Origin: Planctomycetota bacterium | GTDB lineage: Bacteria > Planctomycetota > UBA1135 > JAKEFM01 | NCBI GenBank assembly: GCA_022616055.1 | Contig: JAKEFM010000265.1 | Coordinates: forward strand, 1 to 64,000 | Reading direction: 5' to 3' | DNA: 64,000 nucleotides | Part shown: positions 1 to 64,000 of the stretch, piece after piece | Layout of the letters: the number at the start of each line of letters is the position of its first letter | Numbering within the stretch: the first letter of the stretch is position 1 | The notes under the pieces: generated by a model | The model's input: only the letters and a program-made list of their open reading frames with translations | Database searches by the model: none | What the model was told of the DNA's origin: nothing | Translations under genes and position numbers: made by a program

Positions 1-856
1 CTGTCACGAAGAGGCCGCGCACGCCGAGACGCTCGCACACGCCCAGCGACTCGCGGAAGAAGCGCGCCCCCTGCACGTTCGCCGAGCCGTGTGTGAAGAC
101 CACCGGCGGGGGGCCGTCCCCGAGCCACCGCTCGAGATCCGCGCCCAGCGGCTGCCCGTCCGCGCGATCGAAGCAGGGAAACCCCGTGAGCCGGAGCTGG
201 GGCGGCCAGTCGCGCTGGACGGGCGCGAACCATTCCGGCCAGAGGCCGAGGACCTTCGTGGGCGAGTTCCACCAGCCGTTCATGGGCCGCCGCAGGTCGG
301 TGAGCCCGGTCCTCCGGCGGAAGGCGTTGAACCGCGGCACCCACGTGCGGTCGAACAGGACGTCGGAAAGCCACCAGCAGCCGCGCTTGAACCACGTCGG
401 CGTCCGGCGGACGAACTCCATGCCTTTGAAGGCGGGGACGCGGTAGGCCGTCCGCAGGACCGCGGGCGCCACGTGCACCGTCACGAACGGCGCGCCGTGC
501 TTCTCCTGCGCGAGCCGGCAAGCGAGGTCGAGCGACGAGCCGACGAGGACCGCGCCCGCGCGCGCCTCGGCCTCGATCCTCGCGTAGAGCGCCGGGAGCG
601 TCGCCAGGACCGCCTCCCGCATGACGAACGGGAAGCCGCGCCGCGGATCCCACAGCTCCGGACGCGCCGTCATCTCGAGGTAGTGCTCGCGCGTGTCCAT
701 CGCCTCGAACGCGAGCCCCGCGCGCGTGACCGCCTCTTCGTACCAGGCGCCCGCGTGGATCACGACGTCGTGGCCGCGCTCGCGCAGGCCGCGGCCGACC
801 GCCACGAACGGGTGGACATCGCCGGCGCTCCCGATGGCGACGATGACGACCCGCAT
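1..856 (-). CDS. Glycosyltransferase, UGT/MGT-like (GT-B fold), 3' end outside window
   Basis: The reverse-strand reading from the ATG at 854-856 begins MRVVIVAIGSAGDVHP, the N-terminus typical of UDP-glucuronosyl/UDP-glucosyltransferase-like (YjiC/MGT) enzymes, with the glycine-rich GSAGDVHPF turn of the first Rossmann domain. About 285 residues are present, reaching the start of the C-terminal donor-binding domain (a VVFTHGSAN strand-turn near the window edge). The family transfers a sugar from a nucleotide donor to a lipid, sterol or natural product, usually in the cytoplasm. The acceptor cannot be told from the sequence. The gene is divergent from the von Willebrand A protein and runs off the left edge, so the C-terminal half with the donor-binding signature is not visible. 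Confidence 0.8.
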   Translation of the reverse strand, partial: MRVVIVAIGSAGDVHPFVAVGRGLRERGHDVVIHAGAWYEEAVTRAGLAFEAMDTREHYLEMTARPELWDPRRGFPFVMREAVLATLPALYARIEAEARAGAVLVGSSLDLACRLAQEKHGAPFVTVHVAPAVLRTAYRVPAFKGMEFVRRTPTWFKRGCWWLSDVLFDRTWVPRFNAFRRRTGLTDLRRPMNGWWNSPTKVLGLWPEWFAPVQRDWPPQLRLTGFPCFDRADGQPLGADLERWLGDGPPPVVFTHGSANVQGARFFRESLGVCERLGVRGLFVT

Positions 857-889
857 CAGGGCCGCATCATGGCACGACGAGCAAGCCGG

Positions 890-988
890 TCACGCGCCGT
901 TCGCGCAGAGGAACCGGGTCAGGTCCTTGAGGTGGAGGAGGTCCCCGAAGGTCTGGATGGAGGAGACGACGCCGGGGCGGTCGCGTCT
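890..988 (-). pseudogene. Possible remnant of an IS91-type transposase
   Basis: A reverse-strand reading of about 33 codons ending in TGA at 890-892 contains RPGVVSSIQTFGDLLHL. This resembles the conserved stretch that precedes the metal-binding histidines of Y2 (IS91/IS801-type) transposases, where the usual continuation is a PHxH motif. Here the similarity stops after FGDLL and the metal site is absent. No start, no inverted repeats and no other part of a transposase are visible. It is a short, speculative match in the divergent intergenic region. Confidence 0.3.
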
Positions 989-1112
989 GGCCTAGGCGGG
1001 CCCCGCCTCCTTCCCTCCCGTAGCGCCGCGTCACGCTTTCCCCGGAACGCCCGAGGGATGAACCACCCGCTCCCGGCTGCCGTTCTACGGCGCCACCGTC
1101 CCGAGAGTCGCC

Positions 1113-3527
1113 ATGGCCGCGCCGCTTCGAGGTCGCTTCGAAGTCATCCTCCTCCTCGCTTCCGCGGCCGCCGCGCAGGAGGGCGCGGCGACGCAGGCTC
1201 CCGCCTGGGCCCCCGAGGTTCGGCTCGAGCAAGTCCGCGTCGTGGCGAAGGTCGTCGACGGCACGGCGACCACCGAGCTCGAGCAGGTCTTCCGCAACAC
1301 GGGGCCCGTCGAGCGGGAGGAGGTCTTCCTCCTCCCGCTCCCCGACGACACCGTCGTCTCCGACCTGTCGATGACGGTGGACGGGAAGGTCGTGAAGGGG
1401 GAGCTCCTCGATCGGGGAGAGGCGCGCGGGGTCTACGAGTCGATCGTCCGCTCGCGCCGCGACCCGGCGCTCCTCGAGTGGGTCGGTCGATCGTGCGTCC
1501 GCCTCTCGGCCTTTCCCGTCCCGCCGAACGGGGAGGCGCGCGTGAAGGTGCGATACGACAGCGTGCTTCCCCTCTCGGGAGGCGCGTTCGAGGTCCGCCT
1601 GCCCCTCTCCCTCGGCCCCCTCGCGCGCGGAGCCATGAAGGGCCTCGTCTTCCAGGCGACGATCGAGTTCTCGAGACCGATCGGCGCGATCTACTCCCCG
1701 ACCCACCCGGTGGAGGTCGTGCGGACGGGGGACCGGACCGCCCGCGTCTCGATGGAGGGCTCCGACGTCCGCGCCGACCGCGACCTGCGCCTCCTCGTCT
1801 CCCTCGCGCAAGAGGAGATCGGCCTCCTCTTCCTCTCCCACCGGCGGGCCGGGGAGGACGGGACCTTCCTCGCCCTCCTCGCGCCGCGCCTCGACCTCGG
1901 GCCCGCGAAGGTCCTGCCGAAGGACGTCGTCTTCGTGCTCGACACGTCGGGAAGCATGGACGGGGAGAAGATCGCCCAGGCGAAGGGGGCGCTCCGCGAT
2001 GCGCTCGGGCGCCTGAATCCGGGGGATCGCTTCCACCTCGTCCGCTTCGCGACGGAGGCGGAGGCGTTCCGGGAGGGCCTGGTACCCGCGACTCCCGAGA
2101 ACGTCGAGGCCGCCCGCGCCTGGGTCGCCGCGTTCGAGGCCCTCGGCGCGACGAACCTCGGAGAGGCGCTCCGGCGCGCCCTGGCCGTTCCCGGGGAGCC
2201 GGGGCGGCTGACGATGCTCTTCCTCCTCACGGACGGCCTTCCGACGGTCGGGACGATCGAGGAGAAGACCCTCCTCGCCGAGGTCCGCCAGAGGAACGCC
2301 GCGCGCGCGCGGATCTTCGTCTTCGGCGTCGGGGTCGACGTGAACACCCGGCTCCTCGACACCCTGGCGGAGGAGACGCGGGCCGCCCGCGAGTACGTGA
2401 CCGACGGCGAGGCGATCGACTCCAAGGTGGCCTCCCTCGTCGAGAAGGTCTCCCATCCGATCCTCTCCGACCCCTTCCTCCTCCTCGACGGCGCCGAGGT
2501 CCGCGACGTCTATCCGAAGCGGCTCCCCGACCTCTTCCGCGGCGCGACGCTCGTGGTCGCGGGGAGATTCCGCGGGGAGGGGGCCGCCCGGGTCCGGCTC
2601 CGCGGCCTCGTCGGCGAGGGAGAGCGCGAGTGGAGATACCCGGTCGACCTCCCCGCCGTCGAGTCCCGCAACGACTCGATCCGGACGACCTGGGCCTCGC
2701 GCAAGGTCGGCTACCTCCTCGACGAGATCCGCCTCAACGGGGAGAACGCCGAGGTCGTCGAGGAGGTGAAGCGCCTCGCCCGCGAGCACGCGATCGTCAC
2801 CCCCTACACCTCGCTCCTGGTCCGCGAGGAGCAGCGCCGCCTCTCCTCCGCGCGGTCCGGCTCCGGGAGCGCCGGGGTCGCGGCCGGGGCGACACCTCCG
2901 CCGGATCGCGGGTCCCCCTCCGCCCCGGGGAACCTGCCCCGTGGGTCGACGGCGGGAGAAACCGCGGGCCGCGGAGTCGAGTTGGGGGGGGCGACCGCTG
3001 TGGGCGTCGGAGCGACCGGCGCACCGGCACCGGCGCCGACCACGCCGGACGGGCTTCCGGCCCGCGAGCCGATCGACAAGGAGGCGGACGGTCTCGGGGT
3101 CGGTTCCACGGGGCATTACGGGCGCGCCGCGTCCGGGGGGAAGGCGGTGGAGGAGAGCCTCGAGGCGAAGCGGCTCAAGGAGGAGACGGTCGGTGGGACC
3201 TCAAGCGGATTCAGCCGAACCATGTACGGAGCGGCGCTCGGAGGAAAGCGGGCCGCGGGGGGCAGCAGCGGAGGCCGCTCGGGTCGGCCCGTCGAGGCCC
3301 TCCAGTCCTCCGTCCGCCGCGTCGGCGCCAAGGTCTTCCACCTCGTCTCCTCCGTCTGGATGGACACCGATTTCACGGAGAAGGACCGGGAGAAGATCGT
3401 CCCCGTCGCCTTCCTCTCCGAGGAGTACTTCGCCCTCCTCGCGCGGGAGCCCGACCTCGCGCCGGTCTTCGCCCTCGGGCCGAAAGTGCTCGTCGGGTGG
3501 AAAGGGAACTTCTACGAGGTGAAGTGA
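1113..3527 (+). CDS. Secreted VIT and von Willebrand factor type A domain protein
   Basis: 804 aa. Residues 1-21 form a signal peptide ending in AAAAQ. Residues about 35-165 are a VIT (inter-alpha-trypsin inhibitor) domain, with the family stretch around LPLPDDTVVSDL. A von Willebrand A domain starts near residue 270 and has an intact MIDAS motif DTSGS (D277, S279, S281) plus the later LTDGLPT strand, so metal-dependent ligand binding is expected. Residues about 590-690 are low-complexity Gly/Ala/Pro linker, followed by a C-terminal segment with no recognised domain. Proteins of this build act outside the cytoplasm as adhesion or assembly factors in many Gram-negative and planctomycete genomes. 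The ATG at 1113 was chosen because it gives a complete signal peptide. Confidence 0.85.
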   Translation: MAAPLRGRFEVILLLASAAAAQEGAATQAPAWAPEVRLEQVRVVAKVVDGTATTELEQVFRNTGPVEREEVFLLPLPDDTVVSDLSMTVDGKVVKGELLDRGEARGVYESIVRSRRDPALLEWVGRSCVRLSAFPVPPNGEARVKVRYDSVLPLSGGAFEVRLPLSLGPLARGAMKGLVFQATIEFSRPIGAIYSPTHPVEVVRTGDRTARVSMEGSDVRADRDLRLLVSLAQEEIGLLFLSHRRAGEDGTFLALLAPRLDLGPAKVLPKDVVFVLDTSGSMDGEKIAQAKGALRDALGRLNPGDRFHLVRFATEAEAFREGLVPATPENVEAARAWVAAFEALGATNLGEALRRALAVPGEPGRLTMLFLLTDGLPTVGTIEEKTLLAEVRQRNAARARIFVFGVGVDVNTRLLDTLAEETRAAREYVTDGEAIDSKVASLVEKVSHPILSDPFLLLDGAEVRDVYPKRLPDLFRGATLVVAGRFRGEGAARVRLRGLVGEGEREWRYPVDLPAVESRNDSIRTTWASRKVGYLLDEIRLNGENAEVVEEVKRLAREHAIVTPYTSLLVREEQRRLSSARSGSGSAGVAAGATPPPDRGSPSAPGNLPRGSTAGETAGRGVELGGATAVGVGATGAPAPAPTTPDGLPAREPIDKEADGLGVGSTGHYGRAASGGKAVEESLEAKRLKEETVGGTSSGFSRTMYGAALGGKRAAGGSSGGRSGRPVEALQSSVRRVGAKVFHLVSSVWMDTDFTEKDREKIVPVAFLSEEYFALLAREPDLAPVFALGPKVLVGWKGNFYEVK

Positions 3528-3579
3528 CGGCGAGGGGCGCTCCAGGCCCGCGGCGGCACCTCCCGAAGAACGGGCCGTC

Positions 3580-4242
3580 ATGGAGGCCGGACACGATTCC
3601 CCGACGTCGGGGCCCGCTCGGCCCGGCGCTGGGACGCTCGCCGCCCTCTTCCTCCGGGGCGCGTCGCGCACCGTCCCCCGGGCCGCTCTCCTCGGATGCC
3701 TCTGCCTCTCCGCGGCGGGCCTGATCCACGTCCTCGCGACCGGTGGGGGAGGAGGCCTGGTCGTCCTCGCCGGGGCGGTCGGGTTCATCGGCGGAGCGAT
3801 CGTGGGATTCCTCGGCGCCGCGCGGGGGACCCTTGCCGGGCTGGAGGAAGGGCTGCGCGCGCAGCTGCCGCGGATCCCCCTCGAGAGAATCGGGGCCGTC
3901 TTCCCCTCCGCGAAGGTGCGCGACCTGAGGGAGCGGGCCGAGGCGATCGTCGAGCGCGTAATCGCCGAGGTCGCCGGGCTGTTCTCGATCCCTTCCCGGT
4001 ATGGACCGCAGCTCCGGAGGCCGCTCCGCGGGCTCTTCGACCGCCTCCTTGCCGACTGCGACCGCCGGGGCGTGGCCGAAGTCGGTCCGCCGGAGGTCCG
4101 CGAGTGGCTCGTCTCGAAGGGCCTCGCCCTGGCGACGGCGCCGCTGTTCGCGGGCCTGCGCACCGGCCGCCGGGTGGTCTTCGGGCTCCTCGCCCTCGCG
4201 GGCGCCGCCCTCGTCGCCACCCCGGCGTTCTGCGGCGCTTGA
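3580..4242 (+). CDS. Hypothetical membrane protein
   Basis: 220 aa, starting ATG at 3580, 52 bases after the VIT/vWA gene and on the same strand. Hydrophobic segments lie at about residues 34-53, 58-81 (a Gly-rich VGFIGGAIVGFLGAA helix) and 197-216. Between the second and third segments is a basic amphipathic stretch of about 110 residues. No domain is recognised. The arrangement suggests an inner-membrane protein with a cytoplasmic middle part, possibly co-transcribed with the upstream gene. Function is unknown. Confidence 0.65.
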   Translation: MEAGHDSPTSGPARPGAGTLAALFLRGASRTVPRAALLGCLCLSAAGLIHVLATGGGGGLVVLAGAVGFIGGAIVGFLGAARGTLAGLEEGLRAQLPRIPLERIGAVFPSAKVRDLRERAEAIVERVIAEVAGLFSIPSRYGPQLRRPLRGLFDRLLADCDRRGVAEVGPPEVREWLVSKGLALATAPLFAGLRTGRRVVFGLLALAGAALVATPAFCGA

Positions 4243-4268
4243 GGCTCGTCGCCGTCCGGCCCTAGAAT
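4239..4268 (+). promoter_or_regulatory. Predicted sigma70-type promoter for rph
   Basis: TTGAGG at 4239-4244, an 18-bp spacer and TAGAAT at 4263-4268, 57 bases upstream of the rph ATG. The -35 overlaps the stop codon of the preceding gene. The pattern matches the other promoters read in this window. Confidence 0.45.
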
Positions 4269-4324
4269 CCGCCTCCCGCGCGCTCGGGGACCCTCGACCA
4301 GAGTCCCCGCTTCCTTGCGGGGGG

Positions 4325-5068
4325 ATGCAGCCTTTGGGAGCCCAGAGAAAGGACGGGCGGAAGCCCGACGAGATCCGCCCGGTCGCGATCCGGCGGGGAT
4401 TCACGGAGTTCGCCCCGGGCTCGGTCCTGATCGAGCTCGGCAAGACCCGGGTCCTCTGTACGGCGATGGTGACGGACGGCGTCCCGCCGTTCCTCCTCGG
4501 GACGGGGCAGGGGTGGCTCACCGCGGAGTACTCGATGCTCCCCTCCGCGACGCCCGGCCCGAGGAAGATGCGCGACGGGCGGAGCGCGAAGCCCGACGGC
4601 CGGAGCGTCGAGATCCAGCGGCTCGTCGGCCGGGCGCTGCGGACGATCGTCGACCTCAAGGCGATGCCCGACCGGACGGTCTGGATCGACTGCGACGTCC
4701 TCCAGGCCGACGGCGGCACGCGGGTCGCCGCGATCACCGGCTCGTACGTCGCGCTCTACGACGCGATGCTCGACCTGGACCACCAGCGCTCGCTCCGGCG
4801 CTGGCCGATCCAGACGCAGGTCGCGGCGATCTCCGTCGGGCTCGTCGGGGGCGCCCCCGTCGTCGACCTCGCCTACGCGGAGGACTCCGCCGCCGAGGTC
4901 GACATGAACGTCGTGATGACCGGGGCCGGCGAGTTCGTCGAGGTCCAGGGGACCGCGGAGAAGAAGCCCTTCGCGCGCCCGCAGTTCGACGCGATGCTCG
5001 ACCTCGCGCGCAAGGGGATCGACAGGCTCTTCGAGGCGCAGGCCTCCGCTCTCGGGCTCGCCCGCTGA
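4325..5068 (+). CDS. rph: Ribonuclease PH
   Basis: 247 aa, close to the usual family length of about 240. RNase PH is a phosphorolytic 3'-5' exoribonuclease that trims tRNA 3' extensions in the cytoplasm as a ring-shaped hexamer. The N-terminus RKDGRKPDEIRPVAIRRGF, the RSVEIQRLVGRALR helix and the DCDVLQADGGTR motif with the phosphate-binding Arg are all present. The ATG at 4325 gives the standard N-terminus; the frame is open far upstream only because the DNA is GC-rich. In many bacteria rph is directly followed by rdgB. Here rdgB lies 5.7 kb downstream, on the far side of an opposite-strand block. Confidence 0.95.
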   Translation: MQPLGAQRKDGRKPDEIRPVAIRRGFTEFAPGSVLIELGKTRVLCTAMVTDGVPPFLLGTGQGWLTAEYSMLPSATPGPRKMRDGRSAKPDGRSVEIQRLVGRALRTIVDLKAMPDRTVWIDCDVLQADGGTRVAAITGSYVALYDAMLDLDHQRSLRRWPIQTQVAAISVGLVGGAPVVDLAYAEDSAAEVDMNVVMTGAGEFVEVQGTAEKKPFARPQFDAMLDLARKGIDRLFEAQASALGLAR

Positions 5069-5074
5069 GCCGAC

Positions 5075-6421
5075 CTACGAGGGCCCGAGATTCACCCGCA
5101 TCCCCTTCGTGTTCTCGAGGGCCCCCGAGGGGAGAAGGTTCCAGAACTGGACGTAGACGTTCGCCCCCGCGGTCCCTGCGGGGATGGCGGGGGGAGTCGG
5201 CGGCCAATCGAGCGCGCCGTTCGCCGGGACGATCCCGGCTGGGAAGGCGAGGAAGTAGGGGCCGACAGGCGAGACGAAGAGGTTGCAGGCCCCCGAGACC
5301 GGAATCGAGGCGGGCGCGCCGCCGATCAGGACGAAGGCGGCGGTGCCGGGAGTGGCCCCAGTTTCCCGCACCTGGAAGTCCTGGAACCCCGCCCCGGTCG
5401 GCCCGTGCGGCCCGACCGTCTCGGCGGGGTGCCCGAGCCTCGTGATGCTCGCCGTCCCGCAGACACCCGGACTCGCGGGGAGTCCGGAGTCAAACGTCGA
5501 CAGGCCGAAGAAGAGCACGCTCGGGATGAAAGGGTCAGCCCCGAACAAGGTGGTGCCTCCGACGAGGCAACCGGCGCCAAGCTCGTCTCCGTCCGCGACG
5601 TGGAACACGAGCGTGTGTGACCCCGCGGAGAGGGGCAGGGGGAGGGTCCGCAAGCCCGTCGTGTGGGCGGGGAAATAATAGAGCGCGGGCATCGGCGGCC
5701 GGTTGAACTCGGGTGCCGGCAGCCCGGGGGAAGGAGTGAGCGTCCAGGGGTCGGTGCCGGGGATGGGGCCCCCGTACGAGCCCGCCGACGCGTTCCGGGT
5801 GACTCCTCCCGCGACGAGAGTCCCGTCGAGGAAGATCCCGAAGGAGTCGAAGAAGAAGGTGTCGGCCGGGCTCTCGAACGTGGCGAAGGTGTAGGACACA
5901 TCCAGACTCGTCGGTTGACTGGCCGTGAAGGCTACTTCGAAGACGGCCGCGTTCGACGTTGGGATCGGGAGGAAGTAGCCGTAACCCTGCTGCAGGGCGA
6001 GGGAGAGCGGGGTGTCGAGGCCCGTGCAAACGCCGAACTGGGTCGATCCGATCTGCCCCACGAGGTTGGCGCATCCGTTCGGCGAGCCCGCCGGCGTCCC
6101 GTCGTCGTCGAAGTCCTCTACGTACGCGTTCGAGATCACGAACCCGTTCGCGCCCGCGAAGCCCCTCGCGACCGAGAACTGTGTCGCCAGCGGATTCGAA
6201 CACGTGGGGTCGGCCGGGATCTGCGTCACGGCCGTCACGGCGAGGATCCCGTTCGGGTCCTCCAGGAGCTCGCCCCAAGCCGATCCCGGCACGCTGGGCC
6301 CCCCCACCAGAACGGGGTTCACGGGGACGGCGAAGGGATTGACGATGTCGTGGGCCGAGGCCCGGAGCACCGCACCGACTCCGAGGGCGAGGCCGACCGT
6401 GAGGCTACGGCCACTGCTCAT
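5075..6421 (-). CDS. Secreted protein of unknown function, planctomycete-type
   Basis: 448 aa. The start overlaps the stop of the upstream FG-GAP gene by four bases (ATGA), so translation is probably coupled. Residues 1-23 are a signal peptide ending in ASA. The body is rich in Gly, Pro, Ser and Thr with beta-strand patterning and no catalytic motif that I recognise. The last about 70 residues (CNLFVSP, then VYVQFWN, then GMRVNLG) echo the C-terminal module of the FG-GAP proteins in this window (CSLLVSP, FQWYV, GMQVFVL), so the export or sorting route may be shared. It is the last gene of a three-gene reverse-strand operon and meets rph end to end, six bases apart. Confidence 0.75.
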   Translation of the reverse strand: MSSGRSLTVGLALGVGAVLRASAHDIVNPFAVPVNPVLVGGPSVPGSAWGELLEDPNGILAVTAVTQIPADPTCSNPLATQFSVARGFAGANGFVISNAYVEDFDDDGTPAGSPNGCANLVGQIGSTQFGVCTGLDTPLSLALQQGYGYFLPIPTSNAAVFEVAFTASQPTSLDVSYTFATFESPADTFFFDSFGIFLDGTLVAGGVTRNASAGSYGGPIPGTDPWTLTPSPGLPAPEFNRPPMPALYYFPAHTTGLRTLPLPLSAGSHTLVFHVADGDELGAGCLVGGTTLFGADPFIPSVLFFGLSTFDSGLPASPGVCGTASITRLGHPAETVGPHGPTGAGFQDFQVRETGATPGTAAFVLIGGAPASIPVSGACNLFVSPVGPYFLAFPAGIVPANGALDWPPTPPAIPAGTAGANVYVQFWNLLPSGALENTKGMRVNLGPS

Positions 6422-8250
6422 TGGATCGTCACCCCGATTCCCCTCGACATCGCGCCGGGCAGGAGGCCTGGCCCCGGATCCGTTACGTACCACTGGCCGT
6501 AGATCGTCGCGCCCGAGAGGCCAGGGAGCGGCGGGATCGGGAAGGACAGAGAAACACGTCCGTTCCCGGGTCCGGACCCGAGCGTCGTCACGGGGACCGT
6601 CGCGTCCGGGGAGACGAGGAGGGAGCAGGCCGGCATCCCGGCGAATCCGAGCGGGAAGGGAAGGGGGAATCCTCCCCAGTTCGCGTTGCTGGCGCCGAGG
6701 ACGAGGATGGCCGACCCCCCGCCGAGGGCGCGCGAGAGGTTCATCCGGAGCGTGCTCCCGGGCGTGACGGCGACGGGGCCGGGGGGAGGCTGTAGCCGCC
6801 ACGCCGCGATCCTCGGGATGACCCCACCGGAGCCGGGGCATCCCGACCCGAAGATCGCGATGCCGACGGGGGCCCCCGAGTAGCCAAGGACGCGGCCGGG
6901 CAGCGTCGGGGCCCGCCAGGGCTCGGAGGCCGCGAAGTCGGGGTAGTCGTCCCCGTCGAGGTCCCCAAGGGCGACCACCGACATCCCGAATCCCTCCGGC
7001 GGGACCGGCTCGGGGAGGTCGAGCAGGGTGCCGACGGTCGGGTCTCCCGAATGGGCCAGGACCCTCCCCGGGGCGTTGGGAAACGGGACGGGCCAGTTCG
7101 CGGGGCTCGGCGTGGGGGACTGCCACTCCATGAAGCCGACGGGCGCGCCGGCGAGGACGTCGGCGAGTCCGTCCCCGTCGAGGTCGCCGATCCGCGCGAT
7201 GGACCGGCCGTGGAGGGCGTAGGGCGAGTCGACGGCGAGGAGCAGCGCGCCGGAGCTGCCGGAGAAGACCTGGATGTTCGTCGAGTAGAAGTTGAAGGGA
7301 TTGCCAACCGCGATGTCCTGCACGCCGTCGCCGTCGGTGTCTCCCACGAGGGCGAGAGTGAGAATGTCGTTGGCGGGGAAGACGGAGAGGCTGGACACGG
7401 TCCAGACGGGTGTGGGGTTGACGCCCGAGTAGAGGCGAAGCGCCGGAAAAGGAGGGAGGATGGCCGGGAAGACCGAGTTCCCTCTCGAGCCGACCACGAA
7501 ATCGGGAAGGCCGTCTCCCGTGATGTCGCCCAAGGGCTCGATCGCCTGGCCCATGTATTCGTTGCCGCAAGTCCCTGGCATCCATTGCGCCACCGACGGC
7601 CCCGCGAACCCGGAGAGCGCGCGAACCCGGCCCTCGACCCAGGCGCTCGGCGGGAAGCAGGGGCCCGGAGCGAAGGCGTACTGCTCTCCGACGAGGAGGT
7701 CGGGGATGCCGTCCCCGTCGTAGTCGCCTCCCACCGCAGCGGACTTGAGGCCGGCGAACGCGGAAGCAGGGAAGGACCCCAGAAGCGGGCCGAGGCCGGA
7801 GTAGATCTCGAGATGGAGCTGCCGGAACACGGAGCCGCCCGGCATGCCGACGGGAGAGTCGATCGGGAAGACGAAATCCAATACCGCGTCGCCATTGAGA
7901 TCGGCTTGGGGAGGGATCTGGAAACCAAGTCCGCCGGACGGCCAGCTTCCGAGGATCGTGAGGAGCGGCGCCTGTGAGCTTCCCGAGAAGATCCGGGCTC
8001 TGCCCGCGTCCGAAATGTTCCCCGGGTTGTAGCCCGGAGCTCCCACGATGAAGTCATCGGCCCCATCCCCGTCGAAGTCGCCGACGTTTCGCATCGTGTT
8101 TCCGAAGACCGTCGCAGGCTGGCTGTCGACGATCTCCCATAGGCTGCTCTGCGCTCGGAGGGGGGGGAGCGTGAAGCTGGTGAATCCGCAGAGGAGCGCG
8201 GCATGGGAGAGGCCCTTCCTCGCGCTATTCCGGACAAGGAGCCACGGCAT
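6418..8250 (-). CDS. Secreted FG-GAP repeat (integrin-alpha-like beta-propeller) protein
   Basis: 610 aa with a signal peptide (about residues 1-34, ending LRAQ). About seven repeats carry the calcium-loop pattern DxDGDGxxD, such as DFDGDGADDFIVGAP and DLDGDGLADVLAGAP, which build an integrin-alpha-type beta-propeller. The last about 140 residues, starting at FGSGCPGSGG and ending with QWYVTDPGPG and GAMSRGIGV, are a module also found in two other proteins here. Such proteins are exported and bind calcium; a specific ligand cannot be read from sequence. The ATG lies nine bases after the stop of the galactose-oxidase-like gene, with a GAGGG ribosome-binding site overlapping that stop, so the two are co-transcribed. 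Confidence 0.85.
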   Translation of the reverse strand: MPWLLVRNSARKGLSHAALLCGFTSFTLPPLRAQSSLWEIVDSQPATVFGNTMRNVGDFDGDGADDFIVGAPGYNPGNISDAGRARIFSGSSQAPLLTILGSWPSGGLGFQIPPQADLNGDAVLDFVFPIDSPVGMPGGSVFRQLHLEIYSGLGPLLGSFPASAFAGLKSAAVGGDYDGDGIPDLLVGEQYAFAPGPCFPPSAWVEGRVRALSGFAGPSVAQWMPGTCGNEYMGQAIEPLGDITGDGLPDFVVGSRGNSVFPAILPPFPALRLYSGVNPTPVWTVSSLSVFPANDILTLALVGDTDGDGVQDIAVGNPFNFYSTNIQVFSGSSGALLLAVDSPYALHGRSIARIGDLDGDGLADVLAGAPVGFMEWQSPTPSPANWPVPFPNAPGRVLAHSGDPTVGTLLDLPEPVPPEGFGMSVVALGDLDGDDYPDFAASEPWRAPTLPGRVLGYSGAPVGIAIFGSGCPGSGGVIPRIAAWRLQPPPGPVAVTPGSTLRMNLSRALGGGSAILVLGASNANWGGFPLPFPLGFAGMPACSLLVSPDATVPVTTLGSGPGNGRVSLSFPIPPLPGLSGATIYGQWYVTDPGPGLLPGAMSRGIGVTIQ

Positions 8251-8259
8251 GAGGTGCCC

Positions 8260-10170
8260 TCAGGGATGGATGTTGAGCCACGCGCCGACCGAGGGAACTC
8301 CCGAAGCGGCGACGGTGAAGAGGATGTACCAGCCGGGTGGACAGATGTTGGCGTTCTCCGGCTTCCGGATCTTCAGCGTGCGAGAGGTGCCGGTTCCGGT
8401 CGAGGATTCGAGGTAGAGCTCGACGAAGCGCTGGTCGAAGTCCTGGTGGTGGGTCACCGACGGGGGTCGCAGGAGGGAGACCATCGTGATGTCGTCCGTC
8501 GGAGACGCGAGGCGGACGTTGACTCCGAAGCTCGTGCTCGCGGCCGAGTAGTGCTGGACGTCGGTGGGGCTGAAAGTGATCGTGGGCCTCGGCGCGGGTG
8601 ATCCGGCGGCCGTGAGCAGGAAGGGGGGCTCGAGGATCTCGACGGAATGCTGAGCAGTCATGTCCAAGGGAGCGCAGACTGGGGGACACACTTCCAGCGG
8701 ATTGCAGTTGCAGGTGACAGGCTGGGAGGGCCCGGGGGGTTCGGGGCTGGGGCATGCGGAGGGGGACCCTGGGCACCAGCACGAATAGGGTAGGCCTCCT
8801 GCGCTCACGACCATTCCATCCAGGCGAGTGAACGCAACGGAGTGGTATCCGCGGGCGTGGCACTGCGGATTCAGCGGCTGCCAGGTGTTCGCGATGGGGT
8901 CGTACATCTCGGGGACGGACCGTGGAACGCACGAAGAACCGGAGGGCCCTTCCCGCCGACGAACGATGATCTTCCCCGTCGGGGTCGGGACGGCGTTCGC
9001 GAACCTTCGGGAGAACGTCATCGGAGCACGTGGGATGAACGCTACCCCAGGAGCGGGGTTGATGATCGCCTCCACGGTCGCCTGTGTGTTGCTGGAGCAC
9101 GAGGCTTCCTGAGGGAATCCAGAGTCCCCCCCGATGAGATAGACCTCCTCGCGGTGCTGACCCGCGCCCTGGTCCCAGAAGAACATGTGGACGGGGTTCC
9201 CGTAGGAGCGATGCGGCAGAGTCTGGTCCACGGGCTGCGAATCACGCGGCCAGTACTGCGAGGCAGGGGCAGGCGGAAGGGAGCACCCGCTTGCGCAGAA
9301 GTTCCCGTACCTCTTCCATCGTTGTCCGGGTGCGCCCTGGAAGCTCTTCGGGCCGGCGTAGAGGATCTGCCCGAGCCGCGTGACCATCAGCCAGCCGTAG
9401 TCCTCGATGGCGACGGGAGAGCTCCCCCCGGACGTGCATGCGGAAGGGGAGGCAGCGATCCCCGCGGGATCGCAGACGAGCGTCTCCGGGCCGAGCGAAT
9501 AGCCGGGGGACGTCGTGAGGATCTCGTAGGTGTTCCGCGGGTCGTAGGGGAGGCCTAGGTCGACCGCGGTCGGGTGCTCCGTGTGACCGGCGATGAGGAT
9601 GTTCCCGTTCGGCAGGCCCATCGTGGTGGTGTACCACCTTTCGTGGGCCATGAGGCCGAGGAGCTCCCACGCGCCCGCTCCCGCCTTGAAGCGCCAGATC
9701 GCGCGGTGGCCCCAGATCTCGTTGCAGTTCGCCCCGCCGGAGTCCGTCCCGCCGGCGATGATCAGGTCGCCGTTCGGCGCGAAGCTGTGCCCGGAGCAGA
9801 AGAAGTCCTGGTTTGCCAGGTTTCCCGGGCAAATCGGCGTCGCCGGGGCGGCCGGGTTCGCCGGATCCCACACCCAGACGCGGACGGCGGCGTTCGGGCA
9901 CGCGCCGAGCGTGATGAAGAAGACCATCCCCGTGTAGGGGTGGGCGCCCGTCGGGAAGTCCGGGGGCATGAGGATCGCATGCGCGATCTCTCCGCTGAAC
10001 CCGCCGGCCCCGCAGGCACCGGGGGGGGTCACGGTGGGGACGACGTCGGTGATCGGCGTGGACCACAGGCCCCCCACGTTCGGGGCGAGGGTCGGAGGCG
10101 GGCAGGTCGCCGGCGGAGCGCAGGGGTTCTGGGCGGGCGCTCCGCCTCCCAGGAAGAGGAGGAGCGACAA
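8260..10170 (-). CDS. Galactose oxidase-like copper radical oxidase (kelch propeller plus E-set domain)
   Basis: 636 aa read from a TTG at 10170. The complete galactose oxidase/glyoxal oxidase (AA5-type) active site can be assigned: C125 in FFCSGHSF, whose thioether link to Y180 in RWYTTTM forms the radical cofactor in the family, and copper ligands Y442 and H443 in RGYHSVAF and H574 in VTHHQDFDQR. Kelch-like strands span residues about 30-520, followed by the C-terminal galactose-oxidase early-set domain. The family oxidises primary alcohols or aldehydes with oxygen and releases hydrogen peroxide, outside the cell. The start is a problem: the hydrophobic signal segment continues upstream of the TTG with no ATG or GTG in frame, while an ATG at 10194-10196 is one base out of frame. 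A start error or frameshift is possible. Confidence 0.85.
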   Translation of the reverse strand: MSLLLFLGGGAPAQNPCAPPATCPPPTLAPNVGGLWSTPITDVVPTVTPPGACGAGGFSGEIAHAILMPPDFPTGAHPYTGMVFFITLGACPNAAVRVWVWDPANPAAPATPICPGNLANQDFFCSGHSFAPNGDLIIAGGTDSGGANCNEIWGHRAIWRFKAGAGAWELLGLMAHERWYTTTMGLPNGNILIAGHTEHPTAVDLGLPYDPRNTYEILTTSPGYSLGPETLVCDPAGIAASPSACTSGGSSPVAIEDYGWLMVTRLGQILYAGPKSFQGAPGQRWKRYGNFCASGCSLPPAPASQYWPRDSQPVDQTLPHRSYGNPVHMFFWDQGAGQHREEVYLIGGDSGFPQEASCSSNTQATVEAIINPAPGVAFIPRAPMTFSRRFANAVPTPTGKIIVRRREGPSGSSCVPRSVPEMYDPIANTWQPLNPQCHARGYHSVAFTRLDGMVVSAGGLPYSCWCPGSPSACPSPEPPGPSQPVTCNCNPLEVCPPVCAPLDMTAQHSVEILEPPFLLTAAGSPAPRPTITFSPTDVQHYSAASTSFGVNVRLASPTDDITMVSLLRPPSVTHHQDFDQRFVELYLESSTGTGTSRTLKIRKPENANICPPGWYILFTVAASGVPSVGAWLNIHP

Positions 10171-10780
10171 CGCGAGGGCGACCTCCGGGCGTGCATGCGA
10201 GCAGCGACCCCTCTCGTACGCCCGATGAGGGGCAGGCTTCTGGAGGGCCTGCCCCCCCCCAAGACGATTCGTTCGGTCCTCGACGACATCACGGCTTCAC
10301 CTCCGCGTTCACGTCGCGCGAGGGCGAGCGACCAGCTCGGCCGGTCGCGAGCCCTCGCCCGACCCGAGCGCGGTCGACACTAACCCCCGGGTGCCACGTG
10401 TCAACGGGGGGGCGGGGAGGCTCGGTTCGAGAGAGTCCCCACGAGGCCCGCCGCCACTCCGGCCCTCGGCTCCGGAGGCTCGCGCACTGGGAGTCGCCCC
10501 TCGTCCCGCTCGCAGGGGAGGCGGAGGAGGGCGTGTGTCCGGGGCGCGGGAAGGGACGGATGTCGAGAAGCCGTCCCTCGGAGACGGAGAGGGCTGCGGT
10601 CGTCGGGGGTCGGACCGCTCCCATCCCTTCAACGGAGGGGACCCGCGCGCGCGGGCCCGGCCTTCTCGGCGTCGATCGAGGATCGGAAGGCCGGAGCGTG
10701 GTCCGCGGCGAACCCCCGAGCGAGGGTCCACCCTTCGACCGCCTTTGCGAGGTCGAGGTCGCCGCAGTAGGACACGCTGC
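10171..10780. other. 610-bp non-coding region rich in inverted repeats
   Basis: This lies between the divergent galactose-oxidase-like gene and rdgB. No convincing gene was found in any frame. It holds several perfect or near-perfect inverted repeats: 10229-10237/10247-10255 (9 bp, 9-base loop), 10320-10333/10343-10356 (14 bp with a 2x2 mismatch), 10552-10559/10571-10578 (8 bp), 10657-10665/10686-10694 (9 bp), and a 14-bp palindrome at 10642-10655. It may hold leader structures for both genes or an unrecognised structured RNA. No RNase P, tmRNA or SRP RNA core motif was seen. Confidence 0.5.
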
Positions 10781-11428
10781 ATGGGAAAGGCCCCCGCCGG
10801 GCGGTCGATCACCGAGATCGTCGTCGCCAGCCGCAATCCGAAGAAGGCGGCCGAGCTCCGCCGCCTCCTGGGGGAACTCCCCGTGCGCGTGATCGGGGCG
10901 GACGAGGCGGGGGTCGACCTGGAGGTCGAGGAGGACGGGGGGACCTTCGCCGAGAACGCGGCGAAGAAGGCCGCCGCGTTCGCCCGGGCATCGGGTCGCT
11001 GGGCGCTCGGAGACGATTCGGGCCTGTGCGTCGACGCGCTCGGCGGCAGGCCCGGCGTCCGCTCCGCGCGATACGCGGGGGAGAACGCCGACGACGCCGC
11101 CAACAACCGCAAGCTCCTCGCCGAGCTGGGAGGTGTGCCGCCCGAACGGCGCGCGGCCCGGTTCGTCTGCTCGCTCGCGCTCGCCGATCCGGCGGGGGAG
11201 ATCCGGCTCTCGGTCGAGAAGTCGACCGAGGGCCGGATCCTCGAGGCCCCGCGGGGGGACGGGGGCTTCGGGTACGACCCCCTCTTCTTCTTTCCCCCCC
11301 TGGGCAGGTCCTTCGCCGAGCTGACTCCGGAGGAAAAGGACCGTGTGAGTCACCGCGGCGCCGCGCTCCGCGCGCTCGCCGAGGCCTTGTCCAGGCTGCT
11401 CGGAGGACGGGGGGCGGACAGGAGATAG
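10781..11428 (+). CDS. rdgB: XTP/dITP diphosphatase (Ham1/RdgB family)
   Basis: 215 aa from the ATG at 10781, near the family length of about 200. The enzyme hydrolyses non-canonical purine triphosphates (XTP, dITP, ITP) to monophosphate and pyrophosphate and so cleans the nucleotide pool. Hallmarks are the N-terminal VVASRNPKKAAEL nucleotide-binding strand, the FAENAAKKA helix, the DDSGLCVDAL metal-binding motif and the C-terminal GFGYDPLF and SHRGAALRAL motifs. It usually sits next to rph; here an opposite-strand block separates them. Confidence 0.94.
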   Translation: MGKAPAGRSITEIVVASRNPKKAAELRRLLGELPVRVIGADEAGVDLEVEEDGGTFAENAAKKAAAFARASGRWALGDDSGLCVDALGGRPGVRSARYAGENADDAANNRKLLAELGGVPPERRAARFVCSLALADPAGEIRLSVEKSTEGRILEAPRGDGGFGYDPLFFFPPLGRSFAELTPEEKDRVSHRGAALRALAEALSRLLGGRGADRR

Positions 11429-11536
11429 GGGAGGATGGTCATCCGCTTTTCTTGGGGGAAAGCCGTTCGCAACGGTCCGAGGGACTCGGGCCCGCGCCAC
11501 CCCGCGGTGGTCACGGTCGGAGCCCCGGCAATCGGG

Positions 11537-11815
11537 TCACTTCGGCGCGGTCCACGTGGGGAGCGGGAGCAGGTCGAACCGATCGACGGCCTCCGCCGCG
11601 AAGAGGAGCGCCGCCCGGATGTCCTCCCGCTTGAGCTGGGGATAGCTCGCGAGGATCTGGACCTCGGTGTCCCCCTCGGCGACGCTCCGGACGACGATGC
11701 TGACCGGGATCCGCGTGCCCGCGATGCAGGGGTCTCCATGGTGCACGGCGGGGTCGATGCGGATGCGCTTGCGCCACTCGCGCGGAGGGGTCGTCCGAGG
11801 ACTCCGGTCGCTCAC
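11537..11815 (-). CDS. DUF433 family protein (VapB45-type antitoxin-like), orphan
   Basis: 92 aa, starting GTG at 11815. The core RIRIDPAVHHGDPCIAGTRI followed by VSIVVRSVAEGDTEVQILASYP is the standard DUF433 signature. DUF433 proteins have a small winged-helix-like fold and often pair with a PIN-like toxin (VapC45/DUF5615). The 108 bases downstream (11429-11536) contain no such partner, so this is an orphan, either a solitary regulator or the survivor of a lost pair. The predicted -10 element ends only six bases before the start codon, so the mRNA may be leaderless. Confidence 0.85.
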   Translation of the reverse strand: MSDRSPRTTPPREWRKRIRIDPAVHHGDPCIAGTRIPVSIVVRSVAEGDTEVQILASYPQLKREDIRAALLFAAEAVDRFDLLPLPTWTAPK

Positions 11816-11821
11816 GCCTCG

Positions 11822-11850
11822 ATTCTAGGGCGGTGGCCCCGCGGGGCGAA
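11822..11850 (-). promoter_or_regulatory. Predicted promoter of the DUF433 gene, leaderless arrangement
   Basis: Read on the reverse strand: TTCGCC at 11850-11845, a 17-bp spacer and TAGAAT at 11827-11822. The expected transcription start falls at or within a base or two of the GTG at 11815. The -35 match is weak; the -10 is identical to that of rph. Confidence 0.4.
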
Positions 11851-11990
11851 TCGGCGGGGGGCGCCGGACGGGCGCCCCGTTCGTGGGGCCCCTCCTCGGC
11901 CGGAGGTCGCGCTTCCTCTATCCTTCCTCCGGACGTACCTTCGCCGGACTCCCCCCCGACCCCCGGGCCGGGAGAGGCCGCCGCCGACCC

Positions 11991-13811
11991 GTGACCGACC
12001 CCCGCTACATCCGGAACTTCTGCATCATCGCCCACATCGACCACGGCAAGTCGACGCTCGCCGACCGTCTCCTCGAGATCACCGGGACGATCGACGCGCG
12101 GGAGCGGCGCGACCAGGTCCTCGACGACATGGACCTCGAGCGGGAGCGGGGGATCACGATCAAGGCCTCGGCGGTCGCGATGACCTACAAGACCCGGGAC
12201 CGCCTCGACCCGAAGGGGGGGACGGCGGAGTACGTCCTCCACCTGATCGACACCCCCGGGCACGTCGACTTCTCCTACGAGGTCCAGAAGGCCCTCCAGG
12301 CGTGCGAGGGGGCGATCCTCCTCGTCGACGCGGCGCAGGGGGTGGAGGCGCAGACGGTCGCGAACGCGAACCTCGCGATGGGGGCGAGGCTCACGATCCT
12401 CCCGGCGCTCAACAAGGTCGACCTGGCGCAGGCGAGGCCCGAGGAGGTGATCGAGGAGATCGAGCACACCCTCCTCCTCGAGCGGGCGGAGGTCATGCGC
12501 GTGAGCGGGAAGACCGGGGCCGGGGCGGCGGAGCTCCTGGAGGCGGTGATCGACCGGGTGCCGCCGCCGAAGGGGGATCCGGCGGCGCCGCTGCGGGCGC
12601 TCCTCTTCGACGCGAAGTTCGACACGTACCGCGGGGTCGTGGTCTACGTCCGCGTGGTGGACGGGCGGCTCGCGAAGAGGGCGAAGATCCGTATGCTCGG
12701 CACCGGCACCGTCTACGAGGTCGAGGAGGTCGGGAAGTTCCGCCCCCGGCCCTACGCGACGAGCGACCTCGCGGCGGGGGAGGTCGGATACGTGATCGCG
12801 AACATCAAGGGGCTCCAGGAGGTCCGGATCGGCGACACCGTTGGGCTCGCCGACGGGCCGGCGGTCGCGGCCCTCCCGGGCTACGAGGAGCCCAAGCCGA
12901 TGGTCTTCTGCGGGCTCTACCCGACGAGTCCGGGGGACTACGAGCACCTGCGCCGGGCCCTCGAGCAGCTGCGCCTCAACGACGCCTCCTTCACCTTCGA
13001 GCCGGAGACCTCCGCGGCGCTCGGCTTCGGCTTCCGGTGCGGGTTCCTCGGGCTCCTCCACATGGACATCATCCAGGAGCGGCTCGAGCGGGAGAGCAAC
13101 ATCGACCTCGTCCAGACGGCCCCCACCGTCACGTACGAGATCGAGCGGATGAACGGGGAGCGCGAGCGGATCCACCGCCCCTCGGACCTCCCCGAGGCCC
13201 ACTACTACAAGGCGTTCCTCGAGCCGGTGATGCGCGTGAGCCTGCTCATTCCGGCCGACGCGATCGGCCCGATGATGGGGCTCTGCACCGAGCGGCGCGG
13301 GCGGTACGTGAAGACCGAGTACCTATCCCCGACCCGCGTGATGCTCGTCTACGACCTCCCGCTCGCCGAGATCCTCTACGACTTCTACGACCGGCTGAAG
13401 TCGGTCACCCGCGGGTACGGGACGATGGACTACGAGTTGCGGGACTTCGAGGAGGCCGACCTCGTGAAGCTCCGGATCCTCGTCGCGGGGGAGGAGGTCG
13501 ACGCCCTCTCGACGATCGTCCACCGGGAGCACGCCGAGTACCGGGGGCGGAAGATCCTCCAGCGCCTGCGGACGGAGATCCCCCGCCACCTGTTCGAGGT
13601 GGCCCTCCAGGCGGCGATCGGCGGCAAGATCATCGCGCGGGAGAGCATCCGGCCGATGGCGAAGAACGTCCTCGCGAAGTGCTACGGCGGCGACGTCACG
13701 AGGAAGAGGAAGCTCCTCGAGAAGCAGAAGGAGGGGAAGCGGCGGATGAAGCAGGTCGGGGGGGTCGAGATCCCGCAGAAGGCCTTCCTCGCGGTCCTCG
13801 GAGGCGAGTGA
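11991..13811 (+). CDS. lepA: Elongation factor 4 (LepA), ribosomal back-translocase GTPase
   Basis: 606 aa from the GTG at 11991, matching the usual length of about 600. EF4 binds the ribosome and remodels or back-translocates stalled complexes using GTP. G1 (AHIDHGKST), G3 (DTPGHVDF) and G4 (NKVDL) motifs are intact, and the LepA-specific C-terminal domain ends in RKRKLLEKQKEGKRRMK. The start is fixed by the family N-terminus (TDPRYIRNFCIIAHIDH). The stop overlaps the start of lepB by one base (TGATG), so the two are translationally coupled. A lepA-lepB operon is a classical arrangement. Confidence 0.96.
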   Translation: MTDPRYIRNFCIIAHIDHGKSTLADRLLEITGTIDARERRDQVLDDMDLERERGITIKASAVAMTYKTRDRLDPKGGTAEYVLHLIDTPGHVDFSYEVQKALQACEGAILLVDAAQGVEAQTVANANLAMGARLTILPALNKVDLAQARPEEVIEEIEHTLLLERAEVMRVSGKTGAGAAELLEAVIDRVPPPKGDPAAPLRALLFDAKFDTYRGVVVYVRVVDGRLAKRAKIRMLGTGTVYEVEEVGKFRPRPYATSDLAAGEVGYVIANIKGLQEVRIGDTVGLADGPAVAALPGYEEPKPMVFCGLYPTSPGDYEHLRRALEQLRLNDASFTFEPETSAALGFGFRCGFLGLLHMDIIQERLERESNIDLVQTAPTVTYEIERMNGERERIHRPSDLPEAHYYKAFLEPVMRVSLLIPADAIGPMMGLCTERRGRYVKTEYLSPTRVMLVYDLPLAEILYDFYDRLKSVTRGYGTMDYELRDFEEADLVKLRILVAGEEVDALSTIVHREHAEYRGRKILQRLRTEIPRHLFEVALQAAIGGKIIARESIRPMAKNVLAKCYGGDVTRKRKLLEKQKEGKRRMKQVGGVEIPQKAFLAVLGGE

Positions 13812-15271
13812 TGGCGGAGGAGCGCCGGCCGGTTCCCGCCGCGCCGGGCCCGGGCGGGCCCTCCGAGGGGCGCCGCCGGCGCCACCCGTGGCGCGAGAAC
13901 CTCGAGACACTCTCGGTCGCGGTCGTCCTCGCCCTCACCCTCAAGGTCTACGCCGTCGAGGCGTACAAGATCCCGACCGGCTCGATGCAGCCGACCCTCA
14001 TGGGGAGCGACGAGGCGGGGATCTACGACCGGATCCTCGTCGACAAGCTCGTCTACCAGTTCCGGGAGCCGAAGCGGTGGGAGGTCGTCGTCTTCCGCTT
14101 CCCCCTCGACCTCCTCAAGAACTACGTCAAGCGGATCGTCGGGGTCGGACCGGAGTGGATCCGGATCGAGAACGGCGACATCTACCGGCGCGAGGACGAG
14201 AAGCACGAGTGGGAGATCGTCCGCAAGCCGCGCACCGTTCAGGAGGCGGTGTGGAAGGAGGTCTGGTCCGGGCCGCGGGAGGGGGAGGACCCGTTCCGGT
14301 CCTGGCGGAAGGAGTCGGGGACGTGGACCTCCGACGGAGAGCGGATCCTGGCGCAGGGGGAAGGGAGGATCCGGTACGCCCCCCGGCGCGGGGACGCGAT
14401 CCGGGACGTCTACACGGACGGCTACTCCCCGAGGGTCGCCCAGATGGTCGGCCGGCGTCCCCGCCCGGAGCGCTCGGACCTGCGGGACCTGCGCGTCTCC
14501 GCGGAGGTGCGCGCCGAGGCGGACTTCGCGGGGCTCCGGATGGAGATCCAGGCGGGGCCCGACACCTTCGAGGCCTTCTTCCCCGGACCCGCCTCGGGCG
14601 AGGCGAAGGGCTCGCTGCGCCGCTCGCTCGCGGGGAACGGGGAGGGGGAGGCCACGGCGCTGGAGGGGGCGCGGCTCGAGGCGGGCCGGACCCTCCGGGT
14701 GTCCCTCGCGCACGTCGACGGCGCGGTCGAGGTCGAGTTCGGGGGCCGGCGCTTCCGGTCCGAGGGGTCCGAGGATCCCGACCGCAAGGACTTCGGCCGC
14801 GGCAACCGGGTCTCGATCGAGGCGAAGGGGGGGAAGGCGTCGCTGAGCGACCTGCGGCTCGAGAGGGACATCCACTACACGAAGGACGGCGGGGTGACGA
14901 GCGAGTTCATCCCGGCGGGTCGTTACTTCATGCTCGGGGACAACACGCAGAACAGCGCCGACAGCCGCGCCTGGGAGTCGATCACCGTGATCCTCGACGA
15001 GCCGATCGACGGCCGGACGGAGCTTCGGGGCAACTTCCGGGCCGATCCGAACTACGCCGAGGCGAATCCGAGGGAGATCCCCCGGTCGGGCGAGCCCGTC
15101 CACCTCTTCACGGACTATCTGGGCGAGACCTTCCGGCTCCGGAGCCGGATGAGCGGGCCGCGGGCCCCCGAGCCCTACGTCCGCCGCGAGCACATCCTCG
15201 GCCGGGCCCTCGTCGTCTTCTGGCCCGTCTGGCCCCTTGCGCCGGAGCTTCGATGGAAGCTCATCCGATGA
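13811..15271 (+). CDS. lepB: Signal peptidase I with a large internal insertion
   Basis: 486 aa, about twice a minimal enzyme. It cleaves signal peptides from exported proteins at the outer face of the inner membrane using a Ser/Lys dyad. An N-terminal membrane anchor spans residues about 33-50. The catalytic Ser58 is in IPTGSMQPTL, the general-base Lys107 in NYVKRIVG, and box E (GDNTQNSADSR) is at 376-386. Residues about 129-355, between the Lys box and box E, are an insertion whose later part (about 225-350) has the strand pattern of a lectin-like beta-sandwich. Conserved catalytic residues argue for activity. The ATG overlaps the lepA stop. Confidence 0.93.
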   Translation: MAEERRPVPAAPGPGGPSEGRRRRHPWRENLETLSVAVVLALTLKVYAVEAYKIPTGSMQPTLMGSDEAGIYDRILVDKLVYQFREPKRWEVVVFRFPLDLLKNYVKRIVGVGPEWIRIENGDIYRREDEKHEWEIVRKPRTVQEAVWKEVWSGPREGEDPFRSWRKESGTWTSDGERILAQGEGRIRYAPRRGDAIRDVYTDGYSPRVAQMVGRRPRPERSDLRDLRVSAEVRAEADFAGLRMEIQAGPDTFEAFFPGPASGEAKGSLRRSLAGNGEGEATALEGARLEAGRTLRVSLAHVDGAVEVEFGGRRFRSEGSEDPDRKDFGRGNRVSIEAKGGKASLSDLRLERDIHYTKDGGVTSEFIPAGRYFMLGDNTQNSADSRAWESITVILDEPIDGRTELRGNFRADPNYAEANPREIPRSGEPVHLFTDYLGETFRLRSRMSGPRAPEPYVRREHILGRALVVFWPVWPLAPELRWKLIR

Positions 15272-15583
15272 CGGGTCCAGGCCATGCTCCCGGGTTATCC
15301 ACAGCGGCACTTGCGACGATTCCTTCCGTCGAGCGCCTCGTCGCAAGGACGGGAGCGCGCCACGGGGACCGGCGCTCCTGGACCCACAGCCTTTCCACAC
15401 GTCCTCCCGAGCGTCGCAGTCTCTTGACTTCCAGCAGGTTGCGTAAGGCCACGGAATCCTCACATTCCTTGACTCCCCCGGAAGCGGCCATTTTCCTGGC
15501 CTGGAAGCGAGGGCGACCGAAGCGGGCGATGACGGGCCGGCACGCTCCGCTCCACCGCTTTTCCACAAGGGGGTTCGCGCTCC
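15272..15583. promoter_or_regulatory. Intergenic cluster of DnaA-box-like sites
   Basis: This 312-bp gap between lepB and lptB holds no convincing gene. On the + strand it contains TTATCCACA at 15295-15303 (the perfect E. coli R1-type DnaA box), TTTTCCACA at 15559-15567 (fits TTWTNCACA) and CTTTCCACA at 15391-15399 (8 of 9). The stretch also contains local lower-GC runs, for example around 15455-15500. Such a cluster is rare by chance at this base composition. It could be a DnaA-titrating or regulatory locus, or less likely part of an origin; no dnaA, dnaN or strand switch is nearby. Confidence 0.45.
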
Positions 15584-16450
15584 TTGCCGGGTGACGAGCT
15601 CATCCGGGTCGAGGGGCTGGTCAAGGCCTTCCGCGGGCGCCGCGTCGTAAACGGAGTCTCCTTCAACGTCTGCGAGGGCGAGGTGGTCGGCCTCCTCGGG
15701 CCGAACGGCGCGGGCAAGACCACCTCGTTCCGGATGACCGTCGGGATGGTCCGGCCCGACGCCGGTTCCGTCCGGCTGCTCGGCCAGGTCGTCACGAAGG
15801 CTCCGATGTACCGGCGCGCGCGGCTCGGGATGGGCTACCTCGCGCAGGAGCCCTCGGTGTTCCGCCGGATGACCGTCCGCGAGAACCTCCATGCGATCCT
15901 GGAGCTCCGGGGTCTCCCCCGGGCCGAGCAGCGGCGCCGGGCCGAGGCGCTCCTCTCGGAATTCGGCCTCGCGCACCTGCGGAGCGACCGGGCCGAGACC
16001 CTCTCGGGCGGGGAGTGCCGGCGCCTCGAGATCGCGCGGGCCCTCGCGAGCGAGCCCCGCCTCCTCCTCCTCGACGAGCCCTTCTCGGGGATCGACCCGA
16101 TCACGGTCCAGGAGATCCAGACGATCCTCCTCGCCCTGCGCGCGCGCGGGATCGGGATCCTCCTCACCGACCACAACGTCCGCGACACCCTCGAGATCAC
16201 CCAGCGCGCCTACATCATCGATCACGGCGAGATCCTCCTCGAAGGTCCCCCCGCGAGGGTCGTCGCGGACGAGAGGGTCCGGCGCGTCTACCTCGGGGAC
16301 CGGTTCGACGTCGGGCCGCGCGGCGTGACCGCGGCCGAGGAGGCGACGCTGACGGAGGAGGCGGAGACCGAGGAGGACCGGGACCTCCTCGGTCCGTCGT
16401 CGGGGAGCTCGCCTCCCCCCCTCACCCCTCGCTCCCCTCGCGGCCGATAG
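15584..16450 (+). CDS. lptB: Lipopolysaccharide export ABC transporter ATP-binding protein
   Basis: 288 aa from a TTG at 15584, the first start in frame. LptB is the cytoplasmic ATPase of the LptB2FG complex that extracts lipopolysaccharide from the inner membrane. Walker A (GPNGAGKTT, residues 39-47), signature (LSGGE), Walker B (LLLLDEP) and H-loop (TDHNV) are intact, and the LptB-typical LAQEPSVFRRMTVRENL and DHGEILLEGPP motifs identify it within the ABC superfamily. The last about 45 residues are an acidic/Pro-rich extension beyond the normal end (about 240). No lptF, lptG or lptC is adjacent. The last DnaA-like box ends 16 bases before the start. Confidence 0.92.
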   Translation: MPGDELIRVEGLVKAFRGRRVVNGVSFNVCEGEVVGLLGPNGAGKTTSFRMTVGMVRPDAGSVRLLGQVVTKAPMYRRARLGMGYLAQEPSVFRRMTVRENLHAILELRGLPRAEQRRRAEALLSEFGLAHLRSDRAETLSGGECRRLEIARALASEPRLLLLDEPFSGIDPITVQEIQTILLALRARGIGILLTDHNVRDTLEITQRAYIIDHGEILLEGPPARVVADERVRRVYLGDRFDVGPRGVTAAEEATLTEEAETEEDRDLLGPSSGSSPPPLTPRSPRGR

Positions 16451-16488
16451 GGAGGGGCCGCTCCCCGGGGGAAGGGGGGCGACCCACC

Positions 16489-17580
16489 TTGTCGACCGCC
16501 CCCGACGGATCCTCGCCGAACGGCCCGGCGTCCCGCGTCGCGGTGCCCGCGAACGCCCGGCTCCTCCTCCTCGACGACGAGAGGGCGGTCCGGCGCGCTC
16601 TCGGCCTCTACCTCGGCCGCCGGGGCTTCGAGGTCTTCGAGGCGGGGGACGCGGCCGAGGCCCTCCAGATCCTCGCGCGGGAGCCCATCGCCGGGGTCGT
16701 CGCCGACCTCGAGCTGCGCGACGGGGGGGGGCTCGCGTTCCTCGAGGCCGCGAGGGGGCGGCGACCCGACGTCGAGGTCGTCTTCGCGACGATCCGTCCC
16801 GATCCGAAGGTCGCCGTCGAGGCCCTCCAGCGAGGGGCGTTCGACGTGCTGCGCAAGCCCCTCCTCTTCGACGAGGTGGAACGGGCCCTGACGCGCGCCC
16901 TCGAGCGACGGGAGCTGCGGGAGAAGGCGCTCGAGCTCGAGCGCCTGCGCGAGCGCGAGCGGGTCGAGCGGGGGCACACGATGGAGGTCCTCTCCGCGAT
17001 GGCGACCCTCCTCGACGCGAAGAGCAAGTACACCCGCGAGCACAGCGACCGCGTCCAGCTCTACGGGACGAGGCTCGCCGAGCTCGCCGGCCTCCCCGCC
17101 GACCAGGTCCGGACGATCGGCTTCGGCGGGAAGATCCACGACCTCGGGAAGATCGGGATCCCGGACGCGATCCTGAACAAGGCGGGTCCCCTCACGCCGG
17201 AGGAGAGGCGGACGATCGAGCGGCACCCGAGCGTCGGCGAGCGCTGCCTCGCTCCCCTCCCGGCGATGAGCCCCTTCGTCTGCATGGTGGGCGGGCACCA
17301 CGAGAACCTGGACGGCTCGGGCTACCCGCGCGGGCTCCTCGGCCGGGAGACGCCGATCGAGGCGCGGATCATCCGGATCGTCGACTACTTCGACGCGATC
17401 ACCTCCGTGCGTCCCTATCGCGACCCGATGAGCGCCGCCGAGGCGACGGACCTCCTTCGCAGCGAGGGGGGGCGCGTCCTGGACCCCGACCTCGTCGAGC
17501 TTTTCGTCGGGAACGCCCTCCCGTCCGTTCCGACGGCGCCGGCGACGGAATCCTTCGGGGCGTCGCGCGTCCGATCGTAG
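16489..17580 (+). CDS. Response regulator with HD-GYP phosphodiesterase domain
   Basis: 363 aa from a TTG at 16489; a GTG at 16543, also in frame, is an alternative start. Residues about 22-140 are a receiver domain with the phosphoacceptor Asp in VVADLELRDGGG and the conserved Lys in VLRKPL. A helical linker leads to an HD-GYP domain with the HD pair in KIHDLGKIGIPD, then GHHENLDGSGYPRGL. HD-GYP proteins hydrolyse cyclic di-GMP, so this is expected to lower cyclic di-GMP on phosphorylation. It follows lptB by 38 bases on the same strand. No cognate kinase is adjacent. Confidence 0.9.
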   Translation: MSTAPDGSSPNGPASRVAVPANARLLLLDDERAVRRALGLYLGRRGFEVFEAGDAAEALQILAREPIAGVVADLELRDGGGLAFLEAARGRRPDVEVVFATIRPDPKVAVEALQRGAFDVLRKPLLFDEVERALTRALERRELREKALELERLRERERVERGHTMEVLSAMATLLDAKSKYTREHSDRVQLYGTRLAELAGLPADQVRTIGFGGKIHDLGKIGIPDAILNKAGPLTPEERRTIERHPSVGERCLAPLPAMSPFVCMVGGHHENLDGSGYPRGLLGRETPIEARIIRIVDYFDAITSVRPYRDPMSAAEATDLLRSEGGRVLDPDLVELFVGNALPSVPTAPATESFGASRVRS

Positions 17581-17589
17581 CGGGGCGGA

Positions 17590-17618
17590 TTGCGCCGCTT
17601 CCGGCGGCCGCCTATCCT
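17590..17618 (+). promoter_or_regulatory. Predicted promoter of etfBA
   Basis: TTGCGC at 17590-17595, a 17-bp spacer and TATCCT at 17613-17618, 32 bases upstream of the etfB ATG. Confidence 0.45.
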
Positions 17619-17650
17619 CGCGCCCCCTCCCGCCCAGACCCTCCCCCGAG

Positions 17651-18403
17651 ATGAACGTCGTCGTCTGCATCAAGCGCGTCCCGGCCACGGACACGCGCGT
17701 GCGGGTCGCGGCGGACGGACGCTCCCTCGACTCCCAGGGGGTCGAGTTCGTGCTCAACCCCTACGACGAGTTCGCGCTCGAGGAAGGGCTGCGGCTGCGG
17801 GAGAGGGCCGGATCGGGCGAGGTCCTCGTCCTCGCCCTCGGCCCCGCGGAGGCGCAGAAGGAGCTGCGCTCCGCCCTCGCGCTCGGGGCCGACCGCGCGC
17901 TCCTCCTCAAGGACGACGCGCCCCGCGACGGCTTCGCGATCGCCTCGAGCCTCGCCGCGGCCCTCAAGGGCCGGCCCCTCGACCTCCTCCTCTTCGGGAA
18001 GCAGGCGGTCGATTCCGACGGCGCCCAGGTCGGCCCGATGACCGCGACGCTCCTCGGCCTCCCGTGCGTGACGGAGGTCGTCAAGGTCGAGGTCGTCGAG
18101 GGGAAACGCATCGTGGCGGAGCGCGAGGTCGAGGGAGGCCGCGAAGTGGTCGAGGCCCCGCTCCCCTGCGCCCTGACAGCCCAGAAGGGCCTCAACGAGC
18201 CGCGCTACGCGAGCCTCAAGGGGATCATGGCGGCGAAGAAGAAGACGATCGAGGAGGTCTCCCCCTCCCCCATGGAGTCCCGCCTCGGCGTCCTCGAGAT
18301 GACGCTTCCCCCGCCCCGGCCGCCGGGCCGGATCGTCGGCAAGGGCGCAGAGGCCGTCCCCGACCTCGTGCGCCTCCTCCGCGAGGAGGCGAAGGTCCTC
18401 TAG
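17651..18403 (+). CDS. etfB: Electron transfer flavoprotein, beta subunit
   Basis: 250 aa from the ATG at 17651, the normal length. With EtfA it forms the FAD-containing heterodimer that takes electrons from acyl-CoA and related dehydrogenases and passes them to ETF-quinone oxidoreductase. The N-terminus MNVVVCIKRVPATDTRV, the NPYDEFALEEGLRL signature and the AKKKTIEEV segment near the C-terminus are diagnostic. etfA follows after three bases. No acyl-CoA dehydrogenase or ETF-QO gene lies in the window, so the electron donor is unknown. Confidence 0.95.
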   Translation: MNVVVCIKRVPATDTRVRVAADGRSLDSQGVEFVLNPYDEFALEEGLRLRERAGSGEVLVLALGPAEAQKELRSALALGADRALLLKDDAPRDGFAIASSLAAALKGRPLDLLLFGKQAVDSDGAQVGPMTATLLGLPCVTEVVKVEVVEGKRIVAEREVEGGREVVEAPLPCALTAQKGLNEPRYASLKGIMAAKKKTIEEVSPSPMESRLGVLEMTLPPPRPPGRIVGKGAEAVPDLVRLLREEAKVL

Positions 18404-18406
18404 CCC

Positions 18407-19393
18407 GTGCCCGGCGTCCTCGCGTTCCTCGAAACCCGGGACGGAGCTCCTCGGAAGGCTTCGCTCGAGGCCCTCTCGGCGGCGGCCCGCATCTCCGCGT
18501 CCCTCGGCGGAGCGGCCTCGGCCGTCGCCGCGGGCGCGGGCGCAGCCCATGCCTGTGGCGACCTCGGCCGGTTCGGGGCAAGGCACGCCTACGCCGCGGA
18601 GGGGGCGGCCTTCGAGAGGGAATCCTCCGAGGCGTTCGCCGCGGCCGTCATCCGGGCCGTCGGGGCCTGCGATCCCGACGCCGTCTTCATCGCGGCGACC
18701 TCGAAGGGGAAGGACCTCGCTCCGCGCGTCGCGGCGACCCTCGGCGTCCCGCAGGTCTCCGACTGCACCGAGGTCCTCGTCGAGGGGGGCCGCATCCGCG
18801 TGCGGCGTCCCGTCTACGCCGGCAAGGCCTACGTCCTCGTCGAGGGAAGGGCCCGCCCCTTCGTGGCGACGCTGCGCCCGAACGTCTTCCCCGTGCGCGA
18901 GGCGCCCGGCCCCTGCGCCGTCGAGACGATCGACGTCCCCGCCCCGGCCGGAGGCTTCCGCGCGATCGTCCGGGAGATCCTCGCCGCCACCGGCGGAAAG
19001 CTCGACGTCGCCGAGGCCCCGATCGTCGTCTCGGGCGGACGCGGCCTGAAGGGACCCGAGCACTGGAGCCTCATCGAGGACCTCGCCGCCGCGTTCGGGA
19101 CGGCCGCAACGGGGGCCTCGCGCGCGGTCGTCGACGCGGGCTGGCGCCCCCACGCGGAGCAGGTCGGGCAGACGGGCAAGACCGTCGCCCCGATGCTCTA
19201 CGTCGCCTGCGGGATCTCGGGCGCGATCCAGCACCTCGCCGGGATGCGCACGGCGAAGGTGATCGTCGCGATCAACAAGGACCCCGACGCGCCGATCTTC
19301 AAGGTCGCCGACTACGGGATCGTCGGGGACGTCTTCGAGGTCCTCCCGGCTCTCGCGAAGGCCGTCCGCGAGATCCGCGCGCAGTCGCGCTGA
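18407..19393 (+). CDS. etfA: Electron transfer flavoprotein, alpha subunit
   Basis: 328 aa from a GTG at 18407, three bases after etfB. The N-terminal half is the flavodoxin-like domain with [15 protein letters not shown]. The C-terminal half is the FAD-binding domain with SGGRGLKG, the [19 protein letters not shown] motif, QHLAGM and [10 protein letters not shown], all diagnostic for EtfA. It binds the redox-active FAD of the heterodimer. The gene is immediately followed, on the opposite strand, by tRNA-Val. Confidence 0.95.
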
Positions 19394-19418
19394 CTCCCGG
19401 CCGTCGCACCGGGAGCGC

Positions 19419-19494
19419 TGGTGGGCCGTGCAGGACTTGAACCTGCGACTTCCACCTTGTGACGATGGCGCTCTACCAACTGAGCTAACGGCCC
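19419..19494 (-). tRNA. tRNA-Val (anticodon CAC)
   Basis: Read on the reverse strand, the sequence folds into a standard 76-base cloverleaf: acceptor GGGCCGT/ACGGCCC, D-stem GCTC/GAGC, anticodon stem CCATC/GGTGG (one T-G pair), loop GTCACAA with anticodon CAC, and T-arm GCAGG-TTCAAGT-CCTGC. The discriminator is A and the CCA end is encoded (19421-19419). Loop position 32 is G rather than a pyrimidine, which is slightly unusual. Confidence 0.93.
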
Positions 19495-19506
19495 CGGACG
19501 CCCGGC

Positions 19507-19535
19507 AACCTAGCACTAGGGCAGGAGCGCGACAA
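19507..19535 (-). promoter_or_regulatory. Predicted promoter of tRNA-Val
   Basis: On the reverse strand TTGTCG (19535-19530), a 17-bp spacer and TAGGTT (19512-19507) end 12 bases before the mature 5' end of the tRNA. Confidence 0.5.
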
Positions 19536-19625
19536 GACGGCCGAAGTCTGGCGCAGTCCGGCGGCGCGGGTTAGCGTCGCTCTCACGCCTGCGCCCCGGG
19601 CAGGGGCCGGGCGGGAGGAAGAACG

Positions 19626-21494
19626 GTGGCTCGCCCCCTGCTTCCGCTCCGTGTTGCGCTCCCTCTCTCGCTCCTGATCGGTCCCGCCGCCGCGCAGACG
19701 GCGAACCCCGACCGGGTCTTCGCGATCAAGGAAGCGAAGGTGTTCCTCGGCGACGGACGGGTCCTCGAGAAGGGGACCGTCGTCCTGCGGCGGGGCCGAA
19801 TCGAGGCGGTCGGGGAGGCGGTCGAGGTCCCCTTCGACGCCGAGACGATCGACGGGAAGGGCCTCACGGTCCACCCGGGGTTCATCGACGCCTTCTCCTC
19901 GCTCGGCGTAAAGGCCCCGGAGGGAGCCTCGCCGAACGAGGCCCCGGGCGTCGACACCTCGGTCACGATCGCCGCCGCGATGCCCGAGGCGCTGCGGCGG
20001 GGGCTGCGACCGGAGTTCTCCGCGGCCGAGACATTCGCCCTCGACGAGGCTGGGGGGAAGGCCGCGCGAGAAGCGGGCTTCTGCGCCGCCCTCGTCGGGC
20101 CGTCCGGCGGGATCCTCGCCGGCCAGAGCGCCCTCGTCCTGCTTTCGGGCTCGCCGAGGCGGAGCGCTGTCCTCAAGGGAGGCGTCGCGGTCCACGGCGC
20201 GTTCCAGTCCCCGGGGGGCGGCGGCCCCGGCGGAGGGGGAGGCTACCCCTCGACGAAGATGGGAGTCCTCGCCGTGCTCCGGCAGGCCTTCCTCGACGCG
20301 AGGCACTGGACCGAGGCGAAGGCCTACTACGAGAGGAAGGGGGGGGAGGCCGAGCGGCCGCCGGAGGACGGGACGCTCGCGGCGATCGCCGGGGCCCTCG
20401 AGGGTCGGATCCCGGTCGCGATCGAGGCCGACGACGCCGACGACATCCGTCGCGCGGTCGCCCTCTCGAAGGAGTTCGGATTCCGCCTCTGGATCGTCGG
20501 CGGCCGCGAGGCGTGGAAGGTCGCCGATCTCCTCAAGGGGGAGGACGTCCCGGTGATCCTCGGTCTCGACTTCGGCCGCGAGCCGCGCAAGCCCGGGGAG
20601 AGGCGCGGGTCGGGGGCCGAGAGCCGGCCCGCGGAGGGGGCGAAGCCGACGGAGGATTCCGGGCTCGAGAGCGGGATGCAGCAGCCGGCCGCGGAGAAGC
20701 CGGCCGACGAGTCGAAGCCCGCCGAGGAGGAGGGGGAGGAGGACGACCCCAAGCGCGTCCTCGAGGACCGGCGGGCGAAGTGGGAGGAGCGCGTCGCGTG
20801 CGCCGCGCGGCTGCACGAGGCGGGCCTGCGGGTGGCGCTCACGACGAGCGGGACGCGGAATCCGAAGGAGTTCCTCGAGAACCTCGAGAAGGCGATCGGG
20901 AAGGGGCTGCCGCGCGAGGCGGCGATCGCCGCGCTCACGGTCGTCCCCGCCCGGCTCTGCGGCCTCGAGGGGAGGCTCGGCACGATCGCGCCGGGGCGGA
21001 TCGCGAATCTCGTCGCGACGAAGGGGGAGCCCGGGGCGAAGGACGCGAAGGTCCGGTGGGTCTTCGTCGACGGCCGGAAGTTCGAGGTCGAGGAGGGGGG
21101 GAGCGGAGCCGCCGCCTCCTCCTCCGAGAAGAAGGAGCCCCCCGCGCCCGGGATCAACCTCTCGGGCACCTGGGAGGTCACGATGGAGGGGAGGCGCGCC
21201 GGCGGCGGCCCGACGACCGTGCGGATCCAGCAGGACGGCGGCAAGCTCTCGGGGACGTGGTCGGGCCAGGCGGGGTCGAGCGATTTCACCGGCACCCTCT
21301 CCGGGAAGAGCGTCGAGCTGTCGGTCGAGATCTCCTTCGGGGAGCGCTCCTTCACCCTGCGCCTGGAGGGGACGGTCGAGTCGAGGGACCGGATGTCGGG
21401 GGACGTCCGCGGCGGGGGCCGAGGGGGCCGCGGAGGCGGAGGAACGTGGACGGCGGTCCGCAAGCCGGGATCCGACAAGAGGGAGGCGAGGTAG
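19626..21494 (+). CDS. Secreted amidohydrolase-fold protein lacking the metal-binding HxH
   Basis: 622 aa from a GTG at 19626 with GGAGG upstream. Residues 1-24 are a signal peptide ending AAAQ. The N-terminal small domain and TIM-barrel pattern are those of the amidohydrolase superfamily (AKVFLGDGRVLEKGTVV; HPGFIDAF; later APGRIANLVATKG). At the first barrel strand, where active enzymes have DAHxH, this protein reads DAFSS (F90, S92), so the binuclear metal site is lost and catalysis is doubtful. Residues about 220-230 are a Gly-rich loop. A C-terminal domain from about residue 510 (LSGTWEVTMEG, then GGKLSGTWSG) looks like a small beta-barrel. It stops two bases before the next amidohydrolase gene, whose second half is also metal-site-less. 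Confidence 0.8.
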   Translation: MARPLLPLRVALPLSLLIGPAAAQTANPDRVFAIKEAKVFLGDGRVLEKGTVVLRRGRIEAVGEAVEVPFDAETIDGKGLTVHPGFIDAFSSLGVKAPEGASPNEAPGVDTSVTIAAAMPEALRRGLRPEFSAAETFALDEAGGKAAREAGFCAALVGPSGGILAGQSALVLLSGSPRRSAVLKGGVAVHGAFQSPGGGGPGGGGGYPSTKMGVLAVLRQAFLDARHWTEAKAYYERKGGEAERPPEDGTLAAIAGALEGRIPVAIEADDADDIRRAVALSKEFGFRLWIVGGREAWKVADLLKGEDVPVILGLDFGREPRKPGERRGSGAESRPAEGAKPTEDSGLESGMQQPAAEKPADESKPAEEEGEEDDPKRVLEDRRAKWEERVACAARLHEAGLRVALTTSGTRNPKEFLENLEKAIGKGLPREAAIAALTVVPARLCGLEGRLGTIAPGRIANLVATKGEPGAKDAKVRWVFVDGRKFEVEEGGSGAAASSSEKKEPPAPGINLSGTWEVTMEGRRAGGGPTTVRIQQDGGKLSGTWSGQAGSSDFTGTLSGKSVELSVEISFGERSFTLRLEGTVESRDRMSGDVRGGGRGGRGGGGTWTAVRKPGSDKREAR

Positions 21495-21496
21495 CC

Positions 21497-24334
<2,838 letters not shown>

Positions 24335-24361
<27 letters not shown>

Positions 24362-24393
24362 GCCGGGTCCGGACCGTCAGACCGACGAGCGCG
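24335..24393 (+). repeat. 59-bp direct repeat, left copy
   Basis: This is identical, base for base, to 28115-28173. It contains the last nine codons (TAG included) of the tandem amidohydrolase gene and, in reverse, the SSV-stop tail sequence of the coiled-coil gene that is intact only at the right copy. It holds several short palindromes, including GGCGCGCC and GGTCCGGACC. Confidence 0.9.
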
Positions 24394-24529
24394 GGTAGGG
24401 CCCGGCCAAGGGTCGGGGGGTTTCGTTACCAGGGCGGAACGCCAAGGAGAAAGCGCAGGGGCCTCGTCCCAGGGGAGCGGAGGGCACGGTGATTGCCGCG
24501 ACTCCCGGACACGCCCGTCCGGACGCGCA

Positions 24530-26299
24530 GTGGTCCCCCCCTCGCCTTCGGTTCCCCGTCGCCCGCGGCGGGGGGCCGCTCACCTGGGGCTGTTTCTCCT
24601 CCTCGTCGCCGCTCCGACCGGACGGGGACAGGTCACAGTCGTCCGGATCCTCAACGGAGTGACGCCCGGTGAGCGCTTCGGGTCCTCGATCGCCGACGCC
24701 GGCGACCTGGACGGCGACGGAATCCCCGACCTCGCCGTCGGCGCCCCGCTCGCGGATCCCGCGGGCCTTGTCGACGCGGGTCAGGCCAGGATCTTCTCCG
24801 GGTCGAACGGCCTGATCCTTCGGGCCCTCAACGGAGGAGCACCCGCGGACAGGTTCGGTTCCTCCCTCGCCGCCATCGGGGACCTCGACGGGGACGGCGT
24901 GGAGGACCTCCTCGTCGGCGCGCCCGGCGCTGATCCCGGCGGTCTGGCGGACGCCGGGCGCGCCACGCTCTTCTCCGGATCGACCGGAGCGGCCCTCCTC
25001 GTCCTCGACGGGTCGAGCGCATCGGACGCCTTCGGGACGTCCGTGGCCGGTCCCGGGGACCTGGACGGGGACGGTTTCCCCGAACTATTCGTCGGAGCTC
25101 CCTTCGCGAGCCCGGGCGGCGTCTTCGCGGCGGGCCGGGCCGTCGTGTTCTCGGGGAATGGAGTCGGGATCCTCTTCTCCTTCGACGGGACGAATCTCCA
25201 GGATCGCCTCGGGATGGCCGTGGCCGGCGCCGGCGACGTGAACGGGGATGGGGTGGCGGACCTGGTCGTGGGAGCACCGTCCGCGAGCTTGATCCTCTCG
25301 GGCATCTTCGGTTTGGGCCAGGCCGGGGTCTTCTCGGGACTGGACGGCTCCCTCCTCATCTCCTTCACCACCACGGTCGGATACAGCGAGCTCGGCACCG
25401 CCGTGGCCGGAGCCGGCGACGCGAACGCGGACGGCTACGCAGACGTGATCGTCGGGGCTCCGGGCTGGGGTTTCCCGTCTCCCGGCCTGAACCTGGGCCT
25501 CGTGAGTCTCTATTCGGGCCAGAGCGGGGCCATCCTGTCCAGCCTTGCGGGAACCGGCTCCTCGCCTCCCGGTCGGCTCGGCTCCTCCGTTGCCGGGGTC
25601 GGGGACGTGAACGGGAACGGAGTGCTCGACTACATCGCGGGCGCTCCGAACGCCGGCTCCGCCCGGGTCATCGCGTCGAGCGGAGGCGTCCTCGCCACGC
25701 TGACGGGCGAACCTCCGGGAGATTCCTTCGGGAGAGCCGTGGCCGGGCTCGGCGACGTGACGGGAGACGGTCGCCCGGAGATCGCCGTCGGCGCACCGAC
25801 CGCGGACCCGTCCGGACTCGCGGACGCGGGACGCGTCCGGGTCTTCTCATTCCCGGGATTCCCTGCGGGATCCTCGATCTTCGGTACGGGCTGTCCGGGC
25901 TTCGGCGGGTTCCTCCCCTCGATCGCGACGACCGGCGGGCTCGCGACGAGCACGGGGAACCCGATCTTCGGAATCGCCCTCGGTCAGGCGCTCGGCGGTG
26001 CCGCGGCGGTCCTGGTCGCGGGCGTGTCGTCGCAGTCCTGGGGAGGTCTGCCGCTCCCCCTCGACCTCGCTCCGTCCGGCGCGCCGGGTTGCGCGCTGTT
26101 CGTTTCAGGAGAGGTCCTGATCCCGACGATCGCGGCGGGAACGGGCCCTGGAGGCGGCTCCGCGACCGTGCCGCTCCCCGTACCGAACAACGCCGCGCTG
26201 AACGGGGGGCTCGTCTACTTCCAGTGGTACGTCTTCGACCCCGGACCCGGCCCGCTCCCCGGATCGATGTCGCGGGCTCTACAGGTCCTCGTGCTCTAG
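24530..26299 (+). CDS. Secreted FG-GAP repeat protein (first of pair in inserted segment)
   Basis: 589 aa from a GTG at 24530. A basic N-terminus followed by GLFLLLVAAPTGRGQ forms a signal peptide. About seven FG-GAP repeats, each with FGSSxAxxGDLDGDGxxD-type calcium loops and VGAP turns, form a beta-propeller over residues about 40-440. From about residue 448 (FGTGCPGFGG) to the end (FQWYVFDPGPG, then PGSMSRALQVLVL) is the shared C-terminal module. The repeats are unusually regular (ADPxGLxDAGxARxFSG recurs), which suggests recent internal repeat expansion. It is the first gene in the segment between the 59-bp repeats, and the next gene starts just after its stop. Confidence 0.88.
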   Translation: MVPPSPSVPRRPRRGAAHLGLFLLLVAAPTGRGQVTVVRILNGVTPGERFGSSIADAGDLDGDGIPDLAVGAPLADPAGLVDAGQARIFSGSNGLILRALNGGAPADRFGSSLAAIGDLDGDGVEDLLVGAPGADPGGLADAGRATLFSGSTGAALLVLDGSSASDAFGTSVAGPGDLDGDGFPELFVGAPFASPGGVFAAGRAVVFSGNGVGILFSFDGTNLQDRLGMAVAGAGDVNGDGVADLVVGAPSASLILSGIFGLGQAGVFSGLDGSLLISFTTTVGYSELGTAVAGAGDANADGYADVIVGAPGWGFPSPGLNLGLVSLYSGQSGAILSSLAGTGSSPPGRLGSSVAGVGDVNGNGVLDYIAGAPNAGSARVIASSGGVLATLTGEPPGDSFGRAVAGLGDVTGDGRPEIAVGAPTADPSGLADAGRVRVFSFPGFPAGSSIFGTGCPGFGGFLPSIATTGGLATSTGNPIFGIALGQALGGAAAVLVAGVSSQSWGGLPLPLDLAPSGAPGCALFVSGEVLIPTIAAGTGPGGGSATVPLPVPNNAALNGGLVYFQWYVFDPGPGPLPGSMSRALQVLVL

Positions 26300-26310
26300 G
26301 AGGCTTGGCC

Positions 26311-28113
26311 TTGGGGCGACTCAATGGTTCGGCGCGACGGCTTCCCGGTCCCCTCGTCGTCTGCATTCTCGCCGCTGGGGCGGAAGGGACCCGAGCGCAG
26401 CCGAGCGAGATCTGGGAGTTCCACGGGACGGCGGCGGGCGACTTCTTCGGTGTCTCGGTCGCGAGCCCGGGAGACCTCGACGGGGACGGGGTCTCCGACA
26501 TCCTGATCGGCTCCCCTCATCTCGGGAACTTTCCAAGTTCTACACCCGGCGAGGCGATGGTGTTTTCCGGCGCGACCGGGCTCCTGCTGTCCGTCTTCAC
26601 GGGCACTCTGGGAGGGGACCTCTTCGGCCTCGCGGTCGCGGGTGTCGGTGATCTCGATGGGGACGGCGTCCCCGACCTGGCGGTCGGCGCCCCCGGCCCC
26701 TACAACCCGACTCCGGCTCCACCCGGATCCGTCCGATGCTTCTCCGGAGCCAGCGGGAGTCTGCTCTTCACGTGGAGCGGCACTTCTCCACGGGGTGGGT
26801 TCGGGACCTCGGTTGCCGGGCCGGGCGACCTGGACGGGGACTCGGTTCCGGACGTCGTCGTCGGCGCGCCTGCCGCGGGCTCGCCGTTCCCGTGGGGGAC
26901 CGGCCCCGGTGAGGCGTGGGCCATCTCCGGGGCGTCCGGGACCACCCTCCACACCCTTCCCGGTTCCGCCTCAGGCGTTCGTTTCGGTCACGCGGTCGCC
27001 GGGGTGGGGGATCTCGACGGCGACGCGACCCCCGACTTCGTCGTCGGCGCACCCGAGCGGGTTCCGATGGGTCTGTCGCCCATCGGAGGCCTCTACCCAC
27101 CTGGCGGGGCGGGAGGGAGCGGGAGCGTCCGCGCCTATTCGGGGGCGTCCGGTCAACCCCTTTGGTCGGTCGCGGGCGTGAACATGGAGGACAAGCTGGG
27201 GTGGTCGGTCGCCGGGGCGGGGGACAGGGATGGGGACGGCGTCCCCGACGTCTTCGCAGGCGCGCCGGAGGCCGGCGGGACGTTTGTCTTCGAGGGTCCG
27301 GGGGAGGTGTGGCTCCTGTCCGGGACGACCGGAGCCCTGCTCGCGACCTGGAGCGGTGGCGTTGCCGTCGACGAGTTCGGCGCCGCGATCGATCTGCTGG
27401 AGGACATGGACGGGGACGGCCTCGGGGAGCTTGTCGTCGGAGCGCCCTACCAAGGACCGACCTTCGGGGGGACCGTTTGGGTCTACGGGAGCTCGACGGG
27501 GAACGCGCTCGCTGCGCCGGCGGGCAGCGGGTACCTCTTCGGCGCTTCCCTCGCGGGCGCCGGAGACCTGGACGGGGACGGCTGGCCGGATCTCCTGGTC
27601 GCGAATCCGACCGAACCAGGGGGCCCTGGCCTGTATGCGCAGGGATCGGTGACTGCGCTCTCGATCATCGGTCTCCCCCTCGGCGCGACGCTCTTCGGAT
27701 CGGGATGCCCGGGCTCCGGGGGACTCGCGCCGGGGATCTCTCCGTTCAACGGACCCGCGGCGAGCGCGGGGAATGTCGCGTTCGGGGTGATGGTCCGGCA
27801 CGGGCTGCCCGGAGGGAGCGCGATCCTGATCGCGGGACTGTCGTTCACGTCTTGGGGCGGCGTCGGCCTTCCGATGAGCCTCGCGCCGTTCGGGATCCCA
27901 TCCTGCTCCCTCCTCGTCTCTCCGGACGTCCTGCTCGGAGCGACCCTCGTCGGGTCGGGGCCGGCGGCGGGAACGGCCACCGTCCCGATCCCGATCCCTC
28001 CGAATCCGGCCCTCTCCGGTTCCCTCGTCCACTTCCAGTGGTACGTGGTCGATCCCGGACCCTCCCCCGTTCCGGGAGCGATGTCCCGGGGGATGCAGGT
28101 GTTCGTCTTGTAG
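26311..28113 (+). CDS. Secreted FG-GAP repeat protein (second of pair in inserted segment)
   Basis: 600 aa. I chose the TTG at 26311 because AGGAGG at 26298-26303 lies seven bases upstream; a TTG at 26305 is too close. The N-terminus then reads as a signal peptide ending GTRAQ. FG-GAP repeats with DLDGDGVSD, DLDGDGVPD and DRDGDGVPD loops occupy residues about 35-450. The shared C-terminal module runs from FGSGCPGSGG to SRGMQVFVL, about 140 residues. It is 11 bases downstream of the first FG-GAP gene and surely co-transcribed. Its stop codon is one base before the right 59-bp repeat. Confidence 0.87.
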   Translation: MGRLNGSARRLPGPLVVCILAAGAEGTRAQPSEIWEFHGTAAGDFFGVSVASPGDLDGDGVSDILIGSPHLGNFPSSTPGEAMVFSGATGLLLSVFTGTLGGDLFGLAVAGVGDLDGDGVPDLAVGAPGPYNPTPAPPGSVRCFSGASGSLLFTWSGTSPRGGFGTSVAGPGDLDGDSVPDVVVGAPAAGSPFPWGTGPGEAWAISGASGTTLHTLPGSASGVRFGHAVAGVGDLDGDATPDFVVGAPERVPMGLSPIGGLYPPGGAGGSGSVRAYSGASGQPLWSVAGVNMEDKLGWSVAGAGDRDGDGVPDVFAGAPEAGGTFVFEGPGEVWLLSGTTGALLATWSGGVAVDEFGAAIDLLEDMDGDGLGELVVGAPYQGPTFGGTVWVYGSSTGNALAAPAGSGYLFGASLAGAGDLDGDGWPDLLVANPTEPGGPGLYAQGSVTALSIIGLPLGATLFGSGCPGSGGLAPGISPFNGPAASAGNVAFGVMVRHGLPGGSAILIAGLSFTSWGGVGLPMSLAPFGIPSCSLLVSPDVLLGATLVGSGPAAGTATVPIPIPPNPALSGSLVHFQWYVVDPGPSPVPGAMSRGMQVFVL

Positions 28114-28114
28114 A

Positions 28115-28173
28115 GGGGGTCGCCGGCGCGCCCGGGTCTAGGCCGGGTCCGGACCGTCAGACCGACGAGCGCG
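28115..28173 (+). repeat. 59-bp direct repeat, right copy
   Basis: Identical to 24335-24393. Here its right part encodes, on the reverse strand, the last five codons of the coiled-coil gene (stop at 28157-28159), while its left part is a non-functional copy of the amidohydrolase tail. Confidence 0.9.
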
Positions 28174-29428
28174 CGGGCCGGCTGGCCGAGCGCTCGCGCT
28201 GCCGGCGCTCGAGCTCCTCGATGCGGCGCTGGAGTCGCTCGAGCTCGGTCCGGGCGCGACGCAGCTCCGCTCCTTCGCCTTCTCGGCGGGAGCGGAATTC
28301 CTCGAGCCTCTCCGGTTCGAGCTCGCGCGCTCGACGGAGCGCTTCCTCCTCCATCTCCCGCGCGCGGCGAACCTCCTCCTGGGCGGCCTTCTCGCGTTCC
28401 GCCTCGATCCGCTCCGGACCCCGGCGCCGGGCGCGTTCTCCCGCCTCCTCGGCCTGGCGAGCGGCCTCCGACAGCGCGCGCTCGATCGCCTCGCTCCGCG
28501 CGCGGTCGAACTTTCCCTGCCGCTCGTGGAACTTCCTCACCGAATCCTCGATCGCCCGGCGGATCGTCTCCTGCGCCTCCCGGGTCGCCTCCGGGAGGTC
28601 CCTCGTCGCGCGCTCGATCGCGGCCCGCAGCTGTCGCTCGGCCTCGCCGCTCGCGCGCTCGGCCTCGCGCAGGCTCTCGCGGATCGTCCGCTCGATCCGG
28701 GCGCGATCGGGGATCAGGGCGGGACGGGACGACGCGCGTCTCCTTCGCAGAGAGTCCTGTTGCGCTCCTCCCTCCCCTTCCTCGACCGGCGGGAGGACGT
28801 CGAGGTTCACCTCGGCGAGCGCGCGCCGCACCTCGGCGACCGCGTCCTGGGCGGCGCGCTCGGCGAGCTCCGCCGCCCGCACCGCCTCGGCCTGGACCTT
28901 CGGCACGACCGTCTGGGCGATCCGCCCCGCGACCTGCTCCGCGTTGCGCGCGATCTCCCGCGCCATCGGCTCGAAGTTGCGGACGATCCGCTCGCCGAGA
29001 GCCTCGTTCCTCTCCTCCAACCAGTCGGCGAACGCCGCGCCCCGCTCCGCGCCCAGGGCTTCGACGGCCTTGGCGCGGAGGGCGTCCCGCTGCTTCCCGG
29101 AGTCGGCCTCGGAGCCCGCTGACTTTCGCCCGAGGTGGGCCTCCCGGTTCTCGGCGAGGAGGGTGCGCGCCCGCTCCGTCTCCTCCGCCGAGAGGCTGAA
29201 TCGCTCCCGGGCCTCTTCCGCGAGGGCATCGGGATCGAAGTGCGCCTCGAGGGTCCGGAGCAGCTCGGCCACGCTGCGCTCGACGATCTCGCCGACGCGC
29301 GTTCCGATCTCCTTCCAGTCTCGCTCGACTTGCGACTTCTCCTCTCGCGGGGGCGGCGTCTCCTCCTGGGCGGGAGCCGGGCCGGCGAGGGGGAGGAGGA
29401 GGAAGGAGCTAGCGAGGCTTCGGATCAT
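28157..29428 (-). CDS. Secreted, charged coiled-coil protein of unknown function
   Basis: 423 aa. Residues 1-20 are a signal peptide (FLLLPLAGPAPAQ). The rest is almost entirely helical with long Glu/Arg/Ala heptads; the C-terminal half (about 245-415) is a strongly predicted coiled coil. Residues about 55-150 resemble the acidic helical folds of periplasmic zinc-resistance-type sensors or chaperones, but without a clear metal motif. It starts 20 bases inside the upstream anti-sigma gene, so it belongs to the sigma/anti-sigma operon and may be a periplasmic sensor partner. That role is inferred from context only. Confidence 0.75.
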   Translation of the reverse strand: MIRSLASSFLLLPLAGPAPAQEETPPPREEKSQVERDWKEIGTRVGEIVERSVAELLRTLEAHFDPDALAEEARERFSLSAEETERARTLLAENREAHLGRKSAGSEADSGKQRDALRAKAVEALGAERGAAFADWLEERNEALGERIVRNFEPMAREIARNAEQVAGRIAQTVVPKVQAEAVRAAELAERAAQDAVAEVRRALAEVNLDVLPPVEEGEGGAQQDSLRRRRASSRPALIPDRARIERTIRESLREAERASGEAERQLRAAIERATRDLPEATREAQETIRRAIEDSVRKFHERQGKFDRARSEAIERALSEAARQAEEAGERARRRGPERIEAEREKAAQEEVRRAREMEEEALRRARELEPERLEEFRSRREGEGAELRRARTELERLQRRIEELERRQRERSASRPARSSV

Positions 29429-30002
29429 GGGTCGACTCCTGCGCGGGGGAAAACAGTCCCTCCCTCTCGAGCCCGGCCCGGATACGGGCGAGGTTCTCCT
29501 CGACGCGCTTCAGGTTCTCGGCGAGCGAGCGCATCTCCTCCCCGACTTCCGGGGCCTCCGGATCGCGGGTCGCCCGGGCCCGCAGCAGGACGGCGGCGGC
29601 CTCGTAGCGCAGCGACTCGACCGCGTCGAGGAGGTCGGCCGTCTCGGCCCGGTTGCGTCCCTCCATCTCGACGACGAGCCCGGCCGCGCGGGAGGCGCGC
29701 ACCCGCTCGAAGGAGAGGACCGCGACGAGGAGCGCCGCGGCGGCGGCGGGAATCAGCCAGCGGTGCCTCCGCGTGGGCGGGAGGCGGAGGGGACGATCGT
29801 GGAGGGATCTCCGGATGGCGGGCGCGGGATCGGCCGTCGCGTCCTCCCGGCGCAGCGAGTCGCCCGCCGCCCGCCAGACGCGGAGGGAGTCGCGACACGC
29901 CGTGCAGCCGGCGAGGTGGGCCTCGACGCGGGCGACGCCGGCGCCGTCCAGTTCACCGTCGGCGAAGGCGGAGAGGTCGGGCCCGAGCGCTTCACACGCC
30001 AT
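29409..30002 (-). CDS. Anti-sigma factor, zinc-finger (ZAS/zf-HC2) type, membrane-bound
   Basis: 197 aa. The N-terminal anti-sigma zinc-binding domain has the HxxxCxxC motif (HLAGCTAC, residues about 29-36) after LSAFADGELD. A basic linker and one membrane helix at about residues 82-97 (LIPAAAAALLVAVLSF) lead to a periplasmic helical segment. Such proteins hold their cognate ECF sigma factor at the membrane and release it on an envelope signal. It follows the sigma gene by three bases and overlaps the coiled-coil gene, so the three form one operon. Confidence 0.88.
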   Translation of the reverse strand: MACEALGPDLSAFADGELDGAGVARVEAHLAGCTACRDSLRVWRAAGDSLRREDATADPAPAIRRSLHDRPLRLPPTRRHRWLIPAAAAALLVAVLSFERVRASRAAGLVVEMEGRNRAETADLLDAVESLRYEAAAVLLRARATRDPEAPEVGEEMRSLAENLKRVEENLARIRAGLEREGLFSPAQESTHDPKPR

Positions 30003-30005
30003 CGC

Positions 30006-30551
30006 TCACGCCTCCTCGAGGGCGCGCCACCGGCGCTCGACTCGCCGGCGCGCGCGGAAGATCCAGGTCTTCACCGATTCGAGGGTCGCGCCGAGCGCCT
30101 CGCCGATCTCGCGGTAGGTCATCCCCTCGAACTCCCGCAGCACGATCGCGGCCCGCTCGTTCGGGGGCAGGCCCTCGAGGATCGCCCGCACCCGCTCGCG
30201 CGTCTCGCCCCGCTCCGCCAGGGAGGCCCCGTCCGTCCCGTCCGCCTCCGGATCGGTCAGGATCGGGCTCGAGGGGCGCCTCGCCCGCAGCCGGTCGAGG
30301 GCGAGGTTGCGGACCATCCGGAAGAAGAAGGGGGCGAAGCGGCCCCGCTGCGGGTCGTAGGACCCGTTCCTCGCGACGGAGGTGAGCTTGAGGAAGCATT
30401 CCTGCGCCAGGTCCTCGGCCTCGTGCGGATCGCCGAGGAAGTGGGCGGCGAAGCGCACCGCGCCCTTCGCGTGGCGGTCGACGAGGGCCTCGAAGGCGGA
30501 GGCCTCCCCGGTCCGGTAGCGCCGGACGAGATCTTCGTCGGTCGGTTCCAT
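30006..30551 (-). CDS. RNA polymerase ECF-type sigma factor
   Basis: 181 aa. Region 2 (VRRYRTGEASAFEALV, then DPHEAEDLAQECFLKL, with FFFRMVRNLALDRLRARR) and region 4 (LPPNERAAIVLREFEGMTYREIGEALG, then ESVKTWIFRARRRV) are typical of extracytoplasmic-function sigma-70 factors. It directs RNA polymerase to an alternative promoter set, probably including this operon. The anti-sigma gene lies three bases downstream. A 16-bp palindrome is found 20 bases upstream of its start. Confidence 0.93.
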   Translation of the reverse strand: MEPTDEDLVRRYRTGEASAFEALVDRHAKGAVRFAAHFLGDPHEAEDLAQECFLKLTSVARNGSYDPQRGRFAPFFFRMVRNLALDRLRARRPSSPILTDPEADGTDGASLAERGETRERVRAILEGLPPNERAAIVLREFEGMTYREIGEALGATLESVKTWIFRARRRVERRWRALEEA

Positions 30552-30570
30552 CCGGAGAGGTCGCCTCAGC

Positions 30571-30586
30571 CCGCGCGATCGCGCGG
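30571..30586. promoter_or_regulatory. 16-bp perfect palindrome between divergent genes
   Basis: CCGCGCGATCGCGCGG is its own reverse complement. It lies in the 120-bp gap between the ECF sigma gene (reverse) and the secreted protein at 30672 (forward), a natural place for a dimeric regulator to control both. Confidence 0.4.
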
Positions 30587-30671
30587 CGGCCGAGGGACGC
30601 CTACCCTACGGCCGGGGGGAGGAAAAGTTTCGGGGATGGATTACGCTGGGCCCACCGGGGGTCATCCGGCG

Positions 30672-32459
30672 ATGCGGAAGCGGCTCCTCGCGACGGGCCT
30701 GGGCGCGGCCATCCTGGTCGCCCTGGGGACGCTGTTCCTCCGGCCCGGGGAGAGGGGGGGATCCCCTCCCGACGAGACTTCCTCGTCGTCGGAGCAGGTC
30801 TCGCCCGCGGAGGCGGTCGTTCCGCCCGAGCCACCCGCGGTCAGGTTCCCCGTCGGACCGAGGTCCTCCGATTCCGAGATCGCGCGCTTCCGCGGAACGG
30901 TGGAGATTCGGGGAGGGGGCCCCGCGGACCCCGGCCCGCGCGTGCGGCTCCTCTCGTCTCCGCAGGACGAGCTCCTCGCCATCGCGACCGTCGGGCGGGA
31001 CGGCGCGTTCGAGATCCAGACGACCGTCCCGTCGTCGCGGCTTCCCCTGATCGCGAGACTCGAAGTCGATCGGCCCGGATGGGTGGCCTGCGGGCCCCTC
31101 CCAGGCGTCCACCTGGTGGGGACCCTCCCGTTCGAGCGGGAGGGGGTCCGGCTCGCGATCGCTCCCGGCTTGGAGGTCCGGGGCCGCGTGACGACGGTGG
31201 CCGGGGAGCCTCTTCACCCGCCGGTACGGATCGTCCAGCCCTCCGAGGACTCCTCCGACGCGATCGCGGGCTTGTTCCTGCGGGCGACGACGGACCGCGA
31301 TGGCTTTTTCCGGGCTTCGCTTCCCTCGACCGAAGAGCCGGTCGTCCTCGCCCAGGCGGATGGGTACCTGACCGTGGCGGAGCAATGGGACACCATCGCG
31401 CAGGAGTCTCTGGAGATCGTGATGCCTCGGGAGGCGGAGCTTCCCCACGTGACCGGGCGCGTGGTCCGCGGGGATGGAAGGACGGGCGAAGCGGCGCGGG
31501 TGACGGCGCGTCTCCTCGAGACGTCGTCCCGCGACCTGCCGGCGTGGGCCAAGCGCGCCCTCGCCCAGCGCGCCCTGTACCTCCGGACGGGAGGGGAGGA
31601 GCCGAACGCCACGCGGGCGGATGGGCGTGGTCGGTACTCCCTCACGCTCCCCTCCGCCGGGACATGGCTCCTCGAGTTGCGCGGGGCGTTCGGCACCGCG
31701 GAGCGGCGGGTGGAAGTGGGCGGCTCGGGGTCGATCCGATGCGACGCGGTCCTCGGGGGGGACACCTTCGATCTCTCCGGTTCCGTCACGGATCGCTCGG
31801 ACGGCATGCCCGTCCGTGGCGCCCTCGTCCGCCTCCGCTGCGGGACGGGCCGGTTCGGCCGCCACGGCGATCGGAGGGGGCCCAGCTCGAGCACGCGGAC
31901 GGACGAGAGGGGCGAGTTCCGGATCGGGCCCCTCCTGCGCGACCTCGAGAAGGGTGAGCTGGAGGTCGAGGCTCCGGAATACGTCGTCCGCCGTGAGGAT
32001 CTCGTCTTCGGCGACCTCGGCTCTCCGCCGACGGTCGCGGTGTCCGTCGTGAGGGAATGTCGCGTCCTCGGACGGGTCGTGTGCGCGGACGGCTCGCCCG
32101 CTCCGGGCGTGTTCGTCGACACCGACCCCCGACCCGACTCGACCTGGACGGGGTGCGAGATCCCCGTCCATCGCACGAACGCAGACGGCCGATTCCTGGT
32201 GGCGGGGCTTCCCTCGGGCATCCCCATCCGGGTACGGGCGACCGCGCGCTCCGCGGAGGCGGATCCGTGCTTCTCGGCATCGGAGATCATCCCGCACGAT
32301 CTCTGGCGCGTGGCGGAGATCGTCGTCTCCAGGGGCCGCGGGGAGACGATCGACCTCGGCGACATGGTGCTCTCGGGATTGGTCCCGGCCTCCAAGAGGG
32401 GTCGCCGCGCCGAGCCTGCTCCGGACCCTCTCCCGTCCTCCGGTCCGGTTCCTCGCTAG
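30672..32459 (+). CDS. Exported protein with carboxypeptidase-regulatory-like domains
   Basis: 595 aa from the ATG at 30672. One N-terminal hydrophobic helix (about 5-23) is an uncleaved anchor or signal. The rest is a series of beta-sandwich repeats of the carboxypeptidase-regulatory/CnaB-like type, recognised by GxVxxxDGxPxxGVxV starts and TDxxGxFxxxxLP endings (for example LGRVVCADGSPAPGVFV followed by TNADGRFLVAGLPSG). No catalytic motif is present. It is divergent from the ECF sigma operon. In this same window a similar domain array is fused directly to another ECF sigma factor, which suggests a functional link. Confidence 0.8.
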   Translation: MRKRLLATGLGAAILVALGTLFLRPGERGGSPPDETSSSSEQVSPAEAVVPPEPPAVRFPVGPRSSDSEIARFRGTVEIRGGGPADPGPRVRLLSSPQDELLAIATVGRDGAFEIQTTVPSSRLPLIARLEVDRPGWVACGPLPGVHLVGTLPFEREGVRLAIAPGLEVRGRVTTVAGEPLHPPVRIVQPSEDSSDAIAGLFLRATTDRDGFFRASLPSTEEPVVLAQADGYLTVAEQWDTIAQESLEIVMPREAELPHVTGRVVRGDGRTGEAARVTARLLETSSRDLPAWAKRALAQRALYLRTGGEEPNATRADGRGRYSLTLPSAGTWLLELRGAFGTAERRVEVGGSGSIRCDAVLGGDTFDLSGSVTDRSDGMPVRGALVRLRCGTGRFGRHGDRRGPSSSTRTDERGEFRIGPLLRDLEKGELEVEAPEYVVRREDLVFGDLGSPPTVAVSVVRECRVLGRVVCADGSPAPGVFVDTDPRPDSTWTGCEIPVHRTNADGRFLVAGLPSGIPIRVRATARSAEADPCFSASEIIPHDLWRVAEIVVSRGRGETIDLGDMVLSGLVPASKRGRRAEPAPDPLPSSGPVPR

Positions 32460-32578
32460 GGCCGCTGGCCAGTGGAGCGCTCCCGCCCGGCCGCCGGTGG
32501 CGGGGACCTACGGTTCCCGGGACGGCCCGGTTACGATCCTTCTCCCCGCCCCGCCCGGTTTCCCACCGAGGGTCCCCC

Positions 32579-34183
32579 ATGACCATACCGCTCCTCGCCC
32601 TCGCCCTGCTCGCCGGCCCGAGTACGCCGGACGAGCCGAAGATCGACGTCGTCAAGCACACGCTCAAGAACGGCCTCAGGCTCCTCGTCGTCGAGCGGCC
32701 CGACTCGCCGACGGTGGCGACGCAGCTGCGCTTCCTCGTCGGGGGGGTCGACGACCCGAAGGGGCAGACCGGGATCGCCCACCTCCTCGAGCACATGATG
32801 TTCAAGGGGACGGAGACGATGGGGATCGCCGATCGGGAGAAGGAGAAGCCCCTCCTCGACCGGCTCGACGAGCTCTGGACCGCCCTCGACGCGGAGGTGG
32901 AGCGGCAGCGCTCCCCCTTCGCGGAAGCCAATCCCGCGGTTCTTGAGGGCATCAAGGACGAGATCGAGAAGGCGACCGCCGAGCACCGGAAGCTCGTCGT
33001 CAAGGACGAGCTCTGGCAGGCCTACCAGCGGGTGGGGGGACAGCGGCTCAACGCCTCGACGAACCAGGACTCGACCCAGTACTACGTCGACCTCCCGAAG
33101 AACCAGCTCGAGATGTGGGCCTACTTCGAGTCCGACCGCCTCGCGAACCCCGTCTTCCGGGAGTACTACTCCGAGCGGGACGTCGTCCACGAGGAACGGC
33201 GGCTGCGGACGGACACCCAGCCGCAGTCGAAGTTCCGGGAGACGATGGAGACGCTGATCCGCGCGGCGCACCCCTACCGCAACCCCGTCGTCGGCTGGCC
33301 GAGCGACATCGACGGGATGAGCCGCGCGGAGGTGCTCGAGTACTTCAAGACGTTCTACGCCCCGAACAACTGCATCATCGCCCTCGTCGGCGACGTCAAG
33401 GCCGCCGACGCGATCGCGCTCGTCGAGAAGTACTTCGGATCGATCCCGAGCAAGCCCCAGCCGCGCCGCCGGATCACGGAGGAGCCGCCGATGGAGGGGG
33501 AGCGGCGCCTCAAGATGAAGCTCGACGCCGCCCCGCAGGTGGCGATCTCCTGGCCGACGGTCGCGGAGGGCCATCCCGACGCGCCGGCCCTCTCGGTCGC
33601 CTCGCGCGTCCTCACCGGGTCGGGCGGGTTCGGCGGAGGCCGGTTCGGAGGGGGCGGAGGAGGAGGCGGGACGGGCCGGCTCTTCAAGCGCCTCGTCGCG
33701 CCGCCGGAGGGGCGGGGCATCGCGATCAACGCCGCCGCGATGCACCGCGGGGGCCGCTATCCGGGAGTCTTCGCCGCGACGGCGACGCCGGTTCCGGGGC
33801 AGGGCCTCGAGGAGATCGAGACCGCCCTCCTCGCCGAGGTGGAGCGCCTCGCGAAGGAGCCGCCGACGGAGGAGGAGCTCGCGAGGGTGCGCAACGCCAT
33901 CGACGCCGGCTGGGTGCGCTCGCTCGAGTCCAACCCCGGGATCGCCGGCGCGATCCTCGAGGCCGAGGCCCTCGCCGGGGACTGGAAATGGTGGCGAAGG
34001 GAGCGGGAGTTGGTGAAGGCGGTCACGGCCGAGGACGTGAAGCGGGTCGTCGAGACGTACCTCGTGAAGGGGAGCCCCTGCATCGGGTGGCTGGAGGGGA
34101 CGCGGTCGCCCGGCTCTCCGCGCGGTCGCGGAGGCCGCCCCACGGAAGCGGGCGCGCCCGGCGGAACCGGAGGTGTCCGGTGA
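32579..34183 (+). CDS. M16 family zinc metallopeptidase, catalytic subunit
   Basis: 534 aa from the ATG at 32579, with a short signal segment (LLALALLAGPS). The inverted zinc motif HxxEH is present as HLLEH (H68, E71, H72), with a distal Glu in HEERRL (about residue 205). An insertion of about 55 residues lies between them, as in a known subgroup of bacterial M16 proteases. Residues about 345-365 contain a Gly-rich run (GGFGGGRFGGGG). Members degrade peptides or process proteins in the periplasm, usually as a pair of one active and one inactive subunit. The next gene overlaps by four bases (GTGA) and encodes the partner. Confidence 0.9.
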   Translation: MTIPLLALALLAGPSTPDEPKIDVVKHTLKNGLRLLVVERPDSPTVATQLRFLVGGVDDPKGQTGIAHLLEHMMFKGTETMGIADREKEKPLLDRLDELWTALDAEVERQRSPFAEANPAVLEGIKDEIEKATAEHRKLVVKDELWQAYQRVGGQRLNASTNQDSTQYYVDLPKNQLEMWAYFESDRLANPVFREYYSERDVVHEERRLRTDTQPQSKFRETMETLIRAAHPYRNPVVGWPSDIDGMSRAEVLEYFKTFYAPNNCIIALVGDVKAADAIALVEKYFGSIPSKPQPRRRITEEPPMEGERRLKMKLDAAPQVAISWPTVAEGHPDAPALSVASRVLTGSGGFGGGRFGGGGGGGGTGRLFKRLVAPPEGRGIAINAAAMHRGGRYPGVFAATATPVPGQGLEEIETALLAEVERLAKEPPTEEELARVRNAIDAGWVRSLESNPGIAGAILEAEALAGDWKWWRRERELVKAVTAEDVKRVVETYLVKGSPCIGWLEGTRSPGSPRGRGGRPTEAGAPGGTGGVR

Positions 34184-35703
34184 AGCGGGCCTCGATCCAG
34201 TTCGTCCTCGGCGCGCTCCTCGCGGCGGGCGGGGTCGCGCAGCAGGACCCCCACGGCCGCGGCCTCGCCCCCGGGCGCGGCGACCTCCACTCGAAGGGGT
34301 GGGAGGTCGCGATGAAGCTCAAGGGGGCGCCGATCCCGCCGCGGTTCCCGGAGATCGGGAAGGACGCGCGGCGGATCGCGCTCGACAACGGGCTCGTGCT
34401 CTTCGCGCGGGAGGACCGGCGCCTCCCCCTCGTCCAGTTCGAGGCGCTCGTGCGCGTCGGGGAGCGCTACGAGAGGCCCGAGGAGTACGGCGTCGCCGGG
34501 TTCCTCGGGACGATGCTGCGCACGGGCGGGACGGAGAAGTGGAAGCCCCAGGACCTCGACGACCGGCTCGCCTTCCTCGCCGCGAACCTGAGCGTGGGGA
34601 TCGGGGAGGACTCGGGGACGGTCTCGATCGACCTCCTCTCGAAGGACGCGGAGGAGGGGCTCGCGATCCTCGCCGAGGTGATCCGGAGACCGGCGTTCGA
34701 CGAGGGCCGCCTCGAGCTCGCCAAGCGCCGCTCGATGAACTCGATCCTCCACAGGAACGACAACCCGGGCCAGATCCTCGGCCGGGAGCTGAACGCCCTC
34801 TTCTTCCCCGAGGAGCACCCCTCCGGCCGCTCGATGACGCCCAAGCGCCTCGCCGAGGCGACGGGGGCGAAGATCCGCGAGTTCTACGCCCGCCACTTCC
34901 GGCCGGAGAACGTGCGGATCGCCCTCGTCGGCGACTTCGACGAGAAGGGGATGGTCGAGAAGGTCCGTGCCGCCTTCGGCGACTGGCCGAAGGGGGGCGA
35001 GCCGATCGCGCCCCTCCCGAAGTTCGAGGCGAAGCCCCGGCCCGGCGTCTTCCTCGTCGACAAGGAGCTCAATCAGTCCTCGATCTCGCTCGCCCACCCG
35101 GGGATCGACCGGGACAACCCCGACCGGCACGCCGTCGCCCTGATGAACGCGATCCTCGGCGGGGGCTCCTTCTCCTCCCGGATCACGGAGCGGGTGCGCT
35201 CCGACGAGGGGCTCGCCTACTCCGCCCGCTCCTCGTACCCGACCGGCGGGCGCGAGCCCGACCTCTTCCAGGCGACCGTGCAGACGAAGACGGCGACGAC
35301 GGGCCGCGCCGTGACCCTCCTCGAGGAGGAGATCCGGAAGATGCAGGCGGGGCCGATCTCGAAGAACGAGTTCGACACGGCGAAGGAATCGGCCCTCTAC
35401 GGGATGGTCTTCCGCAACGACCGCCCGCTGGAGGCGGTGCGGCGCCTCATGCGGCTCGAGTTCGACGGGCTGCGGGCCGATCGCGACCGGCGCGACTTCG
35501 AGGGGATCTCGGCGGTCACCCCCGAGGCGGTCGTCGCGGCGGCGAACCGCAACCTCCACCCCGAGGCGCTCACGGTCTTCGTCGTCGGAGATGGGAAGGC
35601 GATCGAGGCCGATCTCGCCGCGATGGGCAAGGTCTCGCGGATCGCGCCTGCGGAGTACGACTCCGCCTCGTTCAGGGAGGCCGGGCTAGGAGGCTCGCGC
35701 TAG
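34180..35703 (+). CDS. M16 family peptidase, non-catalytic partner subunit
   Basis: 507 aa from a GTG at 34180 that overlaps the preceding stop. Residues 1-21 are a signal peptide ending GVAQ. The M16 fold is clear (ARRIALDNGLVLFAREDRRLP; LNALFFPEEHPSGR; VRIALVGDF; ITERVRSDEGLAYSARS), but the zinc motif position reads GFLGT in place of HxxEH, so it cannot bind zinc in the usual way. The R-Y pair of the substrate-binding C-terminal domain (ERVRSDEGLAYS) is kept. It is best read as the substrate-binding half of a heterodimer with the upstream product. Confidence 0.9.
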   Translation: MKRASIQFVLGALLAAGGVAQQDPHGRGLAPGRGDLHSKGWEVAMKLKGAPIPPRFPEIGKDARRIALDNGLVLFAREDRRLPLVQFEALVRVGERYERPEEYGVAGFLGTMLRTGGTEKWKPQDLDDRLAFLAANLSVGIGEDSGTVSIDLLSKDAEEGLAILAEVIRRPAFDEGRLELAKRRSMNSILHRNDNPGQILGRELNALFFPEEHPSGRSMTPKRLAEATGAKIREFYARHFRPENVRIALVGDFDEKGMVEKVRAAFGDWPKGGEPIAPLPKFEAKPRPGVFLVDKELNQSSISLAHPGIDRDNPDRHAVALMNAILGGGSFSSRITERVRSDEGLAYSARSSYPTGGREPDLFQATVQTKTATTGRAVTLLEEEIRKMQAGPISKNEFDTAKESALYGMVFRNDRPLEAVRRLMRLEFDGLRADRDRRDFEGISAVTPEAVVAAANRNLHPEALTVFVVGDGKAIEADLAAMGKVSRIAPAEYDSASFREAGLGGSR

Positions 35704-35766
35704 CCCGTTCGGTCTGAAGGCGGGCTCCGGCTTCCCTTTCTCGCCGGAGTCCTGGCGAGGATTCCC

Positions 35767-36369
35767 GTGGAAACCACCTCCCCTGGCGTCCTCCTCCGCG
35801 TCGCGCTCGCCGCGGGGCTCGTCCTCCCCGCCTGTGCGGGCACGCGGAGGGTCCGCTTCGCCGAGCCGGAGGGCGCCGCCGTGAGGATCGGGGATGAGAG
35901 GATCGCGCGCGGCATTCCGTTCGAGGAGGTCCTGGACGCCGAGGAGGCTCACCGCGTCGAGGTCACCCTTCCGGAGGAGGTCCTCCTCCGGATCGGGTTC
36001 ACCGCCGCCGATCTCGACCGCGCCCGTGCGAAGCGCTCCCACCGGATCCTCGGGGTCCTCGTGTGCCCGTCCTCGGGGGACTCCCCCTCGGTCCTCCGCC
36101 TCCCTGCGGAGGACATTCGGGCCGGACTCCTCGAGGGGGGCGTGGTCTACGGCCGGGACGAACGACCCGACGAGGGCCTGGTCCTCCTCTTCAAAGGGAG
36201 CGCCGTCGGCATCGGGCCCGAGGATCCCGAGATCGACGTCCACGTCGGGAACACCCGGGGGAAGGTGGAGACGGCCGCGAAGGTGGGCACGGTGGCGACC
36301 GTGATCGTCGTGGCGTTCGTCGTCGTGGTCGCCGCCATCGTTGCGGCCGGAGCCATACTGGTCGGTTGA
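35767..36369 (+). CDS. Putative lipoprotein with C-terminal membrane helix, unknown function
   Basis: 200 aa from a GTG at 35767. The signal sequence ends in a lipobox-like LPAC (Cys23). The central part is an acidic alpha/beta segment without a recognised domain, and residues about 174-198 are a strongly hydrophobic Val/Ala/Ile helix, unusual for a lipoprotein. The stop overlaps the start of the next small lipoprotein gene, so the two form an operon. Confidence 0.6.
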   Translation: METTSPGVLLRVALAAGLVLPACAGTRRVRFAEPEGAAVRIGDERIARGIPFEEVLDAEEAHRVEVTLPEEVLLRIGFTAADLDRARAKRSHRILGVLVCPSSGDSPSVLRLPAEDIRAGLLEGGVVYGRDERPDEGLVLLFKGSAVGIGPEDPEIDVHVGNTRGKVETAAKVGTVATVIVVAFVVVVAAIVAAGAILVG

Positions 36370-36794
36370 GCCGCCCCCTGTTCCGTCTTCGGGGAAGCCT
36401 CGGGATCGGGGAGGCGTCCGTGGCCCTCCTGCTCCTCGCTCCGGCTGGCGGGGGCTGCCGGACGATCTGGCTCGGCGGGAAGCAGGACGTCGAGGTCGTC
36501 GCGCCCCCCGGATCGAGATTGTTCCTCGACGCGACCCCCGTCTCGCCCGGCTGGCTGCGCCTTCGCCGCGACCGCGACTACACGCTTTCGACGGACTGGG
36601 GGTGGTCCCAGCCCATCCGCTCCCGTCTCGCGTGGGAGACGTTCCTCTGGTTCCTCCTGGCGGACGGGCCCTTCGAGTTGCTCGACTTCATCGACGGGTC
36701 CGCGTACTACCTCGATCCGAAGCGGATCGAGGTCCCTCCCTCCTCCGACGGAGCTCCCGTTCCCTCGCCGCGCGATCCGTCGGACGGGGCGTGA
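36366..36794 (+). CDS. Small putative lipoprotein with PEGA-like segment
   Basis: 142 aa from a TTG at 36366 that overlaps the preceding stop (TTGA). A GTG at 36420 with GAGG upstream is an alternative that shortens the signal. The hydrophobic stretch ALLLLAPAGGGC gives a lipobox-like end. The following VEVVAPPGSRLFLDATPVSPGW resembles the PEGA-type small beta domain found in surface proteins. A hydrophobic WFLLADGPFELLDF stretch near the C-terminus is typical of the short outer-membrane-associated PEGA proteins. Function is unknown. Confidence 0.6.
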   Translation: MSRPLFRLRGSLGIGEASVALLLLAPAGGGCRTIWLGGKQDVEVVAPPGSRLFLDATPVSPGWLRLRRDRDYTLSTDWGWSQPIRSRLAWETFLWFLLADGPFELLDFIDGSAYYLDPKRIEVPPSSDGAPVPSPRDPSDGA

Positions 36795-36841
36795 ATCCGG
36801 CGGCCATCCACCGATCCCGCCGAGGATCCTTCCCGTCGATC

Positions 36842-36856
36842 GCCCCCTCCGGGGGC
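36842..36856. terminator. Possible shared terminator hairpin
   Basis: GCCCCC-TCC-GGGGGC forms a six-pair stem with a three-base loop in the 94-bp gap between two convergent genes. There is no T-run, so termination is not certain. Confidence 0.3.
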
Positions 36857-36888
36857 AGAAACCTATCCAGTCGGGCGAGCGCTCCCCC

Positions 36889-37923
36889 TCACGGGACGAT
36901 CGTCACCGAGAAGCCGTCCGCGGAGGTGAGCTCTCCCGTGACCGGGTGGAGGAGGGCGTTGGCGACGTAGAAGGTCCCCCCGATCACGGCGGGGTCGTTG
37001 GGGACCGTAGCCGTCGCCGAGATGCACGTCGCCGGCGGCAGGGTCGCGATGAGGATCGGAACGGCCGGCATCCCGATCGGGATCGAGAGGAACCCGGTCG
37101 GGGTCGGGATCACGGTCGGGCCGGGGCTGGTGGAGATGGCGAGGCACCCGAAGCACCCCGTCCCCCCGCACATGACGAACTGGACGGGGCAGCCGAGGCA
37201 GGGAGTCCCGACCATCCAGTTCCCCGGCTCGCAGCCGGGAGTCACCGACATCGAGCCGCTCGCGCTGGAGAGCCCTCCCGCCTTGAACTTCCCGACCACG
37301 TTCACGTTGAAGTTCCCGGGGGGGATGTGGGAGAAGGAGCTGGAGTAGGAGCCCGCGCCGACGCCCGTCGCCGGGGGCCCCCCGGCCTGGAAGGTGAAGG
37401 TCACGGGGCCGACGACGTAGGTTCCAGCGGGCGAGTCGATCGTGTCGGCGAGCGCGTTCGCGATCCCGCCGGGGGTCTCGGCGAGGTGGTCGAGCTTCGA
37501 GTTGAACGCGCAGAATCCGGGGGCCGTGTTGTCGTTCTGCCCGTCGTTGAGGTCGGGATCGAAGCCGAGGCTGAAGCCCGGGTCGACGCCGCCCCCCTCC
37601 GTCGTCTGGTCGAGGAGGGTGAGCCCCACGGTGGCGAAGGCGGGGACGTTGAAATAGATCTCGGCGAGGAGGGGGTTCGGGACCCCGGCGGTGACGGGGG
37701 AGGTGTTCGTCACGGTGAGGGTGAGGATCTTCGTGACGTCGTCGTAGGCGAAGTCGAAGGTTGCGGTCGCCTGCGTGACCCCGTCGCACAGCGTCGGGGG
37801 GTTCGTGGTGCCGCAGGAGGAGAGCCCTCCCGGACCCCCGATCGACTTCGTCGTCGTCGTCACCCCGGCGGAGGCGACCGTCGCCAGCGCTCCGCCCACG
37901 AACACCGCCATCACCTTTCGCAT
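36889..37923 (-). CDS. Secreted protein of unknown function
   Basis: 344 aa with a clear signal peptide (about residues 1-19, ending ASA). The mature part is Gly/Thr/Pro-rich with beta-strand patterning. It contains a Cys cluster at about 225-255 (PGCEPGNW, then CLGCPVQFVMCGGTGCFGC), which could be a disulfide-rich or metal-binding knot. No domain is recognised. It is a single-gene unit, convergent with the small lipoprotein genes. A TAGCGT -10-like element followed by CCTTC lies about 65 bases upstream of the start, as at tRNA-Phe, but no good -35 was seen. Confidence 0.7.
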   Translation of the reverse strand: MRKVMAVFVGGALATVASAGVTTTTKSIGGPGGLSSCGTTNPPTLCDGVTQATATFDFAYDDVTKILTLTVTNTSPVTAGVPNPLLAEIYFNVPAFATVGLTLLDQTTEGGGVDPGFSLGFDPDLNDGQNDNTAPGFCAFNSKLDHLAETPGGIANALADTIDSPAGTYVVGPVTFTFQAGGPPATGVGAGSYSSSFSHIPPGNFNVNVVGKFKAGGLSSASGSMSVTPGCEPGNWMVGTPCLGCPVQFVMCGGTGCFGCLAISTSPGPTVIPTPTGFLSIPIGMPAVPILIATLPPATCISATATVPNDPAVIGGTFYVANALLHPVTGELTSADGFSVTIVP

Positions 37924-38042
37924 GAGAACTCTCCTGGCCGCCTGGAACTCTCGTGGCCCGCCCCCTGCCGGTGGGCGGGAGTTGCGGGGAAGGACGCTAT
38001 CCGGGGAAACCCGTCTCGGCTAGAGGCTGCCGTCCGCGCGCC

Positions 38043-38069
38043 GGGGCTAGGAAATCGGTTTCCTACCCC
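38043..38069 (-). terminator. Hairpin overlapping the stop codon of the kinase gene
   Basis: TAGGAAA-TCGG-TTTCCTA gives a seven-pair stem with a stable UNCG-like tetraloop, extended by G-C pairs beyond one mismatch. The kinase stop codon lies in one arm. There is no T-run. Confidence 0.4.
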
Positions 38070-40963
38070 GGCTTCCAGGGGGAGCCGGCGAGGAGGGCGT
38101 AACGGCGCAAAGCCTCCTCGATCTCGGGCGCGGCGAGGTCGGGGGTCGACCAGCGGCGGAGGAACCGCGCGTAGGCCTCGAGCGCCCTCGCCTTGTCCCC
38201 CCTCTCCTCCAGGCAGCGCGCCTCGTCGTACGCGGACCGGACCTGGGCGGGCTGGAGGGCCCCGGCCCCGAGGAGGAACCAGCCGGAGGTCCGGCCGAGC
38301 CGCTCGAGGAACGACTCCGCCTCCGGGAAGCGCCCCCCCTGGAGGTGGGCGCGCGCGGCCCCCTCGACGAGGAACCCGGCGAGGTGGGCGACCTCGACGC
38401 TCTCGGCCTTCCCCGGCTCCGGGGCCGCGGCCGCGAACCGGTCGAGGGCCTCCGCGGTCGAGCCCTTCGCGAGGAGGACCTCCGCCTCCGCCCACTCGGC
38501 GAGGCGGCGCACGGAGGGGATCTCCCGCAGAGCCGCGGGGAGCCCCGCGAGGATCGGCTCCGCCTCCTGCGGGCTCCCCTTCCGGGCGAGCCAGCCCGCG
38601 CGCAAGAGCGCGGACCAGGGGTCCTGAGGACCCGCGGCGGGGGGCTCCAGGCCCGCCTCGAGGTGGAGGAGGGCGAGGCGATGGCCCCGGATCCGGTTCC
38701 CCCCGCCGGGGAGCCTCTCGACTTCCCGGCGGAGGATCTCCCGGACCTCCTCGAACCGCCCGAGGGCGAGGAGGGCCTTCGCGCGCTCGAAGAGGAAGTC
38801 CTCGGCGTCGTCCTCCCATCCGAGGCGGGCGAGCCTCTCGGCGAGCGCCGCGTCTCCGAGGCCGAAGGCGACCTCGATCGCCACGGTCCGGTCCCAGTGG
38901 TCGCGGGGCTCCGTCCCCCGGCGCTCGGCGAGCTCCCGCGCCTCCGCGTCGCGCCCGAGGTAGAGGAGGGCCTGGGGCCCCCAGCTCGACTCCGAGGCCT
39001 GCTTGGCGAGGGACTCCGCCGCCTTGCGCGCGAGGTCGAAGCGGCCGGCCCAGGTCGCCGCCTGGAGGAGGTGCTGGTGCGCGGGGCCGTAGTCGGGGTC
39101 GACGGCGAGGAGCGCCTCGCAGGCCTCGACCGCCTGCGCCGCGCTCCCCTCGAAGGCGTCGTGGTAGGCGACCTCCATCCAGACCTCGAGCGCGTCCTTG
39201 TCGCGGGAGTTCCCCTGCCCGAGCCGCCGGGCGCGCTCGACCTTTCCGAGGTCGCCCGGCTTCGTCGGGTCCCGCGGGGAGAGGAGGACCTCGAGGATCA
39301 GCCGGGCCTTCTCCTGGTCGACTTCCTTGAGTCGCAGCGGCTCCCGCAGCGCCTTGCGGTAGGACTCGCCGCACCGCCGCATCGCCTCCGCCCCCCCCAT
39401 CCACCCGAAGGCTCGGGCCCGGTGGAAGTGCGCGAGCGCGAAGTCGGGGTCCTCCTCGAGCGCGGCGCGGAAGTGCCGCTCCGCTCCCGGGGCATCGAGC
39501 CGCTCCATCGCGGCGAGCCCGTCGGCGAACGCCTGGAGGGCGAGGGATGCGCCGGAGAGCGTGGCGAGCAGGGGGCGCGCCTTCTCCGGGGAGACCCCGA
39601 GGGGGGCGAGGACCTGCGCGGCGAGGGCCTCGACCGCCTCGCGGACCTCCTGGAGGCGGACGCGGGGGATCCGGGGGCTCGCGCGGACCTTCCCGTCGAG
39701 GGTCCGCAGCTCGCAATGGAGCGCGAACCCCGTCGGCTCCGGCAGGATCGTCCCGGAGACGATGAGGCTCGCGCCGGCCGCCCGCGCGACGTCGGTCCCG
39801 TTCTCCGAGTCGAGCGACTCGATCCCCGACTTCCTCGCCAGGTCCTTGAGGAACGTCGGGGAGAGGATCTCGACGGCGGGGCACTCGAGCGCCTCGGGGA
39901 GGGAGTAGAGGATGGTCTGCTTGATCTTCTCCGCGTCCGCGTCGGGCTCGAGGATCTTCAGGGGGAGGATCGCGAGGAGGGGCCTCCCCGGCGGTCTCGG
40001 CGGCTCGGGTCCGCCTCCGCGCAGGAGGAAGAGGAGGCCGAGGCCGAGCGAGACCGCGCCGGCGCCGGCCGCGGCGACCTTCGCCCACGCCGGGAAACGC
40101 CGCGCCGCCACCGGAGCCGGCCGCGCCACGACCGTCTGCCCGATCTTGAGTCCGCGCAGCTCGGCGAGGAGATCGTCGGCCGACTGGAAGCGCCTCTCCG
40201 GGTCCTTCACGAGGAGCCGCGTGATCGTGGAGGCGAGGTCCGCGCCGGCGCTCGGGTTCGACCGGTCGGCGGGGGGAGGCTCCGCCTGGAACACCGCCTC
40301 CATCACCTCGCCGAGCGTCTCCCCCCGGAACGGCCGGTACCCCGTGGCGAGCTGGTAGAGCGTTACGCCGAGCGAGAAGAGGTCGCTCCGCCCGTCCACC
40401 TTCTTCCCCCGCATCTGTTCGGGGGACATGTAGTAGGGGGTCCCCATCACGCTCCCGCTCGCGGTGAGGCCCGGGGAGGTCGAGTCGAGGCTCTCCGTCG
40501 GCCGGGAGAGCCCGAAGTCGAGGATCTTCACCCGCCCGCGCGCGTCGATCATGACGTTGGCGGGCTTGAGGTCGCGGTGGACGACGCCCGTCCGGTGGGC
40601 CTCGGCGAGCCCCTCGGCGATCGGGATGGCGAGGTCGATCAGCTCCTCCCGCGTCAGTCCCCCGGACCGGACCCTCGACTCGAGGGTCTCCCCCCGGACG
40701 AGCTCCATCGCGAAGAAGAGCACCCCCTCGACCTCGTCGGCGGCGTAGACGGTGGCGATGTTCGGGTGGGAGAGGAGGGAGGTGAGGTGGGCCTCCCGGA
40801 GGAAGCGCTCCTTGCGCTCGGAGTCGGCGGCGAAGGAGGGGTGGAGGACCTTGAGCGCGACCTCGCGCCCGAGGTTTTCGTCGCGGGCGCGGTAGACCTC
40901 TCCCATCGCCCCCGCGCCGAGCCGCTCGAGGACGGTGAAGTGGGAGAGCCGGCGGCCGATCAT
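38063..40963 (-). CDS. Membrane Ser/Thr protein kinase (Pkn type) with TPR-like extracytoplasmic region
   Basis: 966 aa. Residues about 9-275 are a complete Hanks-type kinase: Gly loop GAGAMGEV (16-23), ATP-binding K38 in VALKVL, catalytic D131 in HRDLKPANV, D149 in DFGLS, and the MSPEQM activation segment. A membrane helix follows at about 300-316. The outer part begins with a FlgO/TolB-N-like alpha/beta domain (LLAILPLKILEP, then GASLIVSGTI) and continues with many TPR-like helical pairs to the C-terminus. Such kinases phosphorylate Ser/Thr on regulatory targets in response to envelope signals. The gene is 63 bases downstream of the S9 peptidase gene and probably co-transcribed with it. Confidence 0.9.
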   Translation of the reverse strand: MIGRRLSHFTVLERLGAGAMGEVYRARDENLGREVALKVLHPSFAADSERKERFLREAHLTSLLSHPNIATVYAADEVEGVLFFAMELVRGETLESRVRSGGLTREELIDLAIPIAEGLAEAHRTGVVHRDLKPANVMIDARGRVKILDFGLSRPTESLDSTSPGLTASGSVMGTPYYMSPEQMRGKKVDGRSDLFSLGVTLYQLATGYRPFRGETLGEVMEAVFQAEPPPADRSNPSAGADLASTITRLLVKDPERRFQSADDLLAELRGLKIGQTVVARPAPVAARRFPAWAKVAAAGAGAVSLGLGLLFLLRGGGPEPPRPPGRPLLAILPLKILEPDADAEKIKQTILYSLPEALECPAVEILSPTFLKDLARKSGIESLDSENGTDVARAAGASLIVSGTILPEPTGFALHCELRTLDGKVRASPRIPRVRLQEVREAVEALAAQVLAPLGVSPEKARPLLATLSGASLALQAFADGLAAMERLDAPGAERHFRAALEEDPDFALAHFHRARAFGWMGGAEAMRRCGESYRKALREPLRLKEVDQEKARLILEVLLSPRDPTKPGDLGKVERARRLGQGNSRDKDALEVWMEVAYHDAFEGSAAQAVEACEALLAVDPDYGPAHQHLLQAATWAGRFDLARKAAESLAKQASESSWGPQALLYLGRDAEARELAERRGTEPRDHWDRTVAIEVAFGLGDAALAERLARLGWEDDAEDFLFERAKALLALGRFEEVREILRREVERLPGGGNRIRGHRLALLHLEAGLEPPAAGPQDPWSALLRAGWLARKGSPQEAEPILAGLPAALREIPSVRRLAEWAEAEVLLAKGSTAEALDRFAAAAPEPGKAESVEVAHLAGFLVEGAARAHLQGGRFPEAESFLERLGRTSGWFLLGAGALQPAQVRSAYDEARCLEERGDKARALEAYARFLRRWSTPDLAAPEIEEALRRYALLAGSPWKPG

Positions 40964-41026
40964 CCTCTCGCCCCCGCGGGGACCCCGGAGAGAGACTGCA
41001 GAGGGCGCCCCGCGAAACCCGGCCGA

Positions 41027-42943
41027 TCAGCGATCGCTCGAGGCGGGGGAGGGGACGCCGGAGGACCCGTCGGGGCTCCGCCCTAGGACGCGGTCGAGGA
41101 AGGCGACGACCTTCGGATAGGCGTCGAGGCGGTTCTTGAGCTTCGAGAGGCCGTGCCCCTCGTCGTCGTACCGGAGGTACTCGACGGTCCGGCCCCGACC
41201 GCGAAGCGCCTCCACGATCTGCTCCGCCTCGCCGATCGGGACGCGCCGGTCGTTCGCCCCGTGCACGACCATCAGGGGGCAGGCGATCCGGTCGACCTTG
41301 TGGAGGGGGGAGATCGAGACGAGGAAGTCGCGGTCGACCTCCGGGTCGCCGTACTCCGAGGCCCGGTGCGCGCGCCGCTCGGGTCCGGTCTTCTCGAGGA
41401 AGGTGACGAAGTTCGCGATCCCGACGAAATCGACGCCGGCGGCCCACAGGTCCGGGTGCAGCGTGAGGGAGGCGAGCACCATGTAGCCGCCGTAGGAGCC
41501 CCCGTACGCGGCGATCTTGCCCGGGTCGACGACGCCGGACTGGCGCAGCCACTCGACCCCCGCCGCCCCGTCGCGCACGGAGTCCTCGCGCCCGCGCACG
41601 TCGTCGAGGTGGGTGAAGGTCCGCCCGTAGCCGGTCGAGCCGCGGACGTTTGGGAGGAAGACGGCGTAGCCGTTGTGGACGAGGTACTGGGCGATCGCGT
41701 CGAAGGTCGGCCGCGACTGCCCCTCCGGCCCGCCGTGGAACAGCACCACGCAGGGGACCTTTTCGCCGGCCTTGAGATCCTGGGGCCGGTAGAAGAGCGC
41801 GGGGATCCGGCGGCCGTCGAAGGTCTCGTACCGGACGAACTGGGGGGCGGCGAGGGCGGCGCGCGGGATCCCCCCGCGCGGGGAGCGCGTCACCTGGCGC
41901 AGCGCGCCCGTGCCGATCTCGTAGATCCAGACGTCGCCGTTGTCGCGGGGACCGGAAAAGGTGGTGACGAGCGCCCTCCCGTCGCGGGAGAAGGCGCCCG
42001 CCCCGGCGGTCCCGGGCTCGAAGGGGACCTTCCGCTCCGAGCCGTCGGCGAGGGAGCGGACCGTCAGCTCGCTCCGTCCCTCGACATTCGTCGAGTAGGC
42101 GAGGAAGCGCCCGTCGGGGGAGGCCTCGACCCCCTCGATGTCCCACTGCGGCTCGGCGAGTGGCGTCCATCTCTTCGTGTCGAGCTCGAGGCGCAGCAGC
42201 GCGCCGAACTCGCGGCCGGAGTTCGTGACCACGAAGAGGGAGCGCCCGTCGGCCGACCACTCCCCCGTGTGGACCGCCCGTCCCTCGTGGGGCGTCAGGT
42301 GCTCCTTCGCCCCCGTCTCGAGGTCGAGGACGAAGAGGTCGTCGTCGAGGCTCGCGTTGCTCCGGGAGACGAGGAGCCTCTTCCCGTCCGGCGAGAAGCC
42401 CGCCGCGCCGAAGAGGGCGTCCTCCTCGAGGACGCAGCGGCTCTCCCCCGTCGCGACGTCGCAGACGTAGACGTCGAAGTGCCCGGCCTTGCGCCGGTTG
42501 CTCGAGAAGGCGATCCGCTTCCCGTCCTTCGACCAGCCGCCGAACCGGTGGATCGCGTCGGGACGGTTCGTCAGGTCGCGGACGACGGAGCCGTCGGGGG
42601 AGACGACGAAGATCTGCCCGCGCTCGTTCCCGCCGACGTCCATCTCGAAGGCGATCCACTCCCCCGTCGGCGACCACTCGTGGCCGAGGATGCGCTCCTC
42701 GAAGAAGGTGACCTGTTCGGGCCACCCTCCCTCGACGGGGACCTTCCAGATCTGGGCGACCCCCGTGAGGTTCGACCGGAACGCGATCCAGCGTCCGTCC
42801 GGCGAGAAGGACCCCCCTGCCGCGCTCTTCGTCTGCAGGAATCTCTCGATGCCGTAGGTCGGGTGATCCGCTGCATCCGCCCCCCGGCCGTCGAGGAGGA
42901 GGGCGAGGGGAAGGAGGAGGGGGCGAAGGTGGAACTCACTCAT
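41027..42943 (-). CDS. S9 family prolyl-oligopeptidase-like serine peptidase with beta-propeller
   Basis: 638 aa. A signal peptide (about 1-25) is followed by a WD40/TolB-like propeller (about 40-360; repeats of the type FSPDGRWIAF). The alpha/beta-hydrolase domain (about 375-625) has the catalytic triad S483 in GGSYGGY, D565 in HGANDRRVP and H597 in DEGHGL, plus the oxyanion motif HGGPEG. S9C/acylaminoacyl-peptidase-like enzymes cleave short peptides that can enter the propeller; here this takes place in the periplasm. The kinase gene follows on the same strand. Confidence 0.92.
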   Translation of the reverse strand: MSEFHLRPLLLPLALLLDGRGADAADHPTYGIERFLQTKSAAGGSFSPDGRWIAFRSNLTGVAQIWKVPVEGGWPEQVTFFEERILGHEWSPTGEWIAFEMDVGGNERGQIFVVSPDGSVVRDLTNRPDAIHRFGGWSKDGKRIAFSSNRRKAGHFDVYVCDVATGESRCVLEEDALFGAAGFSPDGKRLLVSRSNASLDDDLFVLDLETGAKEHLTPHEGRAVHTGEWSADGRSLFVVTNSGREFGALLRLELDTKRWTPLAEPQWDIEGVEASPDGRFLAYSTNVEGRSELTVRSLADGSERKVPFEPGTAGAGAFSRDGRALVTTFSGPRDNGDVWIYEIGTGALRQVTRSPRGGIPRAALAAPQFVRYETFDGRRIPALFYRPQDLKAGEKVPCVVLFHGGPEGQSRPTFDAIAQYLVHNGYAVFLPNVRGSTGYGRTFTHLDDVRGREDSVRDGAAGVEWLRQSGVVDPGKIAAYGGSYGGYMVLASLTLHPDLWAAGVDFVGIANFVTFLEKTGPERRAHRASEYGDPEVDRDFLVSISPLHKVDRIACPLMVVHGANDRRVPIGEAEQIVEALRGRGRTVEYLRYDDEGHGLSKLKNRLDAYPKVVAFLDRVLGRSPDGSSGVPSPASSDR

Positions 42944-43211
42944 CGGACGGGGTCAACCTGTTGCAGGAAAGAGGCTAACCGGGAGCCGGCCCCGGGGCGA
43001 GGAGGGGGATCGGCGACGCCGGTCCCGGATCGGGCGACGGAACCGGCCAACCCGGGATCGTCGACCGGGCGCGTAACCCGCTTCTCTGCCAGCGGTTTCC
43101 GGCGGCGAACCGCGCCCTGCGCCTCCTTCCCCCGGTCGCGGGTGTCAGGACCCGGATGGGGATCGGCCGATGACGGGGGCGCGAGGGAGGGATGTCGCCT
43201 GGGAGATCCGA

Positions 43212-43952
43212 ATGAACAGGAGTCAGAGGCGAGTGCTCGTCGGTGCCGTCGTCGCGCTCGGAGTGTTGTGGGCCGACGCGTTCCTCGGGCTCCTCCGGAC
43301 CGGGATCCAGGTGGTCAAGGGGGGGAACGGCCGCTTCGCGATCGAGGACGCGCGCTTCCTCGCGCCCCGTGCGACGCCGAACTTCTCCCTCCTCCTCCCT
43401 CTCGGCCCCCTCGTCGCCGGACTCGCGGCCGCCTTCTTCTGGGCTCTCCGTTCCAGGAACGCGGGCGAGCCTTCCGGCGATCCTTCGGCTGCCCTCTCGG
43501 CGGAGAACTCGGTCGCGACCTGGGATGGCCGCTCGCACTTCCCGGGCACGCCGGAGGGCGAGTCCGACGAGACCGGAAAGGCCCGCCGTCCGCCAGGCCC
43601 GCCGCTCAAGCTCAAGGACCTCGCGCTCCTCGCCAACTTTCCGACCCCCGGCGCGGGGAAGGCCCAGGGACAGGCCCCCGAGAAGGCTTCGGGCACCGCC
43701 CCTGCCGAGGGTGCCCCGACGACCGGCCGCACCTTCGATTCCCCGGCGAAACCCGATCCGCTCGGACTCCTCGACGATCCCTTCGTCGCCGCGGCGGCCG
43801 GGATGCCGGAGAAGAAACCCGGAGCGAGTCCGGAGGGGAAAGGCCGGGCCCCGGGGCGCGACGCGAAGAAGCCGCGGGCGGGGAGCCACCCGCCGGATCC
43901 GGGGCCGGCGAAGCCGCCGCCCTCCTCCGCCAAGCCGCGCGGCGCGAAGTAG
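43212..43952 (+). CDS. Hypothetical protein with two N-terminal membrane helices
   Basis: 246 aa from the ATG at 43212, preceded by GGGAG at a good distance. Membrane helices lie at about 7-28 (VLVGAVVALGVLWADAFLGLL) and 59-79. The C-terminal about 170 residues are disordered, rich in Pro, Ala, Lys, Gly and Ser, with no domain. Functionally uncharacterised. A role as a membrane-anchored spacer or division-type accessory protein would be speculation. Confidence 0.6.
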   Translation: MNRSQRRVLVGAVVALGVLWADAFLGLLRTGIQVVKGGNGRFAIEDARFLAPRATPNFSLLLPLGPLVAGLAAAFFWALRSRNAGEPSGDPSAALSAENSVATWDGRSHFPGTPEGESDETGKARRPPGPPLKLKDLALLANFPTPGAGKAQGQAPEKASGTAPAEGAPTTGRTFDSPAKPDPLGLLDDPFVAAAAGMPEKKPGASPEGKGRAPGRDAKKPRAGSHPPDPGPAKPPPSSAKPRGAK

Positions 43953-44002
43953 CTTCCGGCCGCGGATCGCCCGGGGTCCGCTTCTCCCCGGTTTCTAGGA
44001 GG

Positions 44003-44078
44003 TGGTGGGTGAGGCCGGAATTGAACCGGCGACCCCGTGATTTTCAGTCACGTGCTCTACCTGCTGAGCTACCCACCC
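44003..44078 (-). tRNA. tRNA-Phe (anticodon GAA)
   Basis: The reverse strand gives a 76-base cloverleaf: acceptor GGGTGGG/CTCACCC (one G-T pair), D-stem GCTC/GAGC, anticodon stem CGTGA/TCACG with loop CTGAAAA and anticodon GAA, and T-arm GCCGG-TTCAATT-CCGGC. The discriminator is A and the CCA is encoded (44005-44003). Confidence 0.96.
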
Positions 44079-44094
44079 ACACGGGGGGCGAAGG

Positions 44095-44123
44095 ACGCTA
44101 GCCGCAGGGAAGGATCGCGTCAA
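44095..44123 (-). promoter_or_regulatory. Promoter of tRNA-Phe, its -35 formed by the stop codon of the ribF tail copy
   Basis: On the reverse strand TTGACG (44123-44118), a 17-bp spacer and TAGCGT (44100-44095) end 16 bases before the tRNA. The TGA stop of the truncated ribF tail (44122-44120) is part of the -35. At the intact ribF gene the same TTGACG is present but the -10 context is missing. Confidence 0.6.
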
Positions 44124-44280
44124 CGAAGGGCGAGGGCGGCCTCGACGTCCGCCCGGATCGCAGCTCGCAGCTCCTCGACTCCGGCGAAGCGCCGCTCCTC
44201 CCGCAGCTTCGCCAGGAATTCGACCTCCAGCGTCTTGCCGTAGAGGTCTCCCAGCCCAGGAGGTGGACCTCGACCCTGTC
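44120..44280 (-). pseudogene. Truncated, frameshifted copy of the ribF 3' end
   Basis: Positions 44120-44252 align with 45001-45133, the end of intact ribF, with about six mismatches in 133 bases. Both encode LYGKTLEVEFLAKLREER followed by RF or HF and the same tail to the stop. Upstream of LYGK the copy continues VSWSQDRVEVHLLGWE, but one base is missing at the junction (ACCTC in place of GACCTC), which breaks the frame, and no domain start exists. It is therefore a remnant tail lying directly upstream of tRNA-Phe. Confidence 0.75.
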
Positions 44281-44545
44281 CTGGGACCAGGAGACGAGGG
44301 GGTTCGGGGTCAGGTTGAGCGGGGGGAGGCACCTGAGACTCGAACCAGGGTCGAGGCCCTTGAGGTCTTGAACAGCGTCGACGTGACGAGGTACTGGCGC
44401 AACCTCGCCCTTCTGGACCGGGTGGGTGACGAGGTTCTCGCGCTCCCGTAGCGGTCCGGCCTCGGACCGCGCGACCCGACCCTCCCCCTAACGCCCCGCC
44501 CCCCCGGCGGCCGATGATCGCGTGCGCGACCGACGGAGGCCCAGA
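44253..44545. other. Gene-poor stretch with possible coding fragments
   Basis: No complete gene is visible. A forward reading ending at 44451 includes VDVTRYWRNLALLDRVGDEV, which looks protein-like, but it has no start or context. A T-arm-like GGTTCGAGTC on the reverse strand near 44340 does not form a tRNA. Confidence 0.35.
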
Positions 44546-44875
44546 GTGACGAACTCGCGACCGAGCATTCCGGTCCCCTTCGAGGGGGCGGACGGCGCAT
44601 GCGAGGGGTTCCTGAGGCTCGGCGAAGGCGCGGGCGTTAAGGAGAAGAGGAAGGCCCTCGCATCGGCGATGAGGGAATTCGCGTTCGGGATGGCGAGGTT
44701 CGCCGACTCCCTCGACCCGGGGCCGGTGCGCACCCCGAAGCACTGGGACTTTCACAGCATCGTGGAGCTCTTTGAGGGGACGGTGCAGGAGGTCCTCACG
44801 ACCGAGGAGAAAAAGAGGGCTTGGCAGACGATGGAGGCTCCCACCCCGCAGGCGGCATCTCGCGGGCGAGACTAG
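44546..44875 (+). CDS. Small hypothetical protein in the ribF-adjacent insertion
   Basis: 109 aa from a GTG at 44546 with GGAGG seven bases upstream; a GTG at 44522 is possible. The reading is rich in Ala, Glu, Phe and Arg, with an amphipathic helical middle (KRKALASAMREFAFGMARF) and third-position GC typical of genes, but no recognised domain. It lies between the truncated and the intact ribF tails and ends within the last codon of a reverse-strand fragment. It may be cargo of an insertion. Confidence 0.5.
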   Translation: MTNSRPSIPVPFEGADGACEGFLRLGEGAGVKEKRKALASAMREFAFGMARFADSLDPGPVRTPKHWDFHSIVELFEGTVQEVLTTEEKKRAWQTMEAPTPQAASRGRD

Positions 44876-45000
44876 ACGCGCGGCCTCTCCGCCGCGATGT
44901 CGACCCCGAACGAGCGGTAGAGCCCGCGGAGGATCCCGGCGGCGACGGGGGTGTAGCGCCCGTCAAGCCCCCTCCACTCCGACCCCCGCTGAGGAAGGCG
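44872..45000 (-). pseudogene. Unidentified C-terminal gene fragment
   Basis: A reverse-strand reading from the ribF stop to TAG at 44874-44872 gives LDGRYTPVAAGILRGLYRSF followed by GVDIAAERPRV. It is protein-like in composition but has no start and no recognised family. It looks like the end of a gene brought in or cut by the rearrangement that duplicated the ribF tail. Confidence 0.3.
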
Positions 45001-45921
45001 TCAACGAAGGGCGAGGGCGGCCTCGACGTCCGCCCGGATCGCGGCGCGCAGCTCCTCGACTCCGGCGAAGTGTCTCTCCTCCCGCAGCTTCGCCAGGAAC
45101 TCGACCTCCAGCGTCTTGCCGTAGAGGTCTCCCGAGAAGCCCGGGAGGTGGACCTCGACGACTTCCCCCTGCGCCCCGCCGAAGGTCGGCCGCACGCCGA
45201 GGTTCGCGACACCGCGGCGCCGTCCGCCGTCGAGGACAGCGTCGACGGCGTAAACCCCGCGCGGCGGGCGCAGCTCGTGGTGGAGGTTCAGGTTCGCCGT
45301 CGGGAACCCGATCGCGCGGCCGCGACCGTCGCCGTGGACGACCGTCCCCATCACCGAGACGGGCCGGCCGAGGAGGGCCGCCGCGGTCGCGAGGTCGCCG
45401 GAGGCGATCGCCTCGCGGATCGCGCTCGACCGGGCGGGCCGCCCGCCGACGAGGACCGGGGGCACGACGAGGACCTCGAAGCCGAGGAAGGCTCCCATCT
45501 CCGCGAGCCGGGCCGGGTTCCCCTCCCGGTTCTTTCCGACCTTCGCGTCCGGACCGAGGACGACGGCACGGGCGCCGAGGCGCCCGACCAGCCAGTGGCG
45601 GACGAAGTCCTCCGCGGAGGTGTCGCGGAGGTTCTCGTCGAAGTCCGCGACCAGGACGAGATCGGCTCCGGCGCGCTCGAGGAGGACGAGGCGGTGTTCG
45701 AGGGAGGTGATCTGCGGGGGCGCCTTCCCGGTTAGGAGTCGGCGCGGGTGTCTGCGGAAGGTGAGGACCGCCGCCGCGCCGTCGAGCGCGCGAGCGCGCC
45801 GGACGGTCGTCCGGAGGATCTCCTGGTGGCCCAGGTGGACCCCGTCGAAGACCCCGACGGTCGCGGCCGAGCCGTTCGGAGGCGGCGCGAAGGGCTTCCG
45901 GGGATCGAGGACGGTCTGCAT
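45001..45921 (-). CDS. ribF: Bifunctional riboflavin kinase / FAD synthetase
   Basis: 306 aa, normal length. It phosphorylates riboflavin to FMN and adenylates FMN to FAD, which among others supplies EtfA in this window. The N-terminal FMN adenylyltransferase domain has GVFDGVHLGHQ and the SSAIREAI motif. The C-terminal riboflavin kinase domain has GTVVHGDGRGRAIGFPTANL and the conserved Glu in GDLYGKTLEVEF. Its last 133 bases are duplicated near tRNA-Phe, 881 bp away. This is the intact copy. Confidence 0.95.
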   Translation of the reverse strand: MQTVLDPRKPFAPPPNGSAATVGVFDGVHLGHQEILRTTVRRARALDGAAAVLTFRRHPRRLLTGKAPPQITSLEHRLVLLERAGADLVLVADFDENLRDTSAEDFVRHWLVGRLGARAVVLGPDAKVGKNREGNPARLAEMGAFLGFEVLVVPPVLVGGRPARSSAIREAIASGDLATAAALLGRPVSVMGTVVHGDGRGRAIGFPTANLNLHHELRPPRGVYAVDAVLDGGRRRGVANLGVRPTFGGAQGEVVEVHLPGFSGDLYGKTLEVEFLAKLREERHFAGVEELRAAIRADVEAALALR

Positions 45922-46062
45922 CTGGCGGTCGGGCGGGGAGGAAGCGGCGAATCGTATCGGGCGAGGCGCGGAATGGACGTTCCGAACCCCTCAAGGAGAA
46001 AGCCTTTCCCTCCGATACCGGATCGCCGCCCGCTCGCGCCGAAGGTGCGTCGAGGCGGTCCC

Positions 46063-49000
46063 GTGTCCGTGGACGAACAGCCCGAAGTCGAGGTCGCGCC
46101 TCCCGACGCGCCTCCGCCCCCCGAGAGGCCGAGCCGATCCGGCCGCTGGACGGCCGCGTTCGGGCTCATCCTCCTCTGCTCCTGGTCCGTCTGGGCGGTC
46201 CTGAGGGAGTCGAGCCTCGCCCGGGAGGCCGACCGGGCGAGCGGGATCCTCGCCGCCTCGAACGGGCTGAACAGCCGGCTGGCGGGCCTCACCGCGGTCG
46301 CGGACGACCTCTTCGTCGAGTGGGACGTCGGCCGGGTGCGGGAGGCGGTCGAGAAGAAGGAGGCCGAGCTCGCCGAGGCGACGGCGCTGCTGCGCACGAC
46401 GCTGCGGATGGAGCCCGAGCTCGAGAAGGTCCTCGCCGGCGTCCAGGCGAAGTCGGCGGAGGCGCGCTCGATGATGGCGGAGGCGCTCTACCAGGCCTCC
46501 GAGCGCCAGCGGCTCGGCTCCCCGACGGGGGCGGAGTCCGACGCCCGCAAGCGCGAGCAGGCCGCGGCGAGGGCCGTCCTCGCCGCCGACGCGGCGGCGG
46601 TCGAGGCGCTGCGCGAGCTCGGCTGGATCCAGGGGGCGGCCCGCGACCGACTCGGGCAGGCGATCGACGGGGCGCGGGGAAACGTCCGGGGCCTCGTCCT
46701 CCTCGCCCTCTTCGCGGGCGCGTGCGCCGCGGCGACGATCCTCCTGCACCGAAGGGCCGGCCGCGACCGGCAGAAGGCCGAGGACGCCGAGCACTTCCTC
46801 CGTTCGGTGGCGGAGTTCGCGCCAGGGGACGAGGCCGCGGAGTTCTTCGGGGGCCTCGCGGGCGCGGTGGCGAGCGCGCTCGGCTGCCGCTGGGTCGTCG
46901 TGGGGCGCTACTCCCCCGGGGATCCCCTCCTCCACTGCCTCGGGTTCGCGGACTCGGGCTCCGCCCTCCCGGGGGCGGACTACGAGATCGCCGGCGCCCC
47001 CGACGAGGCGGTCCTGCACGAGGGGACCGTGCACTTCCCGAGGGGGGTCGCCGAGCAGTTCCCCCGCGACCGGCGGCTCGGGGAGTGGGGGGTCGTCGGC
47101 TACTACGGGGCTCCCCTCCTCGATCCGGCGGGGGAGAAGGTCGGCGTCCTCGCCGCCCTGCACGACGCCCCCTTCGAGCCGACCGCGCAGCAGCGCGCCG
47201 TCTTCCGCATCTGCCAGCGCCGCGCGGAGGCCGAGATGTCGCGGCTCACCGCGCAGGAGCGGCTCCTCGAGCGCGAGGCGCGACACCGCCGGGTCCTCGA
47301 GACCCTGGCCGACGGCGTGCTCACCGTCGACGACGCGGGGACGATCTGCGCGATGAACGTGGCGGCCGAGGCGATCTTCGGGCTCGAGCCGGGCGAGGGG
47401 GTCGGCCTCGAGGTCCGCGAGCTCATCCCGTCGGGCTCGCCGGAGGAGGAGGGCTCGCCGCTGCGCCTCGAGCGGGTCGAGGGAAGGCTCGCGGGGAGGG
47501 GCCTCGTCGAGGTCGAGGGCCGGCGGCGGGACGGCTCGGCCCTCCCTCTCGAGCTCGGCGTCTCGGGCTTCGAGGAGGGGGGGCGCTGCTTCTTCACGGC
47601 GACGGCCCGGGACGTGCGCGAGCGCCGCCGGATGCAGGAGGAGATGCAGCGCCTCGCGCAGGCCGCGGAGGCCGCCGCCGACGCGATCTTCACCACGGAC
47701 GCCCGCGGCACGATCCTGTGGGTGAACCCCGCCTTCTCCACCGTCACCGGCTACTCCCCCGAGGAGGCGGTCGGGCAGACTCCGCGCCTCCTCAAGAGCG
47801 GGGCCCATCCCCCGGAGACCTACGCGACCCTCTGGAGCACGATCTCCGAGGGGAAGCCCTGGTCGGGGCGGCTCCTCAACCGCCGCAAGGACGGCTCCCT
47901 CTACCACGCCGCCGTGGCGATCGCCCCCCTCGCGGGACCCGGCGGGGGAGTGACGGGCCACGTCGCGATCCAGCGGGACGTGTCGGCCGAGGTCGAGCGG
48001 GAGGCGCGGCTCGTGCGGCTGCAGCGGGAGCTCGAGGAGAAGGCGCGCCTCCTCGGGGAGCGCAACCGCGCGCTCGCGGGGGCGCGCGAGGAGGCGCTCG
48101 AGGCGGCCCGGGCGAAGAGCGAGTTCCTCGCGAACGTGAGCCACGAGATCCGCACCCCGATGCACGGGATCCTCGGGTTCGTCGACCTCCTCCTCGAGAC
48201 CCCCCTCGACGCCCGCCAGCGCGAGTACTTGGAGACGGTGAAGGCCTCCGGGGAGGCGCTCCTCACGGTCCTCAACGACACGCTCGACTTCTCGAAGGTC
48301 GAGGCGGGGAAGGTCGAGCTCGAGGAGACGGAGTTCGACCTCCGGGAGCTCGTCGAGGGGGTCGGGGACCTCTTCGCCCCGCGCGCGAAGGAGAAGGGGC
48401 TCGAGCTGGTCTACAAGACCGCCCCGGGCGCCTGGCCCTTCCTCTTCGGCGACCCCACGCGGCTGCGGCAGATCCTCCTCAACCTCGTCGGGAACGCGAT
48501 CAAGTTCACGGAGCGGGGGAGGGTCGAGCTCCTCGCCGAGGTCTCCGACGCGCTCGAGAACAAGGCGGACGTCCGCTTCATCGTCCGCGACACCGGGGTC
48601 GGGATCCCCCCCGAGCGGCTGAGCGCCCTGTTCCAGCCCTTCACCCAGGTCGACGGCTCGACGACGCGCCGCTACGGCGGGACGGGACTCGGTCTGGCGA
48701 TCTCCAAGCGGTTCGTCGACCTGATGGGAGGGACGATCGAGGTCGAGAGCCGGCCGGACGCCGGGAGCACCTTCACCGTCGAGGTCGCGCTCCCCAAGCA
48801 GGACGGCCGCGACTTCGCCGACCTCGGCGGTCTGCGCGCCCTCGTCCTGGTCGAGGACCGGCAGGAGAGCCATTCTCTGCGCGCCCTCCTCCGGACCCTC
48901 GGCTGCCGAGTCTCCCCCTTCACCCGCGGCGCGAAGGCGGCCGCCGCCCTCCTCGAGGCCTCGGAGGAGGGGAACCCCTTCCGCGTCGCCCTCATCGACC

Positions 49001-50079
49001 AGGGGGTCCCCGGTTCGGAGTCCTCCGCCTTCCTCGACGCGCTCCGGGGGGACCCGGCGACGGCTCCGACCTCCCTCATCCTCCTCGCCGCGGGGCGCTC
49101 GACCGGGGGAAGCCTCCGTCCGAGGGAGGGGTATGTCGCCGTCCTGCAGCGGCCCGTCCGCACCTCCCCCCTCCGCGAGGCCCTCGTCCTCGCGGCGGGC
49201 GCAGGAGCGAAGGCGGAGGCGGAGAAGGAGGAGGGAGGCCTCCTCGCCCCCTCCCGCCCCCTGCGCCTCCTCCTCACCGAGGACGACCCGGTCAATCGGC
49301 GCTTGGCTGCGGCGATGCTCTCGAAGGGGGGCCACCGGGTCGACTTCGCCGTCAACGGACGGGAGGCGGTCGAGGCGACCGCCCGCACGCGCTACGACGT
49401 CGTGCTGATGGACGTCCAGATGCCCGAGATGGACGGGATCGAGGCGACGGCGGAGATCCGCAAGCGCGAGCAGGGGACGAAGGATCGGGTCCCGATCGTC
49501 GCGATGACGGCCAAGGCGATGAGCGGGGATCGGGAGCGCTGCCTCCAGGCGGGGATGGACGGCTACCTCACGAAGCCGATCCGGGCCGCCGAGCTCGGCA
49601 ACGAGCTCGCCCGCTTCACCCTCCGGCCGGGCGTAGTCCCGGAGCCTCCGCGCCCGGAGCCGCGCCCCGCGCCCGCCGTCTTCACGGCCGAGGAGGCGTC
49701 GAAGGATCCCGCCGACGCGATCATCGAGCGGCTGCGGGATCTCGGCATGCTCGAGGACCTCGCCATCCTCGGCGAGACGGTCGGGCTCTTCCTCGCGGGA
49801 GCCGAGCAGGGGCTCGCCGAGCTCAAGCGCGCCGCCGACCGGGCGGACGCCCCTGCCTGCGAGCGGCTCGCGCACCGGTTGAGGGGGGCGGGGCTGAACT
49901 TCGGGGCGACGCGCTTCGGGGACCTCGCCAGCATCGTCGAGGAGCAGGCGGCGACGGGGCAGCTCGACAGCGTCCCCAGGCTCCTCGACCTCCTCGTGAA
50001 GGAGTTCACGGGCGTGCGCGCCGCGGCGAGGGCGCTCCTCCCGGAGAAGGAGGAGCTCGAGAAGGGCGCGGCTTCCTAG
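46063..50079 (+). CDS. BarA-like hybrid sensor histidine kinase (GAF, PAS, HisKA, HATPase, two receivers, Hpt)
   Basis: 1338 aa from a GTG at 46063; an ATG at 45973 in frame is an alternative. A first membrane helix (about 29-46), a periplasmic helical sensor region and a second helix (about 206-226) are followed by a GAF-like domain (about 240-400), two PAS domains (about 415-540 and 545-660) and a coiled coil. The kinase core has H694 in NVSHEIRTPMHG, an HATPase with NAIKFTERG, DTGVGIPPE and GTGLGL, a first receiver lacking the usual Lys, a second receiver with D1117 in LMDVQMPEMDG and Lys in YLTKPI, and an Hpt domain with H1271 in LAHRLRGAG. It is a complete phosphorelay in one chain. Its last codon overlaps convergent def. 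Confidence 0.92.
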   Translation: MSVDEQPEVEVAPPDAPPPPERPSRSGRWTAAFGLILLCSWSVWAVLRESSLAREADRASGILAASNGLNSRLAGLTAVADDLFVEWDVGRVREAVEKKEAELAEATALLRTTLRMEPELEKVLAGVQAKSAEARSMMAEALYQASERQRLGSPTGAESDARKREQAAARAVLAADAAAVEALRELGWIQGAARDRLGQAIDGARGNVRGLVLLALFAGACAAATILLHRRAGRDRQKAEDAEHFLRSVAEFAPGDEAAEFFGGLAGAVASALGCRWVVVGRYSPGDPLLHCLGFADSGSALPGADYEIAGAPDEAVLHEGTVHFPRGVAEQFPRDRRLGEWGVVGYYGAPLLDPAGEKVGVLAALHDAPFEPTAQQRAVFRICQRRAEAEMSRLTAQERLLEREARHRRVLETLADGVLTVDDAGTICAMNVAAEAIFGLEPGEGVGLEVRELIPSGSPEEEGSPLRLERVEGRLAGRGLVEVEGRRRDGSALPLELGVSGFEEGGRCFFTATARDVRERRRMQEEMQRLAQAAEAAADAIFTTDARGTILWVNPAFSTVTGYSPEEAVGQTPRLLKSGAHPPETYATLWSTISEGKPWSGRLLNRRKDGSLYHAAVAIAPLAGPGGGVTGHVAIQRDVSAEVEREARLVRLQRELEEKARLLGERNRALAGAREEALEAARAKSEFLANVSHEIRTPMHGILGFVDLLLETPLDARQREYLETVKASGEALLTVLNDTLDFSKVEAGKVELEETEFDLRELVEGVGDLFAPRAKEKGLELVYKTAPGAWPFLFGDPTRLRQILLNLVGNAIKFTERGRVELLAEVSDALENKADVRFIVRDTGVGIPPERLSALFQPFTQVDGSTTRRYGGTGLGLAISKRFVDLMGGTIEVESRPDAGSTFTVEVALPKQDGRDFADLGGLRALVLVEDRQESHSLRALLRTLGCRVSPFTRGAKAAAALLEASEEGNPFRVALIDQGVPGSESSAFLDALRGDPATAPTSLILLAAGRSTGGSLRPREGYVAVLQRPVRTSPLREALVLAAGAGAKAEAEKEEGGLLAPSRPLRLLLTEDDPVNRRLAAAMLSKGGHRVDFAVNGREAVEATARTRYDVVLMDVQMPEMDGIEATAEIRKREQGTKDRVPIVAMTAKAMSGDRERCLQAGMDGYLTKPIRAAELGNELARFTLRPGVVPEPPRPEPRPAPAVFTAEEASKDPADAIIERLRDLGMLEDLAILGETVGLFLAGAEQGLAELKRAADRADAPACERLAHRLRGAGLNFGATRFGDLASIVEEQAATGQLDSVPRLLDLLVKEFTGVRAAARALLPEKEELEKGAAS

Positions 50080-50660
50080 AGCGCGGGTTTCGCCCCGCGC
50101 GCCTCGCCCGCGACCGGCTCCGGCTCCGCCTCGGCGGGCTCGATCCTCCCCCGGCCTTCCTTGAAGCGCTCCTCCAGCCCGCGCAGGAGCGGCTTCACGC
50201 GGATCCGGTCGCCCGGGGACATCCGGTCGACGAAGAGCACCCCGTCGAGGTGGTCCCCCTCGTGCTGGACGATCCGGGCGAGGAATCCGGTCGCCTCCTC
50301 CTTCGCCGCCTTCCCGTCGAGGTCGGCCGACTCGAAGAGCACCGTCTCCGCGCGCGCGATCTCGGCGTAGATCCGGGGGAAGCTGAGGCACCCCTCCTCT
50401 CCCCAGACCTCCCCCTTCCTCCGCAGGACCCGGACGTTGACGAGGACCCGCTCCGCCTCGCGCTGCTTGGGGTCGCCGGTCGGATTGAGGACGAGGAGTC
50501 GCCGGCCGTCCCCGACCTGCGGGGCGGCAAGCCCCACGCCGCGCGCGCGGTACATCGTCTCGAGCATCTCGCGCGCGAGGCTCCGGAGATCCTCGTCGAA
50601 GCGCTCCACGCACGAGGTGGGCTTCCGGAGGATCGGGTCGGGGTAGAGGACGATCTGCAA
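50076..50660 (-). CDS. def: Peptide deformylase
   Basis: 194 aa. It removes the formyl group from the N-terminal Met of new proteins, co-translationally, with a metal ion. Motif I (GVGLAAPQVG), motif II (EEGCLSFP, metal ligand C91) and motif III (QHEGDHLDG, ligands H133 and H137, catalytic E134) are intact. The C-terminal about 25 residues are an acidic Pro-rich extension. It ends convergent with, and overlapping by four bases, the hybrid kinase gene. Confidence 0.95.
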   Translation of the reverse strand: MQIVLYPDPILRKPTSCVERFDEDLRSLAREMLETMYRARGVGLAAPQVGDGRRLLVLNPTGDPKQREAERVLVNVRVLRRKGEVWGEEGCLSFPRIYAEIARAETVLFESADLDGKAAKEEATGFLARIVQHEGDHLDGVLFVDRMSPGDRIRVKPLLRGLEERFKEGRGRIEPAEAEPEPVAGEARGAKPAL

Positions 50661-50790
50661 GGCGGGGCTCTTTCGTCGCGGGGAGAAGAACGAATGTAGT
50701 CCCCGCGCGGAGGCCGCGGTAGGGGTCGCGCCCGCTCCGCGCTCCCGCTATCTTCCCCGGCCGTCCACCCTCCGCGGGGAACCGAACGCC

Positions 50791-51699
50791 GTGATCGAAA
50801 AGTTCGAAGGCTGCCTCCTCGGCCTCGCCGTCGGCGACGCGCTCGGCGGGCCCCTCGAGTTCCTCACGCGGGACCAGATCGGGATCCGGCACGCGACGGT
50901 GACGGAGATGATCGGCGGCGGGTGGCTCGACCTGCGCCCGGGGGAGACGACGGACGACACGGCGATGGCCCTCGCCCTCGCCGAGAGCCTCGTCGCGAAG
51001 AAGGGCTTCGACCCCGCCGACGTGATGCAGCGCTACCTCCGCTGGTACCGCACGGGGCCGAAGGACATCGGGAACACGATCCGCGCGGCCCTGCGCCAAG
51101 TCGACGACGGGGGGGACTGGAAGGAGGCCGCCACGCGGGCGAGCGAGATCGTTCGGGGCGAGACGGCCGGCAACGGCGCGATGATGCGCTGCGCGCCCCT
51201 GGCGCTCCTGCGCCACCGCGATCTCAACGCGCTCGTGCGCGACTGCGCGGCCGAGGCGCGCCTCACGCACCTCGATCCGCGGGCGGGGGCCGGCTCGGCC
51301 GCCCTCGGCGTGACGATCGCCCTCGCCCTCCAGGAGACCGACCGGAAGAAGATCCTCGACCGCGCCTTCGAAGCTCTCGAGAACAACGCCGATGGCGTCC
51401 CGAATCTCCTCCCCGACGTCGCGACCAAGCGGGAGGGGGAATTGCGCCCCGAGACCTTCGTCCTCGACAGCCTCGAGGTCGCGCTCTGGCACTTCCTCCG
51501 GGCGAAGAACTTCGAGGAGTGCCTGGTCAAGATCGTCAACACGGGCGGCGACGCCGACACGATCGGCGCGATCGCGGGCGCGCTCGGGGGCGCCTTCTGG
51601 GGCCTCGGCGCCATCCCGACACGGTGGCTGCGGACGATCCAGGAGCGGACGACGATCAAGGCGCTCGCCCGGGACATCCTCGCGCTGGCGACGGCGTAG
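50791..51699 (+). CDS. ADP-ribosylglycohydrolase family protein (DraG-like)
   Basis: 302 aa from a GTG at 50791. The family removes ADP-ribose from modified proteins or hydrolyses related ADP-ribose bonds using two metal ions. The metal-binding motifs are present: GLAVGDALGGPLE near the N-terminus, TTDDTAM (about residue 53) and the C-terminal NTGGDADTIGAIAGALGGA. Length and motifs match DraG and its relatives. No ADP-ribosyltransferase or nitrogenase gene is in the window, so the target is unknown. The next two genes, on the same strand, may be a separate module. Confidence 0.9.
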   Translation: MIEKFEGCLLGLAVGDALGGPLEFLTRDQIGIRHATVTEMIGGGWLDLRPGETTDDTAMALALAESLVAKKGFDPADVMQRYLRWYRTGPKDIGNTIRAALRQVDDGGDWKEAATRASEIVRGETAGNGAMMRCAPLALLRHRDLNALVRDCAAEARLTHLDPRAGAGSAALGVTIALALQETDRKKILDRAFEALENNADGVPNLLPDVATKREGELRPETFVLDSLEVALWHFLRAKNFEECLVKIVNTGGDADTIGAIAGALGGAFWGLGAIPTRWLRTIQERTTIKALARDILALATA

Positions 51700-51770
51700 G
51701 GAAAAACCCCCGCCCCTGTCACCGAATCGCCCGAGCGCGTCAATAATAGGGACCCGTTTCTGGCCTTTGC

Positions 51771-51784
51771 GGGTCCATGGACCC
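51771..51784. promoter_or_regulatory. 14-bp perfect palindrome upstream of the two-gene module
   Basis: GGGTCCATGGACCC ends 24 bases before the ATG at 51809 and sits just upstream of its ribosome-binding site. An extra half-site GGGACCC lies at 51749-51755. It is a plausible operator for autoregulation. Confidence 0.45.
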
Positions 51785-51808
51785 TCGGCGGAGGCGGGAG
51801 GTCCAGCG

Positions 51809-52522
51809 ATGAAGAGCGCGGGCGAACGCGGACGATCCGTCCGGAGTGCGAGGGTCTCTCGCCCACGGAAGGGATCTGCCCGGGTCGCCACCTGGGTCCA
51901 CCTCGTGTTGAACTCGCTCCTGGACGAATTCTCCATGCAGGCGCGCGTGCTCCGGCGGGGGGACCCGACCTTCCGCCGCTCCTCGAAGCGCCTCGACTAT
52001 CTGCGACCCGTGGGGGAGTACCTCCTCGGAGCCTCTAGGCACGCGTTCGAGGATTTCGTCCAGTGGCATCCGGTCTGGCGGGCACGTTTCGAGAAGCGAG
52101 ACGGGGTCCGGGACGCCCTCGAGCGGGCCGCCGTGCGGTTCTTCGAGACCCTCGTGGGGGATCCGAAGTTCCGCCGGGAGGCTCTCGGGGCGCTTGCCGA
52201 CTACCGGAAGACCCACCCGAGGGCCGAGTATCCGGGGGGCGCCGCTCGGGACCCCCAGTTTCCGGACGTCGTGGCCGAACAGCTCGTGAACGACGAGACC
52301 GAGGCTCCCGAGCACTACACGGTCGCGAGGTTCTGGAACGGGTACCAGCGCCGGTTCGACGCGTATCGCCGCGACGCGCGCGCCCCCGAGATCGGGCGCT
52401 CTCTCGGGACGCTGCTCCGAGAGGCGGAAGAGATCGGGAGGGACCTGCGCGAGTTCCGCTTCGAGCTGTGCGACAAGTACGACATTCCCGCGGTGCCTTA
52501 CGAGGTCCCCCCGGTGCGGTAG
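51809..52522 (+). CDS. Hypothetical protein, first gene of a two-gene module with a PIN-like protein
   Basis: 237 aa from the ATG at 51809, with GGGAGG nine bases upstream. The N-terminal 25 residues are very basic (Lys/Arg/Ser). The rest is a helical, charged soluble protein with aromatic-rich motifs (FVQWHPVWRARF; ARFWNGYQRRFDAYR). No family is recognised. It is followed after 20 bases by a gene for a PIN-like protein, and a 14-bp palindrome precedes it. An antitoxin-like or regulatory role is possible from context but not shown. Confidence 0.65.
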   Translation: MKSAGERGRSVRSARVSRPRKGSARVATWVHLVLNSLLDEFSMQARVLRRGDPTFRRSSKRLDYLRPVGEYLLGASRHAFEDFVQWHPVWRARFEKRDGVRDALERAAVRFFETLVGDPKFRREALGALADYRKTHPRAEYPGGAARDPQFPDVVAEQLVNDETEAPEHYTVARFWNGYQRRFDAYRRDARAPEIGRSLGTLLREAEEIGRDLREFRFELCDKYDIPAVPYEVPPVR

Positions 52523-52542
52523 GGAAGCGCGGGGGTCGTCGG

Positions 52543-53043
52543 GTGCGGGGGCGAGGGGGAACGCTGCTCGACTCGGGCGCCGCCTTCGACTTCCCCCGGT
52601 CGAGGCTGGCGGCCGAGGGGGGAGAGGATCACTGGCCCGGGGTGAAGTGGCCGACTTCCGCGGTCTGCGCGTTCCTCGAGTTCGTCCGGTCGCCTCGTCG
52701 GCGTCCTCTCCTCGTTCCTCCCGGAGCGCTGGTCGGAATGCATCACGTCGCTCGATCGAGACGCCGGGTCGGCAGCCGGGAAGAGGACGTCGTCGGCATC
52801 TTCTGGAGTTTCGCTCGGGACGAGCTCCTCGCCCTAGGGGTGGAGGAGAAGGTGGTCCGTCTGTCGGAGCTGCGCAGGGACCGCCTCCAGAAGTTCGGTC
52901 CTCTGGATGCGGCGCTCTTCCCCCTCGCGGAACGGCGGCGGCGAGCGGTCCTCGTGACCACGGACGCCATCCTTCTCGGATCCTTCCGGGCCTCCGGACT
53001 CTCTGCGCTCTCTCCGGACGAGGTCTTCTCGGGGGCGGGGTAA
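52543..53043 (+). CDS. Putative PIN-like domain protein
   Basis: 166 aa from a GTG at 52543. The ends match a PIN nuclease pattern: LLDSGAAF near the N-terminus (first Asp), and FGPLDAALFPLAERRRRAVL followed by VTTDAILLGSFRASGLSALS and PDEV near the C-terminus, with the paired Asp residues and the usual final strand. The middle Glu is less certain (FLEFVRS). PIN proteins are metal-dependent RNases, often VapC-type toxins. The length is slightly above the usual 130-140. It lies 20 bases after the hypothetical gene at 51809. Confidence in the coding region is fair, in the fold moderate. Confidence 0.6.
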   Translation: MRGRGGTLLDSGAAFDFPRSRLAAEGGEDHWPGVKWPTSAVCAFLEFVRSPRRRPLLVPPGALVGMHHVARSRRRVGSREEDVVGIFWSFARDELLALGVEEKVVRLSELRRDRLQKFGPLDAALFPLAERRRRAVLVTTDAILLGSFRASGLSALSPDEVFSGAG

Positions 53044-53143
53044 GGGTCTGCGCACGTTCCCTGGCGAGTGCCTGGGCCTCTCGCCCGGTGCGAAGGGGCC
53101 TTGAACCGATCCGGGATGTCGCGGGATTCTCGTCCTGGAAGCC

Positions 53144-56100
53144 GTGTCCTCACCTCCGAACGACCTCCAATCGCTCCTGGCGCACGGCAGCTTCATCCGC
53201 GCGCTCGCGCGGAGCCTCGTCCGCGGCGCCGCGCGCGCGGACGACCTCGTCCAGGAGACTTGGCTCGCGGCGCTCGAACACCCGCCGCGGACGGGCGACG
53301 CCCCCCGGTCCTGGCTCGCGAAGGTCCTTCGCAACTTCGCGAAGCGTTCGGCACGGGCCGAAGCCCGGCGGAAGTGCCGGGAAGAGGCCGCCGCGCGGCC
53401 CGAGGCGCATCCTTCTGCTGAGGAGATCGTCGCGCGCGAGACGACGCGGCGGCGCATGCTCGAGGCCGTCCTCGCGCTCGAGGAGCCCTACCGCTCGGCC
53501 GTCCTCCTTCGCTTCTACGAGGAACTCCCCCCTCGGGCGATCGCGAAGAAGCTGGGCGTCCCTGTCGAGACGGTCCGTACGCGGATCAAACGGGCGATCG
53601 AGAGCCTTCGGGCACGTCTCGACTTGGATTGGAACGGGGATCGCCGGGCCTGGTGCGTGGCGCTCGGTCGGCTCGCGTTTCCTGCGGGGAGGGGTGCGGT
53701 GTCCGCAGTCCTGGCGGGAGTCATCGCGATGAAGGTTTCGACGAAGGCCGTGGCCGCGGCGGCGCTCCTCCTGGCGCTCGGATTCGTGCTCTGGCCGAAG
53801 GGCTCGCCTCCGTCGCCCCCCATCGAACCGGGGAGGACGGCCGCTGTCGGGTCAGGGACGGCGCCGGCAGTCCTCTCGGTGGTGCCGGGCGAAGGCCGGC
53901 GGCAGGACTCGGTATCGAAGTCCTCGACGGACGGGGAACGCCGTGCCGTGTCCGTGGAGGGATCCTTCGCGCGGGGGGTCGTGCTCGACCCGTCCGGACG
54001 CCCGATCCCGGGAGCGCGGGTCGTCTCCCATCCGGAGACCCTCACGCGTGCCGTTCGCCCGTCGGACGCGGCTCCCGGGTCGGAGCCACTCTCGCTGGCG
54101 GAGAGCGACCGGGATGGAAGATTCCGAGTCGCGCTTGCAGGGAAGGCCCCTCGGTTCGGCTTGTTCGTGGAGGCAGACGGTTTCTCTCCGACCGGCGTCG
54201 ACGCCGTACGACCGGGCGACGAGCGCACGGTCACGCTCGATCCGGCTCGTACCCTCGAGGGGAGCGTAAAGGACCGCGCGGGTCGTCCGGTCCCCGGCGC
54301 CCGCGTCCGATGGCTCGGACTGATGGGGGCGGTCCGGGTCGAGCGCGAAGCGAACTCGGGAGCGGACGGCGGCTACCGGCTCGACGGGATCCCTTCGCGG
54401 CGAGCGGCCAAGGAGTCGCCCTTCGGCCATTCGTGGTGGGTGGAGGTCCGCGCCGAGGGGTTCGCTCCCCTGATGATCGAGAGGCCATTCGGTACGCAGG
54501 CCTCCGATCTCGAGTCCCCCTTCGATCTGGTGGTGGTGCGCGGCGCGACGCTTCGAGGGCGGGTCCTCGACGCCGAGACGGGCTCGCCGATTCCCGGGGC
54601 TCGCGTGTTCCTCTGGTCGATTGAAGGAATGATGGGTGTCGCATCCGGCGCGATCTCCATCATGAATCCGTGGGGTCAGAGGTCGCTCGGCGAAGCGACC
54701 TCGCTGGAAGACGGCTCCTTCACCTTCTCTCGAATCCCGTCGAGAGGATTCCATCCGTCCGCGAGCCACAGCACGGGCAACCGCGGAGATCTGGTGGGCT
54801 ACGTCGGCGCGAAGGCTCCGGGTTTCGCCCCGGCGGCCGAGGAGGTCGTGCTCGTTCCGGACGGGGGGACCTGGGAAGCGACGGTCCGCCTATGGACCGC
54901 CGCCGCGGTCCGCGGTCGGGTCGTCGACGCTTCGGGGAATCCCGCGCCTGGCGTGAAGGTCTGGGCGTACTCGATGGAGCGGAAGCGGGCCTGGTTCCCC
55001 ACCCTCTTCGAGGGGGTCACCAATCCCGTCGCGGAAACGGACGCCGAGGGGCGGTACGCGATCGGGGACGTCCAGGCGACCCGCGCTCCGGCGAGCGTGT
55101 GGATCAAGGCGACCGTCCGGGGTTCGGAGGGCGGGGCGGAGATCGAGATCCCGCTTCGCGCCGGGGAGGATGTCGAGGCTCCGGACATCCGCCTGCGGAC
55201 GGACGCTTGCGCGGACCTCCTCGTGGTCGACTCGGCTGGAGGACCGGTGTGGGGCGCGCAGTTCGAAGGGCTGCCCCTGCGGCTCACCTCTCAGTCCGGG
55301 ATCACGGACGAGGGGGGCCGCGTGCGCCTCTTCTTCCCGGATTGGAGGGTCCGTCGGGGGCCGATCTCGCTCGTCGTCCGCGCCCGGGGATTCGGGCCGG
55401 CCGCGACCGCCCCATTCCTCCCTGCGGCCGAACAGCCTCCGGAAGTGCGCGTCGTCGTCGGCCCGGCGCGCCGGTTGGCGGGACGCGTCGTGTTCGCCGA
55501 CGGCTCGGCCGCGCGGGGAGTCCAGATCCACGTCCTGGACCCAGCGCTGTCCCCGGAGGAGCTCACCATTCCGATGCTCTTCCGGGACGAACAAGCTGGA
55601 ATGCCCGCCCTCCGGCGCCATGGATCGGCCGCGTCAAAGGAGGACGGTCGCTTCGAGGTGGGGGACCTGCCGGAGGGGCCCTACAACGTCGTCGCTTTCT
55701 GGTCAGACCCGAAGGAGGCTCGTCCGGTGAGCCAACCGGTCCGTGCCACGGCACGGGGGGTCGGCAGCGATGCGGTGAACCTCGTCCTGCGCCTCCCGGT
55801 AGGCCCTCGGAAGGAGGAGGTCCGCGTCGCGCTCGAGGGCGCGGTCGCCGAGGCGGAGACCGGAGTGCCGCCCCTCGAGTTCCGCGCCTCGCTCTCGGCC
55901 GCTCGCCGGACGATCTGGGGGGAGAAGACGAGCCCCGGCCAATTCCGCGTCGAGGCTCCTCCCGGAACCTGGACGCTCCGGGTGGCGGCCGAGGGCTTCC
56001 TCGAGTCGGAGCGCCCTGGAATCGAGCTCGTCTCAGGGGTCCCCCACGACCCGATTGCCGTCACGCTCGATCGAGGAGCGCGAGTCCGCGGCGTCGTGCG

Positions 56101-56644
56101 CGCGTCGGGCCAGGAACTGGAGGACGTCGTCGTCCTGTTCCGGGAGAACGGCCGGGCCAATGGGCCGCGCGCCCGGCTCGGGAAGGACGGCTCCTACGAG
56201 GCGACCGGATTCCGGCCGGGTCGGTACCGGGTCGAACTCGAGACCTATCGATTCCGGGGCGAGCCCTACTTCGCGACCTCGCACGCGCATGAACTCGTCG
56301 TCGGGGAGACGGAGCGAACGCTGGTCCTCGATCTCGAAGCGGTCCCGGCCGGGCAGCTCTGGGTCCGCGTCCAGTGCGGGCGGCTCGCTCCCCCCGAATG
56401 GGACAACCGCGACACGTCCGAGGAACAACGCCAGAGGAGCGAGGCCGCCCGACTCGAGGTCCGGGATGGGCAGGCGCGGACCCTGTGGCTCTGGGTCGGC
56501 CTGATGGACGGATCCACCTACGTGACGAATCTCCCCGCGGGGGAGTACAGGGTTCACCTGAAGATTCCGGGCGCCGCTCCAGTGGAACGGGAGGTGAGCG
56601 TGGAAGAGGGGAAGCGGGTCGACGTCGAGCTCGAGGCTCCGTAG
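53144..56644 (+). CDS. ECF sigma factor fused to membrane anchor and carboxypeptidase-regulatory-like repeats
   Basis: 1166 aa from a GTG at 53144. Residues about 12-75 are sigma region 2 (LVRGAARADDLVQETWLAAL; SWLAKVLRNFAKR) and about 105-160 are region 4 (LEEPYRSAVLLRFYEELPPR, then AIAKKLGVPVETVRTRIKRA), typical of ECF factors. A hydrophobic stretch at about 184-196 and a clear membrane helix at 199-217 follow. From about 265 to the end are repeated beta-sandwich domains of the carboxypeptidase-regulatory type (GVVLDPSGRPIPGARV; GSVKDRAGRPVPGARV; GRVVDASGNPAPGVKV; GRVVFADGSAARGVQI). The sigma part would be cytoplasmic and the repeats extracytoplasmic, so the sigma factor is membrane-tethered and may need proteolysis to act. 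Confidence 0.9.
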   Translation: MSSPPNDLQSLLAHGSFIRALARSLVRGAARADDLVQETWLAALEHPPRTGDAPRSWLAKVLRNFAKRSARAEARRKCREEAAARPEAHPSAEEIVARETTRRRMLEAVLALEEPYRSAVLLRFYEELPPRAIAKKLGVPVETVRTRIKRAIESLRARLDLDWNGDRRAWCVALGRLAFPAGRGAVSAVLAGVIAMKVSTKAVAAAALLLALGFVLWPKGSPPSPPIEPGRTAAVGSGTAPAVLSVVPGEGRRQDSVSKSSTDGERRAVSVEGSFARGVVLDPSGRPIPGARVVSHPETLTRAVRPSDAAPGSEPLSLAESDRDGRFRVALAGKAPRFGLFVEADGFSPTGVDAVRPGDERTVTLDPARTLEGSVKDRAGRPVPGARVRWLGLMGAVRVEREANSGADGGYRLDGIPSRRAAKESPFGHSWWVEVRAEGFAPLMIERPFGTQASDLESPFDLVVVRGATLRGRVLDAETGSPIPGARVFLWSIEGMMGVASGAISIMNPWGQRSLGEATSLEDGSFTFSRIPSRGFHPSASHSTGNRGDLVGYVGAKAPGFAPAAEEVVLVPDGGTWEATVRLWTAAAVRGRVVDASGNPAPGVKVWAYSMERKRAWFPTLFEGVTNPVAETDAEGRYAIGDVQATRAPASVWIKATVRGSEGGAEIEIPLRAGEDVEAPDIRLRTDACADLLVVDSAGGPVWGAQFEGLPLRLTSQSGITDEGGRVRLFFPDWRVRRGPISLVVRARGFGPAATAPFLPAAEQPPEVRVVVGPARRLAGRVVFADGSAARGVQIHVLDPALSPEELTIPMLFRDEQAGMPALRRHGSAASKEDGRFEVGDLPEGPYNVVAFWSDPKEARPVSQPVRATARGVGSDAVNLVLRLPVGPRKEEVRVALEGAVAEAETGVPPLEFRASLSAARRTIWGEKTSPGQFRVEAPPGTWTLRVAAEGFLESERPGIELVSGVPHDPIAVTLDRGARVRGVVRASGQELEDVVVLFRENGRANGPRARLGKDGSYEATGFRPGRYRVELETYRFRGEPYFATSHAHELVVGETERTLVLDLEAVPAGQLWVRVQCGRLAPPEWDNRDTSEEQRQRSEAARLEVRDGQARTLWLWVGLMDGSTYVTNLPAGEYRVHLKIPGAAPVEREVSVEEGKRVDVELEAP

Positions 56645-56672
56645 GAGCGCGAGGACGGCTCCGCTGCAGCCT

Positions 56673-57770
56673 TCAGGCTGGCGGCGGAGGGAACCGCTTT
56701 TCCTCGTCGGCGACGGCCCTCGTCCAGGAGGCGCCAAACTCGCCCCCATCGGCGTGGAGCCAGGAGATGCCGCCCGCGGGATCGAGCTGGATTCGGAGCC
56801 GGCCCTCGTGCACCGCCGCGTGGTGCGTCGTGCAGAGGACGACGAGGTTCTCGGGCCGGTGATCGCCGCCCCGGGAGCGCCAGCGGACGTGATGGACGTC
56901 GGCCCAGAGGGAGTTGCGGCACTCCGGTGCGCGGCAGCGGCCCCGATCGCGGAGCCATACGGCGCGGCGGATGCGGGGAGGGATCGACCGGGAGCGGGAG
57001 GCGCCGCTGCGCAGGTCGATCTTCTCGGCATCGCACGCGGCGACGTCGGCCAGGCCGCGACCCACGTGGGTCGCCGCGGGGGACCCGCCCAGTTCGGTCT
57101 CCCCGCAGGCCTCGCACCGGTAGAGCACCCACTGGAAGGGGGGCGAAGTCGGGCGCCGGAGCGCCGGGGGGGCCTGACCCTCCGGGCGCGCGCGACCGAG
57201 GAGGGCCGTGGCGAAGGCGACGATCGCCTCCTCGAGCGAGCCCGTCTCCCGGCGGAGGCGGCGAAGCGCCTCCGTGAGGAGGGCGTGCGCCTGGGCCGAG
57301 ACCCGGAGGACGAACGGCAGCTCCTCGGGGGCGTCCCTCGGCGCCGGGCGCGAGCGGGCCTCGGGGGGCGTGTCGCCGTAGCGGGCGCGCTCGGCGAGGG
57401 ACTCGAGGGCCCAGGCGGGAAGAAGTCGGGACTCGGCGAGCCACCCGGCCTCGGTCTCCGGGGAAGCGATGCGGCAGAGAGCGCGGACCTTCGCGAGGGG
57501 AAGTTCCCCGGTCTCGAAGGCTCCCGCGATCGCCGGCAGGCGGGAGAGGGGCTCCGCGATCTCGAGGAGCCGCGACGTCTCGGCCGGCGAGAGGTCCGCG
57601 GCGAGGGACGCGTAATGGAACACGTCGGCGAACCCGCGCGCCTCGGCGAGGCCGCGGTCCCGGACGTCGCGCAGGCAGGCGGCGAGGGCGCGCTCGGCCC
57701 GCCGCCGGCGCCGGTGGGCGGCGCGGACGCGGCGGTCGAGGTCCTCGGCGCCGAGGACGGGCTCGGCCAT
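56673..57770 (-). CDS. HNH endonuclease of the DUF222-like type
   Basis: 365 aa from the ATG at 57770, which has GGAGGAG just upstream; the frame stays open to 57845 but without a ribosome-binding site. The N-terminal two thirds is the helical DUF222-like region typical of a large family of HNH proteins. The C-terminal HNH motif is complete: RDRGRCRAPECRNSLWADVH, the central ADVHHV and the final NLVVLCTTHHAAVHEG. Such proteins cut DNA non-specifically or act in defence or mobile contexts; their cellular role is not well known. It is convergent with the sigma fusion, 28 bases apart. Confidence 0.88.
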   Translation of the reverse strand: MAEPVLGAEDLDRRVRAAHRRRRRAERALAACLRDVRDRGLAEARGFADVFHYASLAADLSPAETSRLLEIAEPLSRLPAIAGAFETGELPLAKVRALCRIASPETEAGWLAESRLLPAWALESLAERARYGDTPPEARSRPAPRDAPEELPFVLRVSAQAHALLTEALRRLRRETGSLEEAIVAFATALLGRARPEGQAPPALRRPTSPPFQWVLYRCEACGETELGGSPAATHVGRGLADVAACDAEKIDLRSGASRSRSIPPRIRRAVWLRDRGRCRAPECRNSLWADVHHVRWRSRGGDHRPENLVVLCTTHHAAVHEGRLRIQLDPAGGISWLHADGGEFGASWTRAVADEEKRFPPPPA

Positions 57771-57857
57771 CGGTCTCCTCCTCTCCCGCGCGCCCGGGGA
57801 TGCGGGCGGGGGCCATGCATGTAGTGCCGGTCGCGGCGGCCGCAAGGCCCGCCCGCG

Positions 57858-57886
57858 TTGACCCCCCTCCGGGCGACGGCTAGCAT
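57858..57886 (+). promoter_or_regulatory. Predicted promoter of the TPR gene and rpsT
   Basis: TTGACC at 57858-57863, a 17-bp spacer and TAGCAT at 57881-57886, 93 bases upstream of the ATG at 57980. This is the best -35 in the window. Confidence 0.5.
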
Positions 57887-57979
57887 CCTCCGCCCGGAAT
57901 CCCGGCCGTCCGGTCCGGGGTCGAAGGGGAAGAGGGCGCCTCCCGAATCTCCTCGGGGGCGGAGCCCCTCCCCGGATCG

Positions 57980-59320
57980 ATGGACACCTCCCACCACATC
58001 GAGAAGGCCGAAGAGGCCATCCGCCGCAAGAACTTCGAGTTCGCGGTGACGCTCTACCGCCAGCTCCTCGAGATCCGCCCCGACGACGGGGCGGCGAGGC
58101 GGGGACTCCACCGGGCGCTGCGGCAGCGCCACGAGTACCGGCCGACGCCGAAGGCCCTCGCCCTGGTGACGGGCGTGATCCCCCGGTTCATCGGCCGGAT
58201 CTACCTCCTCTCGAGGAACGCGAAGCGGGCCGCCTCCGCCTACGAGCAGGCCTTCGCCCTCGATCCGAGGAACTCGGGGCTCGGCTACCGGGTCGGGGAC
58301 TGCCTCGAGAAGGCCGGTTGCAACGACTCGGCTCTTGCGGTCTTCGAGACCCTCGCCGACGCCGACGCGGGGGCGATCGAGGCGATGAAGCGGGCGGGGG
58401 CCCTCGCCTACAAGAAGCGCGACCTCCCGAAGGCGCTCGGGTTCTACGAGCGGGTCCTCAAGGCCCAGCCGCTCGACCAGGACGCGCTCAAGGCCCGGAA
58501 GGACCTGACCGCGGAGGGGGCGCTCGCGCGGGGCCGTTACGAGACGGCGCGGTCCTCCCGCGAGCTCGTGAAGGACAAGGAGGCGATGCGGGAGGCCGAG
58601 CGCGGCCACCGCGTCGTGCGCTCGGCGGAGGAGATCGGGGACGAGGTCACGCGCCTGAAGGGGGAGCGCGCGAAGAACCCCAAGGACGCCAAGCTCGCCG
58701 AGGCGCTGGGCCGCGTGCTCGTCGACCGCGGGGACTTCGACGGGGCGGTCGCCGCCCTCGAGGAGGCATCAGGGCTCGCGCCGGGCTCCTACGAGACGCG
58801 CGTCGCGCTCGGGGACGCGAAGATCCGCCGGGCCCAGGCGGCGGTCGAGGCCGCGCGGTCCGGGAAGGGGGACGCGGCGCGGGCGGCGGAGCTCGAGAAG
58901 GCGCGGCTCGCCGTCGAGGTCGAGGAGGTCGGCTGGAGGGTCTCCGCCCACCCGACCGACATGGGCCTCAGGGTGCGGCACGCCCGGCTCCTCGAGGAGG
59001 CGGGCCGCCTCGACGAGGCGATCGGGGAGTACCAGAGGGCGGCGGGGGACCCCCGCTGGAAGAACGACGCGACGCTGGGGCTCGGCCGCGCCTTCGAGCG
59101 CAAGGGGCTCCACGACCTCGCCCGCAAGCAGCTCGAGCGCACGCTCGAGGCCGTCGGGGCCTCCGACGCGCGAGCGAAGGAGATCCTGTATTCCCTGGGG
59201 GCGCTGTGCGAGAAGCTCGGCGCCCGGGACGATGCGCGCGGCTACTACGCCCGGATCTACGAGGTCGACATCGGCTTCCGGGACGTCGCGGCGAAGATGG
59301 AGACCCTGAAGACCGGATAG
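57980..59320 (+). CDS. Cytoplasmic TPR-repeat protein
   Basis: 446 aa without a signal peptide. Helical TPR pairs cover most of the chain: about 5-70 (AEEAIRRKNFEFAVTLYRQL), 95-175 (AYEQAFALDPRN; GFYERVLKAQPLDQDALKAR), 235-285 (LGRVLVDRGDFDGAVAALEE) and 330-440 (GRLDEAIGEYQRA; GLHDLARKQLERTLEA). Residues about 180-235 are a charged coiled linker. Such proteins are scaffolds for assembly; no partner is evident. rpsT starts nine bases downstream, so they share a transcript. This TPR-rpsT arrangement is a conserved-looking operon, but its function is unknown. Confidence 0.85.
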   Translation: MDTSHHIEKAEEAIRRKNFEFAVTLYRQLLEIRPDDGAARRGLHRALRQRHEYRPTPKALALVTGVIPRFIGRIYLLSRNAKRAASAYEQAFALDPRNSGLGYRVGDCLEKAGCNDSALAVFETLADADAGAIEAMKRAGALAYKKRDLPKALGFYERVLKAQPLDQDALKARKDLTAEGALARGRYETARSSRELVKDKEAMREAERGHRVVRSAEEIGDEVTRLKGERAKNPKDAKLAEALGRVLVDRGDFDGAVAALEEASGLAPGSYETRVALGDAKIRRAQAAVEAARSGKGDAARAAELEKARLAVEVEEVGWRVSAHPTDMGLRVRHARLLEEAGRLDEAIGEYQRAAGDPRWKNDATLGLGRAFERKGLHDLARKQLERTLEAVGASDARAKEILYSLGALCEKLGARDDARGYYARIYEVDIGFRDVAAKMETLKTG

Positions 59321-59329
59321 GAGAAGCAG

Positions 59330-59599
59330 ATGGCTCACCTCGCGTCGGCGTGGAAGAACATGCGGAAGTCGGCGAAGCGGCGCCAGTGGAACAAGGCTCG
59401 CCGCTCGGAGGCGAAGACCTACCTCAAGCGGGTCCAGGCGGCGGTGGCCGCCGGGGACGCGAAGAAGGCGGGGGAGGAGCTTCGACTCGCGATGAAGAAG
59501 CTCGACAAGGCCGCCAAGCGCCGGGCCATCCACCCCAACTCCGCCGCGCGCCACAAGTCGGTCCTCTCCCGCGCCGTCGCCGCCCTCGCGAAGAAGTAG
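59330..59599 (+). CDS. rpsT: 30S ribosomal protein S20
   Basis: 89 aa, normal length. It binds 16S rRNA in the body of the small subunit. The sequence has the S20 pattern: N-terminal MAHLASAWKNMRKSAKRRQW, the long basic helix and the HPNSAARHKSVLSRAVAAL end. A GGAG ribosome-binding site precedes the ATG. The TAG stop at 59597-59599 is in the same frame as the following membrane protein, which has no normal start codon near its N-terminus. Confidence 0.96.
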   Translation: MAHLASAWKNMRKSAKRRQWNKARRSEAKTYLKRVQAAVAAGDAKKAGEELRLAMKKLDKAAKRRAIHPNSAARHKSVLSRAVAALAKK

Positions 59600-59617
59600 C
59601 CCTCCCGAGGCCCGACG

Positions 59618-62461
59618 GTCGACCCCCGCGCCGCCAGCCGGCTCCTCCCCCTCCTCTTCCTCGGGTCGGGCGCCTGCGCCCTCGCGCTCGAGGTCGCCTG
59701 GACGCGGGCGCTGCGGATCGCGCTCGGCGGGGACGCGCGCGCCGCGGCACTCGTCGTCGCCTCCCTCCTCGGCGGTCTCGCCCTCGGCGCGCGGCTCCTC
59801 GGCCCGCGGGCGGACCGCCTGCGCTCGCCCCTCCGCGCCTACGGCTGGCTTGAGGCGGGAGTCGGGGTCTGGGCGCTCGCCTTTCCCTTTCTCGCCTCCG
59901 CCCTCGGCCGCGCGCCCGCGGGGCTCGCCGCGATCGGCTCGGCCCTTGCGGTCCTCCTTCCTGCGACGTGCATGGGCGGGACGCTCCCCCTCCTCGTCGC
60001 CGCCCGCGGCGGGGACCGGGGGAAGGAGACGAGCCTCCTCTACGGGACGAACACCCTCGGCGCGGTGGGGGGGACGCTCGCCGCCGGCTTCGTCCTGCTC
60101 GAGGCGATGGGCACCCGGGGAACCCTCCGGCTCGCGGGGGCGGCGAACCTCCTCCTCGCGGGTTGGGCCTTCCTCCTGGCGCGGGGGGATGGCGGGGCAA
60201 CCGCTCCCGCACACCCGTCGGAGGCCCCGGTTCGCGCGCCCCGGATCGGGGTCGCCGCCGCTCTCGCCGGCTTCGCCGCCCTCGCCGCGCAGGGGACCTG
60301 GATGCGCGCCCTCGCGCAGTTCTTCGAGAACAGCGTCTACTCCTTCGCGGCCGTCCTCGCCGTCTTCCTCGCCGGCGTGGCCCTCGGCTCCCTTGCGGTC
60401 GGCCCGCTCCTGCGCCGGATCCGGGAGCCGCTCGCCACCTTCGGCGGCCTCCAGGGCCTTGAGGCGCTCGCCGTGCTGGCGACGATCCCGATCCTCGCGG
60501 CCCGGGACGATCCGGCGACGCACGCCCGCCTCGCGGAGGCGGGCGCGCGCGGGCTCGCGGGCCGGGTGCTCGCCGAGACGCTCTTCGCCGCGACGGTCGT
60601 CCTCCTGCCGACCTTCCTCTCCGGGGCGTGTCTCCCCCTCGCGGTCGCCGCGCATCCGGCGGGGCCGGCCGCCGCCGCCGGCCGGGTCTACGCGGCGAAC
60701 GCGCTCGGCTCCGTCGGGGGCGCGCTCCTCGCGGGATTCCTCCTCCTCCCCTCCCTCGGGATCGGGGGCTCGCTCCAGGTGGCCGCGGGGGCGGGGCTCG
60801 CCGCCTCCCTCCTGGCGGCGCCTCGGTCCCGCGCGGCGGTCCTGGCGGCGGGCCTCGCCTTGGCGGCGGCGATCCCCCTCGCCTTCTTCGGGGCGCCGAT
60901 CCGCTTCTGGAGGGCCCTCGACCCGCAGGCGCGTCCGATCGAGTTCCGCGACGACGCCGTCGCCTCCGCCTGCGTCGTCGAGGACCGGCAGGGGCGGCGG
61001 CGTCTCAAGGTGAACAACACCTACTCCCTCGGAGGGGCCGACGGGGTCTTCCAGGAGAGACGGCAGGGGATCCTGCCGCTCCTGCTGCAACCCGGGGCCC
61101 GCTCCCTCCTCTGGATCGGCCTCGGGACGGGCAACTCCCTCGGGGCGGCGTCCCGCTTCCCCCTCGAGCGGATCGCCTGCGTGGAGATCGTCCCCTCGGT
61201 GGCGGCCCTTGCCCGCCACTTCGTGGCGACGAACTTCCGCGTCCTGGAGGACCCCCGCGTCCGCCTCGAGATCGGGGACGGGCGCGCCTACCTGCGCCGG
61301 ACCTCGGAACGCTTCGACGTTCTCGTCGTCGACCTCCTCCTCCCGTGGGAGGCGGGGGCCGGCCTCCTGATGACGCGGGAGTTCCACGAGGAGGCGCGGC
61401 GCGCGCTCGCGCCCGGCGGCCTCTTCGTCCAGTGGCTCCCGCTCCACCAGATGCGCCCCTCCGAGTGGGGCGCGGTCGTCGCGACCGCCCTCGAGGTCTT
61501 CCCGAACGCCTCCCTCTGGATCGCCTACCCGCAGGGGAACCCGCCCATCGTCGCGTTCGCGGGGCGCGCCGAGCCCGGCCCGCCGATCGGCGAGGGACTC
61601 GGGCCCGGCGTCCCGGATCCGCGGGCGATCGGGGAGGCGGCGCGGCTCGACCCTGCCGACGCGATGGCCCACCGCGTCGCGGGGACCGCGGCCCTGCGCG
61701 CGGGGCTCTCCGGCCTCGCGGCGATCCGGGACGACGACTGTCGCATCGAGTTCGAGGCTCCGCGCAGCGGGCCCGAGCGCGCGGGTCTCCCGCTCGTCAA
61801 CCTCGAGTTCCTGCGGGGGCTGCGCGGAGGGGAGCCGCCGCCGGCGGGCGCCGAGGCCTCCTGGCGCGCGGTCGGGAGGATCCTCGAGGGCCACGCCGTA
61901 TTCCTCCGCGCCTTCGCCGGGGGAGGGGCTCCGCGCGGCGAGGAGGCCCTCGTCGAGCTGCGCGCCTACGCCGCGGCGCTCCGCGAGGCGCCGACCTCCC
62001 CCTACGCGAACGCGGTCTGCGTCGGACGCCTCGAGGACGCGATCGCGGCGGAGGCCGCCCCGGCCGACCGCCTCGCCTCCGTCGCCTCGGAGATGCTCGC
62101 GGCGAACCCGCGGCAGCCGCCCCTCCTGTTCGCCCTCGGCCGCCTCCGCGAGCGCGCGGGGGACGCTCGCGGCGCGGAGGAGGCCTTCGAGGACGCCCTC
62201 GCCGTCGAGCCCTCGAGCCCGATCGCGCGCCTCCACCTCGGCTACCTCCGGTTCGACCGGGGGGCGCCCGAGGAGGTGCGCAATCTCCTCGAGGAGGCGC
62301 TCCGCGACCCGGCGACGCCTCCCTTCCACCGCGCCAAGGCCTCGGGGGTCCTCCGCGCCCTCGAGCCCGATCCCGCGCGCGCCCGCGCCGAGTTCGAGCG
62401 GGCCCTCCGGATCGCCCCCGGCGATGCCCAGCTGCGACGGTGGATCGAGCGGACGCGCTGA
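59618..62461 (+). CDS. Fused membrane transporter-like / spermidine synthase-like protein with TPR tail; start codon unclear
   Basis: About 947 aa if read from 59618, or 829 aa from the first ATG at 59972. The N-terminal half has about 12 hydrophobic helices in two similar blocks (ALALEVAWTRALRIALGG; LAAQGTWMRAL; GTNTLGAVGGTLAAGF; AANALGSVGGALLAGF), as in the fused polyamine synthase/MFS-like family. A methyltransferase-fold spermidine synthase-like domain follows (about 470-680; WIGLGTGNSLGA; VEIVPSVAALARHF; DVLVVDLLLP), then TPR-like repeats at the C-terminus. The helices upstream of 59972 clearly belong to the protein, but no ATG, GTG or TTG exists in frame between the rpsT stop and 59972. 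GAGG at 59607-59610 points to GTC at 59618 as the likely position. Aminopropyltransferase activity is not certain. Confidence 0.82.
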   Translation, partial: VDPRAASRLLPLLFLGSGACALALEVAWTRALRIALGGDARAAALVVASLLGGLALGARLLGPRADRLRSPLRAYGWLEAGVGVWALAFPFLASALGRAPAGLAAIGSALAVLLPATCMGGTLPLLVAARGGDRGKETSLLYGTNTLGAVGGTLAAGFVLLEAMGTRGTLRLAGAANLLLAGWAFLLARGDGGATAPAHPSEAPVRAPRIGVAAALAGFAALAAQGTWMRALAQFFENSVYSFAAVLAVFLAGVALGSLAVGPLLRRIREPLATFGGLQGLEALAVLATIPILAARDDPATHARLAEAGARGLAGRVLAETLFAATVVLLPTFLSGACLPLAVAAHPAGPAAAAGRVYAANALGSVGGALLAGFLLLPSLGIGGSLQVAAGAGLAASLLAAPRSRAAVLAAGLALAAAIPLAFFGAPIRFWRALDPQARPIEFRDDAVASACVVEDRQGRRRLKVNNTYSLGGADGVFQERRQGILPLLLQPGARSLLWIGLGTGNSLGAASRFPLERIACVEIVPSVAALARHFVATNFRVLEDPRVRLEIGDGRAYLRRTSERFDVLVVDLLLPWEAGAGLLMTREFHEEARRALAPGGLFVQWLPLHQMRPSEWGAVVATALEVFPNASLWIAYPQGNPPIVAFAGRAEPGPPIGEGLGPGVPDPRAIGEAARLDPADAMAHRVAGTAALRAGLSGLAAIRDDDCRIEFEAPRSGPERAGLPLVNLEFLRGLRGGEPPPAGAEASWRAVGRILEGHAVFLRAFAGGGAPRGEEALVELRAYAAALREAPTSPYANAVCVGRLEDAIAAEAAPADRLASVASEMLAANPRQPPLLFALGRLRERAGDARGAEEAFEDALAVEPSSPIARLHLGYLRFDRGAPEEVRNLLEEALRDPATPPFHRAKASGVLRALEPDPARARAEFERALRIAPGDAQLRRWIERTR

Positions 62462-62474
62462 GCCGCGCCGGGGC

Positions 62475-64000
62475 TCAGCGCGCGCCGAGGATCTTGGCGT
62501 ACCGGTAGTAGACCTCGAGACAGAGGGCCCCGATCGCGGTCATGTAGACCCGCCCGCCGTCCTGCCCCCACGCCCCGAGCGGGTCCCAGGAACCCCTGGC
62601 GTCCCCGTCCTTTCGCTGGTGGTCGAGGATCGCCTTCTTCATCGCCACGTTCCAGATCCTCCAGTCCTCTCCCCCCATCTGGAACATCGCGAAGGTCCCG
62701 TAGTACCAGTAGTACTCGTCGACGAAGCTCCGGTCGGGGTTCACGTCCCAGACGGGAGGGGTCCTGCGCAGCAGGTCGGCGTGGAGGCGCATGACCGGGT
62801 TCTTCTCCGGGGTCTGGCCGAGGAAGAAGCGGCAGAGGAGGGCGACGGCGGTGAGGGACTCCGTCCGGTCGGGGGGGAAGCGCCGCTCCGACCCGATGCG
62901 GCGGGAGGAGACCTGCCCCTTCCCCATGTACCCGCATCGGCCCGTCGCCGGATCGGTCACGAGGTCGAACCAGGCGAGCGCCCCCTCGAGCGCGGCGCGG
63001 TCGAGATCGAGCCCCGCGTCCTCGGCCGACTTCAGCGCGAAGACCATCCAGCCGGTGACCGAGGTGTCGCTCTCCTCGGTCGGCGGCTCCTGGTACCGCC
63101 AGGCCCCGTAGGGGCTGCGCGCGCGGTGGATGAAGTTCACGGCGCGCTGCGCGGGGAGCCTGAGGAGGGGGCTGCGGTTGGAGAGGTTGTAGGCCTCGCA
63201 GAGGGCGAGGGTGGCGATCGCGTGCCCGTAGAGGTAGGCGTTCCCCGACTTCTCCCCGAAGAGACCGCTCTCGGGATCCTGCTGATCGAGGAGCCATCGC
63301 AGCCCCTTCTGGACGGTCTCGCGATGGACGCCGGCCTTGTGGGTGTTGCCGTCCCCGAGGAAGGCGAGCAGGGCGAGCCCGCTCACCCCGATGTCGTGGA
63401 GCGCCTCGCCGGGCCCGTCGCAGGGGCTCCCCCGGCACGACTGCGCGAACCCGTCGCAGTCCCAGCGCCCGTCGGGGGACTGGTGCTTCGCCAGCCAGTC
63501 GAGGGCGGCCCGGAGGGACTCCTCCGTCCCCTGCCCCCCCCTCCCCGCCCGCAGGTCGCGCTTCCCTCCGAATCGCCCGCCGTACTTCGCCCCGGCCCCT
63601 CCGCCGATCCCGATCACGTCGTTCAGCCCCTTCCCCTCGAACGGGAGGTCGGAGGCCTCGCCGGGATCGCCCCTCGGTCCCTCGCGCGCCTCCTCTCCGG
63701 GCGTCCCCTCGAGCTCCGTGGCGTCGAAGTCCCGCAGGGGAGCGGCGGGCTCCGCCTCCCGCTCCATCTCGACGGCGGGCTCCGGCCGGCGCTCCTCCGG
63801 CGGGACGAACGACTCCGCGGGGCGCGCCTCGACCGTCGCCACGATCGGCGCCGGGAGGTCCCCGCCGGGCCTCGCCGACGCGAAGAGCATCGCGACCCCG
63901 AGGAAGACCGCGTGGGCGAGGATCGAGAGGAAGAGCCAGGGGGTGCGCCGGAGCTGCTCGAGGAGCTGCTCGTTGAACGTCGGCGCCGCCTCCCGGGACC
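62475..64000 (-). CDS. Membrane-anchored prenyltransferase/squalene-cyclase-repeat protein, 5' end outside window
   Basis: At least 508 residues; the frame runs in from the right edge through FNEQLLEQLRRTP and a membrane helix (WLFLSILAHAVFLGVAML), so the ATG at 63890 is internal. A long Pro/Glu-rich linker and a Gly-rich GIGGGAGAKYGGRFGG segment lead to an alpha/alpha barrel of the squalene-oxidase/prenyltransferase repeat type (ALDWLAKHQSPDGRW; GLRWLLDQQDPESGLFG; YGAWRYQEP; DEYYWYYGTFAMFQMGG). The catalytic DxDD of true cyclases is not seen, so it is more likely a structural or binding protein of the kind common in planctomycetes. It ends 13 bases from the convergent synthase-like gene. Confidence 0.82.
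   Translation of the reverse strand, partial: SREAAPTFNEQLLEQLRRTPWLFLSILAHAVFLGVAMLFASARPGGDLPAPIVATVEARPAESFVPPEERRPEPAVEMEREAEPAAPLRDFDATELEGTPGEEAREGPRGDPGEASDLPFEGKGLNDVIGIGGGAGAKYGGRFGGKRDLRAGRGGQGTEESLRAALDWLAKHQSPDGRWDCDGFAQSCRGSPCDGPGEALHDIGVSGLALLAFLGDGNTHKAGVHRETVQKGLRWLLDQQDPESGLFGEKSGNAYLYGHAIATLALCEAYNLSNRSPLLRLPAQRAVNFIHRARSPYGAWRYQEPPTEESDTSVTGWMVFALKSAEDAGLDLDRAALEGALAWFDLVTDPATGRCGYMGKGQVSSRRIGSERRFPPDRTESLTAVALLCRFFLGQTPEKNPVMRLHADLLRRTPPVWDVNPDRSFVDEYYWYYGTFAMFQMGGEDWRIWNVAMKKAILDHQRKDGDARGSWDPLGAWGQDGGRVYMTAIGALCLEVYYRYAKILGAR

Follow-up and report, generated by a model that had tools for sequence, protein, structure and literature searches.

A ribF tail duplicated beside tRNA-Phe in a Planctomycetota genome, and recurrent overlap of the ribF stop codon with a likely tRNA-Phe -35 element

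Integrative elements that restore the gene into which they insert include Tn5253 in rbgA and SGI1 in trmE. The site at which Tn5253 restores its target gene is 83-84 bp long (PMC8571831). In type VI effector gene arrays, incoming DNA that brings a gene end of its own pushes the former 3' end downstream, and this end persists there (PMC5361080). Single-crossover integration, which duplicates a shared segment, and insertion by one-sided homology are also documented in bacteria; most recombinants obtained with a one-sided donor in E. coli were duplications of the shared segment, and homology-assisted insertion was usually accompanied by a deletion of similar size (PMC3240628).

We compared these systems with a ribF-tRNA-Phe locus in a 64,000-nucleotide stretch of Planctomycetota DNA (the window), which is nearly all of its 64,028-base contig. 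Read along the minus strand, intact ribF is followed by a 717-bp stretch, a second ribF end, and tRNA-Phe (Table 1). As in elements of the Tn5253 and SGI1 type, a direct repeat of a gene end flanks the insert, the gene is whole, and the old end lies on the far side. In contrast to these elements, the insert is only 0.7 kb long, lacks a recombinase, and has no second element at the site, and the displaced end additionally carries a predicted promoter half-site. Moreover, the repeat of 164-168 bp exceeds the Tn5253 site, which lies at the start of rbgA rather than at its end. Campbell-type integration and homology-facilitated illegitimate recombination resemble this locus in that a shared segment is duplicated around added DNA and only a homology anchor is needed; unlike in the latter process, no deletion is visible at the ribF site. 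The displaced old 3' end persists downstream as in type VI arrays, but there it is chiefly an immunity gene that is retained, whereas here it is a putative promoter half-site, and the two tails code for one and the same end of the protein.

Table 1. Features of the ribF-tRNA-Phe locus (positions in the window).
Feature	Position	Strand	Evidence
Intact ribF, encoding a bifunctional riboflavin kinase/FAD synthetase; its end is tail copy 2	45001..45921	-	Pfam FAD_syn 7e-41, Flavokinase 1e-40; TIGR00083 above cut-off
Tail copy 2: 3' end of intact ribF and ~9 bp past the stop	44992..45159	-	Repeat
Open stretch of 42 codons immediately following the ribF stop, without a relative	44875..45000	-	
717-bp insert between both tails	44275..44991	.	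No second copy in the genome; GC 0.697, tetranucleotides ordinary
Orphan ORF, 109 aa, GTG start	44546..44875	+	Shine-Dalgarno-like GGAGG at 44535-44539; third-position GC 0.86
Tail copy 1: the displaced end of ribF, 4 bp deleted, 41 bp from tRNA-Phe	44111..44274	-	Repeat; spacing in relatives
TTGACG, proposed tRNA-Phe -35, containing the TGA stop (44120-44122) of tail copy 1	44118..44123	-	Sequence; overlap in relatives
TAGCGT, proposed -10 (spacer to the -35, 17 bp)	44095..44100	-	Sequence; identical hexamer before tRNA-His of this genome
tRNA-Phe (GAA), the sole one found in the assembly	44003..44078	-	ARAGORN; Rfam 72.6 bits; anticodons of the other tRNAs

The Planctomycetota genome assembly amounts to 5.78 Mb in 394 contigs and is fragmented, with an estimated completeness of 94.6%. 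Its genus and family are represented by this genome alone in the collections searched, which contained no strain-level relative, and the nearest RibF proteins, likewise from Planctomycetota, are 55-59% identical. Because close relatives are lacking in these collections, the history of the locus must be read from distant genomes.

Comparison of ribF-tRNA-Phe spacing in relatives supported the ancestral order ribF-tRNA-Phe proposed in the initial annotation. tRNA-Phe lay on the same strand and at most 260 bp after ribF in 60 of the 81 class loci examined (median distance, 68 bp), and the pair is also present in Scalindua and other Brocadiia. Among the remaining class loci, tRNA-Phe was 1.3-10 kb away in 10, inverted in 4, and unseen in the DNA examined in 6; a contig end intervened in 1. 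The distance of copy 1 from tRNA-Phe is within the usual range, which implies that copy 1 stands in its native place and that what was added is the DNA separating ribF from copy 1. The initial claim that DNA was inserted between ribF and the former tail was likewise supported, with copy 1 at the ancestral distance from tRNA-Phe. RibF was matched in 140 genomes of the class, and none of them except the window's own had a second RibF tail on the same contig.

The separated loci (L116, L117, L118, L120, L121, L128, L133, L150, L159, and L170) and the inverted loci (L114, L145, L149, and L153) all lack a second ribF tail, and the pair has been broken repeatedly in the class.

The tail repeat itself is unambiguous. 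The 133 bases noted initially (44120-44252 compared to 45001-45133) match with exactly 6 substitutions at an offset of 881, but they understate the extent of the repeat, which is ~164 bp in copy 1 and ~168 bp in copy 2. It comprises an ungapped 142-bp match (44111-44252 compared to 44992-45133; 94%) at the same offset and, beyond the 4-bp deletion in copy 1, a continuation to 44274/45159 with one further mismatch at an offset of 885. The alignment scored 142 compared to a maximum of 22.5 among 300 shuffles. Both edges of the repeat are sharp, and the similarity is lost within ~10 bases 3' of the stop codon. No ribF homology was detected upstream of 44274, either with a RibF profile, where shuffles scored higher, or at the DNA level, where 20 of 300 shuffles were equally good. 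VDAV and RVEVHLLGW hinted that the ribF remnant might extend further upstream than copy 1, but this reading failed the profile search and the DNA shuffles and was rejected. A few bases past the sharp edge of copy 1 lies a near-perfect palindrome, TCCTGG-GA-CCAGGA (44279-44292).

The 717-bp insert gave few indications of its source. Its GC content is slightly below that of the window (0.725) and its tetranucleotides are unremarkable, and since this composition is ordinary for the genome, it lends no support to a foreign origin. The 109-aa ORF, whose ribosome-binding site is good and whose third positions resemble those of coding sequence, had no homologues in its own genome, the class, the phylum, viral contigs, plasmids, or phages; weak matches at E values of about 1e-3 were short stretches within unrelated ORFs and were discarded, and its single-sequence structure model was poor (pLDDT 54). 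The ORFs of the insert had no Pfam, PHROG, or NCBIfam match and included neither a recombinase nor a transposase. The 42-codon open stretch is probably not a gene. Within the assembled genome, the insert has no second copy beyond a 26-bp match on another contig (C348), which lies inside an unrelated protein gene and was attributed to chance. Terminal inverted repeats were absent, the best end-to-end inverted match scoring 11, and the hallmarks of a transposon or IS are missing, with a flanking duplication of ~165 bp rather than a short one and no transposase. The possibility that the insert contains the decayed remains of a second tRNA-Phe or of a leader was rejected as well, because alignments on the relevant strand were no better than shuffles and Rfam returned nothing credible. 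On the minus strand, 44328-44360 (CCTGGTTCGAGTCTCAGG) resembles the T-arm of a tRNA but has one additional base; ARAGORN and Rfam find no tRNA in this region.

All eight tyrosine-recombinase (Phage_integrase) matches in the genome are on other contigs. One (C101:13433-13870) is near tRNA-Gly(CCC) (C101:14098-14169), and another (C149:3362-3871) shares its contig with tRNA-Glu (C149:1448-1522); these two loci are possible tRNA-targeted integrated elements.

We also asked which of the two tails arrived later. Within the final 133 bases, the codons of copy 1 and of intact ribF differ as GAA/GAG, CGG/AGA, CGC/CAC, CGA/CGC, and GCT/GCC, respectively, and further upstream copy 1 encodes L where intact ribF encodes P. 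At the first replaced residue, R of copy 1 occurs in 64 of 156 relatives compared to 1 of 156 for H of intact ribF; at the second, L of copy 1 occurs in 95 and P of intact ribF in 2 of the 156. Most of the substitutions are synonymous, and AGA, found in intact ribF, is a rare codon; at three synonymous differences, it is copy 1 that has the rarer codon (GAA, CGA, and GCT). The idea that a slightly different tail came in therefore gains some weak support from the rare H and P of intact ribF, tempered by the few substitutions and the small numbers. The comparison, based on 7 substitutions and on a nearest relative with 59% RibF identity, leans toward copy 2 as the odd, imported tail.

The initial annotation had also placed the stop codon of the copied tail inside the -35 of a tRNA-Phe promoter, and this gained support: the TGA lies within TTGACG in the arrangement TTGACG-17-TAGCGT, tRNA-Phe begins 16 bp beyond, and the same overlap recurs in relatives. 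A generic scan for E. coli-type sigma-70 promoters did not list this promoter, whose -10 matches TATAAT at 3 of 6 positions. Comparable boxes precede other tRNA genes of the genome, namely tRNA-His (TTGACT-16-TAGCGT), tRNA-Gly (TTGACA-16-TAGATT), and tRNA-Pro (TTGAGC-17-TAGCAT). We infer that the predicted promoter is in use. Only one of the 40 tRNA genes found in the 94.6% complete assembly is a tRNA-Phe, which thus appears to be single-copy, and for this reason selection has probably retained the displaced ribF end.

The overlap is not confined to this genome. The ribF TGA falls within TTGAC in 21 of 81 distinct loci with adjacent ribF and tRNA-Phe, a set that includes other classes and differs from the 81 class loci used for gene order, compared to 0 of 77 non-adjacent loci, of which 34 were counted as same phylum and 43 as others. 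The corresponding Fisher p values, 2e-7 overall and 3e-4 against the same-phylum non-adjacent loci only, and the count itself are inflated, because most of the 21 loci share descent within one family. Restriction to loci with a TGA stop gave 21 of 44 adjacent compared to 0 of 39 non-adjacent loci. tRNA-Phe comes next after ribF in each of the 21 (L005, L035, L037, L091, L095, L097, L107, L124, L130, L131, L136, L138, L139, L142, L151, L152, L155, L161, L164, L168, and L173), and the spacer from TTGAC to an AnnnT hexamer is 17 bp in 19 of them and 16 and 18 bp in the other two. They belong mostly to one family, within which they span many genera, with few outside it, and their flanking sequences differ. 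A TTGAC occurs somewhere between the ribF stop and tRNA-Phe in 51 of the 81 adjacent loci, often slightly downstream of the stop. The differing flanks and the frequent downstream position imply that the overlap is recurrent rather than universal. Overlap of the ribF stop with a likely tRNA-Phe -35 is thus a recurrent arrangement in Planctomycetota and the more general result of this analysis; a limited literature search found no published description of it.

The explanation that best fits these observations, and that we consider probable on the whole, is that tail-bearing DNA was inserted by recombination and the old tail was retained as the tRNA-Phe -35. In the ancestor, tRNA-Phe would have followed ribF by ~41 bp, with the ribF TGA inside the -35 TTGACG. 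A recombination event within or next to the ribF tail would have added a closely related ribF tail and ~0.7 kb of other DNA (~0.9 kb in total), leaving ribF whole and ending in copy 2, while copy 1 would have been pushed away together with tRNA-Phe. The old tail would now be non-coding, and its last bases would remain selected as the -35 of the only tRNA-Phe found. As the route, we judge it plausible, if not quite probable, that foreign DNA anchored by a ribF tail entered through a single crossover or a homology-assisted insertion. The duplication of a shared segment flanking added DNA that single-crossover integration requires is present, and neither the crossover nor the one-sided homology route needs a gene in the insert. 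However, nothing is missing from ribF or from the tRNA leader, and the site shows a duplication and no deletion; because homology-assisted insertion usually costs a deletion, this counts against our preferred explanation. We rank crossover-type insertion first, followed by an integrative element and then local duplication, with assembly error a small but real risk.

The initial annotation had likened the locus to integrative elements that replace the 3' end of their target gene. According to this reading, a site-specific element, now decayed, would have integrated by recombination within the repeat's upstream portion, with its own tail at attL and the host tail at attR, and would since have lost its integrase by deletion. 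The anatomy fits, in that the direct repeat runs from an internal core to the stop, ribF is restored as the target of Tn5253 is, and the old tail lies on the far side, and the mostly synonymous substitutions are those expected between two functional tails. Replacement by such an element was nevertheless not demonstrated, because the insert has no recombinase, known domain, or relative, the recombinase matches of the genome lie elsewhere, and the lack of a second ribF tail in other class genomes leaves no sister element at the site. Crossover or homology-assisted insertion explains the layout equally well and needs less, and we regard the integrative element as unlikely. We give somewhat less credence still to repair of a DNA break or of a stalled fork close to the end of ribF that would have copied the native tail twice with unrelated filler in the middle, both copies having diverged since. 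Such an event would explain the repeat without a foreign tail, and the rare codons GAA, CGA, and GCT in copy 1 are what decay predicts; yet the residues rare in relatives sit in intact ribF and not in the dead copy, and the 717 bp have no counterpart in the assembled genome from which they could have been copied, so that a simple template switch is disfavoured. Finally, the assembly could have joined ribF ends from two strain variants in a single contig. The tails differ as strain variants do, the genome is fragmented, and its nearest named relatives are MAGs, but the 717 bp are unique, contain a plausible gene, have normal composition, and leave no trace on another contig, and the second tail allele is absent elsewhere in the assembly. 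We consider this artefact very unlikely.

For insertion of tail-bearing DNA with retention of the old tail, a broader and distinctly tentative proposition, which we think rather doubtful as it stands, is that in Planctomycetota the ribF stop doubles as part of the tRNA-Phe -35 and that, through this sharing, insertions at the ribF end are tolerated only if they supply a ribF tail themselves. If this is true, the old tail persists in the role of a promoter, and the window would show such an insertion after the fact. The locus offers a readable case in which a gene pair that shares stop-codon and promoter bases was split with both functions preserved, in a poorly studied phylum in which the overlap recurs.
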